Positions 1 to 64,000 of a stretch of DNA of 64,000 bases are shown in pieces. The translations under genes were made by a program, and so were the position numbers. The first letter of the stretch is position 1, and every line of letters begins with the position of its first letter. The stretch lies in the NCBI GenBank assembly GCA_021785515.1, contig JAJYEX010000002.1, forward strand, positions 157,328-221,327, read 5' to 3'. Under the pieces are notes generated by a model, which did no database searches, was not told the origin of the DNA, and saw only the letters and a list, made by a program, of their open reading frames with translations. Origin of the DNA: Pseudomonadota bacterium. GTDB lineage: Bacteria; Pseudomonadota; Gammaproteobacteria; Acidiferrobacterales; UBA6901.

Positions 1-732
1 GAATGACGCCATTGTGCGCAAATACCCATTCGCGGCCGCAACAGATATGACGAAAGGGATGGGTGTTGGCCGCGACAAGTGCTGTCGGCGGGTTAGCTTT
101 GCGCACATGTCCGAGGACGAGGGGTGTGCGGATGCGTGCACTCAGCTCCCGGAACCGATTGCTGCTTACCGCTGCCTGCGCTTCCTTTTCGACGTGAAAG
201 GATTCGTCTTCGATCCAGGCGAGCCCCCATCCGTCCGGATTGTCTGCGACGCCGCCGCCGTGCGTGCCGAAGTGGCTCAGAAGCTCACGAGGCTGCAGGG
301 CCTGGCTGCTGCTCAAACCGAACAATTCGCACATGCTGGCATCACCTCGTGGGAGCAGGACGGCTGTGTTTATCGCGATGGCCGGGCTTGCGCCCCAGTC
401 TGTCACTATCGGCCGGGAAAGCGTCCGGTGCCGTGCGACACCCTAAGTCCTCTTTTCATGTGACTGCGCGCCGGCCCCTCGTGACGCGTGACGGGCCTCC
501 CAGTGTCCCTTGCGCCCGGTTTGGGCAGACGCACTCGTTGTACCTTAGCCTTGTGGTCGAGCGGTGCACGCTTCCGGGGTACACCAAACCCTGGCCCACT
601 AAGACCTAACGTCGCTATACCTCTCATGCTTCGCCCGTCGAGGTGCGACTACCGTGAATTACTCGCCTCGATGCTTCGCATCTCCGTGGCTTGCAGCGGT
701 GAATTGCATTTAACATTCAAACCGCAGAAATA
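1..732. other. no supported gene
   Basis: Several overlapping open frames exist here on both strands, but none shows a recognisable domain, a good ribosome binding site or consistent codon use. The stretch becomes AT-rich only after about 710, where the promoter of the next gene begins. It may be degraded sequence. Confidence 0.4.
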
Positions 733-774
733 TTGACAGTGATCGTTTAATGTTCAATAATTCTATTGAATATT
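733..774 (+). promoter_or_regulatory. sigma-70 promoter with overlapping operator palindrome
   Basis: TTGACA (733-738) and AATAAT (756-761) are separated by 17 bases. An inverted repeat, TTCAATA-N4-TATTGAA (753-770), covers the -10 element and extends to 749-774 with one mismatch. The next gene is an ArsR-family regulator, and ArsR proteins commonly bind such AT-rich palindromes, so autorepression is the likely role. Confidence 0.7.
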
Positions 775-793
775 AGATATATGGTGTACGCTG

Positions 794-1546
794 ATGTCAA
801 GAGAGCGCTTCAAGAAGCAGCTGTTCGAGCAATTCGCGCGCGTTGGCCGGGTGTTGGCCAACGGTCATCGTCTTGAACTGGTCGAGTTCCTTGCCCAGGG
901 CGAACGCGCGGTCGAGGCGCTCGCCGAGGTCACCGGATTGTCGGTGGCCAACACCTCGCAGCACTTGCAGCAGCTGCGGCGCGTCGGCCTAGTGGCGGCG
1001 CGCAAGGATGGCCTGCACGTGTACTACCGGCTCGCCGACCCAGCGGTCTCCAAGCTGCTGGGTGCGATCCAGAGTATCGCCGAGCGTCAATTCGCCGAAG
1101 TTGACCGCATCGTGCGCAGCTATCTCACCGCCAAGGACGGCCTCGAACCGGTGTCGCGCGCCGACCTGCTCGAACGGGCCGCGCGCGGCGATGTGACGGT
1201 GCTCGACGTGCGTCCGCCAGTAGAGTATGCCGCCGGCCACGTACCGGGCGCGCTCAACGTACCGGTGCGGGAACTCGAGGCACAGCTCGGCAAGCTGCCG
1301 CGTAAGCAGGAAGTCGTGGCCTACTGCCGCGGACCATACTGCGTGCTGGCGTTCGAGGCTGTGGCCCAGCTGCGTGCCTTGGGGTTCAGCGCGCGTCGCC
1401 TAGAGGATGGTTTCCCGGAGTGGCGCCTGGCCGGATTGCCGGTCGAGGAAAGTGCAGCTGGAACGGATCCCGGACCGCCGGCAGTTGTAAACACCCCTGC
1501 GACCCGCGCGGCGCCGCTAACCCAGGGTCGCCGGCTCCGCGGTTGA
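794..1546 (+). CDS. ArsR-family regulator fused to a rhodanese domain
   Basis: The 250-residue protein has an ArsR-type winged helix in about residues 10-95 and a rhodanese domain in about 115-215. The rhodanese loop carries Cys178 and Cys183 in YCRGPYC, one of which should be the persulfide-forming residue. The DNA-binding half has no cysteine and lacks the ELCVCDL metal site, so metal sensing as in ArsR/SmtB is unlikely. The fusion suggests a regulator that reads sulfane sulfur through the rhodanese domain, which is inference. The start follows an AT-rich promoter with a palindrome that it may bind. The tail after residue 215 is low-complexity. No target gene is adjacent, because the next feature is a transposase remnant on the other strand. 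Confidence 0.85.
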   Translation: MSRERFKKQLFEQFARVGRVLANGHRLELVEFLAQGERAVEALAEVTGLSVANTSQHLQQLRRVGLVAARKDGLHVYYRLADPAVSKLLGAIQSIAERQFAEVDRIVRSYLTAKDGLEPVSRADLLERAARGDVTVLDVRPPVEYAAGHVPGALNVPVRELEAQLGKLPRKQEVVAYCRGPYCVLAFEAVAQLRALGFSARRLEDGFPEWRLAGLPVEESAAGTDPGPPAVVNTPATRAAPLTQGRRLRG

Positions 1547-1665
1547 AAGACGTGACACACTGCATCGATGTCGGGGGATTCCGAATTATGCACGTGCGTG
1601 CCTTGCGAATTCGTGCTCACGCCGCCACCGGCGTCTGAAACGTCCCACGGCAGCGTGACATCCAA

Positions 1666-1899
1666 TCAATCGGACTGAGTCCGGGCGAAGGCGATGACTC
1701 GGCCATCGGCCATTTGTTCCGGCGTTTTGCCATTAAGCGCGGTATGCACGCGGTATCCGTGGTAGTAGTCCTTGAACTTGCGCAGTTTTCTCTCCAAGTC
1801 CCGCGCATTTCAGAAATGCACCTGGTCGAAATATTCATGCCGGATGGTTCCAATCAGCCGTTCGACAAAGGGATGTGAAATGCGTGCATACGGAATCGA
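1666..1899 (-). pseudogene. integrase-core transposase remnant
   Basis: Reading leftward, the translation matches the C-terminal end of an rve-type transposase, including SHPFVERLIGTIRHEYFD, then RKFKDYYHGYRVHTALNGK and TPEQMAD. A TGA at 1812-1810 stands where the family has a tryptophan (HF-stop-NARDLE), so the frame is interrupted. No N-terminal part, second ORF or terminal inverted repeat was found nearby. It is a dead fragment of an IS element. Confidence 0.75.
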
Positions 1900-2066
1900 T
1901 TTGATTTCCTCTACAGTCCCGACGCCACTCGTAGACTCTACTGCTAATGCTTTCATTTAAGCGCAGGGAACAACCGTAGCGCTATTGGAAATTTCGGGTT
2001 TAACTGCCGCCAATGAGGGTGCGGCCGGTTGCCCGGGAAACGTCCGTGTAACCGGACCGGGCGATG

Positions 2067-2810
2067 TCAGCCAGTCCGCACCGTCGGCTCCGTGGTACCC
2101 GCCCGATTGGTCCGCAATGCAAGCAGATGAAAGGTCTGCGAGATGAGCAATACGGGGTATGCGGCCTGTAGCAAATCGGCAATCATGCGCCATTCGGCCC
2201 AAATGCCCTTCCAGTATCCGAGCTTTTCGGTCTTCCTGGCCTGCGTGACTTGGGGCCAGGAGGCTACCGCGACCGAAAGCCGGCGCGCAACGATCCTGCG
2301 ATTCATGAATATCTCTATCCCGAAGCGCGGTAATCTGGAAATCTCTCCCAGCGTCTCACTCAAGAGCTCCTTCCTAATGACCCGTTCGCCCGAGACGAAA
2401 TCCAGACCGATAAACTGGAATATCAACAGGCTGTTTCGTCTCAGGCTGAGGGCGACATCCGCCTCGCCCGATAACACCGGCATGGCAAGGGCCGTAATGT
2501 GCGTGACGTCGAGCCCCGAGAGGTCGGCGTCAAGAAGCATGAGAAGGCCGTATTTTGCCGCCGAGACGCCCGTTGCCATGGCAGCACTCTTGCCGCGGTT
2601 TACCTCGTGGGATATGAGCTTTACCGAAGAAAAGCGCCTAACGACCTCGGCGGTGTTATCGGTCGAGCCGTCATTGACTACGATGACCTCATGCAACAGC
2701 GGGTGCGTCGAGGCCGCTGTCAGTACGGCGGCAATTCTCGGTGCCTCGTTGTACGCGCATATAATGCAGGAAATTCGGATATCGTTTTGGTCAGCAGAAC
2801 CGCCGTTCAT
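2067..2810 (-). CDS. family 2 glycosyltransferase
   Basis: This 247-residue protein has the GT-A fold of family 2: the start of the nucleotide-binding strand (ISCIICAYNEAPRI), then VVNDGSTDNT, and a metal-binding LLDADLSG. It should transfer a sugar from a nucleotide sugar to a lipid or polysaccharide acceptor on the cytoplasmic side; the substrate cannot be read from the sequence. I chose ATG 2810, which has GGGA about 10 bases upstream. A TTG at 2861 would give a longer form overlapping the upstream gene. It lies directly downstream of a flippase-like membrane protein on the same strand, so the two probably form an operon for an envelope glycan or glycolipid. Confidence 0.8.
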   Translation of the reverse strand: MNGGSADQNDIRISCIICAYNEAPRIAAVLTAASTHPLLHEVIVVNDGSTDNTAEVVRRFSSVKLISHEVNRGKSAAMATGVSAAKYGLLMLLDADLSGLDVTHITALAMPVLSGEADVALSLRRNSLLIFQFIGLDFVSGERVIRKELLSETLGEISRLPRFGIEIFMNRRIVARRLSVAVASWPQVTQARKTEKLGYWKGIWAEWRMIADLLQAAYPVLLISQTFHLLALRTNRAGTTEPTVRTG

Positions 2811-2847
2811 ACATGTATCCCGGGTTTGAGTTAATGTGGATCGGTAT

Positions 2848-3840
2848 TCACGATGCTGCAATTGCTCGGGTCTTTCTCTTGCCGGTCAACGTTGCCAGGC
2901 TGATCGCGCCGACAGCCAGAGGGAAGTAAAGCGTGGAAAAGCGCCACAAAAGGAGGACCGTTGCCATCGCCGGATTTGCGGCCCAGGACGCCAGGGCAGC
3001 CGCAAGCCCGACGTCGGCGCTGCCGCCGCCAGCGGGGATTCCGGTCCATTGCGCAAGATGAAGGATCACTACCTGTGCTATCAGCACGAATCCGAATGGT
3101 ACCCGGTATCCGAAATCCCGCAGCACCAGCCAGAGCACGCCATATCTGGGGATCCACTGTAAGGTCGTCAGCAGTATCAGGGCTGCACTTCTTTTCGGCG
3201 AACCCTTGATCAGGATGCCGGCCTGTTTCCGGAGCGTCGCAATGAACGCTCCGAACTGCTCTCGCCTTGCCCGAATCCGCGATACGGAATCAACAGCGCG
3301 ACGAAGTGCCGCAACGACGGCATGACGCCCCCACCACAGGCCAAACCCGGCCAGCAACGCAGCGGCGATGACGATCATGCCCGCGGATTGCGGCAGTGTG
3401 GGCGCGAGATGCCTGAGTGGAGCCAGGCCGCAGATGGTGGCCACGGGGATGGTTATGGCGAAAAAGAGAAGATCAAGCGCCTGTTCAGCGCCCAGAACGG
3501 CAGTGGAGACGGCCCACGTGGCGCCAGTTTTTTGCAGCAGCACCACGGTGGTGACGTAGCCGGCCGCGCCTGCCGGGGAGGACAGGAAGGCAAAATCCGA
3601 GGCCAGGGTAATCGCTATCGTGCGCAGGAACGGGAGACGCTGCCCGAGACTGCCCATCAATATCTGGAGCTTGCCGGCCTTTGCGATACTGCTGGCCAGG
3701 GACAGGCACGCCAGTGTCACGAACATCTGCAGCGGAACGGCGCGCAGGTTTCCCAGAACGGCGGTTCCGCCCAGCACAAACGGAGCACCGATGGCCAGTC
3801 CAGCCCCGATGACGGCCGCAAGAGGAGCTAGGCGGCGCAA
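2848..3840 (-). CDS. flippase-like integral membrane protein (LPG_synthase_TM/UPF0104)
   Basis: The 330-residue protein is highly hydrophobic with about eight to nine predicted membrane segments. It resembles the lysylphosphatidylglycerol synthase transmembrane family (UPF0104), seen in the early SSIAKAGK region and the conserved late segment around GIPAGGGSADVGLA. Members lacking the soluble synthetase domain are often found beside glycosyltransferases and are thought to move lipid-linked intermediates, though this is not proven here. The stop lies 37 bases before the start of the family 2 glycosyltransferase. No aminoacyl-transfer domain is present. Confidence 0.75.
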   Translation of the reverse strand: MRRLAPLAAVIGAGLAIGAPFVLGGTAVLGNLRAVPLQMFVTLACLSLASSIAKAGKLQILMGSLGQRLPFLRTIAITLASDFAFLSSPAGAAGYVTTVVLLQKTGATWAVSTAVLGAEQALDLLFFAITIPVATICGLAPLRHLAPTLPQSAGMIVIAAALLAGFGLWWGRHAVVAALRRAVDSVSRIRARREQFGAFIATLRKQAGILIKGSPKRSAALILLTTLQWIPRYGVLWLVLRDFGYRVPFGFVLIAQVVILHLAQWTGIPAGGGSADVGLAAALASWAANPAMATVLLLWRFSTLYFPLAVGAISLATLTGKRKTRAIAAS

Positions 3841-4244
3841 TCGAGTTTCCCCGCTGTCGGGTCGTCGGCCAGCCGGCGGCGCCTGATGCCGGTGTTGATA
3901 AAGATCACAAAGGGTATTGCATCCGCAAAATGCATTCGGCGCCTTCTCGCCCCTTGATCGGACATTGCAGCCCCATTATCCGCTTTGATGGATGACAAAT
4001 GGATTACGTCGCCATGACATGCCCGTGTGTAGGCAGGCCGCCTGAAGCGGTCCAGCCGTCCGGTCAGGGCCGCAGGCCTGCGCACAGACCGCTTGTGCAC
4101 ATGTTGTGAAGACTTCTTCGTGCCGGATCAATAGGCTCTACCCAGCAGGGCTGTCCACTTGAACGCCGAAAGAGTCGGCACAGTCCGATCGAGGGGTGGG
4201 GTAACACGGTTTCAGCGTGGCCATTGCCCCGGCCGTGACATGGC
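3841..4244. other. intergenic region between divergent genes
   Basis: No convincing gene. A leftward frame (stop at 3828) encoding up to 90 residues overlaps the start of the flippase-like gene by 13 bases. It has only a weak ribosome binding site and no family, so it was not called. Confidence 0.4.
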
Positions 4245-4250
4245 TATAAT
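4224..4250 (+). promoter_or_regulatory. putative promoter of the Sel1-repeat gene
   Basis: A perfect -10 hexamer TATAAT lies at 4245-4250, about 42 bases before the chosen ATG. The best -35 is a weak TTGCCC (4224-4229) with a short 15-base spacer. Confidence 0.4.
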
Positions 4251-4291
4251 GAATGCTTGAGAACCACAAATTTTCCGGCTGGGAGGCCCCC

Positions 4292-4846
4292 ATGAATGTA
4301 GCGAAGTCAGTCATCGGCCTTGCCGTGTGCGCGCTTGCCGCCGCCGCCCCGGCACATGCCGATACCCTGGGACTTGCCACGCTGAAACACAGGGCGGAGT
4401 CCGGGAACGTGCCCGACGAGAACCAACTCGGGCTCGATTACCTGCTGGGCCGCGGAATCGAACAGGACTATGCCAAGGCCAGGCAATGGTTCGAGAAGGC
4501 CGCAGCCCACCATGGTCCCGCGGCCATGTACAACCTGGGCCTGATGCGCCTTCACGGCCTCGGCATCCGCCAGGACGACGCCCGGGCGGTCGCCTGGTTC
4601 CGGAAATCCGCCAACATGCACTATGTGCTGGCCGAATACGAGATGGGCTACCTGTACCAGAATGGAATCGGCGTGGACCAGGACATCGACCATGCGAAGT
4701 TTTTCTACGGTCTCGCGGCCTATGCCGGCTACCGGCCCGCCGTTCTGGCGCTCATCCAGATCCGGGGGGAAGAGGTACTGCGACGCCAAGACGGAAATGG
4801 CGGAACGGCGCCGGTCGCCGCCGGGCCCACGGACGGCGGCCTGTAG
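4292..4846 (+). CDS. periplasmic Sel1-repeat protein
   Basis: The 184-residue protein starts with a signal peptide (MNVAKSVIG to about PAHA, residue 23). It then has three Sel1-like repeats, with typical signatures such as LGLDYLLGRGIEQDYAKA, YNLGLMRLHGLGI and MGYLYQNGIGVDQD. Sel1 repeats form helical hairpins that mediate protein-protein contacts, so this is probably an exported adaptor. The ATG at 4292 is preceded by GGGAGG at 4281-4286; an upstream in-frame ATG at 4253 has no such site. It stands alone between non-coding stretches, so its partner is unknown. Confidence 0.8.
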   Translation: MNVAKSVIGLAVCALAAAAPAHADTLGLATLKHRAESGNVPDENQLGLDYLLGRGIEQDYAKARQWFEKAAAHHGPAAMYNLGLMRLHGLGIRQDDARAVAWFRKSANMHYVLAEYEMGYLYQNGIGVDQDIDHAKFFYGLAAYAGYRPAVLALIQIRGEEVLRRQDGNGGTAPVAAGPTDGGL

Positions 4847-5736
4847 CCCCGCTGGATTTCCGTGATGATGGCGGCTTCGTGACGTCGGCTGCATCGGGGC
4901 TAGCACCGACGGCTACCTTGATCCGCTTTCGGATGGCCTCGGTGTGTCATTTTCCGGCGTAATGGAGCCGCCGCGTTTTCCGCATATTCGAGCCGCGTCG
5001 CTGTTTCGGAACGGGCATCTCGAACTGAAGTGTCGTTGCTATCCTCTGGGGTCTTGCGGACCACAGGGGGATGGCGGATGGCTCGACGGAGATTCGAGAT
5101 GTTCCAGTATCGACAGGTCTTCTTGCAGCCGCGTGCCGGGCAGAACGATCGCCAGGTTGTCTGTGCAGAACTCATGGTGCGGGTCAGAGTCGCGGCGTTT
5201 CTTGTGCCTGCACAAGCACAGGGCTGGCTCAGTTCCGGTTGCGAACTGCCGCGATGACGTGGTCTTCCGGAAGTCGGATAAGCCGGGCCACTTCACCTAA
5301 GTCCACGGGCCGAGAGTCATGGCCCACCGCACAGGCGGCGAGCATCAATGGAAAACCCGGGTCAGTATTAGCTGCGATTCAATACCAGGCACCCCGTGTG
5401 CACCGGGTTACCAGCTTCCGCCCGGCCATGCCGCAGGGACCGCGCCTAGGTCATTTGGGCTATGGAAGAGCGCGGCGCTGCGGCGCATATTGTTTGGTCA
5501 TGTCGCGGCACCCACGTCATCCTTGGCAGAGTTGATCGAAAACTCATTCTTTATAAAGATCGGCTTCTGGTACCTATTGGTGAACGATCGGTGAGCGGGC
5601 GTTCCGTACAATAATGCTTCTGAGCCAGGCCTGGACCCACTTCCAGAAAGGCCAGGTTCAGGGACAGACGGCCTGGAGTGATGTGCATAGATTGAAATAG
5701 TGTTCTAGCACGAACACGTGTCCGCCGGAGACATCC
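4847..5736. other. no supported gene
   Basis: About 0.9 kb without a convincing coding region. Frames of up to 154 codons occur on both strands, but they have mixed composition, no recognisable domain and no good start signals. The segment before 5736 is the leader of the Gly-rich protein gene. Confidence 0.4.
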
Positions 5737-5750
5737 GGAGGAGGTTTTCT

Positions 5751-6473
5751 ATGGACAAGGTCATTCGCCCCGCTACCCCAGTCAGGCTTTTCCCCGGCAG
5801 GATTCTCTTGGGGATTTTGCCGCTCCTGGTTTCTCTCACGCTCTCGGTGCCGGCGATCGCAGCAACCGTCACCCAGACCGGAACCGCGGGGACGCCAGGC
5901 ACCAACGGCACCGCGACCAGTCCCAATGGTACGGCTGGCGGATCGGGTGGATCCGCCACCGCGGATACCTCCAGCACGCTGTCGGACAGTTCCAACACCG
6001 CGACCGCAACCGGCGGCGCCGGAGGCGCCGGCGGCAGCGGTTATTCCGCGGGGGGCAACGCCGGCGCCGGCGGGACGGCCGGGAATGCCACGGCCAACGC
6101 ACCCGATGATCCAGTGAGCGGATCGGCTTCGGGAACAGCGACCGCCACTGGAGGGCAGGGCGGGAACGCGGGGCAGCCGGGAGCTTCCGGGGGGGCGGGC
6201 GCTGCCGGCGGCGGCGCGGGCTCAGCCACTGCTTCGGCGAGCGCGATTGGGTCCGGCAGCGCTTCGGCCACAGCGTCCGCCTCAGCCGTTGGTGGCATGG
6301 GGGGTAATGCGACCGCCGGATCTGCAGGTGCCGGCGGTACGGCCACGGCTTCGGCGAGCGGCAACTCGGACAGCGGCCGTGGTGCAGGTGACGGTGACCC
6401 AGGAAGGAGGGGCGGGCGGGAGCGGCTATCTCGACGCCAGCGGCGGGAATGGCGTCACGTCGCTTTTGAGTGA
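5751..6473 (+). CDS. Gly/Ala-rich exported repeat protein, N-terminal part (frameshifted)
   Basis: The start at 5751 has a strong GGAGGAGG at 5737-5744. The first 40 residues are a signal peptide ending near VPAIAA. Low-complexity Gly/Ala/Ser/Thr sequence with GGAGG clusters follows. After Gly at 6375-6377 this frame loses the family pattern and turns Arg-rich (GRRGGRERLSRRQ), while the next frame continues it (VVQVTVTQEGG). One extra C at 6377/6378 explains the shift, so this entry and the one starting at 6247 were probably one gene of about 1,320 codons. The frameshift may be real inactivation, a phase switch or a sequencing error. Function is unknown; an extracellular matrix, sheath or surface role is inference. 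Confidence 0.7.
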   Translation: MDKVIRPATPVRLFPGRILLGILPLLVSLTLSVPAIAATVTQTGTAGTPGTNGTATSPNGTAGGSGGSATADTSSTLSDSSNTATATGGAGGAGGSGYSAGGNAGAGGTAGNATANAPDDPVSGSASGTATATGGQGGNAGQPGASGGAGAAGGGAGSATASASAIGSGSASATASASAVGGMGGNATAGSAGAGGTATASASGNSDSGRGAGDGDPGRRGGRERLSRRQRREWRHVAFE

Positions 6474-9400
6474 TGCGGCGACGGGAAGCACGTCGGGCAC
6501 CCTGTATCTGACCCAGGATGCTACCGGAGGCGCCGGCGGGCCGACGATCTCCGGCTTCGGTGCGGCCGGGGACGGCGGGGACGCCGGTTCGGCGCTTTCG
6601 CTGAACGGTACGCTCGCACAATCCCTCATCGTGAGCCTTTCTGCCGCGGGCGGTGGCGGCGGCAACACGTCCGAGGGTGCGGTCGGGGTGGGGGGCGTGG
6701 GTACGGTCAGCGGCAACGTTTCCACGGGTGGAACCCTGGATCTGCTCGGATCCGCCGTCGGAGGCGCAGGTGGTCTTGTCCTCACAGGAGGCCTCGGCAG
6801 CGGCAGCGTGGGCCGCAACGCCCTCTGCAGTGTGCAGGGCGCGAGCAGCGGCAGCTTCGCCGTTACGGTCGATGGCGCGGCGGAGGGCGGTACTGGAGGG
6901 ACTGCGTTCGGCGGAGGGAATGCCGCAGGCAATGGCGGCACGGGCACGGTTTCGGCCAACGGCAGGTCGTCGGGCGGGGGAACTGTGACGGTGGAAGCGG
7001 TGCAGGACGGTGGATCCGGCGGGTGGGGGCTCTCGGGTGCCAACGGCGGGGCCGGCGGCGCCTCGAACATCACCAATGCGGTGACGGGAAGCACGACCGG
7101 TAATCTGAGTCTCTACCAGGAAGCATCCGGCGGAAATGGCGGCAGTACCGATTCAGGGTTTGCAGGAGCGGGGGGCAGCGCCGATTCCGCGCTCACGGCG
7201 ACCGACACGGCTGCAAGCGCTCTCGGCGTGTATCTCGGGGCCACGGGCGGTATGGGTGGGCAATCGTACGGGACAGGCGCGGTCGGGACTGCGGGTACCG
7301 CCTATGTCAACGGCAACGTAAGCAGTGTCGGAACCCTGACACTGAACGGATCCGCGAACGGCGGTGGGGGAGGCCAGGCGAACTCGAGGGGTGCCGGCAG
7401 CGCAGGCGGCGCCGCAACATCCACCCTGACCGGCAGCAGCACCCTGACCAGCAGCGGTACGCCACCCGCCAGTGTCAACATGGACAGCGTCGCGATGGGA
7501 GGTGGCGGTGGCGGCGGTGCCGGGGCGGGAGCCGGTGGCACGGGCGGTGCGGCGACTGCTTCCGCGAGCGGGAGCGCGACGGGCAGTTCGTTGAGCACTG
7601 TAACCGCATCGGCCACCGGGGGCGCGGGCGGTGGCGCCTCGGAAGCGGGCGGGGCTGGAGGCACCGCCAGCGCCGCGGGGAATGGCGCTTCGGGCAGCGG
7701 CGGTGTGACTGTGTATGTTATCCAGACCGGCGGTGCCGGCGGGCCGAGCACTTCCTCGGGCAACGGGGGAACTGGAGCGGCCTCGAGCCTGACCGACGCC
7801 GCGGCGGGAAGTACATCCGGCTTGCTGAGCCTGAACCAGGACGCCCAAGGGGGTGCTGGCGGTTATTCGGTGTCAGGCCTGGCGGGGACCGGTGGCGATG
7901 CGAACTCGGTGCTGAACTTGAACGATACCCTGGCGATCGCATTGGACGTCAATCTCACCGCCGCGGGGGGTGTCGGGGGCGGCACGGAGACCGGTACGGC
8001 CGGGACGGCCGGTACCGCCACGGTCGGCGGTACGGTCAGCAGCATTGGTAGCCTGATCCTGCAGGGCATCGCCACCGGCGGCAGCGGCGGCGAGGTCGAT
8101 GCGACTGGCGGGGGCAGCGCGGGCGGAGCCGCCACGTCCAGCCTGACCGGCAGCAACAGCAGCAATCTCCGTGGTGTCGCAGTGGACAGTACGGCCAACG
8201 GCGGCATCGGTGGCCGCGCGATAGGAGCGGGCGCCACCGGTGGCGTGGGCGGCACGGCCACCGCTTCGGCGAGCGGCACTTCGTCCGGCGGCGGGCCTGT
8301 AGACCTGACCGTTTCCCAGTCCGGGGGAGCCGGCGGGTCGGGGTATTCGGGCGCCAATGGCGGGAGCGGCGCGGCATCGAGTCTCTCGGATGCGGTGGCG
8401 GGAAGCACGTCGGGCAGCCTCGCCCTGGGGCAGGTTGCCTATGGCGGCATAGGTGGTTCGACCGATTCGGGCCAGGCGGGGACGGGCGGCAACGCGAGTT
8501 CCGCGCTCATATTGACGAACACGACCGCGGGATCTTTGGGCGTGACCCTCGGTGCCAGCGGCGGGTACGGCGGGCAGACGATGGCGGGTACATCCGGAAC
8601 CGGCGGCACCGCCACAGTCGATGGCAACGTGAGCGGTACTGGAATCCTGTCTTTGACCGGGATGGCCACCGGCGGAAGCGGCGGCGCGCTCAATCCGGCA
8701 GGTTCAGGCAGCGCAGGCGGCGCCGCCACGTCCAGCCTGACCGGCTCGGGCGGTGGCAATTCGGATGATGTGGTCAGCACGGCCACGGGCGGCGACGGCA
8801 GCGGGGGCGCCGCCACCGGAAATGCAGCGGCCTCGGCTACGGCGTTCGGCACCCAGGCCGGTACGACGGTCTCCGCGAGCGCCACGGCGACCTCCTATGA
8901 TTCCTCCGTAGGCGCGGGCGGGACTGCGAATGCCACGGCGAGCAGCGTCTCCCTCGGCGGCGTCACCGGTTCTGCGCTAGCGAGGACCCAGGGGACATCG
9001 GGGGCTGCGCAGGCGATGAGCCAGGGGGGCAGTGGGCCGCTGCAGGCGCTTGCTATGGCCACCGCGCCCACCAGCGCGGTGCTTACGCGGGTTTTGACCC
9101 AGGCCAACCTCGGCGGCGCCTGGTTCGGCGGCCCTGGCCCCTTCAGCAATGGCTTTGCATCCTATGCCTATGGGCTATCGGGACCGGGTGCCTCGACGGT
9201 GAACTCTATCCTTGGGACGACGCACCCGAATGCGGGCGGCGCGCTCGCAGGCGAAACCATCCTTGGGGCGGGTGTCCTCGGTGGCAACTATGTCTCGGGA
9301 GTCAACGGGACATTCACCTATACAGCAGCCGATGAGTTCGGGGAAGTGACGAGCGGCAGCCAGCGGATCACGCTGGGGCTGCTCGATTTTGCCTCCTATG

Positions 9401-9711
9401 GAGGTGGCTTCGACAGCCTGAGTTTCACGGTGCACGACAACAACGGCAATACCAATCTGCTTTCCGATAGCTTCACGAGCCTGTCCTCGGCGCAGACCTT
9501 CTTCACCGACGATCCGCTGGTGCTTGCAGTCCTGAACGGCAATGTCGATCTCACGCTGAGCTACAGCCTCACGGCGAGCGGCATCAAGGGATCGGGTATG
9601 GATTTCCTGGTCGGGGCGGCACCGGTGCCCATCCCGGCTCCGTGGGTGCTGCTTGTTTCGGGTCTTGGTGCGCTCGGCGTGATCGGTCGGCGGCGTCCAA
9701 AGTCTTCCTGA
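6247..9711 (+). CDS. Gly/Ala-rich surface protein with VPxPA-type C-terminal anchor (main part)
   Basis: The real continuation of the upstream fragment begins at about 6379; the frame is open from 6247 but its first 40 codons are in the wrong phase. Four long repeats follow, starting near 6403, 7006, 7726 and 8320. Each has a module like GSTSGxLxLxQxAxGG, a second like LxVxLxAxGGxGG, and ends near GSAGGAATSSLTGS. After about 9060 comes a non-repetitive domain with Thr, Tyr and Asn. The C-terminus reads VPIPAPWVLLVSGLGALG followed by GRRR, which is the layout of PEP-CTERM/VPLPA-CTERM sorting signals (motif, membrane helix, basic tail). Such tails are recognised by an exosortase, none of which is in this window. 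Cysteine is nearly absent. Confidence 0.75.
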   Translation: MGPAALRPQRPPQPLVAWGVMRPPDLQVPAVRPRLRRAATRTAAVVQVTVTQEGGAGGSGYLDASGGNGVTSLLSDAATGSTSGTLYLTQDATGGAGGPTISGFGAAGDGGDAGSALSLNGTLAQSLIVSLSAAGGGGGNTSEGAVGVGGVGTVSGNVSTGGTLDLLGSAVGGAGGLVLTGGLGSGSVGRNALCSVQGASSGSFAVTVDGAAEGGTGGTAFGGGNAAGNGGTGTVSANGRSSGGGTVTVEAVQDGGSGGWGLSGANGGAGGASNITNAVTGSTTGNLSLYQEASGGNGGSTDSGFAGAGGSADSALTATDTAASALGVYLGATGGMGGQSYGTGAVGTAGTAYVNGNVSSVGTLTLNGSANGGGGGQANSRGAGSAGGAATSTLTGSSTLTSSGTPPASVNMDSVAMGGGGGGGAGAGAGGTGGAATASASGSATGSSLSTVTASATGGAGGGASEAGGAGGTASAAGNGASGSGGVTVYVIQTGGAGGPSTSSGNGGTGAASSLTDAAAGSTSGLLSLNQDAQGGAGGYSVSGLAGTGGDANSVLNLNDTLAIALDVNLTAAGGVGGGTETGTAGTAGTATVGGTVSSIGSLILQGIATGGSGGEVDATGGGSAGGAATSSLTGSNSSNLRGVAVDSTANGGIGGRAIGAGATGGVGGTATASASGTSSGGGPVDLTVSQSGGAGGSGYSGANGGSGAASSLSDAVAGSTSGSLALGQVAYGGIGGSTDSGQAGTGGNASSALILTNTTAGSLGVTLGASGGYGGQTMAGTSGTGGTATVDGNVSGTGILSLTGMATGGSGGALNPAGSGSAGGAATSSLTGSGGGNSDDVVSTATGGDGSGGAATGNAAASATAFGTQAGTTVSASATATSYDSSVGAGGTANATASSVSLGGVTGSALARTQGTSGAAQAMSQGGSGPLQALAMATAPTSAVLTRVLTQANLGGAWFGGPGPFSNGFASYAYGLSGPGASTVNSILGTTHPNAGGALAGETILGAGVLGGNYVSGVNGTFTYTAADEFGEVTSGSQRITLGLLDFASYGGGFDSLSFTVHDNNGNTNLLSDSFTSLSSAQTFFTDDPLVLAVLNGNVDLTLSYSLTASGIKGSGMDFLVGAAPVPIPAPWVLLVSGLGALGVIGRRRPKSS
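6403..8890 (+). repeat. four long tandem coding repeats
   Basis: Repeat units begin at about 6403, 7006, 7726 and 8320, giving unit lengths of 201, 240 and 198 codons and a truncated last unit. They share an ordered set of Gly-rich sub-motifs, so they arose by duplication, but their divergence at DNA level argues against very recent amplification. Confidence 0.7.
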
Positions 9712-10178
9712 AGGGTGATGCCCTTAGGTGGTGACGTATCCCGGGGGCGGCGCCATGCCTGTAACAGATTTGCCTGCTTATGGTGCAGGCGGCGGCGACT
9801 TCGGGCGGACACGCGCGCAGCTTGAGCTTCACGTGTTGATTGGCGTGCTGGAGTGACCCAATAACTGTGTTCTTTTGCATCGAGCGCTGACCCATCCCGC
9901 CCGATCGATCCGTTCATCTGCTCAAGATGTTTCAGAGGAATCGCCTGGGTCAACTAAGGAGTACTAACGTTCAGCCGGTGGTCTCGAGCCAGCCCGACGG
10001 CAGCAATAGCCTGTCGTTCTCAAGCGTTTCGGCCTGCGGCAACTTTATAAACGCATTGTTGAGATCCAGGAACCGACTCGGGGCACGATTGGAACCGGCT
10101 TTTTGAGCGTAACGTCACCGGCGAGACAGCCGCACCGGGTGCGCCGCAGCAGTACGCGGATTCGGTATTTGCCTTATG
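9712..10178. other. no intact gene; possible gene remnant
   Basis: No intact gene. On the minus strand a short frame ending at TGA 9973-9971 reads SRFLDLNNAFIKLPQAE and then LLLPSGWLETTG, which looks like the C-terminus of a real protein cut off upstream by a stop. I could not assign its family. The stretch from 9712 to 9960 shows nothing recognisable. Confidence 0.3.
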
Positions 10179-10251
10179 TGACAGTTGTCATGTAATTAAT
10201 TGATTCTTAAAGGCTGTCGTTGTTGGAAAAATCCTCCGGTCCGGGTATAAG
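10179..10251 (+). promoter_or_regulatory. promoter and palindrome upstream of the rhodanese gene
   Basis: TTGGAA (10223-10228) and TATAAG (10246-10251) are separated by 17 bases and fit a sigma-70 promoter. Upstream lies the inverted repeat TGACA-GT-TGTCA (10179-10190), a candidate activator or repressor site. Confidence 0.5.
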
Positions 10252-10312
10252 ACACAGAGCTGTACGAACCATAAGGTTCTCCACACCATTGGATCAGAAA
10301 GGAGGATTCTGC

Positions 10313-10837
10313 ATGAAACATCGTGTTAGGGTCATGACCGCTATTTCAGTTGCCAGCGTACTTCTTGTCGGGCTTGGCAATGTAGCGAATGCAGCCTCAT
10401 CGGAGGCTAAATCGGCAATGATTCAGCGGGCGGTCGTAAAGCGGGTTGATCACTTCTTCGCTGCTCAACACAACGCTCCTTACGGCACGTATCAGTTCAC
10501 GGACAATCAGCTGTATTCGGCCATTCGCAAAGCTCCTGGCAAGTATGTATTGATAGATATTCGAACCCAGTCGACGTGGAACGGCATCCCGGGTTATCGC
10601 GAGGGGCACGTGGCGGGGGCAATCAACATTCCCTATCCACAGATTCCCGTCGCCATCAAAGACCATCGGATTCCGACCGGCAAAACTGTTGTGGTTATGT
10701 GCCCAACCGGTCAGCTTTCCAATCAGACAGCAGGGGTTCTGCGTATCCTCGGCTACGACGCCTATGCCCTGCGCGGCGGCGTCAACGGATGGAAGGCAGC
10801 CCGCAAGCCTCTAGTGGTTGGTCCGCAACCCGGCTAG
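10313..10837 (+). CDS. periplasmic single-domain rhodanese
   Basis: The 174-residue protein has a signal peptide ending near ANA (residue 27) and one rhodanese domain in about residues 60-165. The landmarks are VLIDIRT, the EGHVAGAINIPY motif and the active loop MCPTGQLS with Cys130 as the sulfur-carrying residue. It should bind sulfane sulfur as a persulfide in the periplasm; donor and acceptor are not evident. The start has AAAGGAGG at 10298-10305. The loop is longer and less charged than in GlpE-like enzymes, so thiosulfate:cyanide activity is not assured. It is monocistronic. Confidence 0.85.
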   Translation: MKHRVRVMTAISVASVLLVGLGNVANAASSEAKSAMIQRAVVKRVDHFFAAQHNAPYGTYQFTDNQLYSAIRKAPGKYVLIDIRTQSTWNGIPGYREGHVAGAINIPYPQIPVAIKDHRIPTGKTVVVMCPTGQLSNQTAGVLRILGYDAYALRGGVNGWKAARKPLVVGPQPG

Positions 10838-11231
10838 ATGCCTTAAAGAGTGAACTGGGTTTTGTTGGGGGTGCCGAGCGGATCGGACCTGATGGTGTGA
10901 CCTGCGCACCGTTGCGGTTCGCCTCGGCACCCGTGGTATCGAACTACCCCGGTTTTCTTTGGTCGGAAGCCAGCCATCGGCAACGCAGTATTCGGTACAG
11001 TCGGGCGTGCCCATGGCAAGTCGCGATTTTCGCCACAGCCGGTGGCCTGAAAATCCTGAGACAATGTGACAGCGAGCTGACCAGTTCAGGGCGGCGATTG
11101 TGATTCTTTATCCAAACGTTGGGGGCTCAGCTGATACCGACCATTCACGGCATCGGGTGGCGGTGTATTGCCTGCATGCGTAGTGCGATGTCTTTAAATT
11201 TACGGCATTCTTCAAGACCCGGCGCCGCTCA
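10838..11231. other. no supported gene
   Basis: About 390 bases between the rhodanese gene and a leftward small membrane protein. Only short overlapping frames with no recognisable product were seen, and no clear terminator. Confidence 0.4.
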
Positions 11232-11498
11232 TCAAAAATCCAAGAAGCGCGGAGCCGCCATCAGCGCAATCCCGATAAAGAAAATGGCGTAGGTGTTTGA
11301 GATCATGAATGTGTAGGCCATCAGAGCCACACCGGAAAACAGCGGGGCAAGGCGTTTTTGCTTCTTGCCGTAGATGAAGTAGCCGCCGCCTATGGTGCCA
11401 AATAGGATGGACCACAGCATTCCGGCCGAAGATCCCGATCCCAGACCGGCGGCGCTGAGCAATGAGCCAGTGTTGAGCGAGTGGGTGGCGGGCAACAT
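11232..11498 (-). CDS. small two- to three-pass membrane protein
   Basis: The 88-residue protein has hydrophobic segments at about residues 26-44 (MLWSILFGTIGGGYFIYGKK) and 50-85. It resembles a widespread family of short uncharacterised inner-membrane proteins sharing the GGGYFIYGKKQ signature; some databases label these as amino-acid transport proteins without good evidence. AAGGAG sits 9 bases before the ATG at 11498. It is monocistronic, with a palindrome about 110 bases upstream. Confidence 0.7.
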   Translation of the reverse strand: MLPATHSLNTGSLLSAAGLGSGSSAGMLWSILFGTIGGGYFIYGKKQKRLAPLFSGVALMAYTFMISNTYAIFFIGIALMAAPRFLDF

Positions 11499-11931
11499 GA
11501 TTCTGTCTCCTTAGCGGTTCCGGGAACCGGTATCAGCGGGCGGGAACAAGCCTCAAGCTATGCAAAATCCACAACTTCCTGTGCGAAAAATACCTTGCGG
11601 AAGAAGCTAGCTGAAAATCTAGCTCAAACCAGACAAAACGCTAGTCATCCGGGTGATTTGCACCGGAATAATGGCCCTGCATTTTACCGACCAGGGATCC
11701 TGTGATCAGGGACCGAAGTATGTGGTTATGATCCGTCTGCCGCAGCGTCAGCACTCGATGCGGATCGTCTTTGTTTCCGGGCTGTCCGGCATGTTGATCA
11801 ACAGTTACCGGAAAATCGCCGATGGTTTTCCGGACAGCGACGGTTAATCGTACCTTTAAATACGGAGTCATTTCCGCTCATGTGGTCCCGCTACAGATGG
11901 ACCTGCCATGGCAGCCGACCGGCCATGCGTC
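11499..11931. other. intergenic region with a palindrome
   Basis: Frames of 64-76 codons around 11641-11871 on both strands have no family, so they were not called. The only clear structure is the palindrome at 11605-11624. Confidence 0.35.
11605..11624. promoter_or_regulatory. perfect inverted repeat upstream of the small membrane protein
   Basis: AGCTAG (11605-11610) and CTAGCT (11619-11624) flank an AT-rich 8-base spacer. It is a possible operator; no regulator can be assigned. Confidence 0.3.
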
Positions 11932-12675
11932 TCAGCTCATATACAGGCCACCGTTGACGTTTATGGTCTGCCCCGTGATGTAACCATTATGTGCAAGCAT
12001 CAGAACCGCCCCGGCCACTTCCCCCGTTGTGCCGAGACGCCTAGCCGGAATCCGCTCCGGCTGGGCTTGCGGGAGACCGGCAATCATTTCCGTTTCGATC
12101 AGGGCCGGCGCGACCGCGTTCACTGTGATACCTTCCTTGGCGAGCAGCGACGCGTAGGAGTGGGTCAGGCCCAGAACTCCCGCTTTCGACGCAGTGTAGT
12201 GCGGTCCGATAATGCCGCCCAATTGCACTGCGGCTGATGACAGGTTGATGATGCGTCCCCATTTAGCAGCCCGCATCCCGGGCAGTACCGCCTGCGTGAC
12301 CAGAAAGACCGACTTCAGGTTAACGTCGATGATCTCGTCCCAATCTTTCTCGGTAATGTTTTCGTATGGCTGGGGACGGGCGATGCCCGCGTTGTTGACC
12401 AGTATGGCCACCTGGCCAAGTTCCTGCTCAACGCGCTGAACCATCCGGGATACCTCGGCAGCGACCGACACGTCGGCCTGCACCGCAATGCAGCGGCGGC
12501 CATAGCTTTCCGTGCGAGCCTTCACCTGCACGGCGTCGGTCTCCCGGCTGCGGTAGTTGACGGCTATGTCCGCACCCGCTTCGGCAAGCGCGAGAACAAT
12601 GGCCCGGCCGATGCCGCGATTGCCGCCCGTGACGAGGGCAACGCGGCCGCTCAAACCAGGTCTGTTTGTAATCAT
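11932..12675 (-). CDS. SDR oxidoreductase, FabG-like
   Basis: The 247-residue classical short-chain dehydrogenase has the cofactor motif TGGNRGIG, the structural NNAG motif, and the catalytic set Asn, Ser (NLSSAA) and YTASK. It is closest in layout to 3-oxoacyl-ACP reductases and acetoacetyl-CoA reductases, including the tail GQTINVNGGLYMS. NADPH use is suggested by the NYRS after the second strand. The substrate cannot be read from sequence; with no fatty-acid genes nearby, an acetoacetyl-CoA (PhaB-like) or other ketoreductase role is equally possible. The ATG at 12675 has GGAG with a good gap; an ATG four codons upstream (12687) is also plausible. Confidence 0.85.
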   Translation of the reverse strand: MITNRPGLSGRVALVTGGNRGIGRAIVLALAEAGADIAVNYRSRETDAVQVKARTESYGRRCIAVQADVSVAAEVSRMVQRVEQELGQVAILVNNAGIARPQPYENITEKDWDEIIDVNLKSVFLVTQAVLPGMRAAKWGRIINLSSAAVQLGGIIGPHYTASKAGVLGLTHSYASLLAKEGITVNAVAPALIETEMIAGLPQAQPERIPARRLGTTGEVAGAVLMLAHNGYITGQTINVNGGLYMS

Positions 12676-12715
12676 GTCAATCTCCATAATAATGTCACCC
12701 CCGTTACTATGTTCC

Positions 12716-12734
12716 TGCCCCTACAATAGGGGCA
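12716..12734. promoter_or_regulatory. perfect palindrome upstream of the SDR gene
   Basis: TGCCCCTA-CAA-TAGGGGCA is an inverted repeat with perfect 8-base arms, about 30-40 bases before the SDR start. There is no T-run, so an operator is more likely than a terminator. Confidence 0.45.
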
Positions 12735-13504
12735 ATGGCCAGCCCGGCCCGGCATGATTGCTGCCCCCAGTCGTCCATGATCCGGGGGGTGTTGTCACCG
12801 GGTCGGGCAGGCAGTGCATCATCGCTGATAGGGGTTCGGCCCGGGAAAATGGTTTGAGGCCGCCTGTAACGTGGATGCCGAGACGCACTGCCAATATGGC
12901 ACGCTGGCCATGCCAGGAATCCAGGCAATGGAGGGTCTCCATGGAAAGCACACCCCCCCTTAATTCCTTGTCGATTTGACCTGGCCATGTTCCGGGGCAG
13001 ATCCATATTTTGGAAACAAAGACCTAAAGATCCTTCGGGAGAACTGCTCTGTGTCAGAGTATGGCATCGAGCGGCGGGACGCCAGTAAAAGGCAACGTCG
13101 TTTCGCTGCTCGCTGAAACGCTGTCCACGTGACAAGAATGTGACGTACCGGCGATTTTCGGACCTGTCCTTTCAGCAATGTGTCCAGATTGCAGTGTGAT
13201 TCCCGGTCGCCCTCCGGAAGGCAGGCGTCGGCAGTTATCGCCACCCGGAATGCGGGTGGAACTCGGTGTGATGAGCCTGCTGTTTTTTACAATGCATCCG
13301 GCCTTAACGTGGATTGTAAACCGTGGCCGCGCAAGGCAAGAGAGATGAAATTGAAGCAGTATGGTCGCGCCGTTTCGATTGACAGGGAAAAGATGTGTGC
13401 TATCCGTTGTCTAGGATATGAGCAGCCGCATGTGGGTTGCTCTCGAAGTGGGGCGATTTTCCTGCCTGTGTTCCCGCCCCATTGTGGAATCAAATAATAA
13501 TCAA
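12735..13504. other. no supported gene
   Basis: About 770 bases with only overlapping, low-quality frames on both strands and no domain that I recognise. Confidence 0.35.
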
Positions 13505-13518
13505 TAAGGAGTCACCAC

Positions 13519-13854
13519 ATGAAGGAACCTTCATCACAAATGAAGAACGTTTCCCGGTCCCCCATTGCCCAACAAGCGAACGCGCGGGCAGGCCTGATCC
13601 GCAATCCGGGAGATGCAGTGAGTGCCGACAGCCGCTATCGAGAGCGACTGGCGGTCGGCGAATGTATTGCATGTTTCTACGGCCCTCGCGTCGGCAGACC
13701 GGCAATTTCGGAGGAGTTATGCATGTGCTGCGGCAAGGTGCAGTTGTTTTCAGGCGTAAATAACGGTGTCATATGCATCCAGTGTGCCAAGATGTATCGC
13801 TTGTGCCGTCACTGCGGGGCAGACTTGGAGCCGAGGTTCCAGCGTAACGGCTAG
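13519..13854 (+). CDS. cysteine-rich small protein, probable zinc-binding
   Basis: The 111-residue protein has nine cysteines arranged in four knuckle-like pairs: C49-C52, C68/C70/C71, C86-C89 and C96-C99. That number and spacing would suit two zinc ribbons or rubredoxin-like sites; a Fe-S cluster is less likely but not excluded. The first 45 residues are polar and probably disordered. AAGGAG at 13505-13510 precedes the ATG. I do not recognise the family, and no neighbour is in the same operon. It could be a DNA- or RNA-binding or redox adaptor protein. Confidence 0.6.
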   Translation: MKEPSSQMKNVSRSPIAQQANARAGLIRNPGDAVSADSRYRERLAVGECIACFYGPRVGRPAISEELCMCCGKVQLFSGVNNGVICIQCAKMYRLCRHCGADLEPRFQRNG

Positions 13855-14539
13855 CCCACCACGGGCTGCGTTGCCAAGAGGCTAGGCACGGGCTCGGGAA
13901 TTAATGCGCAGGCGCAGAGCATCAAATGGGAATCCCCAGGCATGGCCGCCGCCCGACGCTGATCGGTGGTGTCGTGCCGTGAGTGGGCCGCGAAATCAGA
14001 CAGATTCCCTGGCATGCCAAATCGATCCGGAGTTGCGGAGTTTTCGGTTCCAGCCCCGATCTCCTCTCCGCGATGCGGTGTGCCAACTTAAGATAGCCCG
14101 CTTTCGGAAAAATCCGCCAACCCGGATGCAGCGCAAATGTTGATTTACGTCCGCGAATGATATCGGGTCTGCGTTGATACCCAGCTCGGGCACGTACTGC
14201 AGGCCGCGCGTCGACAGTAGTGCAGATTTCGACCGCATTGTCGTCGAATCGTAGCCAGAGGAGGGGCTTACTAAGCAGCGGCGTGATCGTGCGTCGCGCC
14301 AACCGAGGCGCGTCCTGACCGATCAGGGCGATTGTTCGCTTCTTCCGTTTGGAGTATGTTTTGCGCAGATCTCGCACTTACAAAAGGCACAGCGCGAGGC
14401 TTGCCGTGCCAGTGTAATCGGTCATTATGCGGTGCGCCGCATTGCACGATGATGACCACTGATCTACTGAGCGGTTCCATTAATGCTGAGATCCGGTACC
14501 GTGCTGTACGGTCTCCGCAATCTGCAAGACAGCGTGCAC
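13855..14539. other. no supported gene upstream of the glycogen block
   Basis: Leftward frames between 13922 and 14377 run up to 151 codons, but they have overlapping alternatives, no good start and no family. They could be degraded coding sequence. No clear promoter for the glycogen block was identified. Confidence 0.35.
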
Positions 14540-15727
14540 ATGAAGCAAGGCATACATCACGCCCTTGTGCTCAACCTGCATCAGCCTGCCGGAAATCTGG
14601 AGCGGCTTTTCGATCAGCGCTCCTGGGAAGCGGGGGAGATCCTCTGTGCCATGGACCGGATCGCCCGCTCGCTGTGGGGGCAGGAGGATCTGGCGCGGGT
14701 CCATCTTTCCATTTCCGGCACTTTGCTGGAGACGCTGTCGGATCCGGGCTTTCAGGCGCGCGCCTACGGAACCGTCGATTGCGGCAGTCTGTTGTGGTAC
14801 TTCCAGAATCAGGCCCTGTTCCGGATCTTGGGTACGGCCTATTACCATCCGGTACTACCGCTGATTCCGGAGCCTGACCGGGATCTGCAACTGCGGCGCT
14901 GGCTGGGGATCGGCCGGCACCTGTTTTGGCGCACTGCCTTTCAGGGGTTCTGGCCGCCCGAGATGGGGTTCTGCATGGAACTGATTCCGTTACTCGCGCG
15001 ACTGGGGTATCGCTATGTTGTGGTGGACAGCGAGCACATCAGGCCGGTGACCCCCATGTCCTGGCCGGAGCTCCGCTACCGGCCGCACCGTGCCCGTCAT
15101 GACGGGGCGGAGATCGTGGTGGTGGTACGCGACCGCGACCTTTCGAATGCGCAACAGTCCGGCATGGAGGCCGAATGGTTCATTCGGGAGCTGCAGGACC
15201 GGACCAGGCACTGCGATTTTGTGCCGCTGGTGACCACGGCAACCGATGGCGACAATGGCGGCTGGTTTCGCAACCCCGATTCCCGTGCCAACTTCTGGGG
15301 CCTGTACCGGGAGCTGCTTGAGCGCATCCGGTCCGGCGCAAGCCCCATGCGACCCGATTTCATCGAGAGCTATCTTGATCGTTATGGTGTTCACGGTGAG
15401 GTAGAGGTTTCAACCGGTGCCTGGAACACCGGCTGGCATCACGGCGGCGGTTTTCTGCAGTGGACCGGGACTGCAGCACAGCGGGATGCCTTGGCCCGGG
15501 TCGTCGACACGAGCCGGGCGGTCGACAAGGAGCGCGGACGTATTGGGGGAATTGCGGACACAGACGCGGAGCTCGATCGCTTGCTGGAGGAGGCAACGTG
15601 GCGGCTCCTGCGGGCCGAGACCAGCTGCAATTTTTTCTGGGGGGAGGCCTGGGTAGATCGTGCCCACGAGGATCTGGATGCCAGCTGGGAGAAGCTCAGG
15701 CTTGTCCGTGATCGCAGCGCGGTCTAG
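14540..15727 (+). CDS. glycoside hydrolase family 57 protein
   Basis: The 395-residue protein has the GH57 landmarks in order: HQP (residues 14-16), the catalytic glutamate in FWPPEMGF (Glu141), and the second carboxylate in TDGDNGGWF (about Asp236-238). GH57 enzymes act on alpha-glucans as amylases, 4-alpha-glucanotransferases or branching enzymes. The subtype is not clear, and the protein is shorter than typical GH57 amylases. It opens a block of GH57-glgA-GH57-glgB on one strand, so a role in glycogen synthesis or remodelling is likely. I chose the ATG just before the first conserved strand; an upstream ATG at 14483 would add 19 residues. Confidence 0.8.
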   Translation: MKQGIHHALVLNLHQPAGNLERLFDQRSWEAGEILCAMDRIARSLWGQEDLARVHLSISGTLLETLSDPGFQARAYGTVDCGSLLWYFQNQALFRILGTAYYHPVLPLIPEPDRDLQLRRWLGIGRHLFWRTAFQGFWPPEMGFCMELIPLLARLGYRYVVVDSEHIRPVTPMSWPELRYRPHRARHDGAEIVVVVRDRDLSNAQQSGMEAEWFIRELQDRTRHCDFVPLVTTATDGDNGGWFRNPDSRANFWGLYRELLERIRSGASPMRPDFIESYLDRYGVHGEVEVSTGAWNTGWHHGGGFLQWTGTAAQRDALARVVDTSRAVDKERGRIGGIADTDAELDRLLEEATWRLLRAETSCNFFWGEAWVDRAHEDLDASWEKLRLVRDRSAV

Positions 15728-15783
15728 CGCAGCCCGTGGCTGCGCGCATTTGTAGTTAAAGTGAATGCTAGGCGGGACTGATC

Positions 15784-17256
15784 ATGTACATCATGATGAT
15801 CGCATCGGAGTGCGCGCCCGTTGCCAAGGTCGGCGGCCTCGGCGACGTAGTTTTCGGACTGTCGCGTGAACTGGAGATCCGTGGTCATGCGGTAGAGATT
15901 ATCCTGCCGAAGTACGACTGCATGCGCTATGACCATATCTGGGGGCTGCAGGTCACGTATCAGGATCTGTGGGTGCCGTGGTTCAACTATCATGTCCGCT
16001 GCACGGTATACTTCGGGTTTGTCCACGGCCGCAAGTGTTTTTTTATAGAGCCGCATTCAGCCGATAATTTCTTCAGTCGCGGTGCCTACTACGGCTTTCC
16101 TGACGAGCACCTGCGGTTTGCCTTTTTCTCCAAGGCGGCGCTGGAATTCATGTATCATGCGGGGAAGCGTCCGCAGATCATCCATACCCATGACTGGCAG
16201 ACGGCGCTGGTACCGGTGATGCTGTACGAGATATATCAGCAGGTAGGTATGGGAAACATCCGCGCCTGCCACACCCTGCATAATGTGAAGCACCAGGGTA
16301 TAGCGGGTGAGAATGTTCTCTGGTTCACGGGGCTCGGCCGGCCGGATTACTATTATGGCCGCGAGCGGATGGGCGACGATTTCAACCCGAGTGCGATCAA
16401 CTTCACTAAGGGTGCGATCGTGTGTTCGAATTTCATAACCACCGTGTCGCCGCGGCACGCCTGGGAGATCCGTCACGGCGAGTGGGGTTACGGGCTCGGC
16501 CATACCTTGCATGTGCACCAGAATAAGTTCGGCGGTGTTTTGAACGGCCTCGACTACGAGATGTGGAATCCGGAGACCGACCCGGCTATTCCGGCGCACT
16601 ATACGGTCGCGCATTTTTCGGCCAAGCGGCAGAATACACGTGCGCTTCGGGAACGCCTGTGGCTGCGCCAGACGCGCCAGCCGGTGGTCGCCTATGTTGG
16701 TCGTCTCGACATGCAGAAAGGAGTGGCACTAATCCGGCATGGACTGTTCCGGTCGCTGCGGCAGGGGGCGCAGTTCGTGCTGCTCGGATCCAGTCCGGAG
16801 CAGGGCATTAACGCCCAGTTCTGGCAACTCAAACACGAGCTCAACGACCATCCGGACTGCCATCTGGAAATCGGCTATGATGAGGACCTCGCCCATCTGA
16901 TCTATGCGGGTGCCGACATTCTGATCGTGCCGAGCCTGTTCGAGCCTTGCGGTCTTACCCAGATGATTGCCCTGCGTTATGGCACGGTGCCGGTCGTACG
17001 CTGGGTCGGCGGACTGGCTGACACGGTTTTTGACCGAGACTACTCAGACCGGCCTGTGGAGGAACGCAACGGCTATGTGTTCCACCAGACCGATAATTTG
17101 GCGATCGACTCGGCGCTGGATCGTGCCATATCACTCTGGTTCGATGACGGCGGGGAGTTCCGCCAGCTTGCCATGCGCGGCATGCGCTGCGATTACTCCT
17201 GGAACCGGTCGGGAGCCGATTACCTTAATATATATGAGATGATCCGTCACAAGTGA
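15784..17256 (+). CDS. glgA: glycogen synthase
   Basis: The 490-residue GT5 enzyme adds glucose from ADP-glucose to the non-reducing end of glycogen. The N-terminal KVGGLGDVVF (Lys15) is the ADP-glucose binding motif. VAYVGRLDMQKGV opens the C-terminal Rossmann half, and PSLFEPCGLTQMIALRYG is the conserved catalytic segment. Its length agrees with bacterial glgA. It lies 56 bases after the first GH57 gene and 27 bases before the second, so all are probably co-transcribed. No glgC (ADP-glucose pyrophosphorylase) is in the window, so the donor must come from elsewhere. Confidence 0.93.
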   Translation: MYIMMIASECAPVAKVGGLGDVVFGLSRELEIRGHAVEIILPKYDCMRYDHIWGLQVTYQDLWVPWFNYHVRCTVYFGFVHGRKCFFIEPHSADNFFSRGAYYGFPDEHLRFAFFSKAALEFMYHAGKRPQIIHTHDWQTALVPVMLYEIYQQVGMGNIRACHTLHNVKHQGIAGENVLWFTGLGRPDYYYGRERMGDDFNPSAINFTKGAIVCSNFITTVSPRHAWEIRHGEWGYGLGHTLHVHQNKFGGVLNGLDYEMWNPETDPAIPAHYTVAHFSAKRQNTRALRERLWLRQTRQPVVAYVGRLDMQKGVALIRHGLFRSLRQGAQFVLLGSSPEQGINAQFWQLKHELNDHPDCHLEIGYDEDLAHLIYAGADILIVPSLFEPCGLTQMIALRYGTVPVVRWVGGLADTVFDRDYSDRPVEERNGYVFHQTDNLAIDSALDRAISLWFDDGGEFRQLAMRGMRCDYSWNRSGADYLNIYEMIRHK

Positions 17257-17283
17257 CGTGGCACGTGTCAAGGAGTTTGTGCG

Positions 17284-18747
17284 ATGACCCAACTGCCGGA
17301 ATACGTGGATGGACTGCCCAATATCTGCGGCTCCGAAGGGGACGTCGAACGGGCTGTTGCCATGGCCCGCGACTCGGCGGTGTTTCTTGCCGACAGCCGC
17401 ATCGATTTCCGGCGGATCAAGAGCGCCTTCGCCAACGCCCTGCACATGCACCAGCCGCTGATCCCCGCCGGGGGGGGTGATCTCCATACGGCGGAGGTCA
17501 TCGGAAATCTCCAGTACATGATGGACCACCCGGGTATCGGGGACAATCATAACGCCCCCGTTTTTCTGTGGTGTTACAAGCGGATGGGTGAGTTCATTCC
17601 GCAACTCGTTCACGAGAGCAAGGAACCGCGCATCATGCTCGAATATTCGGGCACGCTGTTTCATGGTCTGCGCAAGATGGGAGCCCATGACGTCATTGAT
17701 TCGCTCACCACGATTACGCGCAATCCGGAATACCGGCGCTGCGTGGAATGGCTCGGCGCGCCCTGGGGGCATGCGGTGGCGCCCTCGACGCCGGTGCATG
17801 ATTATCGCCTGCACGTGAAGGCCTGGCAGCAGCACTTCGCGGCCATTTTCGGTCTAGAAGCCGTGGGGCGGGTACGGGGATTCTCGCCATCGGAAATGGC
17901 GCTGCCGAATCACCCTGACGTGGCCTATGAATTTGTCAGGACGTTGCGGGACTGCGGTTACGAATGGGTACTGGTGCAGGAGCATACTGTTGAGGAGCCT
18001 GCCGATGGAGCCAACCCGCATCGGCCTCATCTGCCGTACCGCCTTGTGTGCACCAACTCGCACGGCGAGACGGTGAGTATTCTTGCCATCATCAAGACCC
18101 AGGGGTCGGACACTAAACTGGTGGCCCAGATGCAGCCTTGTTACGAAGCCCGCAGCCTGGGCGTCGTGGAGCTGGGAGGGCAGACCGTACCGCCGCTGGT
18201 GACGCAGATTGCCGACGGCGAGAATGGCGGGGTCATGATGAACGAGTTTCCGCCGAAGTATCTGGATGTCATGCGCGAGGCAAGCGGGTCGGATACGCCG
18301 GCAATGAACGTTACCGAATATCTGGAGCATCTTTTTGCGCTCGGTGTATCGATCGAGGATCTGCCGGTGGTGCGGCCGCTTTTCCAGAGGCTGATCTGGG
18401 AACGGATGAAGCCCGGTGATGGGCCGGACAGGCTGCACCAGGTCATTGAGGAGATCAGACGGGAGGATCATCGTTTTCACATGGAGGGGGGCAGCTGGAC
18501 TAACAGTCGTTCCTGGGTGCGCGGGTATGAGGCGGTGTTGAAGCCGATGGAGGCGGTCAGCGCGCGATTTTACGATACTGTGATCCGGGCCGGTATTCCG
18601 CCCAGCGATGGGCGCTACCGCAATGCCCTGTTCTACCTGCTCTGCGCTGAAACCAGCTGCTACCGCTACTGGGGAGAGGGAATTTGGACCGACTATGGCC
18701 GCGAGCTGATCCGGAGGGCTGATGCCATTCTTGCCCACGATTTCTGA
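17284..18747 (+). CDS. second glycoside hydrolase family 57 protein
   Basis: The 487-residue protein is a second, longer GH57 member. It has HMHQP near residue 55, the putative nucleophile in GFSPSEMALP (Glu204) and the DGENGG motif near residue 312 in place of the acid/base site. It differs clearly from the first GH57 protein, so the pair is not a recent duplication. The activity is probably alpha-glucan hydrolysis or transfer. GH57 includes a branching-enzyme clade, but a GH13 branching enzyme follows directly, so debranching or glucanotransfer is more likely; this is inference. AAGGAG lies just before the ATG. Confidence 0.8.
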   Translation: MTQLPEYVDGLPNICGSEGDVERAVAMARDSAVFLADSRIDFRRIKSAFANALHMHQPLIPAGGGDLHTAEVIGNLQYMMDHPGIGDNHNAPVFLWCYKRMGEFIPQLVHESKEPRIMLEYSGTLFHGLRKMGAHDVIDSLTTITRNPEYRRCVEWLGAPWGHAVAPSTPVHDYRLHVKAWQQHFAAIFGLEAVGRVRGFSPSEMALPNHPDVAYEFVRTLRDCGYEWVLVQEHTVEEPADGANPHRPHLPYRLVCTNSHGETVSILAIIKTQGSDTKLVAQMQPCYEARSLGVVELGGQTVPPLVTQIADGENGGVMMNEFPPKYLDVMREASGSDTPAMNVTEYLEHLFALGVSIEDLPVVRPLFQRLIWERMKPGDGPDRLHQVIEEIRREDHRFHMEGGSWTNSRSWVRGYEAVLKPMEAVSARFYDTVIRAGIPPSDGRYRNALFYLLCAETSCYRYWGEGIWTDYGRELIRRADAILAHDF

Positions 18748-18774
18748 GGCCGCATGCCGGGGAGGAATTTCCGG

Positions 18775-20970
18775 ATGACACGAAGCAATCTTGATGCCGA
18801 AATCAGGCGTATCAGCGAAGCCCGTCATCACGACCCATTCTCTGTTCTCGGGCGACACCGCGAAAATGGCGGCGTGGTGGTCCGGGCCTTTCTTCCCCGT
18901 GCTGCCGAGGTACGCATATCCGAAGGTGGTCTGACCATGACCCGCCTGCCTGGGAGCGACCACTTCGAGTGGCGGGGCGACGGCCGGGATCTTCCGCAAC
19001 ACTACAGCCTGATATGGCGGGACCAGCAGCACCGCGAGCATATCGCGCGCGATCCCTACACCTTTGCGCCGCAACTGGCAGACTTTGACCTGCATCTTTT
19101 TGCCGAGGGACGGCATCGGCATGTATTCCGCTTTCTCGGGGCCAACGAGCACGAGGCGGATGGGGTTGCGGGCGTGCTATTTGCCGTCTGGGCACCGAAT
19201 GCCGAGCGCGTCAGCGTAGTTGGTGATTTCAATGACTGGGACGGACGCTGTCATCCGATGCGGGTTCGCGGCGGTAGCGGCGTGTGGGAGCTGTTCATTC
19301 CCGACCTTAAACCTGGGAACATCTACAAATACGAGATCCGCAACCGTCAGAGCAGCATGATTCTGCTCAAGGCTGATCCCTACGGCCAGCGCCATGAGCT
19401 GCGTCCCCATACCGGGTCCATCGTTACCGCCGGCAGCGTACACCAGTGGGGTGATCGCGAATGGATGGAGCGTCGCCGGCACCACGACTGGCAGCATGCG
19501 CCGATGTCCGTGTATGAGGTGCACCTCGGATCATGGCGACGCGGACAGGAAGGGGAGTTTCTAGGGTACCGCGAGGCGGCGCATCAGCTCGTGGAGTACG
19601 TCAAGGACATGGGCTTCACCCATATCGAGCTGTTGCCCATCACCGAGCATCCGTTCGACCTGTCCTGGGGATACCAGACGACCGGCTACTTCGCATCCAC
19701 CAGCCGCTTCGGGGAGCCGGACGACTTCCGTTACTTTGTGGATTATTGCCACCGCAATGGCGTCGGCGTTGTGCTCGATTGGGTGCCTGCCCACTTTCCG
19801 AAGGATGCGCATGGTCTGGCACGTTTTGACGGAACCCCCCTATACGAACACGCCGACCCGCGCCTTGGCGAACACATGGACTGGTCCACGCTCATTTTCA
19901 ACTATGGACGAAACGAGGTTAAGAGTTTCCTGACCTCCAGCGCCATCTACTGGCTGGAGGAAATGCACGTGGACGGTCTTCGGGTGGATGCCGTTGCCTC
20001 CATGCTCTACCTGGACTACTCGCGCAGGGAGGGGGAGTGGGTGCCCAACCAGTATGGAGGCCGGGAAAACCTGACAGCCATTGATTTTCTGCGCGAACTC
20101 AATGTGGCGGTGCACGAACAGTGTCCGGGCATCCTCATGATTGCCGAGGAGTCGACTTCCTGGCCGCAGGTCAGCCGGCCGACGTATGTAGGCGGGCTTG
20201 GCTTTGACATCAAGTGGAACATGGGCTGGATGAACGACACGCTAAGTTACATGCACCATGATCCCGTGCATCGCAAGTATCACCACGATCTGCTGACATT
20301 CAGCATGCTGTATGTGTTTACTGAAAACTTCATGCTGCCTTTCTCGCACGACGAGGTGGTCCACGGCAAGGGATCCATGCTGAACAAGATGCCCGGAGAC
20401 GAGTGGCAGCGCCACGCCAACCTGCGGGCGCTCTATGCCTACCAGTTTACCCACCCGGGCAAGAAGCTGCTTTTCATGGGGACGGAGTTTGGTCAGGGCA
20501 GGGAGTGGAACAGCGCCGGAGTGCTTGACTGGTACGTACTCCAGTACCCGCTGCACCAGGGCATGCAGCGGCTTGTCCGGGACCTCAATCATATGTATGT
20601 GACGGCACCGGCCCTGTTCCGCTATGAATTCGCCTGGCAGGGTTTCGAATGGATCGACTGCCACGATTCGGCGCAGTCGGTGCTCACCTTCCTGCGCAAG
20701 GGTGACGGCGATGATCTGCTGGTGGTCGCCGTCAATCTGACGCCGGTGCCGAGGGAGGGCTACCGTATCGGCGTGCCCCGCGGAGGCGGTTACCGGGAGA
20801 TTCTCAACACCGACTCTGTCTATTACGGTGGCAGCAACCTCGGCAATGGCACGAGTCCCATCACGGCGCAGGCATTTCCCTGGATGAACCGCCTGCATTC
20901 CATTGTGCTGACCCTCCCTCCGCTGGCGGTAGTTGTCCTGCGTTACGAGGGTGAGAAAGCAAGAGCATAG
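18775..20970 (+). CDS. glgB: 1,4-alpha-glucan branching enzyme
   Basis: The 731-residue GH13 enzyme makes alpha-1,6 branches in glycogen. After an N-terminal domain and a CBM48-like domain with [10 protein letters not shown] (about 148-157) comes the barrel. It contains DWVPAHFP, the nucleophile Asp405 in [10 protein letters not shown], the acid/base Glu458 in MIAEES and [13 protein letters not shown]. The two catalytic positions have the same numbers as in the E. coli enzyme. I chose ATG 18775 because GAGG lies 9 bases upstream; an ATG at 18754 precedes that site. It closes the glycogen block, 27 bases after the second GH57 gene. Confidence 0.95.
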
Positions 20971-21265
20971 GCGCGTACTGCAACCTCTGTTGGGGCTGCG
21001 GTCCCACGAGGCTCGGCGGTGAACTCTTGGGCTTTCGCCCGGCAGCGAAATTCAATGTCCTTCAAGGGCATGTCGCCATCCGTGCGGCACGCGAAATTGA
21101 ATTGGCGGACCGGTTGAGGGGCTTGTTGTGGCTGCGTTGGAATATCTCAACGACTTTAGGCCATCGGTATCATTCTGAATCCGGGCGCGTGCTGACGACA
21201 ATGATTCGCCTGCTCGGCGATTCCAATCCGACCAGAGATGCCTTGCACGATGCGCTCCGGGTGGC

Positions 21266-21409
21266 ATGGAGGATTCATTTGTAAAAAGTGCCCGTCTGCG
21301 GTCATGGCTGCAAAAGGAGAAGGCCTGGTGGCCGATGATCCGATGGACGCCAGGATGGGTGGTTACCCTGCCGGTTCTCCTGCTGCTGACATATCTCCGT
21401 GATTTCTGA
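21266..21409 (+). CDS. 47-residue putative single-pass membrane peptide
   Basis: The frame encodes MEDSFVKSARLRSWLQKEKA, then a Trp-rich segment and a hydrophobic stretch WVVTLPVLLLLTYL before RDF. An amphipathic basic part followed by one membrane segment resembles short inner-membrane proteins, but I cannot name a family. A GGAGG overlaps the start codon rather than preceding it, which weakens the call. Confidence 0.3.
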   Translation: MEDSFVKSARLRSWLQKEKAWWPMIRWTPGWVVTLPVLLLLTYLRDF

Positions 21410-21534
21410 CAGTCAACGGCTTACGGGGGGTGGCTGGGCACGGCTTCATGCCACGCATGAAGTTTTCTGCGTGCGCTGTTCAGCTCAGGCAACCTGGCGA
21501 CGGGTCGCGGCCGCCGGGATGCGGTTTCCGGAGA

Positions 21535-22146
21535 TCAACCGAGCTTTGCCACAACGTCGGCGAGCGAATAGGCCGGTTGCGCACGCTGCACGATGTCGTG
21601 ACCAGCCAGGCGGCTGATGTTGCTTGTGGAAAACATGCCTATAATCCGGTGCGTCTCGGTGGCCAGGTCGAATATCGCGACAAGCGCATGCTGGCGGTGG
21701 AGCTCGCACAGGGTCTCAGCGATGTCTCCGACCGTCGCCATATTGACCCGGTTGGCATCCAGCACCTGGATATCGCACTGGGGTGTCATGATCGATCCGA
21801 CCGTCAGTTTGGCGCGCGGCAGCCGCGTCTGCTGTGCGGCCTTGATCGGCCGTTCTCCGGCGATATCTGTGGCGGTGACCAGGCCGATGATTTCGTCGAT
21901 GTCATTGACCACGAAAAGTAGCCGGACACCCGCAGTCTTCATCTTGCGCAGCGCAGCGTCGATCGTGGTATCCGGTTCTGTCGTCACTGGTGTGATTGAT
22001 GCAAAGTCAGTCATTACCGTGGTGGCCGGACTGTCGAGCCTGATGACGGCAACACCCCGGCTGCGTCGGCCGAGCGTGGATTGCGGCCGCAGCGTAACGG
22101 CTGGCAGTACTGAGAATGAGGGCAGTACGGAGAAAGACGGTTGCAT
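21535..22146 (-). CDS. tandem CBS-domain protein
   Basis: The 203-residue protein has two CBS motifs. The first (about residues 45-95) starts with VMTDFASITPVTTEPDTTI and includes RLLFVVNDIDEIIGLVT. The second (about 115-185) starts with SIMTPQCDIQVLDANRV and ends in IIGMFSTSNISRLAG. CBS pairs bind adenine nucleotides and regulate partner proteins; as a stand-alone protein its partner is unknown. AAGGAGG precedes the ATG at 22146; a longer frame to 22239 has no such site. A short repeat, SFSVLPSFSVLP, follows the start. Confidence 0.85.
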   Translation of the reverse strand: MQPSFSVLPSFSVLPAVTLRPQSTLGRRSRGVAVIRLDSPATTVMTDFASITPVTTEPDTTIDAALRKMKTAGVRLLFVVNDIDEIIGLVTATDIAGERPIKAAQQTRLPRAKLTVGSIMTPQCDIQVLDANRVNMATVGDIAETLCELHRQHALVAIFDLATETHRIIGMFSTSNISRLAGHDIVQRAQPAYSLADVVAKLG

Positions 22147-22239
22147 CGCAGACCTCCTTGGTTCAGTGGGTTCCGCCATCGCCGCAGCCGACGGCAGTTG
22201 CATGGGCAGAGCAGGTGAATGGCTGTGACGCTCCCCCAA

Positions 22240-22650
22240 CTAAGCAAGCGCCGTGCCAGCCGCTGCGATAGCCGATGTCAGTCTTAATGTGCCGGCTTTT
22301 CGCGGAATCCGGCAACCGGTCTCGAGTCGTGCGGGGCGATGGTTCACTGCTGTATGCGCCGCTGCGGTGCGTCCGGTTTCACCGCCGCACCAGTTTGAGA
22401 CCGGGTTGGCGGTTGAACCGGCTGGGTGGCGCCGCGCCTGCGGGCTCTCTTCCGGAGGTCCGGGTCCGGGTCGAAAGGCCCCGCGCACCTGTCTGCGAAG
22501 TGGCTGGATCGGGATGCAAGGTCACGGGGCCGCGGACGGCCAGACCGGAGGGATTCCAACCGGTAATCCGGTGCATGCCGCAATGGATTTGCGTTATGAC
22601 AGCGGGCTCTCTACGCTGCGTTTCGATCTGTGTCGGGAAATGATTGTCGA
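22240..22650. other. no supported gene
   Basis: About 400 bases between divergent genes. Overlapping frames on both strands have no family and no good start. Confidence 0.35.
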
Positions 22651-23601
22651 ATGAATGAGCATTCCGTGGCTATTCTGGGCGTGACCGTGCCGGTATGGAT
22701 TCCGGTCACCCTCGCCGCAGCGGTATTCCAGGTCTGGCGCACGGCACTGCAGTCACGGCTGCATGCCGAACTGTCCGCCAGTGGCGCGAGCTACGTCCGG
22801 TACATCTATGCCCTGCCGGTGGATGTGCTGCTGCTGGGCGGCGCGTGGTGGTCGCTCGGGCGCACGCTGCCGCACCTGCCTGTGGAGCTTCTTCTGTTCT
22901 GCCTGTTGGGCGGGCTCGGACAAATCGCCGGCACCATTCTGCTGCTCACCGCCTTTCACCTGCGCAATTTCGTAGTGGGCACTGCCTATGCCAAGACCGA
23001 AGCGGCGCAGCTCGTGTTTATCTCGGTAGTGGTCTTTGGCATGCGTCTGCCACCCCTGGCGGTTGTCGGTATTCTCGTTGCGGTGGTCGGCGTGTTGTCG
23101 CTTTCCTTTGCCGGTCAGCGCTTGCATTGGGACGCTCTGATTCGTGCGTCCCTGCAGCCTGCGGCCCTGTGCGGTCTCGGTGCAGGGTTCGCCTTTGCGG
23201 TGACGGCGCTGGCGCTGCGGGCGGCGAGTCAGGTCCTGTCTGCGTCAAGCCCGGTTATGATCCGGGCACTGCTGGTTCTGCTAGTCACTAACACGCTTCA
23301 GACCGTGACCCAGGGCGCTTACATGGTGTGGCGGCAGCCCGAGCAGCTGCGTCGCAGCATGGCTGCCTGGCGTCGTGCCGCGCCGGTCGGAGCACTGTCA
23401 GCGCTGGGGTCATGGGGATGGTTTACGGGTTTCACGCTTACCCATCCGGCGCTTGTGCGCGGCCTTGGACAGATAGAGATCGTGTTTGCGTTTCTCTTCG
23501 GCCACCACTTTTTGAAGCAGCGGACGCGGTGGAGCGAGGTGCTGGCGGTCTTGGTTGTACTTGTGGGCGTGACGCTGATCGCTGTCGCCGATATACGTTG
23601 A
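22651..23601 (+). CDS. EamA/DMT-type inner-membrane permease
   Basis: The 316-residue protein has about ten hydrophobic segments in two halves. This is the layout of drug/metabolite transporters, and the C-terminal half ends in VLAVLVVLVGVTLIAVADIR. Substrates of this superfamily are mostly small metabolites or drugs, and none can be assigned. GGGA lies 13 bases before the ATG at 22651. Its 3' end faces the GlcG-like gene, with a GC-rich inverted repeat between them that could act as a bidirectional terminator. Confidence 0.75.
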   Translation: MNEHSVAILGVTVPVWIPVTLAAAVFQVWRTALQSRLHAELSASGASYVRYIYALPVDVLLLGGAWWSLGRTLPHLPVELLLFCLLGGLGQIAGTILLLTAFHLRNFVVGTAYAKTEAAQLVFISVVVFGMRLPPLAVVGILVAVVGVLSLSFAGQRLHWDALIRASLQPAALCGLGAGFAFAVTALALRAASQVLSASSPVMIRALLVLLVTNTLQTVTQGAYMVWRQPEQLRRSMAAWRRAAPVGALSALGSWGWFTGFTLTHPALVRGLGQIEIVFAFLFGHHFLKQRTRWSEVLAVLVVLVGVTLIAVADIR

Positions 23602-23636
23602 CAGGACCGGGCCGCGGTGCCCGACAGCGGGTCCGG

Positions 23637-24146
23637 TCACATTCCCGACATTTCAATATCGGTGCGGACGGCGTCGAGTCCGGCCTGTGCGCATTGCTCG
23701 TCAGTCACGCCTGAAGGTGATCCGCTGACCCCGATACCGCCAATGATCGAACCGGCTGCCGTGATTGGCAGGCCACCGGCACTGATGATTATTCCGGGTT
23801 CTTTGGGTACGGAATAGCGGTCCGGAAAGCGGTGTTCAAGCCGGGATGTCGGGGTATCGAACGTCATCGCGGTATAGGCTTTGTCGCGGCTAACCACCAG
23901 CGACAGATTCATCGCCAGGGTGTCACGCAGCACCACTTGCGGGTGACCGCTGCGATCCACCACAGTTACGGTCACGTTTACACCCGCTTTGCGACAGGCC
24001 GTTATTGCCGCCTGGGCCATGCGCAGGGCCGTGTCCATGGACAGCCGGGGCAGATTGAACAGAACCCGGGGCGCGGAGCTTTGCGCCATGGTCGGGCCCG
24101 CGGTCAGCATCAGCAGGGACAGCACGAGAAGCTTCAAGCATTTCAT
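23637..24146 (-). CDS. exported GlcG/HbpS-like protein (DUF336)
   Basis: The 169-residue protein has a signal peptide to about TMAQ (residue 22). A GlcG/HbpS-type domain follows: LRMAQAAITACRKAG, VTVVDRSGHPQVVLRDT, the DKAYTAMTF segment and GGLPI...GGIGVSGSP. Family members bind heme or cobalamin-like ligands or act with glycolate genes; the ligand here is unknown. GGAGGAG precedes the ATG at 24146. It is divergent from a MarR regulator, so its expression may be controlled by that protein. Confidence 0.8.
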   Translation of the reverse strand: MKCLKLLVLSLLMLTAGPTMAQSSAPRVLFNLPRLSMDTALRMAQAAITACRKAGVNVTVTVVDRSGHPQVVLRDTLAMNLSLVVSRDKAYTAMTFDTPTSRLEHRFPDRYSVPKEPGIIISAGGLPITAAGSIIGGIGVSGSPSGVTDEQCAQAGLDAVRTDIEMSGM

Positions 24147-24426
24147 GGTGTTCTCCTCCAGGAAAAATCCGGACAGCCGAGTTGGGTTCCCGTGATGGCG
24201 TCCCGCCGTCGATGACCGTGACCCCAAGTAGCCGGCCGTGGTGAACTGCCGGCGACCAGCTTACTGGAACAGTAACGGAACCGTCTAAAGGCCGGATCCG
24301 GAGCCTCCGGTAATGATTGAATGACTTAGGGGTTTTTCTAAATACCCATATCAGTACTAATGGATATAAGTGGGCAGAAATAGGCGGTGCTTCAGCTGGC
24401 GATCTGGGGATCCTAAGCGGAAGATA

Positions 24427-24455
24427 GTTTGATGTATAATTGTCATACTTCAAAC
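24427..24455 (+). promoter_or_regulatory. probable MarR operator overlapping a -10 box
   Basis: GTTTGATGTAT (24427-24437) and ATACTTCAAAC (24445-24455) form an inverted repeat with one mismatch and a 7-base spacer. A perfect TATAAT (24435-24440) lies inside it. This fits autorepression of the MarR gene 18 bases downstream. Confidence 0.65.
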
Positions 24456-24473
24456 AATATCGGGTGACAGAGC

Positions 24474-24971
24474 ATGGGCGGGCGATCGGTCAAGACGACG
24501 GCGAAGGCCGGCGTGGATACGGGATCAAAGCGTGAAGGGCAGGAACCATTCATCGGCGTTCTGCGGGCGCTGGCCGAGGCGTATCACGCGTTCCATGGCT
24601 ATTCTGCGACGCACGTGCGTCTGATGAACCTGACGCCGGCGCAATTCGATATCATCGCGACGCTGGGCAATACATCCGGACTGCCATTCAATCAGCTTGC
24701 CAAAAGGACCTTGATCACCAAGGGCACCCTGACTGGCATCATAGACCGTCTGGAGGCGAAGGGCCTGGTGCGCCGCGAAGTGCTTGCCGGCGATCGCCGC
24801 AGTTTTCGGGCGGTACTGACTGCGTCCGGGGAAGCGCTGTTCGTGAAGGTTTTCCCCCAGCATATTGCCTATCTCAGACGGGCGTTTGCCGATGCCCGGC
24901 CCGGGGAGCTGGAGCAAATGGCGGGCCTGTTGCGTGCCCTTCAGCAGCGGTTCCGCGAAGCCACCAGATAA
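24474..24971 (+). CDS. MarR-family transcriptional regulator
   Basis: The 165-residue protein has an N-terminal helix region and a winged helix with typical MarR features: LTPAQFDIIATLGN, the recognition region FNQLAKRTLITKGTLTGIID and the wing GLVRREVLAGDRRSFRA. It should bind a palindrome as a dimer and release it on ligand binding or cysteine oxidation; however, it contains no cysteine, so a ligand is likelier. The first 25 residues are polar and may be disordered. The palindrome directly upstream and a repeat of its half-site before the next gene suggest that it controls itself and the CDGSH-YceI operon. Confidence 0.85.
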   Translation: MGGRSVKTTAKAGVDTGSKREGQEPFIGVLRALAEAYHAFHGYSATHVRLMNLTPAQFDIIATLGNTSGLPFNQLAKRTLITKGTLTGIIDRLEAKGLVRREVLAGDRRSFRAVLTASGEALFVKVFPQHIAYLRRAFADARPGELEQMAGLLRALQQRFREATR

Positions 24972-24980
24972 AACTAGTAC

Positions 24981-25036
24981 AGATAGTTTGCATTAAGACT
25001 TTTTGTGTGCTTAAATAGTTCGTGTTGAAACTATCT
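24981..25036 (+). promoter_or_regulatory. repeated half-sites of the MarR operator before the CDGSH gene
   Basis: AGATAGTTTG (24981-24990) is identical to the bases at 24422-24431 that form the left arm of the MarR operator. An inverted copy, AAACTATCT, lies at 25028-25036. They sit 40-95 bases before the CDGSH start. Confidence 0.55.
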
Positions 25037-25075
25037 ATTCACGAATTAACAGACCTGACAGTGAAGGAGGTAAAC

Positions 25076-25303
25076 ATGAGTACCGGACCACATCTGCTGG
25101 ATCTCGAGCCTGGCAATTATTATTTTTGCGCCTGCGGGCGTTCGCGCAATCTGCCCTACTGCGACGGTTCGCACCAGGGCAGCGCGGTGCAGCCGTTTGT
25201 TGTTGCGGTGTCCGAGCCGCAGAACGTTGCCATCTGCGCCTGCGGCCGGTCGGCGACGCGGCCATACTGCGACGGAAGTCATAAAGCCGACGCTGGTCAC
25301 TAA
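25076..25303 (+). CDS. tandem CDGSH iron-sulfur protein
   Basis: The 75-residue protein consists of two CDGSH motifs: Cys18, Cys20, Cys29 and His33, then Cys54, Cys56, Cys65 and His69. Each should bind a [2Fe-2S] cluster by three cysteines and one histidine. Both motifs read CACGRS...PYCDGSH. Such double-motif proteins occur in bacteria and archaea; roles in electron transfer or iron and redox homeostasis are proposed but not settled. GAAGGAGG precedes the ATG. The gene follows marR and precedes yceI by 34 bases. Confidence 0.88.
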   Translation: MSTGPHLLDLEPGNYYFCACGRSRNLPYCDGSHQGSAVQPFVVAVSEPQNVAICACGRSATRPYCDGSHKADAGH

Positions 25304-25337
25304 CCACGATGTTCGTCGTTATATTAGGAGGTGTGTC

Positions 25338-25982
25338 ATGTTGCACTACAGGTTTTCCGCTTTAATGAAGACAGCGGTTCTTTGTCTGGGTCTCGCGCTG
25401 GTCGTTGCGCCGGGCGCGGAAGCCGCAGCCTACCATACGGCAAATGGCAGTCCGGCTGGCAGTTATCGGATCGACCCCGATCACTCGCTCGCCTGGTTCA
25501 CAATTGGCCACGCCGGGGTAGCCGTGGTGGTGGGGCGTTTTAACAGAATGACGGGCACCTATACCGTCGATCCTGCCGATGCTGCCAAAGATCACGCGTC
25601 CATCCGCATTGAGGCGTCGAGCCTGGACACCAATCTGGCGGCACGAAACCATGATCTGGAGGGCCCGGATTTTTTTAACGTCAGGGAATTTCCGACGATA
25701 GACTTCTCGAGCACGCGCTTCCGGCCGACCGGCCCGAAAACCGGTCTGCTCTATGGGAAGCTGACCCTGCGCGGGGTTACCCACCCGGTGGTCTTCCGGG
25801 TGCGGGAAATCGGTGCCGGACCGGTCATGGCGCTGCCCAAGCCCTGGGGAGGCTATCTCTCCGGGTATGAAGCCACGACCACGATCCGCCGCAGCCATTT
25901 CGGCATGAGTGCCTACGCGGGGATGATCGGCGATGTGGTGCGGCTGCACGTGAATATCGAGGGTGTTCGCACCTCAAAATAG
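25338..25982 (+). CDS. YceI-family periplasmic lipid-binding protein
   Basis: The 214-residue protein has a signal peptide to about AEAAA (residue 31) and a YceI lipocalin-like beta barrel: YRIDPDHSLAWFTIGH, GRFNRMTGTYTVDP and FPTIDFSSTRF, ending in GDVVRLHVNIEGVR. Known YceI proteins bind polyisoprenoid or quinone-like lipids in the periplasm. AGGAGG lies just before the ATG. It sits between the CDGSH protein and a polytopic membrane protein on the same strand, so a redox-linked or quinone-related role is possible; that is inference. Confidence 0.88.
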   Translation: MLHYRFSALMKTAVLCLGLALVVAPGAEAAAYHTANGSPAGSYRIDPDHSLAWFTIGHAGVAVVVGRFNRMTGTYTVDPADAAKDHASIRIEASSLDTNLAARNHDLEGPDFFNVREFPTIDFSSTRFRPTGPKTGLLYGKLTLRGVTHPVVFRVREIGAGPVMALPKPWGGYLSGYEATTTIRRSHFGMSAYAGMIGDVVRLHVNIEGVRTSK

Positions 25983-25990
25983 TTCAGCCG

Positions 25991-26026
25991 GTGCCGGGTA
26001 CTGCCTGACAGGGTGGTGCCCGGCAC
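25991..26026 (+). promoter_or_regulatory. stem-loop between yceI and the membrane protein gene
   Basis: GTGCCGGG (25991-25998) and CCCGGCAC (26019-26026) form a perfect 8-base stem with a 20-base loop. There is no T-run. It could act as an RNA-stability or attenuation element in the operon. Confidence 0.4.
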
Positions 26027-26045
26027 GCTGTTCCGGGAGACGGTC

Positions 26046-26921
26046 ATGGAAGAGATGTTCAGGTCTGCATTTGTCCGTGGTCTGATCGAAAATGTTGTGC
26101 TGCTGCCCGCGGCCGTCGTTGTCTTTTGTGGCTGGGGCCTGCTCCGTTTTACGCGCGCCGCCCCGGACCGCCGCGGAGCGCTCTGGGCTGCTGGACTGGC
26201 AGGCGGTTTCTTTGCCAGTTATGCAGTGACCTACCACGATTTTTCCGTTCCGCCGCGCACCGTTCTGTCGTGGCTGCCGTGGCTGGTTGTCGGGGCGGCG
26301 GTCGCGGTGGCGCTGGTGGCCCGCCGCGCCAACATGGTATGGATCGCCGGGGTGCGGCTGACGGCGGTGGCCGTCTCGGCCTATGTTCTTCTGCGGCCGC
26401 TTCTGCATCAGGAACCGTGGTCCACCGCCTTTATCTCATGGTTCGGGACCGCCGTTGTGTGGTTTGCACTGTGGTCAGCGCTGGCGCTGCCACATGTGGA
26501 CCAAAAAGCCGGAGGCGTGGCGCTGTGTGTGGTCGCTGCGGCGCTGGCGCTGGCGGCGCCACTCTCGGGCAGTATTGAAATCGGCCGATTCGGCGGGGCA
26601 CTCGCCACTGCCCTCGGAGTCAGTCTCGTCTTTCCGGTTTTCGTGAGAGACCGGCGCTGGGATTCACCCACCGGCGATGTTCCCGTGATGATACTGGGGG
26701 CGTTGATGGTTGATCTGCGGTTCTACGCCGGCGCGCCCTGGGTGGTGATGGCGTGGCTGACGGCGGCTCTGGTGACCGCCAGCCTGGCAATCGGATGGAT
26801 ACGGTCGCGCCGCAATACTGCGCAGTGGGGCATCATCGTTGCGGGCGTGGCCGCGCTGCTGCCTGCTGCGCTGGCATGTTGGACAGCATGGCGCGTTTAT
26901 CAACAGAGTGGTGGCTATTGA
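26046..26921 (+). CDS. polytopic membrane protein of unknown function
   Basis: The 291-residue protein has about eight to nine hydrophobic segments and few charged residues between them. I see no transporter or enzyme motif and do not recognise the family. GGGAGA precedes the ATG at 26046; a GTG at 26013 is less likely. It is the last gene of the marR-CDGSH-yceI run and lies 63 bases after yceI, with a stem-loop in between. A partner of the periplasmic YceI protein is a reasonable guess, no more. Confidence 0.6.
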   Translation: MEEMFRSAFVRGLIENVVLLPAAVVVFCGWGLLRFTRAAPDRRGALWAAGLAGGFFASYAVTYHDFSVPPRTVLSWLPWLVVGAAVAVALVARRANMVWIAGVRLTAVAVSAYVLLRPLLHQEPWSTAFISWFGTAVVWFALWSALALPHVDQKAGGVALCVVAAALALAAPLSGSIEIGRFGGALATALGVSLVFPVFVRDRRWDSPTGDVPVMILGALMVDLRFYAGAPWVVMAWLTAALVTASLAIGWIRSRRNTAQWGIIVAGVAALLPAALACWTAWRVYQQSGGY

Positions 26922-26996
26922 ACGGCTAGCACCGGGGTAGTAGTTGGGCTGGCAGTTCCCCTTGGGCGCTGTCTCTCGGCCCGTTTATGGCTCAAT

Positions 26997-27014
26997 TGTC
27001 ATGACGAAATGACA
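26997..27014 (+). promoter_or_regulatory. putative activator site upstream of a sigma-54 promoter
   Basis: TGTCAT-N6-ATGACA is a perfect 6-base inverted repeat centred about 100 bases before the predicted transcription start, the usual distance for a sigma-54 enhancer-binding activator. Confidence 0.5.
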
Positions 27015-27077
27015 GATCGGCAGTTTCTGTCGAGTTAATCAATACGTATTATCCCGTATTATCAATTAGATAGCATT

Positions 27078-27093
27078 TGGCATGGGGTTTGCT
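27078..27093 (+). promoter_or_regulatory. sigma-54 promoter of the sulfur operon
   Basis: TGGCATGGGGTTTGCT differs at one base from the consensus TGGCACG-N4-TTGCW, and the GG and GC are ten bases apart as required. Transcription should begin near 27104. No sigma-54 activator gene is in the window. Confidence 0.65.
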
Positions 27094-27429
27094 TAGACCA
27101 TTTTAATTACGCCGTTCCCCTGTCAGGTTGCGGCGTTGATTCATATAAAAATACCTAATAACTAACCGTCGGGAGCAGGCTGGGCGCAGCGATCCGGTTG
27201 AATGCAGGCGTTCCGCTGGTGTGCTTGTCGTATGATGAAGACGGTGAACTAGAACTGCGGGCGGATTTCTAATTTACAGCGGCTCGATACAAGTTTGATC
27301 CGCAGTCCGGCCAGAATTGTCGAATGGAAATCTCTGGTAGCCGGAGCTGTATGGAACAAGTGTGCTCGGGTTCGCGCCCGGGGTATGAGGTTCGACGTAT
27401 GCCGACCTGCCTCATCAGGAGAAGGAGCA

Positions 27430-27822
27430 ATGGCACAAGAAAAAATCAGTATTGTCCTGATTTCGGAACACCGCGAGGATCTTCAGATGGCGGGAATGAT
27501 CGCATCGGTCGGGGCGGTCAGCGGGAATGACGTGTCGGTTCTCGTTTCGATGAATGCGCTGAAATACTTTCTAAAAGGTGCAAGCGACAAGGCGCCGTTT
27601 GCCGGGCAGATGGGAGAGATACTGGAGCGCAAGAAGGCGCCATCGTTCAGGACTCTCTTCGAGCAGGCGGCGGAACTGGGCGAAGCCCGGATTCATCCAT
27701 GCTCCATGGCCATGGACATTCTCGGTGTCGAATGGCGAGACCTCGAGACTTTCATGAAGGAACCCTTGGGATTGACGAAATTTCTGGGTGACGCCAAGGG
27801 CGGCCAGGTCTGGTCCTTTTAG
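27430..27822 (+). CDS. DsrE-family sulfur-relay protein
   Basis: The 130-residue cytoplasmic protein has the DsrE/DsrF-like fold, with KISIVLISEHREDLQMAGMI at the start and VSVLVSMNALKYFLKG after it. Cys91 in HPCSMAMDILG is in the position of the conserved cysteine that carries sulfur as a persulfide in this family. GGAGAAGGAG precedes the ATG; upstream in-frame starts lack it. A TusA homologue follows within 26 bases, and DsrE-TusA pairs exchange sulfane sulfur in sulfur oxidisers. The donor is likely the SQR-like flavoprotein encoded two genes downstream. Confidence 0.85.
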   Translation: MAQEKISIVLISEHREDLQMAGMIASVGAVSGNDVSVLVSMNALKYFLKGASDKAPFAGQMGEILERKKAPSFRTLFEQAAELGEARIHPCSMAMDILGVEWRDLETFMKEPLGLTKFLGDAKGGQVWSF

Positions 27823-27847
27823 AGAATTTACAGCACTGAGGACGGCA

Positions 27848-28081
27848 ATGATGGCGAAAAAGAAGCAGATTGATGCGCGCGGTAGCTTTTGTCCTGGACC
27901 CCTGATGGAGCTCATTGCCGGCATGAAGGCGGCTGATGTGGGTGATGAACTGGAAGTTCTGTCCACGGACAAGGGTTCGGCCGCGGACATCCCGGAATGG
28001 ATCAAGAAGGTCGGTCACGAGCTGCTCTCGGCGACCGAGGAGAACGGTGTCTGGCACATTACGGTGCGTAAGGCGAAATAA
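27848..28081 (+). CDS. TusA-family sulfur carrier
   Basis: The 77-residue protein has the defining CPGP motif at Cys15, in SFCPGPLMELIAGMKAAD, followed by the usual beta-alpha layout. TusA proteins hand sulfur as a persulfide between enzymes for tRNA thiolation or for sulfur oxidation. The operon with DsrE and an SQR-like flavoprotein points to the second role. It carries a Lys-rich start (MMAKKKQ) and ends in VWHITVRKAK. GAGG lies about 10 bases before the ATG. Confidence 0.88.
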   Translation: MMAKKKQIDARGSFCPGPLMELIAGMKAADVGDELEVLSTDKGSAADIPEWIKKVGHELLSATEENGVWHITVRKAK

Positions 28082-28153
28082 AGTACCTGCTGTGACAGCT
28101 GGGTAATCAAGAATCTTAATGAAGAGCATCTTTATAAGGGCTAGGAGGCTGCC

Positions 28154-29287
28154 ATGAGGATAGTGATCGTAGGCGGAGGCATGGGTGGAACCATTTTGGG
28201 CAACAATCTTGCTCGCCGGTTGCACCATGAGCTGAAGACCGGAAAGGTCCGCATCACCATGCTGTCGGCGTCAGAGAAGCACATGTACCAGCCAGGTCTG
28301 CTGTATGTGGCCGTCGGAAGCATGATGCCTGATGAGCTTTATCGCGATCAGGCGGGCCTGCTTGAGCCGGGGATCGGTTTTCATGTGGATCCAGTCGAGA
28401 ACTTCATGCTGGACAAGCGCCAGGTCAAAACCAAGAGCGGCGCGGTCCATGACTACGATGTGCTCGTGATTGCCACCGGCTCGCGTGCGGTCATGCAGAC
28501 CATCCCTGGCCTTGCGGAGAACGCCGAAACCTTTTACACGGAAGAGTCGGCGGTGAAGATGCTGAAGAGGCTGCGTGAGTTCCAGGGTGGCCGGGTCGTG
28601 ATTACCGTTGGTGTACCGCACAAATGTCCCATGGCGCCGCTCGAGATCACATTCATGCTGCACGACTTTTTCAAGGAACGTGGCATGCGCGATAAGGTAC
28701 AGCTGCACTACACCTACCCCATCGGCCGTGTTCACAGTCTTGAGAACGTTGCAAAGTGGGCTGCGCCGGAATTCGACCGGCTGGGTATCACCTATGAAAC
28801 GCTGTTCAACATGAAGGAAGTCGACGGCAAGAACAAGGTGCTGAAGAGCGAGGAGGGCGGGTCGACTAACTACGATCTGCTCATCGCGATTCCTGCCCAC
28901 AAGGGTATGGAGGTGGTGGAGAAGAACGGACTCGGCCAGAACGGCTGGATTCCCACCAACCGCACGCGGCTGAACATGGAGGGGCAGGAAAACGTCTTTG
29001 TGCTGGGTGATACGACCAACCTGCCGATCAGCAAAGCCGGTTCTACGGCACATTTCGAGGCGGAGACCCTCGGCGAGAACATCGCCGCCATGGTGAAGGT
29101 GGGCTCGGCCGTGCGCGATTACGACGGCAAGGTGTTCTGCTTCATTGAGGCCGGAAAGGACCGGGCAACCTACGCGATGTTCAACTATACGACACCACCT
29201 GATCCCAAGGCGCCCACGCGCGCGGTACACTGGTTCAAGGTGGCCTACAACAAGTTGTACTGGGCGTCAGCCCGCGGACTGTTGTAA
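28154..29287 (+). CDS. sulfide:quinone oxidoreductase-like flavoprotein
   Basis: The 377-residue protein has the FAD-binding motif VIVGGGMGGT (about 5-13), the second motif VLVIATGSRA and NVFVLGDTTNLP. These mark the SQR/flavocytochrome c sulfide dehydrogenase flavoprotein family. Cys158 (HKCPMAPLE) and Cys329 (VFCFIEAG) match the pair that forms the redox disulfide in SQR; the third cysteine near residue 128 found in some SQRs is missing. No signal peptide is seen, so it should act at the cytoplasmic membrane face. It follows TusA by 72 bases, and TAGGAGG precedes the start. Substrate may be sulfide or protein-bound sulfane sulfur. Confidence 0.82.
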   Translation: MRIVIVGGGMGGTILGNNLARRLHHELKTGKVRITMLSASEKHMYQPGLLYVAVGSMMPDELYRDQAGLLEPGIGFHVDPVENFMLDKRQVKTKSGAVHDYDVLVIATGSRAVMQTIPGLAENAETFYTEESAVKMLKRLREFQGGRVVITVGVPHKCPMAPLEITFMLHDFFKERGMRDKVQLHYTYPIGRVHSLENVAKWAAPEFDRLGITYETLFNMKEVDGKNKVLKSEEGGSTNYDLLIAIPAHKGMEVVEKNGLGQNGWIPTNRTRLNMEGQENVFVLGDTTNLPISKAGSTAHFEAETLGENIAAMVKVGSAVRDYDGKVFCFIEAGKDRATYAMFNYTTPPDPKAPTRAVHWFKVAYNKLYWASARGLL

Positions 29288-29299
29288 TCGGGGGTCCCC

Positions 29300-30094
29300 A
29301 TGGAAACACATGCGGAGTCGGTGTCGAAAAACGGGAGCGAGCTCGATCGCGTCACGCAGGCAGCCAAGGACTCGCTGACTGACGATATGGTTGCGCGCCT
29401 TGCGGCGACTGCGACCGGCGCCATGGATCTCGTGGATCGCGTCAACCGGGCGGGTTTGTCGGATGCTGTTCCGGTACTTGCGGCGCTGGTACACAATGGG
29501 GATCTCGAGCGCATCGCCCATCTGGCGCGCCTCGTCGGATCTGCCCAGGATGCGCTGACGGACGACGTGGTGGGACGCCTGTCGCAGACCGTTTGCAGCG
29601 GGCTCGACCTGATGGATCAGGTGGCGCGCGCGGGTTTCGAGCGGGCGATCCCGGTGCTGTCGCGGCTCGTTGCCGACGGCGATCTCGATCGCATCGTGCA
29701 GCTCGCGAGACTTGTGAGTTCAGCCCAGGATGCAGTGACCGACGACATGGTGGGGCGGCTGGCGGAGACCGTCGGCGAAGGGCTGTCTCTGCTCGACCGT
29801 CTCAACCGGGCGGGCGCGGGTCATCTGATCGGCGTACTGGAGCAAATGAACACCAGCGGGACGCTCGGGCGTATCGCTGGCGTCCTCCCGGATCTCATGG
29901 GACGGCTGGAGCGCCTGAACACCATGCTGGAATCGATTGAGCGGTCGGCGGCGGCGTTGGCCCGGGAAGCGCCGGCCTCAGGCGGCATCGGCGGTGCATG
30001 GCGGCTGCTGGGCAACAGCGAAAACCAGGAAGTGATGCGTTTTCTGTTCGGGATCGGAAGGGAACTGCGGAGCACCCTGGTCCAGAACAAATAG
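29300..30094 (+). CDS. DUF1641 protein with internal repeats
   Basis: The 264-residue protein has three related blocks of about 70 residues. Each contains DDMVxRL...DLVDRVNRAG followed by VPVLAALVHNGDLERIxxLARLVGSAQDALT or a variant of it. The C-terminal part matches DUF1641, often encoded beside SQR-like flavoproteins and formate dehydrogenase-related genes. It has no membrane segment and one cysteine, so it is probably a soluble structural or docking partner. It starts 12 bases after the flavoprotein stop, so the two are surely co-transcribed. Confidence 0.78.
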   Translation: METHAESVSKNGSELDRVTQAAKDSLTDDMVARLAATATGAMDLVDRVNRAGLSDAVPVLAALVHNGDLERIAHLARLVGSAQDALTDDVVGRLSQTVCSGLDLMDQVARAGFERAIPVLSRLVADGDLDRIVQLARLVSSAQDAVTDDMVGRLAETVGEGLSLLDRLNRAGAGHLIGVLEQMNTSGTLGRIAGVLPDLMGRLERLNTMLESIERSAAALAREAPASGGIGGAWRLLGNSENQEVMRFLFGIGRELRSTLVQNK

Positions 30095-30425
30095 CACGAC
30101 CGCCGTTTACCGACCCGGGCATATCCGGGCGGCTGGATGCGCGGTGCGGCAGGTTTGGAGACGGGCGATATCTGGGTGTCGCCCGGCATGCGGGCGCCGG
30201 TTCTGTTGTTACCCGAAGCAGGCCATTTCGGTTATTCTTTAAAGGTGTAACCTGAAGATTAACCTGAGGCGCTGAGGAACTGTGGCCAGATTTCCGGAAG
30301 CCATAACTGCATCCGTGAACACGCTGTTCTTGCCGGAGCAGCCGCCGTTGGCCGCACCGGTCCGGCTGTTCCCCTTGCCGTGCCGGCGAAAGCCGGCGGT
30401 TGTCTGCTGAAGGCGGACGCGCGGG
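30095..30425. other. intergenic region
   Basis: No gene recognised. A direct repeat TAACCTGA occurs near 30246-30266 and may belong to the promoter region of the GGDEF gene. Confidence 0.35.
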
Positions 30426-31553
30426 ATGGCCTCGCCAGGCGACAAGGAACTCGCTGATCTGCAGCGCAGTTTTTCACAGTCACGCCGTCATCTGGAAGCT
30501 CAGGTTCGGCAAAATGAGCGTATCTGGGGCGGATTCCGTCAGATAGAGATCCAGCTGATCGGAGCGCAGTCACTGGGTGAGCTGGTCGATACGCTGGTTA
30601 CGCGGATTCCGGAGATGTTTCCGGCGGTCGATTGCGTCAGCCTGGCGTGCCTGGACGAGGAATACGAATTGTCGCGCCTGATGGCGACCTTTTCGAACCG
30701 TCAGACTGCACGCTTTTTCATTCCCGCTGATCGCGCATGGCTGGAAGGGCTGGTGTCTCCATGGGGCAAACCCCAGCTCGGACGCTGTGACGAGCAGCTG
30801 CAGGCCCGTATATTTGCCGCCTGCGGTCTGCGCGTCGGTTCGTGTGCAGTCGCTCCGCTCACGGTGCATGGAGGACTCATCGGCTGCCTCAATCAGGGGA
30901 GCCAGGATGCCGGTCATTTCAGCGCCGACTCGGCTACCGACCTGCTCGGACACCTGGCCGCGGTGACGGCCATGTGTATCGACAATGTGGTCAATCGTGA
31001 GCGGCTCAAGCGCGACGGGCTCACTGATGCGCTCACCGGTGTGGCTAACCGGCGGTTCTTTGAGCGGCGCCTGCGCGAGGAACTGAGCCTGAGGGAGCGG
31101 CGTGGCAACTCCCTTGCGCTATTGCTGGCGGATTTGGACCACTTCAAGGATCTGAATGATCGCTATGGACACCAGCTGGGGGATGAGGTGTTGCAGCAGG
31201 TCGCGCTGGCCCTCAGCCAAGGTTTGCGGGTGAGCGATGTGCTGGTCCGCTATGGCGGGGAAGAGTTTGCGTTGCTGCTGCCGGATACCAGTGTCGACAC
31301 CGCGATTGAGATTGCACAACGTCTGCGCACCCAGGTCGCCAGTCTGGCGATCAACGGTCCGCATGCTGAGGCGGTGGCGGTGACGGCGTCGATCGGTGTG
31401 GCTTGTCTTGCCCCGGGAACAGGTCCGGAATCCAAACCTGGGGGCGGTGCCGGTATGTGGTTGTTGCGCCAGGCCGATGAGGCGCTTTACCGGGCAAAGG
31501 CGGCAGGGCGCAACCAGGTCATGGTTGCCAGACAGGCTGTAGCGGGTCGATGA
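30426..31553 (+). CDS. diguanylate cyclase with GAF-like DUF484 domain
   Basis: The 375-residue protein has an N-terminal coiled region, a GAF/DUF484-like sensory domain in about residues 40-190, and a C-terminal GGDEF domain. The active site reads GGEEF, with RVSD five residues upstream forming the inhibitory I-site (RxxD). It should make cyclic di-GMP from two GTP and be product-inhibited. No membrane segment is predicted. The PilZ-like protein 1.1 kb downstream on the same strand is a candidate effector. The ligand of the sensory domain is unknown. Confidence 0.9.
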   Translation: MASPGDKELADLQRSFSQSRRHLEAQVRQNERIWGGFRQIEIQLIGAQSLGELVDTLVTRIPEMFPAVDCVSLACLDEEYELSRLMATFSNRQTARFFIPADRAWLEGLVSPWGKPQLGRCDEQLQARIFAACGLRVGSCAVAPLTVHGGLIGCLNQGSQDAGHFSADSATDLLGHLAAVTAMCIDNVVNRERLKRDGLTDALTGVANRRFFERRLREELSLRERRGNSLALLLADLDHFKDLNDRYGHQLGDEVLQQVALALSQGLRVSDVLVRYGGEEFALLLPDTSVDTAIEIAQRLRTQVASLAINGPHAEAVAVTASIGVACLAPGTGPESKPGGGAGMWLLRQADEALYRAKAAGRNQVMVARQAVAGR

Positions 31554-31729
31554 CGGCATTGCCGTGATCATCCTAAGGGCTTGCATTCAGCCGCTGATCC
31601 GTTTTCGGGAAAAGGCGCAAAGACACGCGTGAATAAAAACCATTCATTTTTTTGAAAAACTGAAAAAACACGTAATGAAATGATTTGTAATGACAAAAAT
31701 ATGCGGTTGAGCCCAACTACGAACAGTTC

Positions 31730-31757
31730 TTGATTTTTTAAGCGGCCTCGTTATAGT
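31730..31757 (+). promoter_or_regulatory. promoter of a putative small RNA
   Basis: TTGATT (31730-31735) and TATAGT (31752-31757) are separated by 16 bases. There is no open reading frame between here and the terminator, so a non-coding transcript starting near 31763 is implied. Confidence 0.55.
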
Positions 31758-31762
31758 TCTAT

Positions 31763-31904
31763 GCGGACGGTAGGGAAACTGTAGCTGAAGGAGCTAAGCG
31801 ACACCGGAGGTCTTCTGCACACCAAGGATGATTCCGGTGCAGGGAAGCGCCGGAAAGTAGTAGTCCATCACCCGCAGGCGGCCGCAAGGCCGCCTCTTTT
31901 TTTT
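31763..31904 (+). ncRNA. candidate CsrA-binding small RNA
   Basis: A transcript of about 140 bases is bounded by a sigma-70 promoter and a strong terminator. Seven GGA triplets lie between 31765 and 31854. One sits at the loop of a TAGCT/AGCTA hairpin (31782-31796) and another in the loop of a CTGCAC/GTGCAG hairpin (31815-31842). This is the design of CsrB/RsmY/RsmZ RNAs, which sequester CsrA. No GacA-type upstream box was found. It does not resemble 4.5S RNA or a c-di-GMP-I riboswitch, and no gene follows on its strand. Confidence 0.45.
31876..31904 (+). terminator. rho-independent terminator
   Basis: AGGCGGCC and GGCCGCCT form a perfect 8-base stem around a GCAA loop, followed by C and eight T (31897-31904). 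It also faces the leftward ferredoxin gene. Confidence 0.9.
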
Positions 31905-32068
31905 CCACCCCGAAGTTCTAATTTAAGTCTTCAAACCGAAGTTTCCTGTGCCCAGTCCACGTCCTGGCCGCCAGACGAATCGCCGGGTGGCCGGATCCGA
32001 GCACCGGCAGGCGGCGGTGATCCGGGATGTCCGGGCCACGAATGCGCTGTGCCAGATCGGCAAGCCGG

Positions 32069-32392
32069 TCAGCGTTTGAGGTGTTTGAGTTTGCCCGGAA
32101 CATTCTCCCACTCCTTGGCGTCGGGGGGTTCCGGTTTCTTTTCGGTCAGCACCGGCCAGGTGCGGGCCAGTTCCGCGTTGATGGCTACGAACTGTTCCTG
32201 GTCCGCAGGCAGATCGTCCTCCGCAAAGATGGCATTGACCGGGCATTCGGGCACGCAGAGTGTGCAATCTATGCACTCGTCTGGATCGATCACGAGAAAG
32301 TTGGGGCCTTCGTGAAAGCAGTCGACCGGACACACCTCCACGCAATCCGTATATTTGCATTTGATGCAGTTTTCGGTGACCACGTAGGTCAT
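32069..32392 (-). CDS. fdxA: seven-iron ferredoxin
   Basis: The 107-residue ferredoxin has cysteines at 9, 17, 21, 40, 43, 46 and 50. This is the pattern of Azotobacter FdI-type proteins with one [3Fe-4S] (Cys9, 17, 50) and one [4Fe-4S] cluster (Cys21, 40, 43, 46). The C-terminal extension after residue 60 is typical of FdxA. It carries low-potential electrons; the partner is unknown. GGGAGAG precedes the ATG. The gene stands alone, convergent with the candidate small RNA. Confidence 0.93.
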
Positions 32393-32661
32393 TTTCTGGG
32401 CTCTCCCACATAACTTGTTATCCGTGTGGCGCGGCTCCTGCCCGCCAGGCCTTTTGGTGGCGGTATCGCGGGTTGGGCGCCGACTGCAGGATGATACACG
32501 CTGCCCGCGGCCCAGTGGAATTGCATCCTTATCCTGAATAGTGTGTGTGCGCCGACGCCGGACGGAGTGCATCAGATGCTAGGCATTGCGCCGCGCATGC
32601 GTTACATTACCTCGAACAAGTAAAAAATACGTGGCGGGTGGCTACGATCCGGAGTCCGCTT

Positions 32662-34356
32662 ATGAGTCATGCTGCTTCGGCTGATTCCAGCGCGCCCCTA
32701 GGTACGGGGCAGTCGCAGGTCCGGATCCGGGACGTGAGGTCCTGGATTGCTTCGCTGCCGCTTGCGGGCAGCGCTACCAGTGCCGAGCGCCTTTATCAGG
32801 CCATTTTCGAGCTCAACCGACGTGATCTTGATCCGGGCCAGCGCCTGGATCTGATGGAGCTCTATGCCCAGCCGGTAGCGTCTGTGTCCGCGGCGTTGCA
32901 GGCCCCATGGGTCTATCTGCGGTTGCCGATGGCCCCCAGGGCCCGGAGGCTTGCTGAATTCCTGCGTAATCTGCATGGCGAAATGGCTGGCGGATACCAG
33001 GCTGCCATCAAAGATCTGCTTAAGGCGCACCACACCTGGGATCGCAAAGCCTCGGTGTGTCTGGCCGCCGAAAGGGCAATCGATCAGCTCGGAGAGGTGC
33101 TCCTGAGGACCTATCAAGTCTACATGCCGATCCCTGCTGGCGTGTGGCGGGAGATTCATGGGGTATACCGGCTGATTGAGGAGCAGGGACTGCTGGATCA
33201 CCCGGTATCTCGGTCCGGCGAGGAGCCTCGGGGACGTACCACGGTTCGCAGCACCTACCTGCGGGTGCTGGCCTTGGGCCTGTGTGGACCGTATCAGCTG
33301 CCGCAGAATGACTGTCTTAGGGTCAACGCCTTTCTGCGGGCCAGGGCCGACCAGGCGGCGTTGGCGCTGCGCCCGGATGTGGCCGTGCCCGCGGGGCAGT
33401 TTGAAGTGGATCTGCTGTCCGATGTGCCGGCCCGTGCCATCCCGAAGGGCGCGACACCGGCGGCCGGACCCAATCTGCGGGTCCTCAGCACCTTTGTGCT
33501 GGCGCGGTCTGCGTACGAAATCATCGAGCGCCTGCGTGGTGGCCAGTTCCCGGCTGCATCCGAGGTTGGATTTGACTGTTCGGACTCCGGGTGCCTGGAT
33601 CTGCTGTGGCTGATGGTTCGCTTCTGGGGTGCGGGAGTCTGCCGTCAGTACCCGCGCCGCAGAGCGCTTGAATCGGAACTGTCTCTGTGTGTCGGATTGA
33701 AGTCGCTGCATTTTTTCAGCAGCGGACGCAAGGATTTTTCTGCGGGCCGGCCCGAAGATCAGCCTGCCTACACGGCCAGTCCAGCCCCGGCAGGCGACGG
33801 CTCTGGCGAGATCTTCATCGATCTGGACAGTGGTGTCGGGTTCCCGGATGCAGCACCTGAGCACAGAACGCGATTGCCGGCGTGGGACAGACACGAAAGC
33901 CGCCGGTGGGCAATCAGCGATGAGAGTGCTGGCGGACTTGCGCTGGTGCATCGGGGCCGGGACGTCTCAGTTCATGTCGGGGAACTGCTCGGTATCCGCT
34001 CGCCGGTCGACAGCAACTGGGGCGTGGGTGTTGTGCGCTGGATCAAGAGCCCGGAAAGCGGCCGTGTCGACCTGGGCGTGAAGCTTCTGGCGCCGATCGC
34101 AGCGCCGGTGGCCGTGAGGTCCGTGGACGGGACAAGGCAGGGCGGATATGTCCCGGCTCTGCAGCTGGCGGAAGTTCCGGCAGTTGGTCAGCCCAGGACC
34201 CTGCTGCTGGAGCGCGGACTGGCGCCGGTTGGTAAGGAGCTCGATCTGCGGGAATCCGCGGATGGTATCTCGTCGCAGCGCGTCCGGATCACCAAGGTGA
34301 TCCGGCGCACCTCATCGTTTGAACAGGCAGCATTCGAGCCTGTTGCAGTCCCGTAA
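32662..34356 (+). CDS. PilZ-like protein, possible c-di-GMP effector
   Basis: The 564-residue protein has an all-helical N-terminal part of about 300 residues (LNRRDLDPGQRLDLMELY, TYQVYMPIPAGVWREIHGVY). Its C-terminal region from about residue 410 has PilZ-like strands (WAISDESAGGLALV, then VVRWI). The arginine-rich c-di-GMP motif RxxxR is not clear (ESRRW is the nearest), so binding is uncertain. The family is found in proteobacteria near envelope or motility genes and has no settled function. GGAG lies 9 bases before the chosen ATG; a longer frame to 32545 lacks a site. It ends one base before the convergent suhB stop. Confidence 0.55.
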   Translation: MSHAASADSSAPLGTGQSQVRIRDVRSWIASLPLAGSATSAERLYQAIFELNRRDLDPGQRLDLMELYAQPVASVSAALQAPWVYLRLPMAPRARRLAEFLRNLHGEMAGGYQAAIKDLLKAHHTWDRKASVCLAAERAIDQLGEVLLRTYQVYMPIPAGVWREIHGVYRLIEEQGLLDHPVSRSGEEPRGRTTVRSTYLRVLALGLCGPYQLPQNDCLRVNAFLRARADQAALALRPDVAVPAGQFEVDLLSDVPARAIPKGATPAAGPNLRVLSTFVLARSAYEIIERLRGGQFPAASEVGFDCSDSGCLDLLWLMVRFWGAGVCRQYPRRRALESELSLCVGLKSLHFFSSGRKDFSAGRPEDQPAYTASPAPAGDGSGEIFIDLDSGVGFPDAAPEHRTRLPAWDRHESRRWAISDESAGGLALVHRGRDVSVHVGELLGIRSPVDSNWGVGVVRWIKSPESGRVDLGVKLLAPIAAPVAVRSVDGTRQGGYVPALQLAEVPAVGQPRTLLLERGLAPVGKELDLRESADGISSQRVRITKVIRRTSSFEQAAFEPVAVP

Positions 34357-34357
34357 G

Positions 34358-35155
34358 TCAGCACCGTAAGTCTTCCGGGATGCTCTGCTGGATCTGACGC
34401 AGCAGTTCCGGGTAGATCTTCGGGTTGGCGGCGATCAGGTTTCCGCTTTCGAGATGATTTTGTTCACCCCGAAAATCGCTCAGCAGTCCGCCCCCTTCTT
34501 CGATCAGCAAGCAGCCAGCCGCCATGTCCCAGGGTTTGAGGCCGAACTCCCAAAATCCGTCCAGGCGACCGCAGGCGACATGTGCGAGATCCAGGGCTGC
34601 TGACCCGGCGCGGCGTACCCCGCTGGTCTGGGGGAGCAGGGTGCGGAACGTGCTGATCCAGCTCTCTAGATGGGCCATGGATTTGAAGGGAAATCCCGTG
34701 CCGAGCAGGCAGCGTTCAAGCCGGCTGGCCGCGCTGACGCGGATGCGCCGGTCGTTGAGCTGTGCGCCCGCCCCGCGGCTCGCTGTAAACAGCTCATTAT
34801 GCAGGGGGTCAAACACCACTGCCTGGTGGGGGCGTCCCTGGAAGTGCAGTGCGATGGATACCGCGAACTGCGGGTAGCCATGAAGATAATTCGTCGTGCC
34901 ATCCAGCGGATCGATGATCCACAGGTAATCGTTGCCAGTTCGTTGCCCGCTCTCTTCCGCGAGCACCGCATGATCCGGATAGGCACTCTGCAGTACGCCG
35001 ATGATTTCCGCTTCCGCCATGCGATCGACTTCGGTTACGTAATCGTTGTAGCCCTTGTTTTCCACGGCGACTCGTTCAAGGCGCTCGTAGTGGCGCATGA
35101 TTATCTTGCCGGCGCGCCGCGCTGCCTTGACCGCCGTATTAAGCATCGGATGCAT
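34358..35155 (-). CDS. suhB: inositol monophosphatase family protein SuhB
   Basis: The 265-residue enzyme has the magnesium-binding motifs of the family: AEESG (Glu67-Glu68), WIIDPLDGTTNY (Asp82, Asp85) and the late GLKPWDMAAG. In E. coli SuhB hydrolyses inositol-1-phosphate in vitro and also works with NusA/NusB in rRNA antitermination. It is divergent from trmJ, the same arrangement as in many gammaproteobacteria. Length and motifs are normal. Confidence 0.93.
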   Translation of the reverse strand: MHPMLNTAVKAARRAGKIIMRHYERLERVAVENKGYNDYVTEVDRMAEAEIIGVLQSAYPDHAVLAEESGQRTGNDYLWIIDPLDGTTNYLHGYPQFAVSIALHFQGRPHQAVVFDPLHNELFTASRGAGAQLNDRRIRVSAASRLERCLLGTGFPFKSMAHLESWISTFRTLLPQTSGVRRAGSAALDLAHVACGRLDGFWEFGLKPWDMAAGCLLIEEGGGLLSDFRGEQNHLESGNLIAANPKIYPELLRQIQQSIPEDLRC

Positions 35156-35371
35156 GGGGGATTCCGCCGTCGTCCACCGCAGAAAGGGGGCGCATTTTAA
35201 CCGTTACCAGCACATCTGGAAAAGGAAATTCCGCTTTTGGCAGCCAATACGGCGTGCAGACATCTTCGGCGGGCCGGGAAACTCATTCGTCATAGTGGTA
35301 GGCTTAAGGGCAATTGCCTGACCGGCACGGCAGACGGCTCGGGTTGTTGCGTGCACCATACAGGATCTGAC

Positions 35372-36145
35372 ATGTCCCTTTCCAATATCAGGGTGGTCTT
35401 GATGCACCCGACCCATCCGGGCAACATCGGTGCAGCGGCCCGCGCCATGCGGAACATGGGCCTCAGGCGACTCGTTCTCGTGGCGCCATCCGGATTTCCG
35501 CACCCCGAGGCGCGAGCCCGCGCCGCCGGCGCAGACGATGTGCTTGATGGTGCGGTCGTATGTGGTTCGCTCGAGCAGGCGGTCGCTGGATGCCAGCTGG
35601 TTGTCGGTACCAGCGCCCGGACACGTTCGATCGCCTGGCCGTCGCTCGATCCGCGGTCGGCGGCGGCGAGGCTTGTCGGAGAGGCATTGCAGGGGGAGGT
35701 GGCGCTTGTCTTCGGTGCTGAACGCACCGGCCTGACCAACGAGCAGCTCGACCGTTGCCACTATACGGTCTACATTCCCGCTGACCCGGAATTTTCCTCG
35801 CTCAACCTCGCCTGTGCGGTCCAGGTTATGGCCTATGAGGTCTGGTGTGCAGCGGCGCAGTCCGCCGCCAGCGCGCCCCAGAATGTCGGTACTGATGCCG
35901 GTGCCCAAGCGGCGAGCAGCGCGGACCTCGAGCGTTTCTATGTCCACCTCGAGGAGGTCCTCGTGGCGATCCGGTTTCTGGATCCAGCCAATCCGCGCAA
36001 GCTCATGCGACGGCTCATCCGGCTTTTCAACCGCAGCCGGCCGGACAACAATGAATTGAATATTCTGCGCGGCATATTGACTGCGGTGCAGCAGTCGCAA
36101 ACGCCCGCAATATTTGACAAAATCCCTCGGGAATCACAAAATTAG
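35372..36145 (+). CDS. trmJ: tRNA (cytidine/uridine-32-2'-O)-methyltransferase
   Basis: The 257-residue SPOUT enzyme methylates the ribose at position 32 of the tRNA anticodon loop using SAM. It has the N-terminal strand IRVVLMHPTHPGNIGAAARAM and the knot motifs VALVFGAERTGLTNEQL and IPADPEFSSLNLACAVQVMAYE. The last 90 residues are helical, as in TrmJ. The start is the ATG before the conserved strand; upstream in-frame sequence is not TrmJ-like. It is the first gene of a rightward run with cysE. Confidence 0.93.
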   Translation: MSLSNIRVVLMHPTHPGNIGAAARAMRNMGLRRLVLVAPSGFPHPEARARAAGADDVLDGAVVCGSLEQAVAGCQLVVGTSARTRSIAWPSLDPRSAAARLVGEALQGEVALVFGAERTGLTNEQLDRCHYTVYIPADPEFSSLNLACAVQVMAYEVWCAAAQSAASAPQNVGTDAGAQAASSADLERFYVHLEEVLVAIRFLDPANPRKLMRRLIRLFNRSRPDNNELNILRGILTAVQQSQTPAIFDKIPRESQN

Positions 36146-36154
36146 GATGTTCTA

Positions 36155-36940
36155 ATGTTTGACCGTCTTCGAGAAGATATCCACAGCGTATTCGATCGCG
36201 ATCCGGCTGCCCGATCGACGCTGGAGGTGCTGACGGCCTATCCCGGCATGCATGCCGTCTGGACACACCGGCTTACGCATCGCCTGTGGGGCTGGCGTCT
36301 GTACTGGCTGGCGCGCATGTTGTCGCATCTTGCGCGCTGGTTTACGGGCGTGGAGATTCATCCTGGTGCTGTCATCGGCCGGCGATTTTTTATCGATCAT
36401 GGCATGGGTGTGGTTATCGGCGAAACGGCTGAAATCGGGGATGATTGCACGCTTTATCATGGGGTTACGCTCGGCGGGACCACGTGGAGAAAGGAAAAGC
36501 GCCATCCCACGCTGGGCCGAAACGTGGTGGTGGGTGCCGGCGCCAAGATTCTCGGGCCCATTGTGATCAGTGATAATGCTCGGGTCGGCTCCAACTCGGT
36601 GGTGGTAAAGGATGTGCCGCCGGGAGCGACGGTCGTCGGTATTCCGGGGCATATCGTAGAGAGCCGCAACGAGGAGCAAACTCGGCGCCGGGAAGCGCTC
36701 GCGCGCAAGCTGGGTTTCGACGCCTATGGTCAGCGTGGTCAGATGCCAGATCCGGTTGCCTATGCGATTGACTGCATTCTGGATCATCTCCACCAGGTCG
36801 ACCAGAAAATGGAGCGCATTGGCACCGCGCTGCGCGAGGCGGGGGTCAAGGTGGAGGGGGCCGAACTGCCGGCAATTGAGGCCTGCCGCCTGGAAGACGG
36901 GGCGCCAAAGGAAGATGAGACTGGGACAGGCAGTAGTTGA
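36155..36940 (+). CDS. cysE: serine O-acetyltransferase
   Basis: The 261-residue enzyme makes O-acetylserine from serine and acetyl-CoA, the first step of cysteine synthesis. It has a helical N-terminal part and the left-handed beta-helix with hexapeptides: [20 protein letters not shown], then GVTLGGT and [20 protein letters not shown]. The catalytic His-Asp pair is in IDHGMG and the DC of [15 protein letters not shown] precedes the ATG. It is placed directly before iscR, and its last codons overlap the IscR box. It supplies cysteine, the sulfur source of IscS. Confidence 0.93.
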
Positions 36941-36964
36941 CTATATTTGTCGGGTATGTACAAT
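36933..36964 (+). promoter_or_regulatory. IscR type 1 box and isc promoter
   Basis: Positions 36933-36957 match 23 of 25 bases of the known IscR type 1 consensus (ATASYYGACTRWWWYAGTCR, then RSTAT). It overlaps a promoter with TTGACT (36937-36942), a 16-base spacer and TACAAT (36959-36964), and also the cysE stop codon. IscR should repress the operon here when it carries its cluster. Confidence 0.8.
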
Positions 36965-36997
36965 ACCTAGCCAGTTCCCGACAACAGGATAGTCCAA

Positions 36998-37456
36998 ATG
37001 AAACTGACTACGAAAGGTCGCTACGCGGTGACGGCGATGCTGGATCTGGCGCTGCACTACGAACAGGGGGCGGTCACGCTGTCGGATATCGCTGGCCGCC
37101 AGGGCATCTCCCTGTCGTACCTGGAGCAGCTGTTTGCAAGGTTGCGCCGCAGCGGACTGGTTGAGAGCGTGCGTGGCCCGGGTGGCGGCTATAACTTGGC
37201 CACGGCGCCAGGCGAGATCTCGGTTGCGGAAATCATCATTGCCATCAACGAGAACATTGATGCCACGCGCTGCGGTGGAGACAAGAACTGTAGCGGCGAA
37301 GAACGCTGTCTCACCCATTATCTCTGGGAAGGCCTGAGTGAGCGCATTCATGAGTTCCTGAGCGGGATCACGTTGGCTGACCTGGTCGGCAGGCCTGCTG
37401 TCCAGGAGGTTGCGCGGCGCCAGGAAGACCGTAACCGGGCGACAGCGTCGCAGTGA
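36998..37456 (+). CDS. iscR: Fe-S cluster-sensing regulator IscR
   Basis: The 152-residue Rrf2-family protein has a winged helix in the first 80 residues ([20 protein letters not shown] as recognition region). The cluster ligands Cys92, Cys98, Cys104 and His107 are at the same numbers as in E. coli IscR. The [2Fe-2S] form represses isc, and the apo form activates other genes. A type 1 box lies 40 bases upstream. It opens the iscRSUA-hscBA-fdx-iscX operon. Confidence 0.96.
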
Positions 37457-37550
37457 TCAGTCGCCAGGGCCGGGCCGTCGGAGTCCGGTCGCCGGCTAGT
37501 AAGGGTAGGGATTGCGGGCGTACGTAACGCCCGTCGATTCGGAGAATGAA

Positions 37551-38765
37551 ATGAGAAAGCCGATTTACCTGGATTATTCCGCAACGACTCCGGTTGATCC
37601 CCGGGTCGCCGAGAAGATGTGGCACTATCTGACGCCCGATGGCGAGTTTGGCAACCCCGCATCCCGTTCCCACCAGTTCGGCTGGACTGCCGAGGAGGCG
37701 GTGGAGGAGGCGCGCGCCCAGGTGGCAGCGCTGATCGGTGCTGATTCGAAGGAAATTGTTTGGACTTCCGGTGCTACTGAATCGGACAATCTGGCCATCA
37801 AAGGGGCGGCGCACTTCTACCAGTCCAAGGGAAAGCACATCATCACCTGCAAGACCGAGCACAAGGCGGTCCTCGACACCTGCCGCCAGCTGGAGCGGGA
37901 GGGTTATGAGGTGACTTACCTCGATCCGGAGCCCAATGGCCTGCTCGATCTGGCAAAGCTGGAGGCGGCAATGCGGTCTGACACCGTCCTGGTGTCGGTC
38001 ATGCACGTTAACAATGAAATTGGGGTCATCCAGGACCTTGCGGCGATTGGCAGGCTGTGCCGCTCGCGGGGCATCGTGTTTCACAGCGACGCAGCCCAGA
38101 GTGCTGGCAAGGTGCCGATCGATGTCAATGCCATGAATGTGGACCTGATGGCGCTTTCGGGACACAAGGTCTACGGTCCAAAGGGGATCGGGGCCCTGTA
38201 CGTGCGCCGCAAGCCACGTATCCGCATCGAGGCGCAGATGCACGGCGGGGGCCACGAACGCGGCATGCGTTCGGGGACCTTGCCCACCCACCAGGTGGTC
38301 GGTATGGGCGAGGCATTCCGTATCGCGAAGGAAGAGATGCCCGCGGAAATGGTGCGGATCCGCGCGCTGCGCGACCGGCTGCTGGCCGGGTTCCGGGGCA
38401 TCGAAGAGGTCTACGTGAACGGCGACATGGAGCAGCGTGTGGCCGGCAATCTGAACATCAGTTTCAACTTCGTCGAGGGCGAATCGCTGATCATGGCGCT
38501 CAAGGACCTCGCCGTGTCCTCGGGTTCGGCATGCACGTCGGCGAGTCTCGAGCCCTCGTACGTCCTGCGGGCGCTCGGACGCAATGATGAGCTGGCGCAC
38601 AGCTCAATCCGCTTCACCCTTGGCCGGTTTACCACCGAGGACGATGTTGACTATACGATCAGGCTTGTGAAGGAGAAAATTGGTAAACTGCGCGAACTCT
38701 CCCCTCTGTGGGAGATGTATAAGGATGGGGTCAATCTGAGCACGGTCCAGTGGGCGGCCCACTGA
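37551..38765 (+). CDS. iscS: cysteine desulfurase IscS
   Basis: The 404-residue PLP enzyme takes sulfur from cysteine and passes it to IscU and to TusA-type carriers. Lys206 in [10 protein letters not shown] binds PLP, and Cys328 in [14 protein letters not shown] carries the persulfide; both numbers match E. coli. GGAGA precedes the ATG at 37551; a longer frame to 37512 is less likely. Length and motifs are normal. Confidence 0.97.
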
Positions 38766-38828
38766 TGGCGTGGTGCGCGCGGACGGCAGGTGACAAAATC
38801 CGGATTGTTCTGACGAGGAGCAACGAAC

Positions 38829-39242
38829 ATGGCGTATAGCAACAAGGTACTGGATCACTACGAGAATCCGCGGAACGTGGGTTCTTTCGACAAGTCCGAC
38901 CATTCAATAGGTACCGGGATGGTCGGGGCACCGGCCTGTGGCGACGTCATGAAGCTGCAGATCAAGGTGAACGAGCAGGGCATAATCGAAGACGCGAAAT
39001 TCAAGACCTACGGCTGCGGGTCGGCCATCGCCTCGAGCTCACTGCTGACCGAATGGGTCAAGGGCAAGAGCCTGGAAGACGCCGGCAAGATCAAGAACAC
39101 GCAGATCGCCGAGGAGCTGGCATTGCCGCCGGTTAAGATCCACTGCTCGGTGCTGGCCGAGGATGCGATCAAGGCCGCTATTGCGGACTATCGCAAGAAG
39201 AACACGGCCGGCGATGACGGCGACAAGGCCTCGGCCGCCTAG
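38829..39242 (+). CDS. iscU: Fe-S cluster scaffold IscU
   Basis: The 137-residue scaffold has its three cluster cysteines at 37, 63 and 106, with Asp39 in ACGDVMKL. The LPPVK motif (99-103) recognised by HscA is present. It assembles [2Fe-2S] and [4Fe-4S] clusters with sulfur from IscS. The tail after residue 127 is slightly longer than in E. coli and Ala/Asp-rich. GAGG-type spacing precedes the ATG. Confidence 0.97.
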
Positions 39243-39270
39243 CGGCCACGATGAAGACAGGATAACCCCC

Positions 39271-39594
39271 ATGTCCATTACCATAACTGAACGGGCCGCT
39301 GAGCATGTGCGCAAGTCGCTTGCGCACCGTGGCCGGGGTGCAGGTCTGCGCCTCGGTGTGCGCTCCTCAGGCTGTTCGGGCAAGGCCTACGTGCTGGAGT
39401 TCGCGGACGCCATCCAGCCGGACGACGAAGTGTTCGAGAACCACGGAATCAAGGTCATCGTGGACCGCAAGAGTCTGGTATTCCTTGACGGCACCGAGCT
39501 CGATTATGGCAAAGAGGGCCTCAACGAGGGCTTCAAGTTCAGCAACCCCAATGTGAAGGGCGAGTGCGGCTGCGGGGAAAGTTTCACGGTCTAA
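39271..39594 (+). CDS. iscA: A-type Fe-S carrier IscA
   Basis: The 107-residue protein has the three conserved cysteines in SSGCSGKAY and GECGCGESF, which bind a cluster or iron for transfer to target proteins. It begins [13 protein letters not shown], typical of IscA, and ends in FTV as in the family. It lies 28 bases after iscU. Confidence 0.96.
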
Positions 39595-39611
39595 CGCCGA
39601 CGGTGGGAACG

Positions 39612-40148
39612 ATGCAGGCCATCGGTGAGAAAAATTTCTTCGAGCTGTTCGACTTGCCGGTGGGTTTCGAGCTCGATACCGCCGATCTGGCGGACCGTTA
39701 CCGCAAACTGCAGCGCCAGTTCCATCCGGACCGGTATGCCAATGCCAGCGGGCCGGAACGCCTGCTGTCTCTGCAGATCACCGCCCGCATCAACCAGGGT
39801 TTTCAGACGCTGAAGGAACCGCTGTCGCGCGGACGTTACCTGCTGGCCTTGCAGGGTGTGGATACGGGCGAAGAGACCGATACTCGGATGGATGCCGATT
39901 TTCTTGCAGAACAGATGGAGTTGCGTGAGAGCCTGCACGAAGCGCGCCAGTCGGCGCAGCGCGGTGAGCGCTTGGCGCACCTGGCCACCGAGACGGACAG
40001 GCTTTTGAAGGTTCGTACCGGGGCGCTGGCTCAGAGCCTTGCGGGCAGCGACCCGGCAGCCCTGCAGCGTGCACGGGGGCTGGTACGGGAGATGCAGTTC
40101 CTGGCGAAACTCGCACGCGAAATTGAGGACCTGGAAGAGGCGGGCTAG
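39612..40148 (+). CDS. hscB: J-type co-chaperone HscB
   Basis: The 178-residue co-chaperone brings IscU to HscA. The N-terminal J-domain has the HPD triad in [10 protein letters not shown] (about residues 38-40), and the C-terminal helical bundle binds IscU. I chose ATG 39612; the frame is open further upstream inside iscA. It lacks the zinc-finger cysteines of some HscB homologues. Confidence 0.94.
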
Positions 40149-40213
40149 AGACGGGCCGCTGCCCGTTTGGCGGCTTGCGAATCTCAAGCTGCGGCCCCAT
40201 CTGTCAAATCAAT

Positions 40214-42088
40214 ATGGCATTGCTCCAGATCAGCGAACCAGGCCAGTCGACGGCCCCCCATCAGCACCGCCTCGCGGTGGGCATAGACCTTGGGACGACG
40301 AACTCGCTCGTGGCCACAGTGCGCAGCGGTTTGGCGGATACCCTTCCTGATGCCACCGGCCGACACCTTCTGCCCTCGGTGGTGCGCTATCGCGACGGTG
40401 CTGATGTCATCGTGGGAGAGGCGGCGCTCGCGGCAGCTGCCGATGATCCGCTCAATACCATCGCATCGGTGAAGCGGCTCATGGGGCGCGGCGTTGATGA
40501 TGTAAAAACACTGGGTGGTGTGCTTCCCTATGACTTTGCGCCGGGCGATGGCGGGATGCCGCGTATCTGTACGGCTGCGGGTCTGGTCAGTCCCGTGGAA
40601 GTTTCCGCTGAAATCCTCCGGACCCTGAAGCAGCGCGCCGAGGCCGCTCTCGGAGGGGAGCTGAGCGGTGCGGTCATCACGGTTCCGGCGTACTTCGACG
40701 ACTCCCAGCGGCAGGCGACCAAGGATGCAGGACGGCTCGCCGGCCTGACGGTGCTGCGGCTGCTGAACGAACCGACGGCCGCGGCTGTTGCCTACGGCTT
40801 GGACAAGAAGGCTGAGGGGGTTTTCGCGATCTACGATCTCGGCGGCGGCACGTTCGATATCTCGATTCTGCGTCTCAATCGGGGGGTATTCGAGGTGCTG
40901 GCAACGGCCGGCGACTCGGCGCTCGGGGGCGATGACATGGATTATGCGATCGCCGGCTGGATGCTGGGGCAGGCAGGAGTGGATGTCGCCACCGACCTGC
41001 GCGCTGCGCGACGCGCGCTGCGCGACGCGCGAACTGCGAAGCACGTTCTGTCCGAATCCGCCGAAGCCGCCGTGCAGGTGGTGCGCGCGGATGGCACGGT
41101 ATGGGAAGGCCGTCTGGGATGCGAGCAGTTCGCAGCCATCGTTGATCCGATCATTGAGCGCACCGTTGCTCCCTGTAAACGGGCGTTGCGCGATGCCGGT
41201 ATCTCCGCATCCGACATTGCCGAAGTGGTGCTGGTCGGCGGGTCGACGCGCATGCCACGCGTACGCCATCGCGCCGAGCTCGTCTTCGGCCGCACACCTC
41301 TTGCCGACATCGATCCCGACCGGGTGGTGGCAATCGGAGCTGCGATCCAGGCCGACATTCTGGCCGGCAACAAGGCGTCCGACGAGATGCTGCTGCTCGA
41401 TGTCATTCCGCTGTCTCTCGGCATCGAGATCATGGGGGGCATGGTCGAGAAGGTCATCGTGCGCAACTCGACCATTCCGATTGCCAAAGCCCAGGATTTC
41501 ACCACCTTCAAGGATGGACAGACGGCGATGGCGATCCATGTGGTTCAGGGCGAACGCGAGCTGGTCTCCGACTGCCGTTCGCTCGCGCGTTTCGAGCTGC
41601 GGGGGATTCCGCCCATGGTCGCTGGAGCGGGACGCATACGGGTAACGTTCCAGGTCGATGCCGATGGGCTGCTGGGCGTTTCGGCGCAGGAGCAGACCAG
41701 TGGTGTGGAGAGCAGCGTGGTCGTCAAGCCGTCATACGGACTCTCTGATGACGAGATTGAACGCATGTTGCGTGACTCCATTGCCTATGCGCAAGAGGAC
41801 AGCGTTGCCCGCGATCTGCGTGAGCAGCAGACAGAGGCCGATCGCGTTTTGGCTGCGGTCGAAAATGCCGTGGCCGCCGACGGCGCGACACTGCTGTCGG
41901 CGCCGGAACGCGAGGAGATCGACCGGGCTCTGGCCAGGCTCAGGTCGCTGCGCGCGAACGCGAATGCCGCACAGATCCGGGATGGCATTGCCGTGCTCGA
42001 TCAGGCAACCGCGGAGTTCGCGGCGCGACGCATGAATGTTGGGATCAGCAAGGCGCTGTCGGGGCACCGCCTGGATGAGTTCAGTTAG
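40214..42088 (+). CDS. hscA: Hsp70-class chaperone HscA
   Basis: The 624-residue Hsp70 protein has the actin-like ATPase domain ([40 protein letters not shown]) and a substrate-binding domain from about residue 390. It binds the LPPVK motif of IscU with HscB help and drives cluster release. The ATG 40214 is the first before the conserved sequence; its ribosome binding site is weak, so coupling to hscB is possible. A compact GC repeat encodes [13 protein letters not shown]. Confidence 0.95.
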
Positions 42089-42098
42089 GACACATCCG

Positions 42099-42437
42099 AT
42101 GCCCAAGATCATGTTCCTACCGCATGCGGAAATCTGCCCGCAGGGGGCCACCATCCAGGCGGATCCCGGGACCAGCATCTGCGATGCCGCGCTTCAGGCC
42201 GGTATCCACATCGAGCACGCCTGCGAAAAGTCCTGCGCTTGCACGACCTGTCATGTCATCGTGCGCCGCGGTTTCGAATCATTGGAACCGGCAAGCGACA
42301 AGGAAGAGGATTTGCTCGACAAGGCATGGGGCCTCGAGCCGCAATCGCGGCTCAGCTGCCAGGCCAGGGTTGGCGAAGAGGAGATGGTGATCGAGATTCC
42401 GAAATACACCATCAATATGGTTGCGGAAAAGTCCTGA
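42099..42437 (+). CDS. fdx: [2Fe-2S] ferredoxin of the isc operon
   Basis: The 112-residue ferredoxin has an adrenodoxin-like motif: cysteines in ACEKSCACTTCHV and a fourth in RLSCQARV. It supplies electrons for cluster assembly by IscS/IscU. AGGA lies 8 bases before the ATG, and it begins 11 bases after hscA. The acidic segment DKEEDLLDKAW is conserved in this clade. Confidence 0.95.
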   Translation: MPKIMFLPHAEICPQGATIQADPGTSICDAALQAGIHIEHACEKSCACTTCHVIVRRGFESLEPASDKEEDLLDKAWGLEPQSRLSCQARVGEEEMVIEIPKYTINMVAEKS

Positions 42438-42455
42438 TTGAAAAAGGGGGCGACG

Positions 42456-42659
42456 ATGGGCCTGAAATGGACGGACACCCGGGAGCTTGCCGTGGCTCTG
42501 AGCGAGAAATATCCCGAGGTGAACCCAAGATATGTGCGGTTTACCGACCTGATGGCCTGGGCCTGCGGGCTTGAGGATTTTGATGACACGGAAGAACGCT
42601 GTGGCGAGCGCATACTGGAGGCCATCCAGATGGCCTGGATCGAGGAATCCGCCGACTGA
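42456..42659 (+). CDS. iscX: IscX, acidic Fe-S adaptor
   Basis: The 67-residue acidic protein (MGLKWTDTRELAVALSEKYP, then RFTDLMAWACGLEDFDD) is IscX/YfhJ. It binds IscS and modulates iron-dependent cluster formation. AAAGGGGG precedes ATG 42456; a TTG six codons upstream also opens the frame. It is the last isc gene. Past the stop, TAAACC (42685-42690) and GGTTTA (42703-42708) form an inverted repeat that may mark the operon end. Confidence 0.94.
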   Translation: MGLKWTDTRELAVALSEKYPEVNPRYVRFTDLMAWACGLEDFDDTEERCGERILEAIQMAWIEESAD

Positions 42660-42784
42660 GCCCGGTTCGTTGTGCGTGTGCCTCTAAACCGTTAAACTAC
42701 TTGGTTTAAATGCTTAAGGGCCGGGAGGACACCGCATCCGGTAATCACTGCCCTTGGGCGACACACTAACCGGACGGATTATTG

Positions 42785-43216
42785 ATGGCCCTTGAACGCA
42801 CCCTTTCGATTGTAAAACCCGACGCTGTGGCAAAGAACCTGATCGGCCAGATATACGCGCGCTTTGAAAAGGCCGGCCTGCGGATTGTGGCGGCAAAGAT
42901 GATTCACCTGAGCCGCGGCCAGGCCGAGGGCTTCTATGCCGTTCACCGGGAACGTCCGTTTTTCAAGGACCTGGTGCAGTTTATGGTTTCCGGACCGGTC
43001 ATGATACAGGTTCTGGAGGGCGAGGGTTCCATCCAGAAGAATCGCGACATCATGGGGGCCACCAACCCCAAGAACGCGGCCCCCGGGACGCTGCGCGCGG
43101 ATTTTGCGGCGAGCGTCGAGGAGAACGCAGTGCACGGCTCGGACGGTCCGGAAACGGCGCGTACCGAGATCGCGTATTTTTTCAGCGCCATGGAGCTGTG
43201 CGCGCGTACCCGCTGA
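42785..43216 (+). CDS. ndk: nucleoside diphosphate kinase
   Basis: The 143-residue kinase moves phosphate from ATP to NDPs through a histidine. It has the lead motif [15 protein letters not shown] and the active-site [17 protein letters not shown], with the catalytic histidine at about residue 117. Length and order are normal for gammaproteobacteria, and it is followed by rlmN as is common. Confidence 0.96.
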
Positions 43217-43231
43217 GGGGAGCCGGAGATC

Positions 43232-44335
43232 GTGGTGACCGCGGCTAAAACCAACCTGTTCGGGCTTGCCCCGTCCGCAATGCGGGCGTTTTTCGTCGGC
43301 ATGGGCGAAAAACCGTTTCGGGCTGCGCAGGTGCTGCAGTGGATCCACCACTACGGCGCAGACAGCTTCGATTCCATGACCAACATCAGCCGCCCGCTGC
43401 GTCAGCGCCTCGCCGAGGTGGCTGAGATCATGGCTCCGGAGATCGTTCTGGACCAAGAAGCGGCGGACGGTACCCGCAAGTGGCTGCTGCGGCTGGCCGA
43501 CGGCAACTGCATCGAGACGGTGTTCATCCCCGAAGAGGGGCGTGGAACCCTATGTGTGTCTTCGCAGGTCGGTTGCACCCTCAATTGCTCCTTCTGTGCC
43601 ACGGGACACCAGGGTTTCAACCGCAATCTCGAGGCTGCCGAGATTATCGCCCAGCTGTGGGTGGCCAACCGGGCGCTCGGTCGCGATCCGCGGGGCGAGC
43701 GGCTCATCACGAATGTGGTGATGATGGGCATGGGCGAGCCGTTGCTCAATTTCGACAATGTCATTGCCGCCATGCAGCTCATGCTGGACGATATGGCCTA
43801 CGGCCTGTCCAGACGCCGCGTCACGCTCAGCACCGCCGGAGTGGTGCCGGCCATCGACCGGTTGCGGGATACCTGTCACGTCAGTCTGGCGGTGTCCCTG
43901 CACGCGCCGAACGACGCGCTGCGCGACCGGCTGGTGCCGCTCAACCGCAAGTACCCTATCGCCGAGCTGCTCGACGCGTGCCGCCGCTATGTGGCCGGTG
44001 ACGGGGGACGGCGTGTCACCTTCGAGTATGTGATGCTTGCCGGTGTCAACGACAGCATCGGCCAGGCGCGAGAGCTGGTCGGACTGTTGTCCGACGTTCC
44101 GTCCAAGGTCAACCTGATACCTTTCAATCCGTTTCCGGAAGGCGTCTATGAGCGCTCGCAACGGGCCGCTATCGACCGCTTCCGTGATGTGCTGATGAAT
44201 GCCGGCCTGATGACTGTCACGCGCAAGACGCGCGGCGATGATATTGATGCTGCCTGCGGACAGCTGGCCGGCCGCATCGAGGACCGGACCCGGCGTTCCT
44301 TGCGAACCAGACAGGGGAGTGTGTCCCAACCATGA
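43232..44335 (+). CDS. rlmN: dual-specificity 23S rRNA/tRNA adenine-C2 methyltransferase RlmN
   Basis: The 367-residue radical-SAM enzyme methylates A2503 of 23S rRNA and A37 of some tRNAs. The cluster cysteines are Cys115, Cys119 and Cys122 in [13 protein letters not shown] late cysteine in [10 protein letters not shown] should carry the methyl group, with its partner Cys upstream. The start is GTG 43232, 15 bases after ndk, with GGAG upstream. The first residues [11 protein letters not shown] agree with the family. Confidence 0.94.
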
Positions 44336-45102
44336 ATCACCCGATGCGCGGTGCGACCGCGGTGGCGCTGGCGCTGTTTTTGGCTGCCTGTGAGACGGTA
44401 ACGCCGGGGATGCCCCCGGTGAACAAGAAGGCGCTGGCCGCTACCCGAACCCAGCTTGGTGCGGGCTATATGGCGCGTGGCGAATATGATGTTGCCCACC
44501 ATGAACTCAAGCGCGCGCTCGCGATTGATCCGGACAATTCCGAGGCCAACAACATCATGGGCCTGCTTTACTGGCGGCTCAAGGATTACGACAGGGCCAA
44601 CCGCTATTTCCGCAGGTCTGTCTCTCTGCAGCCGGACAATTCCGACGCTCAGAACAATTACGGGGTGTTCCTGTGTGAACGCGGCCGACTCCGATCCGCC
44701 GCGAGACACTTCCGGGCGGCCCTGTCGAATCCGCTTTACAAGACGCCGGAGCGGGCCGACATCAATGCCGGCATATGCTATATGAAGGTACCTAATGCGC
44801 TGAAGGCCGAGAAATATTTCCGGGCAGCGCTTGAATCCAATCCGAAGGTGCCGGCGGCGCTGTATTACATGGCCAAGATCAGCCTGGATCAGGGTCAGCC
44901 GCAATCGGCAAGCAATTACATACACCGCTATTTCGGTGTGGCGAAACCGTCGCCCGAACCGCTGCTGCTGGCGGTCCGCATCGAGCGCGCGCTGCATAAT
45001 GTCAATGCGGCAGCCAGCTATGCGGTCTCGCTGCGCGGCATGTTCCCGGATTCGCCAGAGGCCAAACAGCTGGATACGCTGGGAGATGGAAGTTTAAGAT
45101 AG
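44332..45102 (+). CDS. pilW: type IV pilus assembly lipoprotein PilW/PilF
   Basis: The 256-residue protein has a lipoprotein signal with lipobox LAAC (Cys20) and then six TPR-like repeats, such as [20 protein letters not shown]. PilW/PilF helps the secretin PilQ to assemble in the outer membrane. It overlaps the end of rlmN by 4 bases, as in related genomes. No pilus genes are nearby, so the assignment rests on sequence and this context. Confidence 0.85.
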
Positions 45103-45108
45103 CGTCCC

Positions 45109-46101
45109 ATGGAAACGGAAACTCCTCATAAAAAATCATCCTCCGGGTTCGGTCCGGGGCTTGCGCTCGCCAAGGCGCGTGCGAGTCTCGGGCTCACGCA
45201 CGAGGAGGTTGCCGAGCGCCTGCGCCTGGCACCCCGACAGGTTCAGGCCCTGGAGGCGGATGATTATGGTCATCTGCCGGGACCCACCTACGTTCGCGGT
45301 TATCTGCGCAGCTATGCCGAGATGGTCGGCCTGGCCTCCGGTCCGATCATCGAGGCCTACAGCCATGTACCGACCCCAAATCGAACCGCCAATCTGGACA
45401 GCATCGCGCCGAAGGAAGAAGTGACCAGCCAGCACCGACACGTTCGGCTCGCGACTTACGCCCTGGTGGCAATCATTATTGCGCTGGCGGCGAGCTGGTG
45501 GCAGGGACGTTCGCGCCACCGTGTTGCCGCGACGGCGGTGAGGAAGCACGCGACGGTACCGGCCGCTCCGGCTGCGTCCGAGCCGGTGCCCCCGCAGGCT
45601 GAGCCGGTCCCGCAGCGGTCTGCGCCGGTTTCGCAGCGGTCTGCGCCGGTTTCGCAGCGGGCAGGCTCTCATGCGGCATCTTCAATGTCGCCGACCGTAG
45701 CTCCAGCTCCGGTGCCGGGACATTCCGCACAGCCGGTGCCGGTCCGGGTACGGCCCGCTGCCGCGCTATCGAAAACGACTGCAGCGCCCACGAGGACTGT
45801 CGTGACCGGCTCAACATCGGCGGCCGTAGCGCCTGGGGCAGCGGGCGGCCGGGCCCTGCTGGTGCTGACGACGACCCAGGACTGCTGGGTGGATGTGCGT
45901 GACGCGCAGGGTAACAAGCTGCTGTATGAGACGGTGCCGGCGGGCCGTGTCGTCACGCTTGACGGGAATACGCCGCTGAAGGTGTTTCTTGGCAATGCCG
46001 CCGGTGTCCAGGTCGAATTCGATGGCAAGCCGTTCAACCAGACGCCCTATATACGCGGACAGGTCGCGCGCTTCATCTTGGGCGCGACTGGCGGCCACTG
46101 A
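45109..46101 (+). CDS. rodZ: cell-shape protein RodZ
   Basis: The 330-residue protein has a cytoplasmic helix-turn-helix (about 20-85: [20 protein letters not shown]), one membrane helix (about 113-131) and a Pro/Ala-rich linker. A periplasmic DUF4115-type domain follows from about residue 245. RodZ links MreB to the envelope and sets cell width. The linker contains short tandem RSAPVSQ repeats. It starts 6 bases after pilW. Confidence 0.92.
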
Positions 46102-46102
46102 C

Positions 46103-47233
46103 ATGGACAAGCACAACCCGATCGTCCGGCGCCATACCCGACGCATCATGGTGGGGGGAGTGCCGGTGGGCGATGGCGCCCCGGTCAGCGTGCAGAGCAT
46201 GACGAACACCGACACCTGTGATGTCGACGCCACGGTCGCCCAGATCCAGGCCCTGGCACGCGCGGGTGCGGATATCGTGCGGGTATCGATTCCGACGATG
46301 GATGCGGCCGAGGCGTTCGGACAGATCCGGGTCCGCGTCGACGTTCCGCTGGTGACCGACATCCATTTCGATTACCGGATTGCGCTGCGGGTGGCGGAGC
46401 TTGGAGCCGACTGCCTGCGCATCAACCCCGGCAATATCGGCCGTGAGGATCGCATCCGGCAGGTCGTTGATGCCGCCCGGGCGCAGGGCATTCCGATCCG
46501 CATCGGAGTCAATGCCGGGTCGCTCGAGAAGGACCTGCAGAAGAAGTATGGCGAGCCGACCCCACAGGCGCTGGTCGATTCTGCGCTGCGGCACATCGAC
46601 ATCCTGGAGCGTCTCGGTTTCCACGACTACAAGGTGAGCGTGAAGGCATCGGACGTGTTCATGGCGGTAGCGGCCTACCGCATGCTGGCGGCCCAGACCG
46701 AGAACCCCCTGCATCTGGGTATCACCGAGGCTGGCGGTGCCCGTGCGGGGGCGGTGAAATCGGCCATAGGTCTCGGAATGCTGCTGTCCGAGGGCATAGG
46801 CGACACCATTCGCGTTTCGCTCGCAGCCGATCCGGTCGAGGAGGTGCGGGTGGGTTTTGATATTCTGAAAAGCCTTCATGTCCGCAGCAAGGGCATAAAC
46901 CTGATCGCCTGTCCCTCCTGCTCGCGGCAGGAGTTCGATGTGATCGCGACGGTGAACGCGCTGGAGGCGAGGCTGGAGGATATCACCGAACCCATGGATG
47001 TTGCGGTTATCGGCTGCGTGGTCAATGGACCGGGAGAGGCGCGCGAGGCGCACGTCGGTCTTGCCGGGGGATCACCCTGCCTGCTCTATGTCGATGGCCG
47101 CCCGGACCACAAGGTTTCGAAGGAACAGCTCGTGGACGAACTGGAGCGGGTGATACGCGCCCGGCTCAGTCAGGGGCGTGAATCGGCGGGCGCCCCTGCC
47201 GGTACCGTCTTCCCTGTCAAGCAGATCGGCTGA
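46103..47233 (+). CDS. ispG: 4-hydroxy-3-methylbut-2-enyl diphosphate synthase IspG
   Basis: The 376-residue enzyme of the MEP isoprenoid pathway makes HMBPP using a [4Fe-4S] cluster. The three cluster cysteines are in CPSCSRQEF and [10 protein letters not shown], with Glu after them. The start ATG 46103 lies two bases after the rodZ stop. Its need for a cluster fits the isc operon upstream. Normal length. Confidence 0.95.
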
Positions 47234-47242
47234 GGCGCCCCG

Positions 47243-48511
47243 GTGAGTCGGGCGATACAGGCCGTACGGGGCATGAATGACCTCCTTCCTGACAGCGTTG
47301 GGCTGTGGCAGCACGCAGAGCGGTGCGCTGCGGAAGTGCTACAGGCCTACGGTTACCGGGAGATCCGGCTGCCGCTGCTCGAGAAGACCGATCTTTACGT
47401 GCGGTCGATTGGGCAGGTCACGGATATTGTCGAGAAAGAGATGTACACCTTCGAGGATCGCAACGGCGAGAGTCTGAGCCTGCGACCGGAGGGCACCGCC
47501 GGCTGTGTACGTGCAGGTATCGAGAACGGTTTGCTGCACAACCAGATCCAGCGTCTGTGGTACGCCGGTGCGATGTTCCGCCACGAGCGTCCGCAGCGTG
47601 GCCGTTACCGCCAGTTTCACCAGATCGGCGTGGAGGCATTCGGCATGCCGGCACCCGAGCTGGACGCCGAGCTGATCCTGATGGGTGCGCGCCTGTGGCG
47701 TAAACTCGGATTGCATGGCGTAAGCCTGCAGCTTAATTCCCTGGGGACGCCGGCCTGCCGCGCGGACTATCGCAAACTGCTTGTGGACTACCTGGAGGGA
47801 CAGCGTGCGGCGCTGGACGAGGACAGCCTGCGGCGACTGGAGAGCAATCCCTTGCGGATTCTCGACAGCAAGAATCCTGCGCTGCAGGGGATGATCGAAC
47901 GCGCCCCCAGCCTCCTGGATCACCTGGATGCGGAATCGGCGGCGCACTTCGGACGGTTGCGCAGCCTGCTGGATGACGCGGGGCTGGCGTACAAGGTCAA
48001 TCCGCGGCTGGTGAGGGGTCTCGACTACTACACGCGAACGGTATTCGAGTGGGTGAGCGGGGATCTCGGTGCGCAGGCGACTGTTTGTGCCGGCGGCCGC
48101 TATGACGGACTGGTCGAGCAGCTCGGCGGGCGGCCGACGCCAGCGGCTGGTTTCGCGCTTGGCATGGAACGCCTGGTCGAGCTGCTGGCACAACGCGGGT
48201 CGCAGCCGCACGGCGGACGACCCTGGCTCTACATGGTGCTCATCGGAGAGCCGGCGCAACGGCGCGGCGTGCTGCTGGCCGAGCGCCTGCGGGACGACGG
48301 GATCACGGTTGAATGCGATGCCGTGGGTGGCTCGCTCAAGAGCCAGATGCGGCGCGCGGACCGTAGCGGGGCGGCCTATGCAGCACTGATCGGCGACGCC
48401 GAACTTAGTGCCGGGCTGGTGAGCCTCAAGTCACTGCGGTCCGAGGAAGCGCAGGAGCAGGTTCCCGACGATCGTCTGACGCAGGTGCTCAGGCAGAAAC
48501 TGGCGTGCTGA
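47243..48511 (+). CDS. hisS: histidyl-tRNA synthetase
   Basis: The 422-residue class II synthetase charges tRNA-His. It has motif 2 in [17 protein letters not shown], the histidine-binding [12 protein letters not shown] segment and a C-terminal anticodon-binding domain. The start is GTG 47243, 9 bases after ispG. Confidence 0.96.
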
Positions 48512-48551
48512 CGGGTGTCTGCGCGCCCTATGCAGATTGACGGAGAGAAAC

Positions 48552-49190
48552 TTGGATACGTTCGATTCGGACCAACAGCTTGAACGATTGAAAGCCTGGT
48601 GGAACGCCTACGGCAACGCGCTGATCGCCGGAGTGGCGCTTGGCGTGCTGGTGCTCGTGGGGGCCAACTACTGGTTCCGACACCGGACGCTCAGCGCGGA
48701 TGCCGCGTCCTCGGTCTACGACGTCATGCTCGGGGAGCTCGCCCAGAAGAACGTGACGGCCGCCCGTGCAGACGGGGAGTTGATCATAAAACGCTACAGT
48801 GCCACCCCTTATGCCGGCGATGCCGCGCTGGTGCTCGCGCGCCTTAGCGCGGATTCCGGCGACGCCGCGGCGGCACGGGCCCATCTGCGGTGGGCGATAG
48901 CGCACGGGAATGGAGGCGGGGTACGTATTGTGGCGCGCCTGCGGCTTGCCCGCATTCTGATGCAAGAGGGCAAGCTGGATGAGGCGCTGAAGCTCGCAAA
49001 CAGCCGGGATCGTGACGGGTTTGCGTCGAACTTCGACGAGCTTCGCGGCGACATTTTTGTGGCTGAGGGAAAGAAGAGTGAAGCGCGCCAGGCCTACAGT
49101 GCGGCCCTCGCCGAGGCCGGATCACAGTCGCCGTACGCACCGGTGCTGCAGATGAAGCTCGATGATCTCGGTCCGGGAGCCAGCGGGTGA
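48552..49190 (+). CDS. yfgM: YfgM-type membrane TPR protein
   Basis: The 212-residue protein has a short cytoplasmic start, one membrane helix (about 21-41: GNALIAGVALGVLVLVGANY) and a periplasmic TPR-like region. In E. coli YfgM (AncA) associates with SecYEG and periplasmic chaperones. I chose TTG 48552 because GGAGAG (48542-48547) lies 4-9 bases upstream; a TTG five codons earlier overlaps that site. It overlaps bamB by four bases. Confidence 0.88.
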   Translation: MDTFDSDQQLERLKAWWNAYGNALIAGVALGVLVLVGANYWFRHRTLSADAASSVYDVMLGELAQKNVTAARADGELIIKRYSATPYAGDAALVLARLSADSGDAAAARAHLRWAIAHGNGGGVRIVARLRLARILMQEGKLDEALKLANSRDRDGFASNFDELRGDIFVAEGKKSEARQAYSAALAEAGSQSPYAPVLQMKLDDLGPGASG

Positions 49191-50389
49191 GACAGCGGAC
49201 CCTGTGGCGCAGCGCGCGGTTTTTGTTGACGCTGATTCTGGCAGCCGGTCTGAGCGGCTGCGGCATCATGAACTGGATCCACGGTGGCGCGAGCAACATT
49301 GCGCCGCCGGCCAAACTCCACCACTTTGCGGCCATCTACCGGGTGGAACGGACCTGGAGCGCCGACATCGGTGGCGGTGCCGGTGCCAAGTTCATCAGGC
49401 TTTCGCCGATCCTGCATGATGGTGTGCTCTATGTATCGGAGCCGCACGGACAGGTGCGCGCATATGTTGCGGCCACAGGCAAAAAGGTGTGGGGTCGGCA
49501 CCTCAAGCATACCGAGATCGAGGGTGGCACCGGCTATGCCGACGGGATGGTGTTGCTCGGCACCGGCAGCGGGAAAGTGGTTGCGCTGAGTGCGACGAAC
49601 GGTGCGTTGCTGTGGACGGCGCCCGTGTCGAGTGAAGTGCTGGCCCCGCCCCGTGGCGCTGATGGTGTTGTGGTGGCCCAGACCGTCGATGGCAGCATCT
49701 TCGGGTTGGCCGCGAAGACCGGTAAGCAGCTGTGGATGCAGGAACACACGGTTCCGGCGCTCACCCTCCGCGGCAGCTGCACGCCGCTAATCGTGGATAA
49801 CGTCGTGGTGACCGGACTGGCCAACGGCAAGCTTGCGGCCTATCAGGTGGCCGATGGCCGGCAATTGTGGGAAATCCCGGTTTCCGAGCCGCACGGGCGA
49901 AACGAGATCGCACGCCTGATCGATGTCGACGCGCCGCCGGTAGTCGTTGGGGAAACGCTGTATGCCGACGCTTATCACGGCAAGCTCGTCGCGTTCAATC
50001 TGGCGAGCGGCCGCATCGAGTGGTCGCGCGACGTGTCAGGTTATGCGGGCATGGCCGTGGACGCCAATAATATCTATATCTCGGACGCACACGGCAATGT
50101 GATGGCCTTCGATCTGGCGACCGGTGCCAGCGTGTGGCGGCAGACCGGTCTGCACGGGCGCTGGCCTACCGCACCGGCAGTGATTGGAGATGCCGTGGCC
50201 GTCGGTGATTTTCACGGATACGTCCATTTCCTGTCAGTAAATGACGGCCGGTTTGTCGCACGTTACCATTTGGGAAGCTCGGCTATTTTGGCCACGCCCG
50301 CAGCGAATGCCGATACCCTCTATGTCGCGAACCAGGATGGGGAAATCGCCGCCCTGCGCCTTAAGGCGAAAAACGGGCAGGTGCCCTAG
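49187..50389 (+). CDS. bamB: outer-membrane assembly lipoprotein BamB
   Basis: The 400-residue protein has a lipoprotein signal with LSGC (Cys25) and a beta-propeller made of PQQ-like blades (GKVVALSATNGALLW, GKLAAYQVADGRQLWE, GNVMAFDLATGASVW). BamB helps BamA insert beta-barrel proteins in the outer membrane. Start GTG 49187 overlaps the yfgM stop as GTGA, indicating translational coupling. Confidence 0.94.
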   Translation: MRQRTLWRSARFLLTLILAAGLSGCGIMNWIHGGASNIAPPAKLHHFAAIYRVERTWSADIGGGAGAKFIRLSPILHDGVLYVSEPHGQVRAYVAATGKKVWGRHLKHTEIEGGTGYADGMVLLGTGSGKVVALSATNGALLWTAPVSSEVLAPPRGADGVVVAQTVDGSIFGLAAKTGKQLWMQEHTVPALTLRGSCTPLIVDNVVVTGLANGKLAAYQVADGRQLWEIPVSEPHGRNEIARLIDVDAPPVVVGETLYADAYHGKLVAFNLASGRIEWSRDVSGYAGMAVDANNIYISDAHGNVMAFDLATGASVWRQTGLHGRWPTAPAVIGDAVAVGDFHGYVHFLSVNDGRFVARYHLGSSAILATPAANADTLYVANQDGEIAALRLKAKNGQVP

Positions 50390-50419
50390 CACGCCTGTCC
50401 GGCGCCCGGAAACCGAGTC

Positions 50420-51811
50420 ATGAAACCCGTAGTCGTTCTTCTGGGCCGGCCGAATGTCGGCAAGTCCACGCTGTTCAATACGCTCACGCGCAGCCGCGAC
50501 GCCTTGGTTGCGGATACCCCGGGCCTCACCCGTGACCGGTTGTATGGTAACGGCCGGGTAGGGGATCGCCCCTATCTGGTGGTCGATACCGGAGGGATCA
50601 GCGATGATGACGGCGTACTGAGCGGGCTCATGTCGACGCAGGCGCGTCAGGCTGTCGCTGAGGCCGATGTCGTGGTGCTGCTGGTCGACGGGCGCGCCGG
50701 CCCCAATGCGGCGGATCGTGCCATCGCCAACGACATCAGGCGGCTCGGCAAGAACGCGGTCCTGGCGGTCAATAAGACCGAGGGTATGGACCCGGCACTG
50801 GCGGTCGCGGAGTTTCACGACATGGTGAGCAGGCCGCCGGTGGCGATTTCCGCGTCCCATGGCCATGGCATCGAGGAACTGATGCATGAGGTCCTGGGAC
50901 CCCTGGCAAGGGTGGAGGACGAACCTGAGCCGACGGAGGTGCCCCGGATTGCGGTCGTGGGCCGGCCGAATGTCGGCAAGTCCACGCTGGTCAATGCGAT
51001 GCTCGGCGAAGAGCGGGTAGTGGCCTTCGACGAGCCCGGCACCACACGTGACAGCATATATGTCCCGCTCGAGCGGGCCGGCCGGCGCTATGTGCTGATC
51101 GACACGGCGGGCATGCGCCGGCACGCACGCATCGACGATGCGATCGAGAAATTCAGCGTCGTCAAGACACTGCAGGCGATCGAGGCCGCCAACGTGGTGC
51201 TGCTGGTGCTCGATGCCAGCCAGGAGGTCAGCGAGCAGGATGTGACGCTTGCGGGCCACATTCTTGAGGAGGGGCGCTCGCTGGTATTGGCCATCAACAA
51301 ATGGGATGGTCTGGACGAAAGCCGCCGCGACTGGATAAAGCGCGAGCTCGAGCGCAGACTGATGTTTCTCAGCTTCTGTCCGCCGCACTTCATTTCGGCT
51401 CTGCGCGGTTCCGGTGTCGGCGCGTTGTTTCCGGCCATCGACCGGGCGTATGAATCCGCACGGCGCACCTTCCCGACTTCACGTCTGAACCGCATCCTGA
51501 TGAAGGCCGTGCAGGTCACGGCGCCGCCTATGGTGCGTGGCCGTCGCATCAAGCTTAAGTACGTGCACCAGGGAGGCAAGAATCCACCGCTTCTGGTTAT
51601 CCACGGCAACCAGACCGAAGCAGTGCCGGCATACTACAGCCGTTATCTGTCCAACATGTTCCGCCAGGCGCTCGGGCTCGAGGGCACGCCGGTACGCATC
51701 GAGTTTCTGCAGGGCGAGAATCCCTACGAGGGCAGGAAGAACCGGCTGACCGCGCGGCAGTTCGAGAAGCGCCAGCGCCTGCGGCGCATTGCCCGCAAGA
51801 AGTACGGCTGA
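50420..51811 (+). CDS. der: ribosome-assembly GTPase Der
   Basis: The 463-residue protein has two GTPase domains, each with a P-loop GRPNVGKST (about 9-17 and about 181-189) and DTPG/DTAG, followed by a C-terminal KH-like domain. Der is needed for 50S subunit maturation. An inverted repeat after the stop, GGGTCT and AGACCC around an ATGGATC loop, lies between it and the convergent glycosyltransferase. Confidence 0.96.
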
Positions 51812-51833
51812 GCTGCCAGCCGGGGTCTATGGA

Positions 51834-53021
51834 TCAGACCCGGACTTCCAGTCCTTGCGGCAACCATTGTTCCAGGTAGGCGGCGGCCTGCTCGATCCCG
51901 AGGGGTGCGACCGGTGGTGGGCGTGGGGTTGACCATAACAGTGCGAGGGCGTCCCCAATATCGCCGCTTTCGAGCTCGCCGCGGCTGATTTCGAGGGCGC
52001 GGGCATGCTGCCCGAGCCAGTGCACAAGAGCGGGCTCTTCCGGCCAGTCGGGTCGTCGTATGTAGAGCACGGGTATGCCGTTGCAGGCGGTCTCGGCAAA
52101 AATTCCGTATCCGGGTTTGGTGACCACGGCATCGCAGCTGCACAGCAGGTCGGGAAAGCTCATGCCGAGCGAGGCGATGTTGCTGTGCCCCCTTTCCCGC
52201 GCGGTGGCGCCCTGGTCGGTTACCCAGTGTATCCCGGGAAGACGTGGCCAGCGATCAAGATCCAGTGACTGGGGAATACCTCCCAGGGTGACTGCCACGA
52301 GCCGCTCATTGCCGCCGAACTGCAGCCGCTCATTGATCGCGGCCCGCCTGTTGATGCCGAGCTGGGCAATCACGCCGGTTGCCCGCCCGTTGCGGATCCC
52401 GGGCATCGGCATGCTGGGTTCTATCTGGAGGAAGGCGGCGGCGCTGTTGTAGGCGGCGAGCATCTGTTCGGTGATCTGCGGTGCCTCCGGCCGCCCGCCG
52501 CAGTAGTGCCGGTAGATGTCCGCCCAGTTAAGGCAGCACATGGCTACGGCCGGTATGCCTGCGGCGGCGGCCCCGGCGAGCGGCAGATAGGCGATGTCGG
52601 CAAGCACCAGGTCGGGAGCGAACGTGCGCAGTCGTCGTGCCTCATCCGCAACCCTGCGTTCCCAGTTGTGATGGAACGCGCGGTAGGCCGATGCGCTCTC
52701 TTCCACGCGTACGGCTACCGCCGACTCCATGATCATGCCGAAGTCGCCGGCTTCGGGGAAATAATCCCATTTTGTACCCATTCTCGCGTCCAGCAGCCTG
52801 CGCGGCAGGGTCGTACGCAGGCTGACACGCAGACCGGGGTTGTGCCGACGCAGCTGTTCGATGACCGGCAGAACCTGTGCAGCGTGGCCGTAGCCGTGGG
52901 CGGAGATGGAAACGACCAGGTGAGCAGACTGTTGCACGGGCGGATCCTCGCTCTGATCTGCCGCTTCAGCGCCCCGTGGCGCAGTTGTGGTACAGGGTGT
53001 CCGGTGGAAAGGCCGTTCCAC
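51834..53021 (-). CDS. GT-B glycosyltransferase-like protein
   Basis: The 395-residue protein has an N-terminal half starting VVSISAHGYGHAAQVLPVIE and a C-terminal half with CDAVVTKPGYGIFAETACNG. That is the layout of MurG/UGT-like enzymes; similar N-domains are seen in arabinokinase-type proteins. Donor and acceptor are unknown. A GTG at 53021 is used, 15 bases after the xseA stop, so the two may be co-transcribed leftward. The first 30 residues are variable and the true start could be later. Confidence 0.7.
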   Translation of the reverse strand: MERPFHRTPCTTTAPRGAEAADQSEDPPVQQSAHLVVSISAHGYGHAAQVLPVIEQLRRHNPGLRVSLRTTLPRRLLDARMGTKWDYFPEAGDFGMIMESAVAVRVEESASAYRAFHHNWERRVADEARRLRTFAPDLVLADIAYLPLAGAAAAGIPAVAMCCLNWADIYRHYCGGRPEAPQITEQMLAAYNSAAAFLQIEPSMPMPGIRNGRATGVIAQLGINRRAAINERLQFGGNERLVAVTLGGIPQSLDLDRWPRLPGIHWVTDQGATARERGHSNIASLGMSFPDLLCSCDAVVTKPGYGIFAETACNGIPVLYIRRPDWPEEPALVHWLGQHARALEISRGELESGDIGDALALLWSTPRPPPVAPLGIEQAAAYLEQWLPQGLEVRV

Positions 53022-53036
53022 ATCGGGGTCCGGCAG

Positions 53037-54407
53037 TCACTGTCCCGGTTTCTCGATCAAGGCTTTCAGGTGTCCCTGCGCCAGTGTCACCCGGATTCGC
53101 TGGCCCGGCCGTGTCTGTGCTGCATCCTGAATCAGCGTCCCGTCATCGTCGCTCTGAACGATCGCATAGCCCCGCGCCAGGGTTGCCAGCGGGCTTAATG
53201 TTTCCAACCGGCCGGAAACGGCGGCGAGGCGATGTCCGCCCCGTTCGAGACCCTGGTGTACGGTCAGCCCGAGCCGCTGATGCAGGTGCGCGACGCGCAG
53301 CTGCGCCTGGCGGATGCGCGCTGTGGGCGACAGGCCGTGCAGGCGTGCCGCCGCCGTAAGCAGCTTCGCCGCCGCCGCGTTGTGGTGCGCGGTCTGGGCC
53401 AGACGCAGGCGCCGCAGAAGGTCGGCGAGGCGCTGCTTCAGCCGGGCAATACGGTCTGCCGGATGGACCAGGCGGGAGGCGAGCCAGTCCAGCCGCTGCC
53501 GCGTGCTGTCCAGGCGGTTGCTGATGCAGCGCCGTAGCCGCTGTTCGCCCGCGGCCAGTTCCGCCAACCATTCCCGGTAATCGGGACTCAGCATGACTGC
53601 GGCCGCGGTCGGGGTTGGAGCGCGTGCATCGGCCACCAGATCAGCGATGGTGAAGTCGGTTTCGTGACCGACACCCGAGACCACCGGCAGCGGGCACTCC
53701 GACAGGGCCCGGGCAACCACCTCTTCATTGAAGGGCCACAGATCTTCCAGTGATCCGCCGCCACGGGCGACGATGAGCGCATCGCAGTCGCGGCGCTCGC
53801 CGGCCAGACGGATAGCAGCCGCGATCCGCTCCGCCGCGCCGGCCCCTTGTACCGGGACCGGATAAATCCGTACTTCGATCAGGGGAAAGCGGTGCCTCAG
53901 AGTCGTGATGATGTCGCGGATGACCGCGCCGCTCGGTGAGGTGACCACCCCGATGCGCCGGGGCAGTGCGGGGAGCGCCTTCTTGCGGTCAGGATCGAAC
54001 AGGCCCTCGATGGCGAGCCGGTTCTTCAGGGCTTCGAAGGCCCGTCGCAGCGCCCCTTCACCCGCTTCTTCGAGGTGTTCGACGACGAGCTGAAACTCGC
54101 CGCGGCCCTCGTAGAGGCTGACGCGGGCACGCAGTACCACGTGCATGCCATCCTTCGGGACGCAACCCAGGGTGCGCTGGTTGCCCCGGAACAGCGCGCA
54201 ACGGACCTGCGCCTGACTGTCCTTCAGGGTGAAGTAGCAGTGGCCAGAAGCGGGCCGCGCCAGGTTGGAGACTTCACCTTCGATCCACAGCAACGGAAAG
54301 CCTTCTTCGAGCAGGGCCTTGGCTTCCCGGGCCAACCGCGATACCGAGTAAATCTGTCGAAGAGGCAGGGTTGCGGACAGAGGCGAAAGCGGGTTACGGG
54401 TGGGCAT
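53037..54407 (-). CDS. xseA: exodeoxyribonuclease VII large subunit
   Basis: The 456-residue protein has an OB-fold start (FPLLWIEGEVSNLARPASGH), the catalytic domain (GVVTSPSGAVIRDIITTL, DALIVARGGGSLEDLW, VVSGVGHETDFTIADLVAD) and a long C-terminal coiled coil. With XseB it degrades single-stranded DNA. The ATG 54407 was chosen because the frame upstream to 54527 has no family match. It is divergent from guaB with the small lipoprotein between. Confidence 0.94.
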   Translation of the reverse strand: MPTRNPLSPLSATLPLRQIYSVSRLAREAKALLEEGFPLLWIEGEVSNLARPASGHCYFTLKDSQAQVRCALFRGNQRTLGCVPKDGMHVVLRARVSLYEGRGEFQLVVEHLEEAGEGALRRAFEALKNRLAIEGLFDPDRKKALPALPRRIGVVTSPSGAVIRDIITTLRHRFPLIEVRIYPVPVQGAGAAERIAAAIRLAGERRDCDALIVARGGGSLEDLWPFNEEVVARALSECPLPVVSGVGHETDFTIADLVADARAPTPTAAAVMLSPDYREWLAELAAGEQRLRRCISNRLDSTRQRLDWLASRLVHPADRIARLKQRLADLLRRLRLAQTAHHNAAAAKLLTAAARLHGLSPTARIRQAQLRVAHLHQRLGLTVHQGLERGGHRLAAVSGRLETLSPLATLARGYAIVQSDDDGTLIQDAAQTRPGQRIRVTLAQGHLKALIEKPGQ

Positions 54408-54726
54408 GGTGTAAACATAACCTCTGGCCCGGGAATAGAAAAGACCCCGGATGTCCCCCAATATCCGGTTCCGGACCGTGGTGCGCTGTGCCGTCAGGAC
54501 GGGGAGCGGGAGGGCATCGGGCCGCATCCGCCGGGTTTATCCGGATTCCGGTGCGGCGCGCCTTTCATCAGGGGTGAAGAGGCGCCATCCGTGACGGGCA
54601 CCAGCCGGCAAACCGGGTCCCGGTTCGCTGCATGGAACCCGGGAGCCCGGCGTGCCTCAGGCGGTTACAGCAGTCTCAATGCCGTTGCGACAAGCCTTTG
54701 AAAATCTTCTGGATGACTCGGCCGGT
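54408..54726. other. intergenic region
   Basis: About 320 bases with no recognisable gene. It should hold the xseA promoter and the end of the small lipoprotein transcript. Confidence 0.4.
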
Positions 54727-55038
54727 TCAGTGCGGATAGACGGGTTTGGCGTCAATCTGGCTCTGTGCCTGGGCCTCTGCAAGCTTGACCTGCTCCAGGG
54801 CAGTTTCCGCAAGCTTCCTGGCCTGGGCGCTCTTGCCTTCCGCGTTCAGTTTTTCGGCCTTCTTGACGTACTTGGCAGTATTGATCCACAGGTCTACATG
54901 CTCCTGATGCGCCTGGGCCACGGCCTGCTTGGCGGCGGCAATAGTGTCTGCTACGGACGGCTCTTTCGGAGTGGTATGGGTCGCACAGCCCCCGGCGGCG
55001 AGCGCCAGCGAGACCAGCAGCACGGTCTTTTTCATCAT
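54727..55038 (-). CDS. small Ala-rich helical lipoprotein (DUF4398-like)
   Basis: The 103-residue protein has a lipoprotein signal with Cys18 in LAAGGCATH and then a mostly helical Ala/Gln/Lys-rich part (VADTIAAAKQAVAQAHQ, KSAQARKLAETALEQVKLAE). It resembles short outer-membrane lipoproteins of the DUF4398 or Lpp-like type. Function is unknown; an envelope spacer is possible. GGAGGAAG precedes the start. Confidence 0.7.
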   Translation of the reverse strand: MMKKTVLLVSLALAAGGCATHTTPKEPSVADTIAAAKQAVAQAHQEHVDLWINTAKYVKKAEKLNAEGKSAQARKLAETALEQVKLAEAQAQSQIDAKPVYPH

Positions 55039-55235
55039 CAGGCTTCCTCCTCGGGTGGTATTGGGCATCATTAAAGGGTAGCAACGCGGTGCCGTCAACC
55101 GGAAAAGTTTGCCGTGACGGCCCGGGAGCGGGGAATATTACAACCGGCCAGAACGTCGCCTCCGCCGTGCTGCAGGCGACGAGATGCCGGCCCGGCGGGA
55201 TGCCTGGTTTACGACTGTCAAGTCAATCCGTATAA

Positions 55236-56699
<1,464 letters not shown>

Positions 56700-56771
56700 G
56701 CGACGGGTGCCGGTCGCAGGCCGTATCGACCGCGCCACGCGAGCCTGGTGCCGCAGCGTACAGTTGCTGCC

Positions 56772-58346
56772 ATGACCGACCCTCATTCACAGAAAATTCT
56801 CATTCTGGATTTTGGTGCGCAGTACACCCAGCTCATTGCCCGCCGGGTGCGGGAAGCGGGTGTGTACTGCGAGATTTATCCCTACGACCTCGGTGCCGAG
56901 GAGGTCCGGCGGTTCGCCCCGCGCGGAATCATCCTGTCGGGCGGTCCGGAATCCGTCACTGTGGCCGAGGCGCCGCGGGCGCCGCAGCTGGTATTTGAGC
57001 TGGGTGTCCCGGTGCTGGGTATCTGCTACGGTCAGCAGACGATGGCGGCCCAGCTCGGCGGCGCGGTTGAGTCCGCTGACAAGCGCGAGTTCGGCTATGC
57101 GCGGGTGCGCATGCGCGGCCACTCGCGATTGTTCCGGGGTATACGGGACGAGGTTGCCGAGGGCGGCGAGGAGTACCTGCACGTATGGATGAGTCATGGC
57201 GATCGTGTCACCAGCCTGCCTGATGGCTTCCGGGTCATCGGTTCGAGTGATGGCGCTCCCTTTGCCGGAATCGCTGACGAGAAGCGCAATTTCTATGGTG
57301 TCCAGTTCCATCCGGAAGTGACCCACACGACCCAGGGCGCAGCCATCCTGGAGCACTTCGTGCGCGATATCTGCAGCTGCGGTGCGCTGTGGACGCCGGG
57401 CAACATCATCGAATCCATGGTAGGCACCGTGCGTGCCCAGGTCGGCGCCGATGAAGTGCTGCTCGGACTGTCCGGTGGAGTGGATTCCTCGGTGGTGGCG
57501 GCACTGCTGCACCGCGCGATCGGTCCGCAGCTCACCTGCATATTTGTCGACAACGGTTTGCTGCGCCTGAACGAGGGTGACCAGGTGATGGCGACCTTTG
57601 CGGAACATATGGGCGTCAAGGTCATACGGGTAGATGCCGAGAACCGGTTCCTGGAGGCGCTGCACGGTATCGCTGACCCGGAGGCCAAGCGCAAGGCCAT
57701 AGGCCGCGTGTTCATCGAGGTATTCGAGGAAGAGGCGGCGAAGATCCGGGGCGCAAAGTGGCTGGCCCAGGGCACGATCTATCCGGACGTGATCGAATCG
57801 GCGGCCGCACGCACCCGCAAGGCCCATGTGATCAAGTCGCACCATAACGTTGGCGGCCTGCCGGAGCGCATGCATCTGCAGCTGCTCGAACCCCTGCGCG
57901 AGCTGTTTAAGGATGAGGTGCGTGCAATCGGTACCGAGCTCGGTCTGCCGCATGCCATGGTCTACCGCCATCCGTTTCCTGGTCCGGGCCTCGGTGTGCG
58001 CATTCTCGGGGAAGTGAAGAAGGAGTATGCGGACATCCTGCGCAAGGCTGATGCCATCTATCTGGAGGAACTATACCGGGGCGGGCTCTATGACAAGGTG
58101 AGCCAGGCATTCGCCGTTTTTCTGCCGGTGCGCTCGGTGGCGGTGCTGGGCGATGCGCGGGCCTACGACTACGTCGTTGCGCTGCGGGCGGTCGAGACGG
58201 TGGACTTCATGACCGCGCGCTGGGCGCACCTGCCCTATGAGGTGCTCGAGCGGATGTCAAACCGGATTATCAACGAGGTTCGAGGGATTTCGAGAGTGGT
58301 ATACGATATTTCCGGAAAGCCGCCCGCGACCATCGAGTGGGAATGA
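56772..58346 (+). CDS. guaA: GMP synthase (glutamine-hydrolysing)
   Basis: The 524-residue enzyme makes GMP from XMP. The N-terminal amidotransferase has Cys85 in [10 protein letters not shown] with its His-Glu in FHPEVTHT. The ATP pyrophosphatase domain has the [10 protein letters not shown]-loop (about 232), and the dimerisation domain ends in PPATIEWE. It is in an operon with guaB, as usual. Confidence 0.97.
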
Positions 58347-58596
58347 TCACGTGTCCAGCGCCCGCTGGCGCCTGAACTCATCGGGACACACAAATCAATT
58401 GTTGTTTCAGTTGTGCCGGTGCTTCGGGATGACTGTTCAAAAGACTGTTCATGCACCATCGTGCAGAAATGGAAAAATCTCATCCGGTCCTGGTCGCGGA
58501 GTGTCCGTCGCTTGCGTGAGTCGACGGTCCCGGCCTCTGTGCGGCCGATAGGAGGTCTGCGGGCGTGCGTTGCAGCTGGTGTGTAATGGATTGTGA

Positions 58597-59094
<498 letters not shown>

Positions 59095-59130
59095 CCAGAT
59101 CGGTGTTGCGCCAGACCTAGCCCGCAGGCG

Positions 59131-60558
59131 TCACATGGCAGGTGCCCTCAGATGGAGCGCACCATTGCGGTCATTTGCCCGCAACTCCCGGTCCAGTTTG
59201 ACCAGCACGTTGTAGTAGATCCGGATGCGCCGGACATATTCCACAGGCTCATAGCCACGCGCATAACCGTACTTGGTCTTGGGGTACCAGGCGTGCATGG
59301 CCAGCAGGGGAAGGCGCTTGCGGACGTCTTTCCAGCTGTCCGGGTTGCCGCCCAGTTTCTGTGCGAGGATGCGCGCATCCTCGAGATGGTTGATGCCGAC
59401 GTTGTAAGCTGCCAAAGCCATCCATGTCCGGTCGGGTTCGGGGATATGGGACGGCAGCTGGTTGATCATGTCTCGCAGGTATTCTGCTCCACCGTCGATG
59501 CTGCCTGCCGGAGTGAAGGGATCGGCGATGTGGAGATTGCTGGCAGTCGGCAGGGTCAGCATCATCATGCCGCGCACGCCGGTGGGTGACACGGCGTTCG
59601 GGTCCCAGAAGGATTCCTGGTAGGCCATGGCAGCGAGCAGCCTCCAGTCGATGTGGTATTTTCGCCCGAAGGTCTGGAACAGCGGCTTATAGGTTGGCAG
59701 TGTGGTCTTGAGCTTCTGCTTGTAGGCCTCGATATTCATAGGCCTGAAGCTTTCGCGGATGCTGTAATAGCGCCGGATCAGTGCAGCCAGTTTGCCCGAA
59801 CGACGCATGTGATCGAGGAACTTTACGGCCGCGTTGTACAGGCTGTTGTCATTGCTGATCGGGAAAGCCCAGGCGAGATTGTCCGCAGGCCCCAGGTTGA
59901 AGGCGACCTTGATGTCAGGATAGAACGGACGGTTGAGCGCAACGATGTTGGAGTCGGCAACCGTGAAAAGCGCCTGCTTCTGCTGCACCTCTATCAGGAG
60001 GTCCTCGGCCTCGGCATCGTGCACAGTTTTCCACGTCAGGCCGGGGTAGCGCTGGCGAAGCTGCTTAAGCCTTTCTACGTAGCTGCTTCCTGCGACTACA
60101 TCGATCACCTGTCCCTGGAGGGCATCCAGATTCTTCGGTGGCGTCGTACCATCACGATAAACAAGCTGTTCATAGACATGTTGATACGGCGGCGTGAAGC
60201 GGACCACTTTGAGGCGATCGGGCGTGATTGCCAGTCCGGCAGCGGCGAAGTCCGCCTGGTTGTTGGCAATCATGGGTACGATGTCGCGCGAGCGGTCTGC
60301 AACCTCGATCCGCAATGCAACACCCAGGTGTTTGGCGAAAGCCCTGGCGAGGTCGTATTCGATTCCGGCAGGCCCGACCGGACCCTGGTAATAGGTGGTT
60401 GGGCTATTCCGGGTCAGCACCAGGAGCTCCCCGGCCTTTTTTACCATCTGGAGCTTGCTTTCGCCAAACGGCGTGCAGCCGGAAAGCAGCCCCACAGCAA
60501 GTACCAGCACCCCCATGGTAGTGCGAGGAATGCGGTTTATTGATGATTTTGCAGACAT
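59131..60558 (-). CDS. mltF: membrane-bound lytic transglycosylase MltF
   Basis: The 475-residue protein has a lipoprotein signal with Cys28 in LLSGCTP and an SBP-bac-3-like regulatory domain (about 45-270). A transglycosylase domain follows with YQESFWDPNAVSPTGVRG, whose Glu (about 314) is catalytic. It cleaves peptidoglycan from the outer membrane. It lies between tadA (convergent) and tRNA-Ser. Confidence 0.93.
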   Translation of the reverse strand: MSAKSSINRIPRTTMGVLVLAVGLLSGCTPFGESKLQMVKKAGELLVLTRNSPTTYYQGPVGPAGIEYDLARAFAKHLGVALRIEVADRSRDIVPMIANNQADFAAAGLAITPDRLKVVRFTPPYQHVYEQLVYRDGTTPPKNLDALQGQVIDVVAGSSYVERLKQLRQRYPGLTWKTVHDAEAEDLLIEVQQKQALFTVADSNIVALNRPFYPDIKVAFNLGPADNLAWAFPISNDNSLYNAAVKFLDHMRRSGKLAALIRRYYSIRESFRPMNIEAYKQKLKTTLPTYKPLFQTFGRKYHIDWRLLAAMAYQESFWDPNAVSPTGVRGMMMLTLPTASNLHIADPFTPAGSIDGGAEYLRDMINQLPSHIPEPDRTWMALAAYNVGINHLEDARILAQKLGGNPDSWKDVRKRLPLLAMHAWYPKTKYGYARGYEPVEYVRRIRIYYNVLVKLDRELRANDRNGALHLRAPAM

Positions 60559-60624
60559 TATTAAGATTATAAGCTAGAAGAGGGGTTGTCTCGTACTCGG
60601 AGTACACGTAAGCTACACGCCCTC

Positions 60625-60715
60625 GGAGAGGTACCGAAGCGGTCATACCGGCGCAGACTCGAAATCTGTTGGGGGCTTACGCCCCACGTGGGTTCGAATC
60701 CCACCCTCTCCGCCA
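60625..60715 (+). tRNA. tRNA-Ser(CGA)
   Basis: A 91-base class II tRNA starts GGAGAGG and ends CCTCTCC plus G and an encoded CCA. The anticodon loop CTCGAAA gives CGA. The long variable arm (GGGGGCTTACGCCCC region) and GGTTCGAATCC T-arm are as expected for serine. Confidence 0.97.
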
Positions 60716-61248
60716 ATACCGATTGTAACTGATTGTTATTATTTAAATTTATTCCGGTTTCCGCAGCCTACCTACATTGCTACCCACATTCCGGCACGGT
60801 AATCCCCCATTTCTAGTTGCCGTGAGAAATGGCGTCAGGAGGCCTTCACGGGCCATCTGACGCCAGACCTTGTCGGTACCGTAGACACCGGATTCGCCTG
60901 CCAGAAGCGATGGATGTCAGGCATCAAGATCTCATCGCGCTGGGCACGGACAGAGCGTAGTGCACGGATTGTGTGCTCTCGCCGCATGGCGCCGGTAGGC
61001 GGACGGGGCGACCTGCAAAGCTCTGCAGATCGGCCCGACCCCGTAAGTCTGCCGGTACCGGTCGATGTAGGCGTTTATGACTTCAGTTTGCGGTCGAGCT
61101 TGCGCCTTAAGCGAAAAAAGCGCCGGCAGGTTCAAGGGGTGAATGCAACACCTTCCGATTAATATACTGAACCGGAGGGAAGTTGAATGGCTCAAATGGG
61201 ACGTCCCAGATTACCGTCGGAGGGCAAGTGCGTGGTTTGTGTCGAGGA
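60716..61248. other. AT-rich tRNA-flanking segment and IS remnant
   Basis: An AT-rich stretch follows the tRNA, with a near-perfect 12-base tandem repeat (CTACCTACATTG at 60768-60779, CTACCCACATTC next to it). A degraded IS3 transposase lies beyond it. No integrase gene was seen. Confidence 0.5.
60826..61110 (-). pseudogene. IS3-family OrfB remnant with frameshifts
   Basis: Leftward translation gives TEVINAYIDRYRQTYGVGP, ICRALQVAPSAYRRHAA, then in a second frame AQRDEILMPDIHRFWQANP, and in a third GVYGTDKVWRQMAREGL. These are consecutive parts of the IS3-type OrfB N-terminal region, so at least two frameshifts have occurred. The catalytic DDE domain is absent. Confidence 0.8.
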
Positions 61249-62451
61249 TTATGGGATGGTCACAGGATAGCCAACCGTGTTGGCCACACCTGAAGCGTTG
61301 AAAACATATAGGTAGGCGGTTTCGCCGCTCGTAAACTGCCCCAGATTGACCGTAAACGTCACCGAACCGTCGCTCCACGCTGTCGGGATCTGCATTTCCC
61401 GGATGGTCGACTCGGCAAGTGATGGGGCATTCCCCAGCATGACCCGTGCAAGGCTTGTGTCGAGATAAATGTCCTCGAAATATCGCCAGTTGTTGGGTTC
61501 GCCAAAGGGCACGGCATAGCCGCCGATACCCACGGTGCGGTTGTTGCCGGAATACTTGTCGGTGGGACCGGCGTAGCCAATCATCAACTTTCCATTTTCC
61601 CAGACATTGACATAGCCGTCGGAGTTTGGAGTAAGCTTCATGGCTACCTCGATCTTCAGCCAGCGGCCGAACGGATTGGTCCCGAAATTCCAATAGTGGC
61701 CATTACCGTTGTCGTCGGGAAACTGCAGCGAAGTCCCGTCGTCGTTGATCCCCCACTGGGCTGGCGCGGTCGTGGCGTTGTCAAGCGCGGGTTCCGCGTA
61801 GCCGGTATACCAGTTCGCTGCGACCCCGCTCCCGTCTCCGTAAGGACCGCAGCAGACCGAGTAGGCAAAATTCTTGTTGTTGTCCGTTCTGTTGGTAGTG
61901 AAAATCCAATTGGGAGCGTAGTTCTGGTACCAGCTCGCGTAGATGTAATACGGGAACGTCACATTGTAGATATCCTTGAAAACGATGACGTTGTAGCCTC
62001 CATCCGCCCCATTGGTGCCGTAATGTGAGCCGGCGATGTACTGCGTGTCATGTGGATCAGGCAGCGGCACTCCGTTAAACGGGGCTCGGTAGGTGGCGTT
62101 GTAAGTCGGATCTTGATCCGGCCAGGCGCCAGACCACTTGTCGAAAATATTCGTGCCGGATCCGTTATCCCATACAAGCGGCGCAGCGGTCGGTTTGGTA
62201 CCAAATCCAGACCCCGTCACTGTCACAGTCACGTTCTGGGTCCAGGTACCGTTGAGCTCTGTGATTGCAGGCGTTGAGGACGTATTCGTACTGCTTCCGG
62301 AGGAAGTAACTGGGGTGGATCCGGTGGCTGGGCTTGAGCTGGATCCGGCGCTACAAGCAGCAAGTCCAAGGGGCAGTATCAGAGTTACAACGAAATGCGC
62401 AAGCAAACGGAGAGCCTGAGAGCGTATGCCAGCATTATTGGCCATTTTCAT
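61249..62451 (-). CDS. secreted lipoprotein with lectin/lyase-like domain
   Basis: The 400-residue protein has a lipoprotein signal (LAAC, Cys33), a Ser/Thr-rich linker (about 34-65), and a segment like an IPT fold (NVTVTVTGSGFGTKP). A large domain with many Trp, Tyr and Asn follows, such as WNFGTNPFGRWLKIEVAMK and NVWENGKLMIGYAG. The latter resembles concanavalin-type beta-jelly-roll proteins, including polysaccharide lyases that bind or cleave uronic-acid polymers. No catalytic residues can be assigned. The base composition is less GC-rich than its surroundings, and IS remnants flank it, so horizontal transfer is likely. The start could be 62451 or two codons later. Confidence 0.65.
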   Translation of the reverse strand: MKMANNAGIRSQALRLLAHFVVTLILPLGLAACSAGSSSSPATGSTPVTSSGSSTNTSSTPAITELNGTWTQNVTVTVTGSGFGTKPTAAPLVWDNGSGTNIFDKWSGAWPDQDPTYNATYRAPFNGVPLPDPHDTQYIAGSHYGTNGADGGYNVIVFKDIYNVTFPYYIYASWYQNYAPNWIFTTNRTDNNKNFAYSVCCGPYGDGSGVAANWYTGYAEPALDNATTAPAQWGINDDGTSLQFPDDNGNGHYWNFGTNPFGRWLKIEVAMKLTPNSDGYVNVWENGKLMIGYAGPTDKYSGNNRTVGIGGYAVPFGEPNNWRYFEDIYLDTSLARVMLGNAPSLAESTIREMQIPTAWSDGSVTFTVNLGQFTSGETAYLYVFNASGVANTVGYPVTIP

Positions 62452-62686
62452 GTTTCTGAAAATAATTGTTTGACAATAAGTCCAACCGCAATGCAACAAA
62501 CGTGCACCCTAAAAACCTCTTCCACGCTAGAGCTATCAGTAAAAGCACAATCGCGTAATTCGGATACAATCGTTCATGCCATGTCCTCTTCCACTGTGCA
62601 CCAGGAAGGCGGAGTGCAGACGCGTGATGCACAGACACAACGAGTGCTGCCCTGATCGAGTGCGCGAGGTCGGCCGGGAAGTCCTG

Positions 62687-63097
62687 TCATGCATCGCGTC
62701 GTTGTTGCACAATCGACACGGGGAAATCTTGCTGTAACAGCTCTTGCCTCGTGATGTATACAAGCGGCGTTATGAAAGCAATAGGATCTGTAGTCACATT
62801 GGGTAAGCTAGAGGCAGGCTTCTGATTGATAAAGAAGAAGTTGATATTCGCTCTTTGACTGCCGATGGACGGACGTGACCGTCGCAGGATAACGCGGGGC
62901 AGGAGCTTCGGAAGATCTGGAGGGTTGCAAACGCTGCCGCCCTTGATTGTTTCCTCGCCGCTTGCGCAGCGAGAATCCCGAAAGTATCCATTGAGCTCGT
63001 TAAGGACCACGAAGTGCTTCTCGCGTCCTGTTGACGTTCCAGCTGTACGAAAAAAATTCCAACTTTTGGACGGTAGCTTAGGACAGTGCGATGGCAC
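62687..63097 (-). CDS. hypothetical protein (doubtful)
   Basis: A 136-codon leftward frame with GTG start has mixed but protein-like composition (ANINFFFINQKPASSLPNV, FITPLVYITRQELLQQDFPV). No family, no clear ribosome binding site and no operon partner were found. It may be spurious or a decayed gene in the island-like region. Confidence 0.2.
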   Translation of the reverse strand: MPSHCPKLPSKSWNFFRTAGTSTGREKHFVVLNELNGYFRDSRCASGEETIKGGSVCNPPDLPKLLPRVILRRSRPSIGSQRANINFFFINQKPASSLPNVTTDPIAFITPLVYITRQELLQQDFPVSIVQQRRDA

Positions 63098-63170
63098 TTT
63101 ACTTTATGCATCGAGCAGATGGCCATGGAGACGGATCTGTCGGCGTGTCTCGGCGCTGGGAACTTTGCAG

Positions 63171-63620
63171 TCACGGATGGGGTTTGAGTATTCGTTTTCG
63201 GATTCGCGACTCGGTGCGATGAAGTCGGCTGCTGCGCTGGATCTGCGCGAGGAGCGCAAAGAACCCGACATCCGCCGCCATGGCTTGGCTCGGGCAGCGC
63301 GTCGTCCGTTCGCTCCACAATCGCACGGCATGCGTGAAGCGCAGATTCCGCGGATCGACGCACGAGGTGGCCACAACCTGCACCATGAGCAAACGAATGA
63401 GATTATAGGCAAGGAGGCATACCCACAGCTTCTTCACGATCCACTGGCAGATGCGATACAGCCCAACACTTCCGTGCCGAGCGTAGTCTTGATATTGCGC
63501 AGGTCGAGTTCGATGGTCCAGCGCTGAGTATGCAGGCGCGCGAGTTGTTCACCCTTGCGGAGGCTGAATGATCGACCATCTATCGTCACCAGAATCCGCG
63601 GACGTTTCTCACCTCTGTGA
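63171..63620 (-). pseudogene. IS4-family transposase remnant
   Basis: Leftward translation shows the IS4 signature RPRILVTIDGRSFSLRKGEQ, RLHTQRWTIELDLRNIKTTL, then after a frame change VKKLWVCLLAYNLIRLLMVQ and finally the basic tail RIRKRILKPHP. The N-terminal half with the first catalytic aspartates is missing. It is a dead fragment. Confidence 0.75.
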
Positions 63621-64000
63621 GCCGCAACTCAATCGCCTCTATGCGATGGCGCTCGCCCACTACGGGGTCGTGGACGATCCGGCGCGCGTGCGGGATCCCA
63701 ATGGAAAAGGGACCAATTAGTCAAGAGCCACATACGGCAATTCCGCTTGTACGAATCCGTGCGGGGGCGGTGGGTGACCACCGCCCCTACCGCGACCCCG
63801 CGGAGAGCTGTCAGGGCATGTTAGCGAATAGGGAAGAGCGGTCCCGGCGCAGCAGGGTGGCCGCGATCGATTAACTCGCGGTTGGTAACATGACGTCGGA
63901 GATCCGATTCTGCGATGGGCACAAAACGCATGCTGGGTCGCGGGAGGCTATAGCAGTTATGCCGGGTTCCGGGCACGCACCTGTAAGCGTCCGCCATCGA
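63621..64000. other. end of window, no supported gene
   Basis: Only short frames. The first 100 bases may belong to the transposase remnant; the remainder shows no gene, RNA or repeat that I recognise. Confidence 0.35.

Follow-up and report, generated by a model that had tools for sequence, protein, structure and literature searches.

What controls the sulfur operon of this gammaproteobacterial contig, and do the palindrome and the promoter-like element in front of it form a real switch? The window, by which we mean the whole stretch of 64,000 nucleotides that was analysed, carries a perfect TGTCAT-N6-ATGACA repeat (TGTCATGACGAAATGACA) at 26997-27014. After a gap of 63 nt it is followed by TGGCATGGGGTTTGCT at 27078-27093, which has the GG-N10-GC (-24/-12) element and one mismatch to TGGCACG-N4-TTGCW, the sigma-54 consensus. 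The centre of the palindrome is 86 nt from the -12 GC and about 98 nt 5' of the predicted start near 27104. The original prediction had described a sigma-54 element one base off consensus with the right spacing, and a perfect repeat about 100 bases before the expected start, and the measured positions bear out both. RpoN is encoded in the genome, with Sigma54_DBD over cut-off on contig C11 in the genome profile search. The features, all on the forward strand, are the following.

26997..27014, +, upstream activator palindrome TGTCAT-N6-ATGACA, proposed FisR site; one of two exact genome copies
27060..27072, +, AT-rich block TATCAATTAGATA, directly 5' of the promoter and kept in congeners
27078..27093, +, predicted sigma-54 promoter (-24/-12) TGGCATGGGGTTTGCT; 12 of 16 columns invariant in four species
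27104..27429, +, predicted 5' leader of about 326 nt; congeners have a DUF3034 gene there
27430..27822, +, dsrE-like gene; Pfam DrsE_2 over cut-off
27848..28081, +, tusA-like sulfur carrier gene; Pfam TusA over cut-off
28154..29287, +, SQR-like flavoprotein gene; Pfam Pyr_redox_2 over cut-off
29300..30094, +, fourth conserved operon gene, after the SQR-like gene in most relative loci

The AT-rich block has one mismatch to the IHF consensus. The best NCBIfam model for the SQR-like protein is type III SQR, at a score below cut-off (312.9 of 525 bits), and the fourth gene is without any family over cut-off in the Pfam and NCBIfam profile searches. A homology search found no second SQR-type gene in this genome. 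Cysteine is always present at DsrE C91 (95/95 rows), TusA C15 (99/99) and, in the SQR-like protein, C158 (101/101) and C329 (100/100), where the rows are those reaching the position, this sequence included, with five duplicate loci and SQR rows of less than 50% identity omitted. The genome also has two dsrA-type matches (contigs C11 and C18) and two soxB-type matches (C11 and C22) over cut-off, and by this gene content the organism is a sulfur oxidiser.

The simplest alternative is that an accidental palindrome lies near an accidental promoter match. Within the window, sigma-54 promoter sites with up to two mismatches number 15 where 14.2 are expected from shuffles, and palindromes with up to two mismatches number 2 where 1.79 are expected. 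The promoter match alone is therefore weak evidence, at chance level. The exact palindrome, unlike the promoter alone, exceeds chance, with two copies in the 3,053,093-base (3.05 Mb) genome, where a first-order model of the window predicts 0.13. When up to two mismatches are allowed there are 53 sites genome-wide against 29 for the reversed pattern, and the matches listed, which are ordered by mismatches, contain no one-mismatch site. Across 60 genomes the exact palindrome occurs at 15 sites, compared with 3 for the reversed pattern; 11 of the 15 adjoin a fisR, dsrE or SQR-type gene and four have none within 1.5 kb. A combined pattern of TGTCA-N8-TGACA, 50-80 nt and GGC-N8-TGC is found at 11 places in the 60 genomes and its reversed control at 0. 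Nine of these places are at fisR, dsrE or SQR-type genes, the remaining two being G040:C286 and G003:C77. With the spacing widened to 81-111 nt there are 4 places against 1 for the control, and none in this genome. The rarity of the exact site, the 11 places against 0 for the control, and the association with fisR and the conservation in congeners described below rule out a chance match, which we regard as having a negligible probability.

Two further sequences were observed away from the operon. A zero-mismatch sigma-54 consensus, TGGCACGGCGCTTGCT, occurs on the minus strand of the window at 22243-22258, just 5' of the minus-strand open frame 21535-22239. Another palindrome, TGTCACCAGGTGGTGACA, occurs amid repeats of the same half-site at G000:C7:3023 (L197), G000:C22:87644 (L199) and G004:C47:14335 (L192), where it overlaps open frames beginning MSIAAMNWAWGL; these repeats are perhaps a mobile element.

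The second exact palindrome suggests which protein may act on the first. It is at C1:87671-87688, on a different contig from the operon, and 39 nt separate it from the ATG at 87728 of a gene for a sigma-54 activator (15 nt if an upstream in-frame ATG is the start). The exact palindrome recurs in the genome only before this gene, which makes the gene's product the candidate for working the switch. The original prediction had proposed a genome search for activators beside the same site, and this search gives exactly one, which is FisR-like, among ten sigma-54 activators encoded in the genome at E 1e-30 (12 are over the profile cut-off, two of them reading like Clp ATPases). In a profile search the protein has PAS_4, Sigma54_activat, AAA lid and Fis-type HTH_8 domains, and no receiver family is among its 14 domain matches. 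It is FisR-like (PAS, AAA+, Fis HTH and three N-terminal cysteines) and not TspR-like, and its domain content rules out a TspR-like receiver regulator as the activator. The cysteines C51, C62 and C69 are present in all 34 aligned rows, comprising 26 relative FisR loci, seven from named contigs and one C. metallidurans megaplasmid homologue, although the seven named-contig rows were picked by a filter including two of the cysteines and the unfiltered count is 27/27. The sensor cysteines of Cupriavidus FisR are at positions 53, 64 and 71.

In this genome fisR is not linked to sulfide-oxidising genes, which counts against a FisR reading of the site, while in relatives it is linked to the dsrE-tusA-SQR-like genes or to an SQR-type gene. 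Its divergent neighbour here reads by eye like a TetR regulator. That the palindrome is kept before fisR despite such a neighbour suggests that FisR regulates its own gene. Also near fisR (L054:13067-17751) are molybdopterin oxidoreductase, iron-sulfur and DmsC-like genes, a set that presumably resembles SoeABC sulfite dehydrogenase.

In relatives, Acidithiobacillus included, a divergent fisR is often found beside the same operon. The 106 loci that we examined consist of 26 of 30 homology matches, the omitted four being merely 33-35% identical, and 80 kept of 109 from a second search. Seven without dsrE/tusA or without 400 nt upstream and six duplicates were dropped, leaving 93 unique loci, in which 1,000 nt were scanned for a sigma-54 site allowing one mismatch to a relaxed pattern in which GG and GC were fixed. 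Such a site is present in all 22 loci with an adjacent divergent fisR, as against 6 of the 71 without. Palindrome and promoter occur together in 15/22 and 1/71 respectively, the single case without an adjacent fisR being this window. Fisher p values are 3e-16 for the sigma-54 site and 3e-11 for the palindrome-promoter pair, but they overstate the association, since these are related loci: a single family accounts for 14 of the 22, and for 13 of the 15 that have the pair. No pair was found in 9,300 mononucleotide shuffles or on the opposite strand (0/93). The five loci that have the promoter only and no adjacent fisR include L048, with a same-strand FisR gene upstream, and L147, with a FisR gene 2.5 kb away. 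Seven of the 22 fisR-adjacent loci miss the strict palindrome, and this counts against the FisR reading; TGTCATGACA is found in four of them (L110 and Acidithiobacillus L144, L145 and L146), in tandem in L144 and L146, and is absent from L150, L120 and L039. The upstream region of L029, from the same-order relative G038, is the same as that of L102 (Acidiferrobacteraceae).

The palindrome, with up to two mismatches, also precedes fisR itself in 19 of 26 FisR loci (L056-L081), a set from which L082-L085 were excluded since they match in the AAA+/HTH part alone. The seven FisR loci without the site are L068 and L070, in which variant sites are visible by eye, L074 and L077-L080; these too count against the FisR reading, and five of the seven encode more divergent proteins. 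Upstream of the C. metallidurans megaplasmid homologue (42.6% identity) there are, by eye, TGCCA/TGGCA repeats and not TGTCAT. In G027 and G031 the palindrome is also found before a separate SQR-type gene, assigned as SQR by weak family match only, that is 63% identical to the SQR-type gene beside fisR in G002.

The congeners were scored as lacking the pair in the 93-locus survey, as in these species it falls outside the scanned 1,000 nt. The view that they are without the promoter was overturned: in G003 and G004 palindrome and promoter are about 1.3 kb before dsrE, 5' of an intervening gene, and G002 has the same arrangement with one mismatch in the palindrome. The intervening gene is a DUF3034 match in G004 (L178:3160-4014), has a corresponding place in G003 and G002, and is missing in the window; FisR would have this gene as an additional target in the congeners. 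The contig of G001 stops 466 nt before dsrE. When the four promoters are aligned, invariant columns make up 15 of 18 in the palindrome and 12 of 16 in the promoter. In the spacer only 8 of the first 44 columns are invariant, compared with 10 of the last 19, which hold the AT-rich block. Three findings thus support the proposal that a sigma-54 promoter and an activator site precede the sulfur operon: the genome-wide uniqueness of the exact palindrome, the fact that three congeners conserve it, and its association with a single sigma-54 activator. No exact palindrome is near the second SQR-like copies of G002, G003 and G004.

The missing DUF3034 gene raises the possibility that site and promoter are real but a relic, the loss of this gene having left a long leader and the operon now being transcribed mainly from another promoter. 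Such a history would fit a gene that three congeners have and this genome lacks, and a leader of about 326 nt. In the fisR-adjacent loci the sigma-54 sites are 43-159 nt before dsrE, a difference that counts against the FisR reading. The palindrome, however, is exact and the promoter intact, and neither a terminator-like site nor a sigma-70-like promoter was found in 26850-27900, and so we consider a relic unlikely. Two other explanations of the leader were rejected, namely a structured leader RNA (the fold z-score is -0.19, and 26500-31700 has no Rfam match at gathering scores) and a gene remnant in the form of a short open frame, part of which aligns with sequence 3' of the congeners' DUF3034 gene. 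A search for plasmid relatives of 26900-27440 gave no match.

G004, a 97% complete draft, keeps the promoter and the site and has no fisR match, which either counts against the FisR reading or reflects the draft. It also lends some weight to the idea that a different sigma-54 activator, one of the nine others in this genome, binds here, as do the number of activators encoded and the related palindrome of TspR, which indicates that similar half-sites are used by other activators (PMC6335251). Since the genome's second exact site precedes fisR, and a site is found before fisR in 19/26 FisR loci, we hold binding by another activator to be improbable.

We therefore return to FisR. As far as sequence can tell, the element is very probably a sigma-54 promoter together with the upstream site of a one-component activator of the FisR type, whose gene lies elsewhere in the genome and which drives the sulfur operon. 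When sulfane sulfur or sulfide rises, modification of the N-terminal cysteine cluster of FisR would free its AAA+ ring. From its site at TGTCAT-N6-ATGACA, FisR could then remodel the sigma-54 RNA polymerase at 27078-27093, and the dsrE, tusA, SQR-like and fourth genes would be switched on from a distance. Their products may oxidise sulfide and hand the sulfur along the carrier proteins DsrE and TusA. FisR would meet the same sequence before its own gene, so self-regulation is probable.

A further feature of this FisR (L054:9729-11075, contig C1) is its sigma-54-contact loop at residue 213, which is GAFTGC instead of GAFTGA. The last position of the loop in 34 FisR homologues is Cys in 29, Ala in 3, Ser in 1 and a gap in 1. 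In 39 activator loci, ten from this genome and 29 from relatives, the motif is readable in 38 and ends in Ala in all 37 that are non-FisR, with the qualification that the 29 from relatives are the best scorers, a choice biased towards the canonical form. Repression by the regulatory domain of NorR is directed at the sigma-54-contact surface (PMC2941729). The conservation of a thiol in this loop of a putative sulfur-sensing activator suggests direct gating. We tentatively speculate, while thinking it rather doubtful, that the FisR clade is a sulfane-sulfur switch of the dsrE-tusA-SQR-like operon in sulfur oxidisers, in which persulfidation of the GAFTGC cysteine, or a cross-link between it and the N-terminal cluster, would let sulfur chemistry directly gate the surface touching sigma-54. 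The loop cysteine could then be a new mode of control for sigma-54 activators. The term GAFTGC was not found among the literature matches listed.

Parts of this arrangement are known from other systems. The FisR protein of Cupriavidus pinatubonensis detects reactive sulfur by the cross-linking of three conserved cysteines, and the activator here has the same kind of three-cysteine pattern (PMC9774590). In A. baumannii, FisR switches on a sulfide-oxidation operon that is divergent to its own gene and has a predicted sigma-54 promoter, and in many of the relatives studied here fisR is likewise divergent to its target; the A. baumannii protein is without the cysteines, which counts against cysteine sensing as a universal property of FisR (PMC7315123). 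Like these two, the activator here would be a one-component sigma-54 activator of sulfide-oxidising genes. In contrast to known FisR, its proposed target is dsrE-tusA-SQR-like and not sqr/pdo, the regulator is unlinked in this genome, and a recurring palindrome is defined; its loop is GAFTGC, whereas that of the C. metallidurans homologue is GAFTGA. The original prediction had drawn a parallel with sigma-54 control of sox genes in an acidophile. As an analogy this parallel stands, as TspR of Acidithiobacillus caldus binds TGTCCCAAATGGGACA (UAS) before the sox genes of the sox-II cluster and TspS/TspR thus provide sigma-54 control of sulfur genes via a TGTC...GACA palindrome (PMC6335251), but it does not extend to the protein, since the activator here matches a PAS family and no receiver family. 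The receiver-bearing sigma-54 activators of Acidithiobacillia have been sorted into nine groups in a paper that does not contain the word FisR (PMC12194929). FisR control of this operon or of this DNA site does not appear in the titles or abstract openings among the open-licence literature matches listed. Sigma-54 control through a similar palindrome (TspR) and FisR control of sqr/pdo are already known, and the target operon, the DNA site and the unlinked arrangement are the additions made here. With them, a sulfur-trafficking operon of many proteobacterial sulfur and iron oxidisers would gain a named regulator and DNA site, and the role of FisR would widen from genes of sulfide detoxification to the lithotrophic handling of sulfur. 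TspS/TspR are a two-component system beside sox, while the candidate described here is a PAS one-component activator with a different operon.
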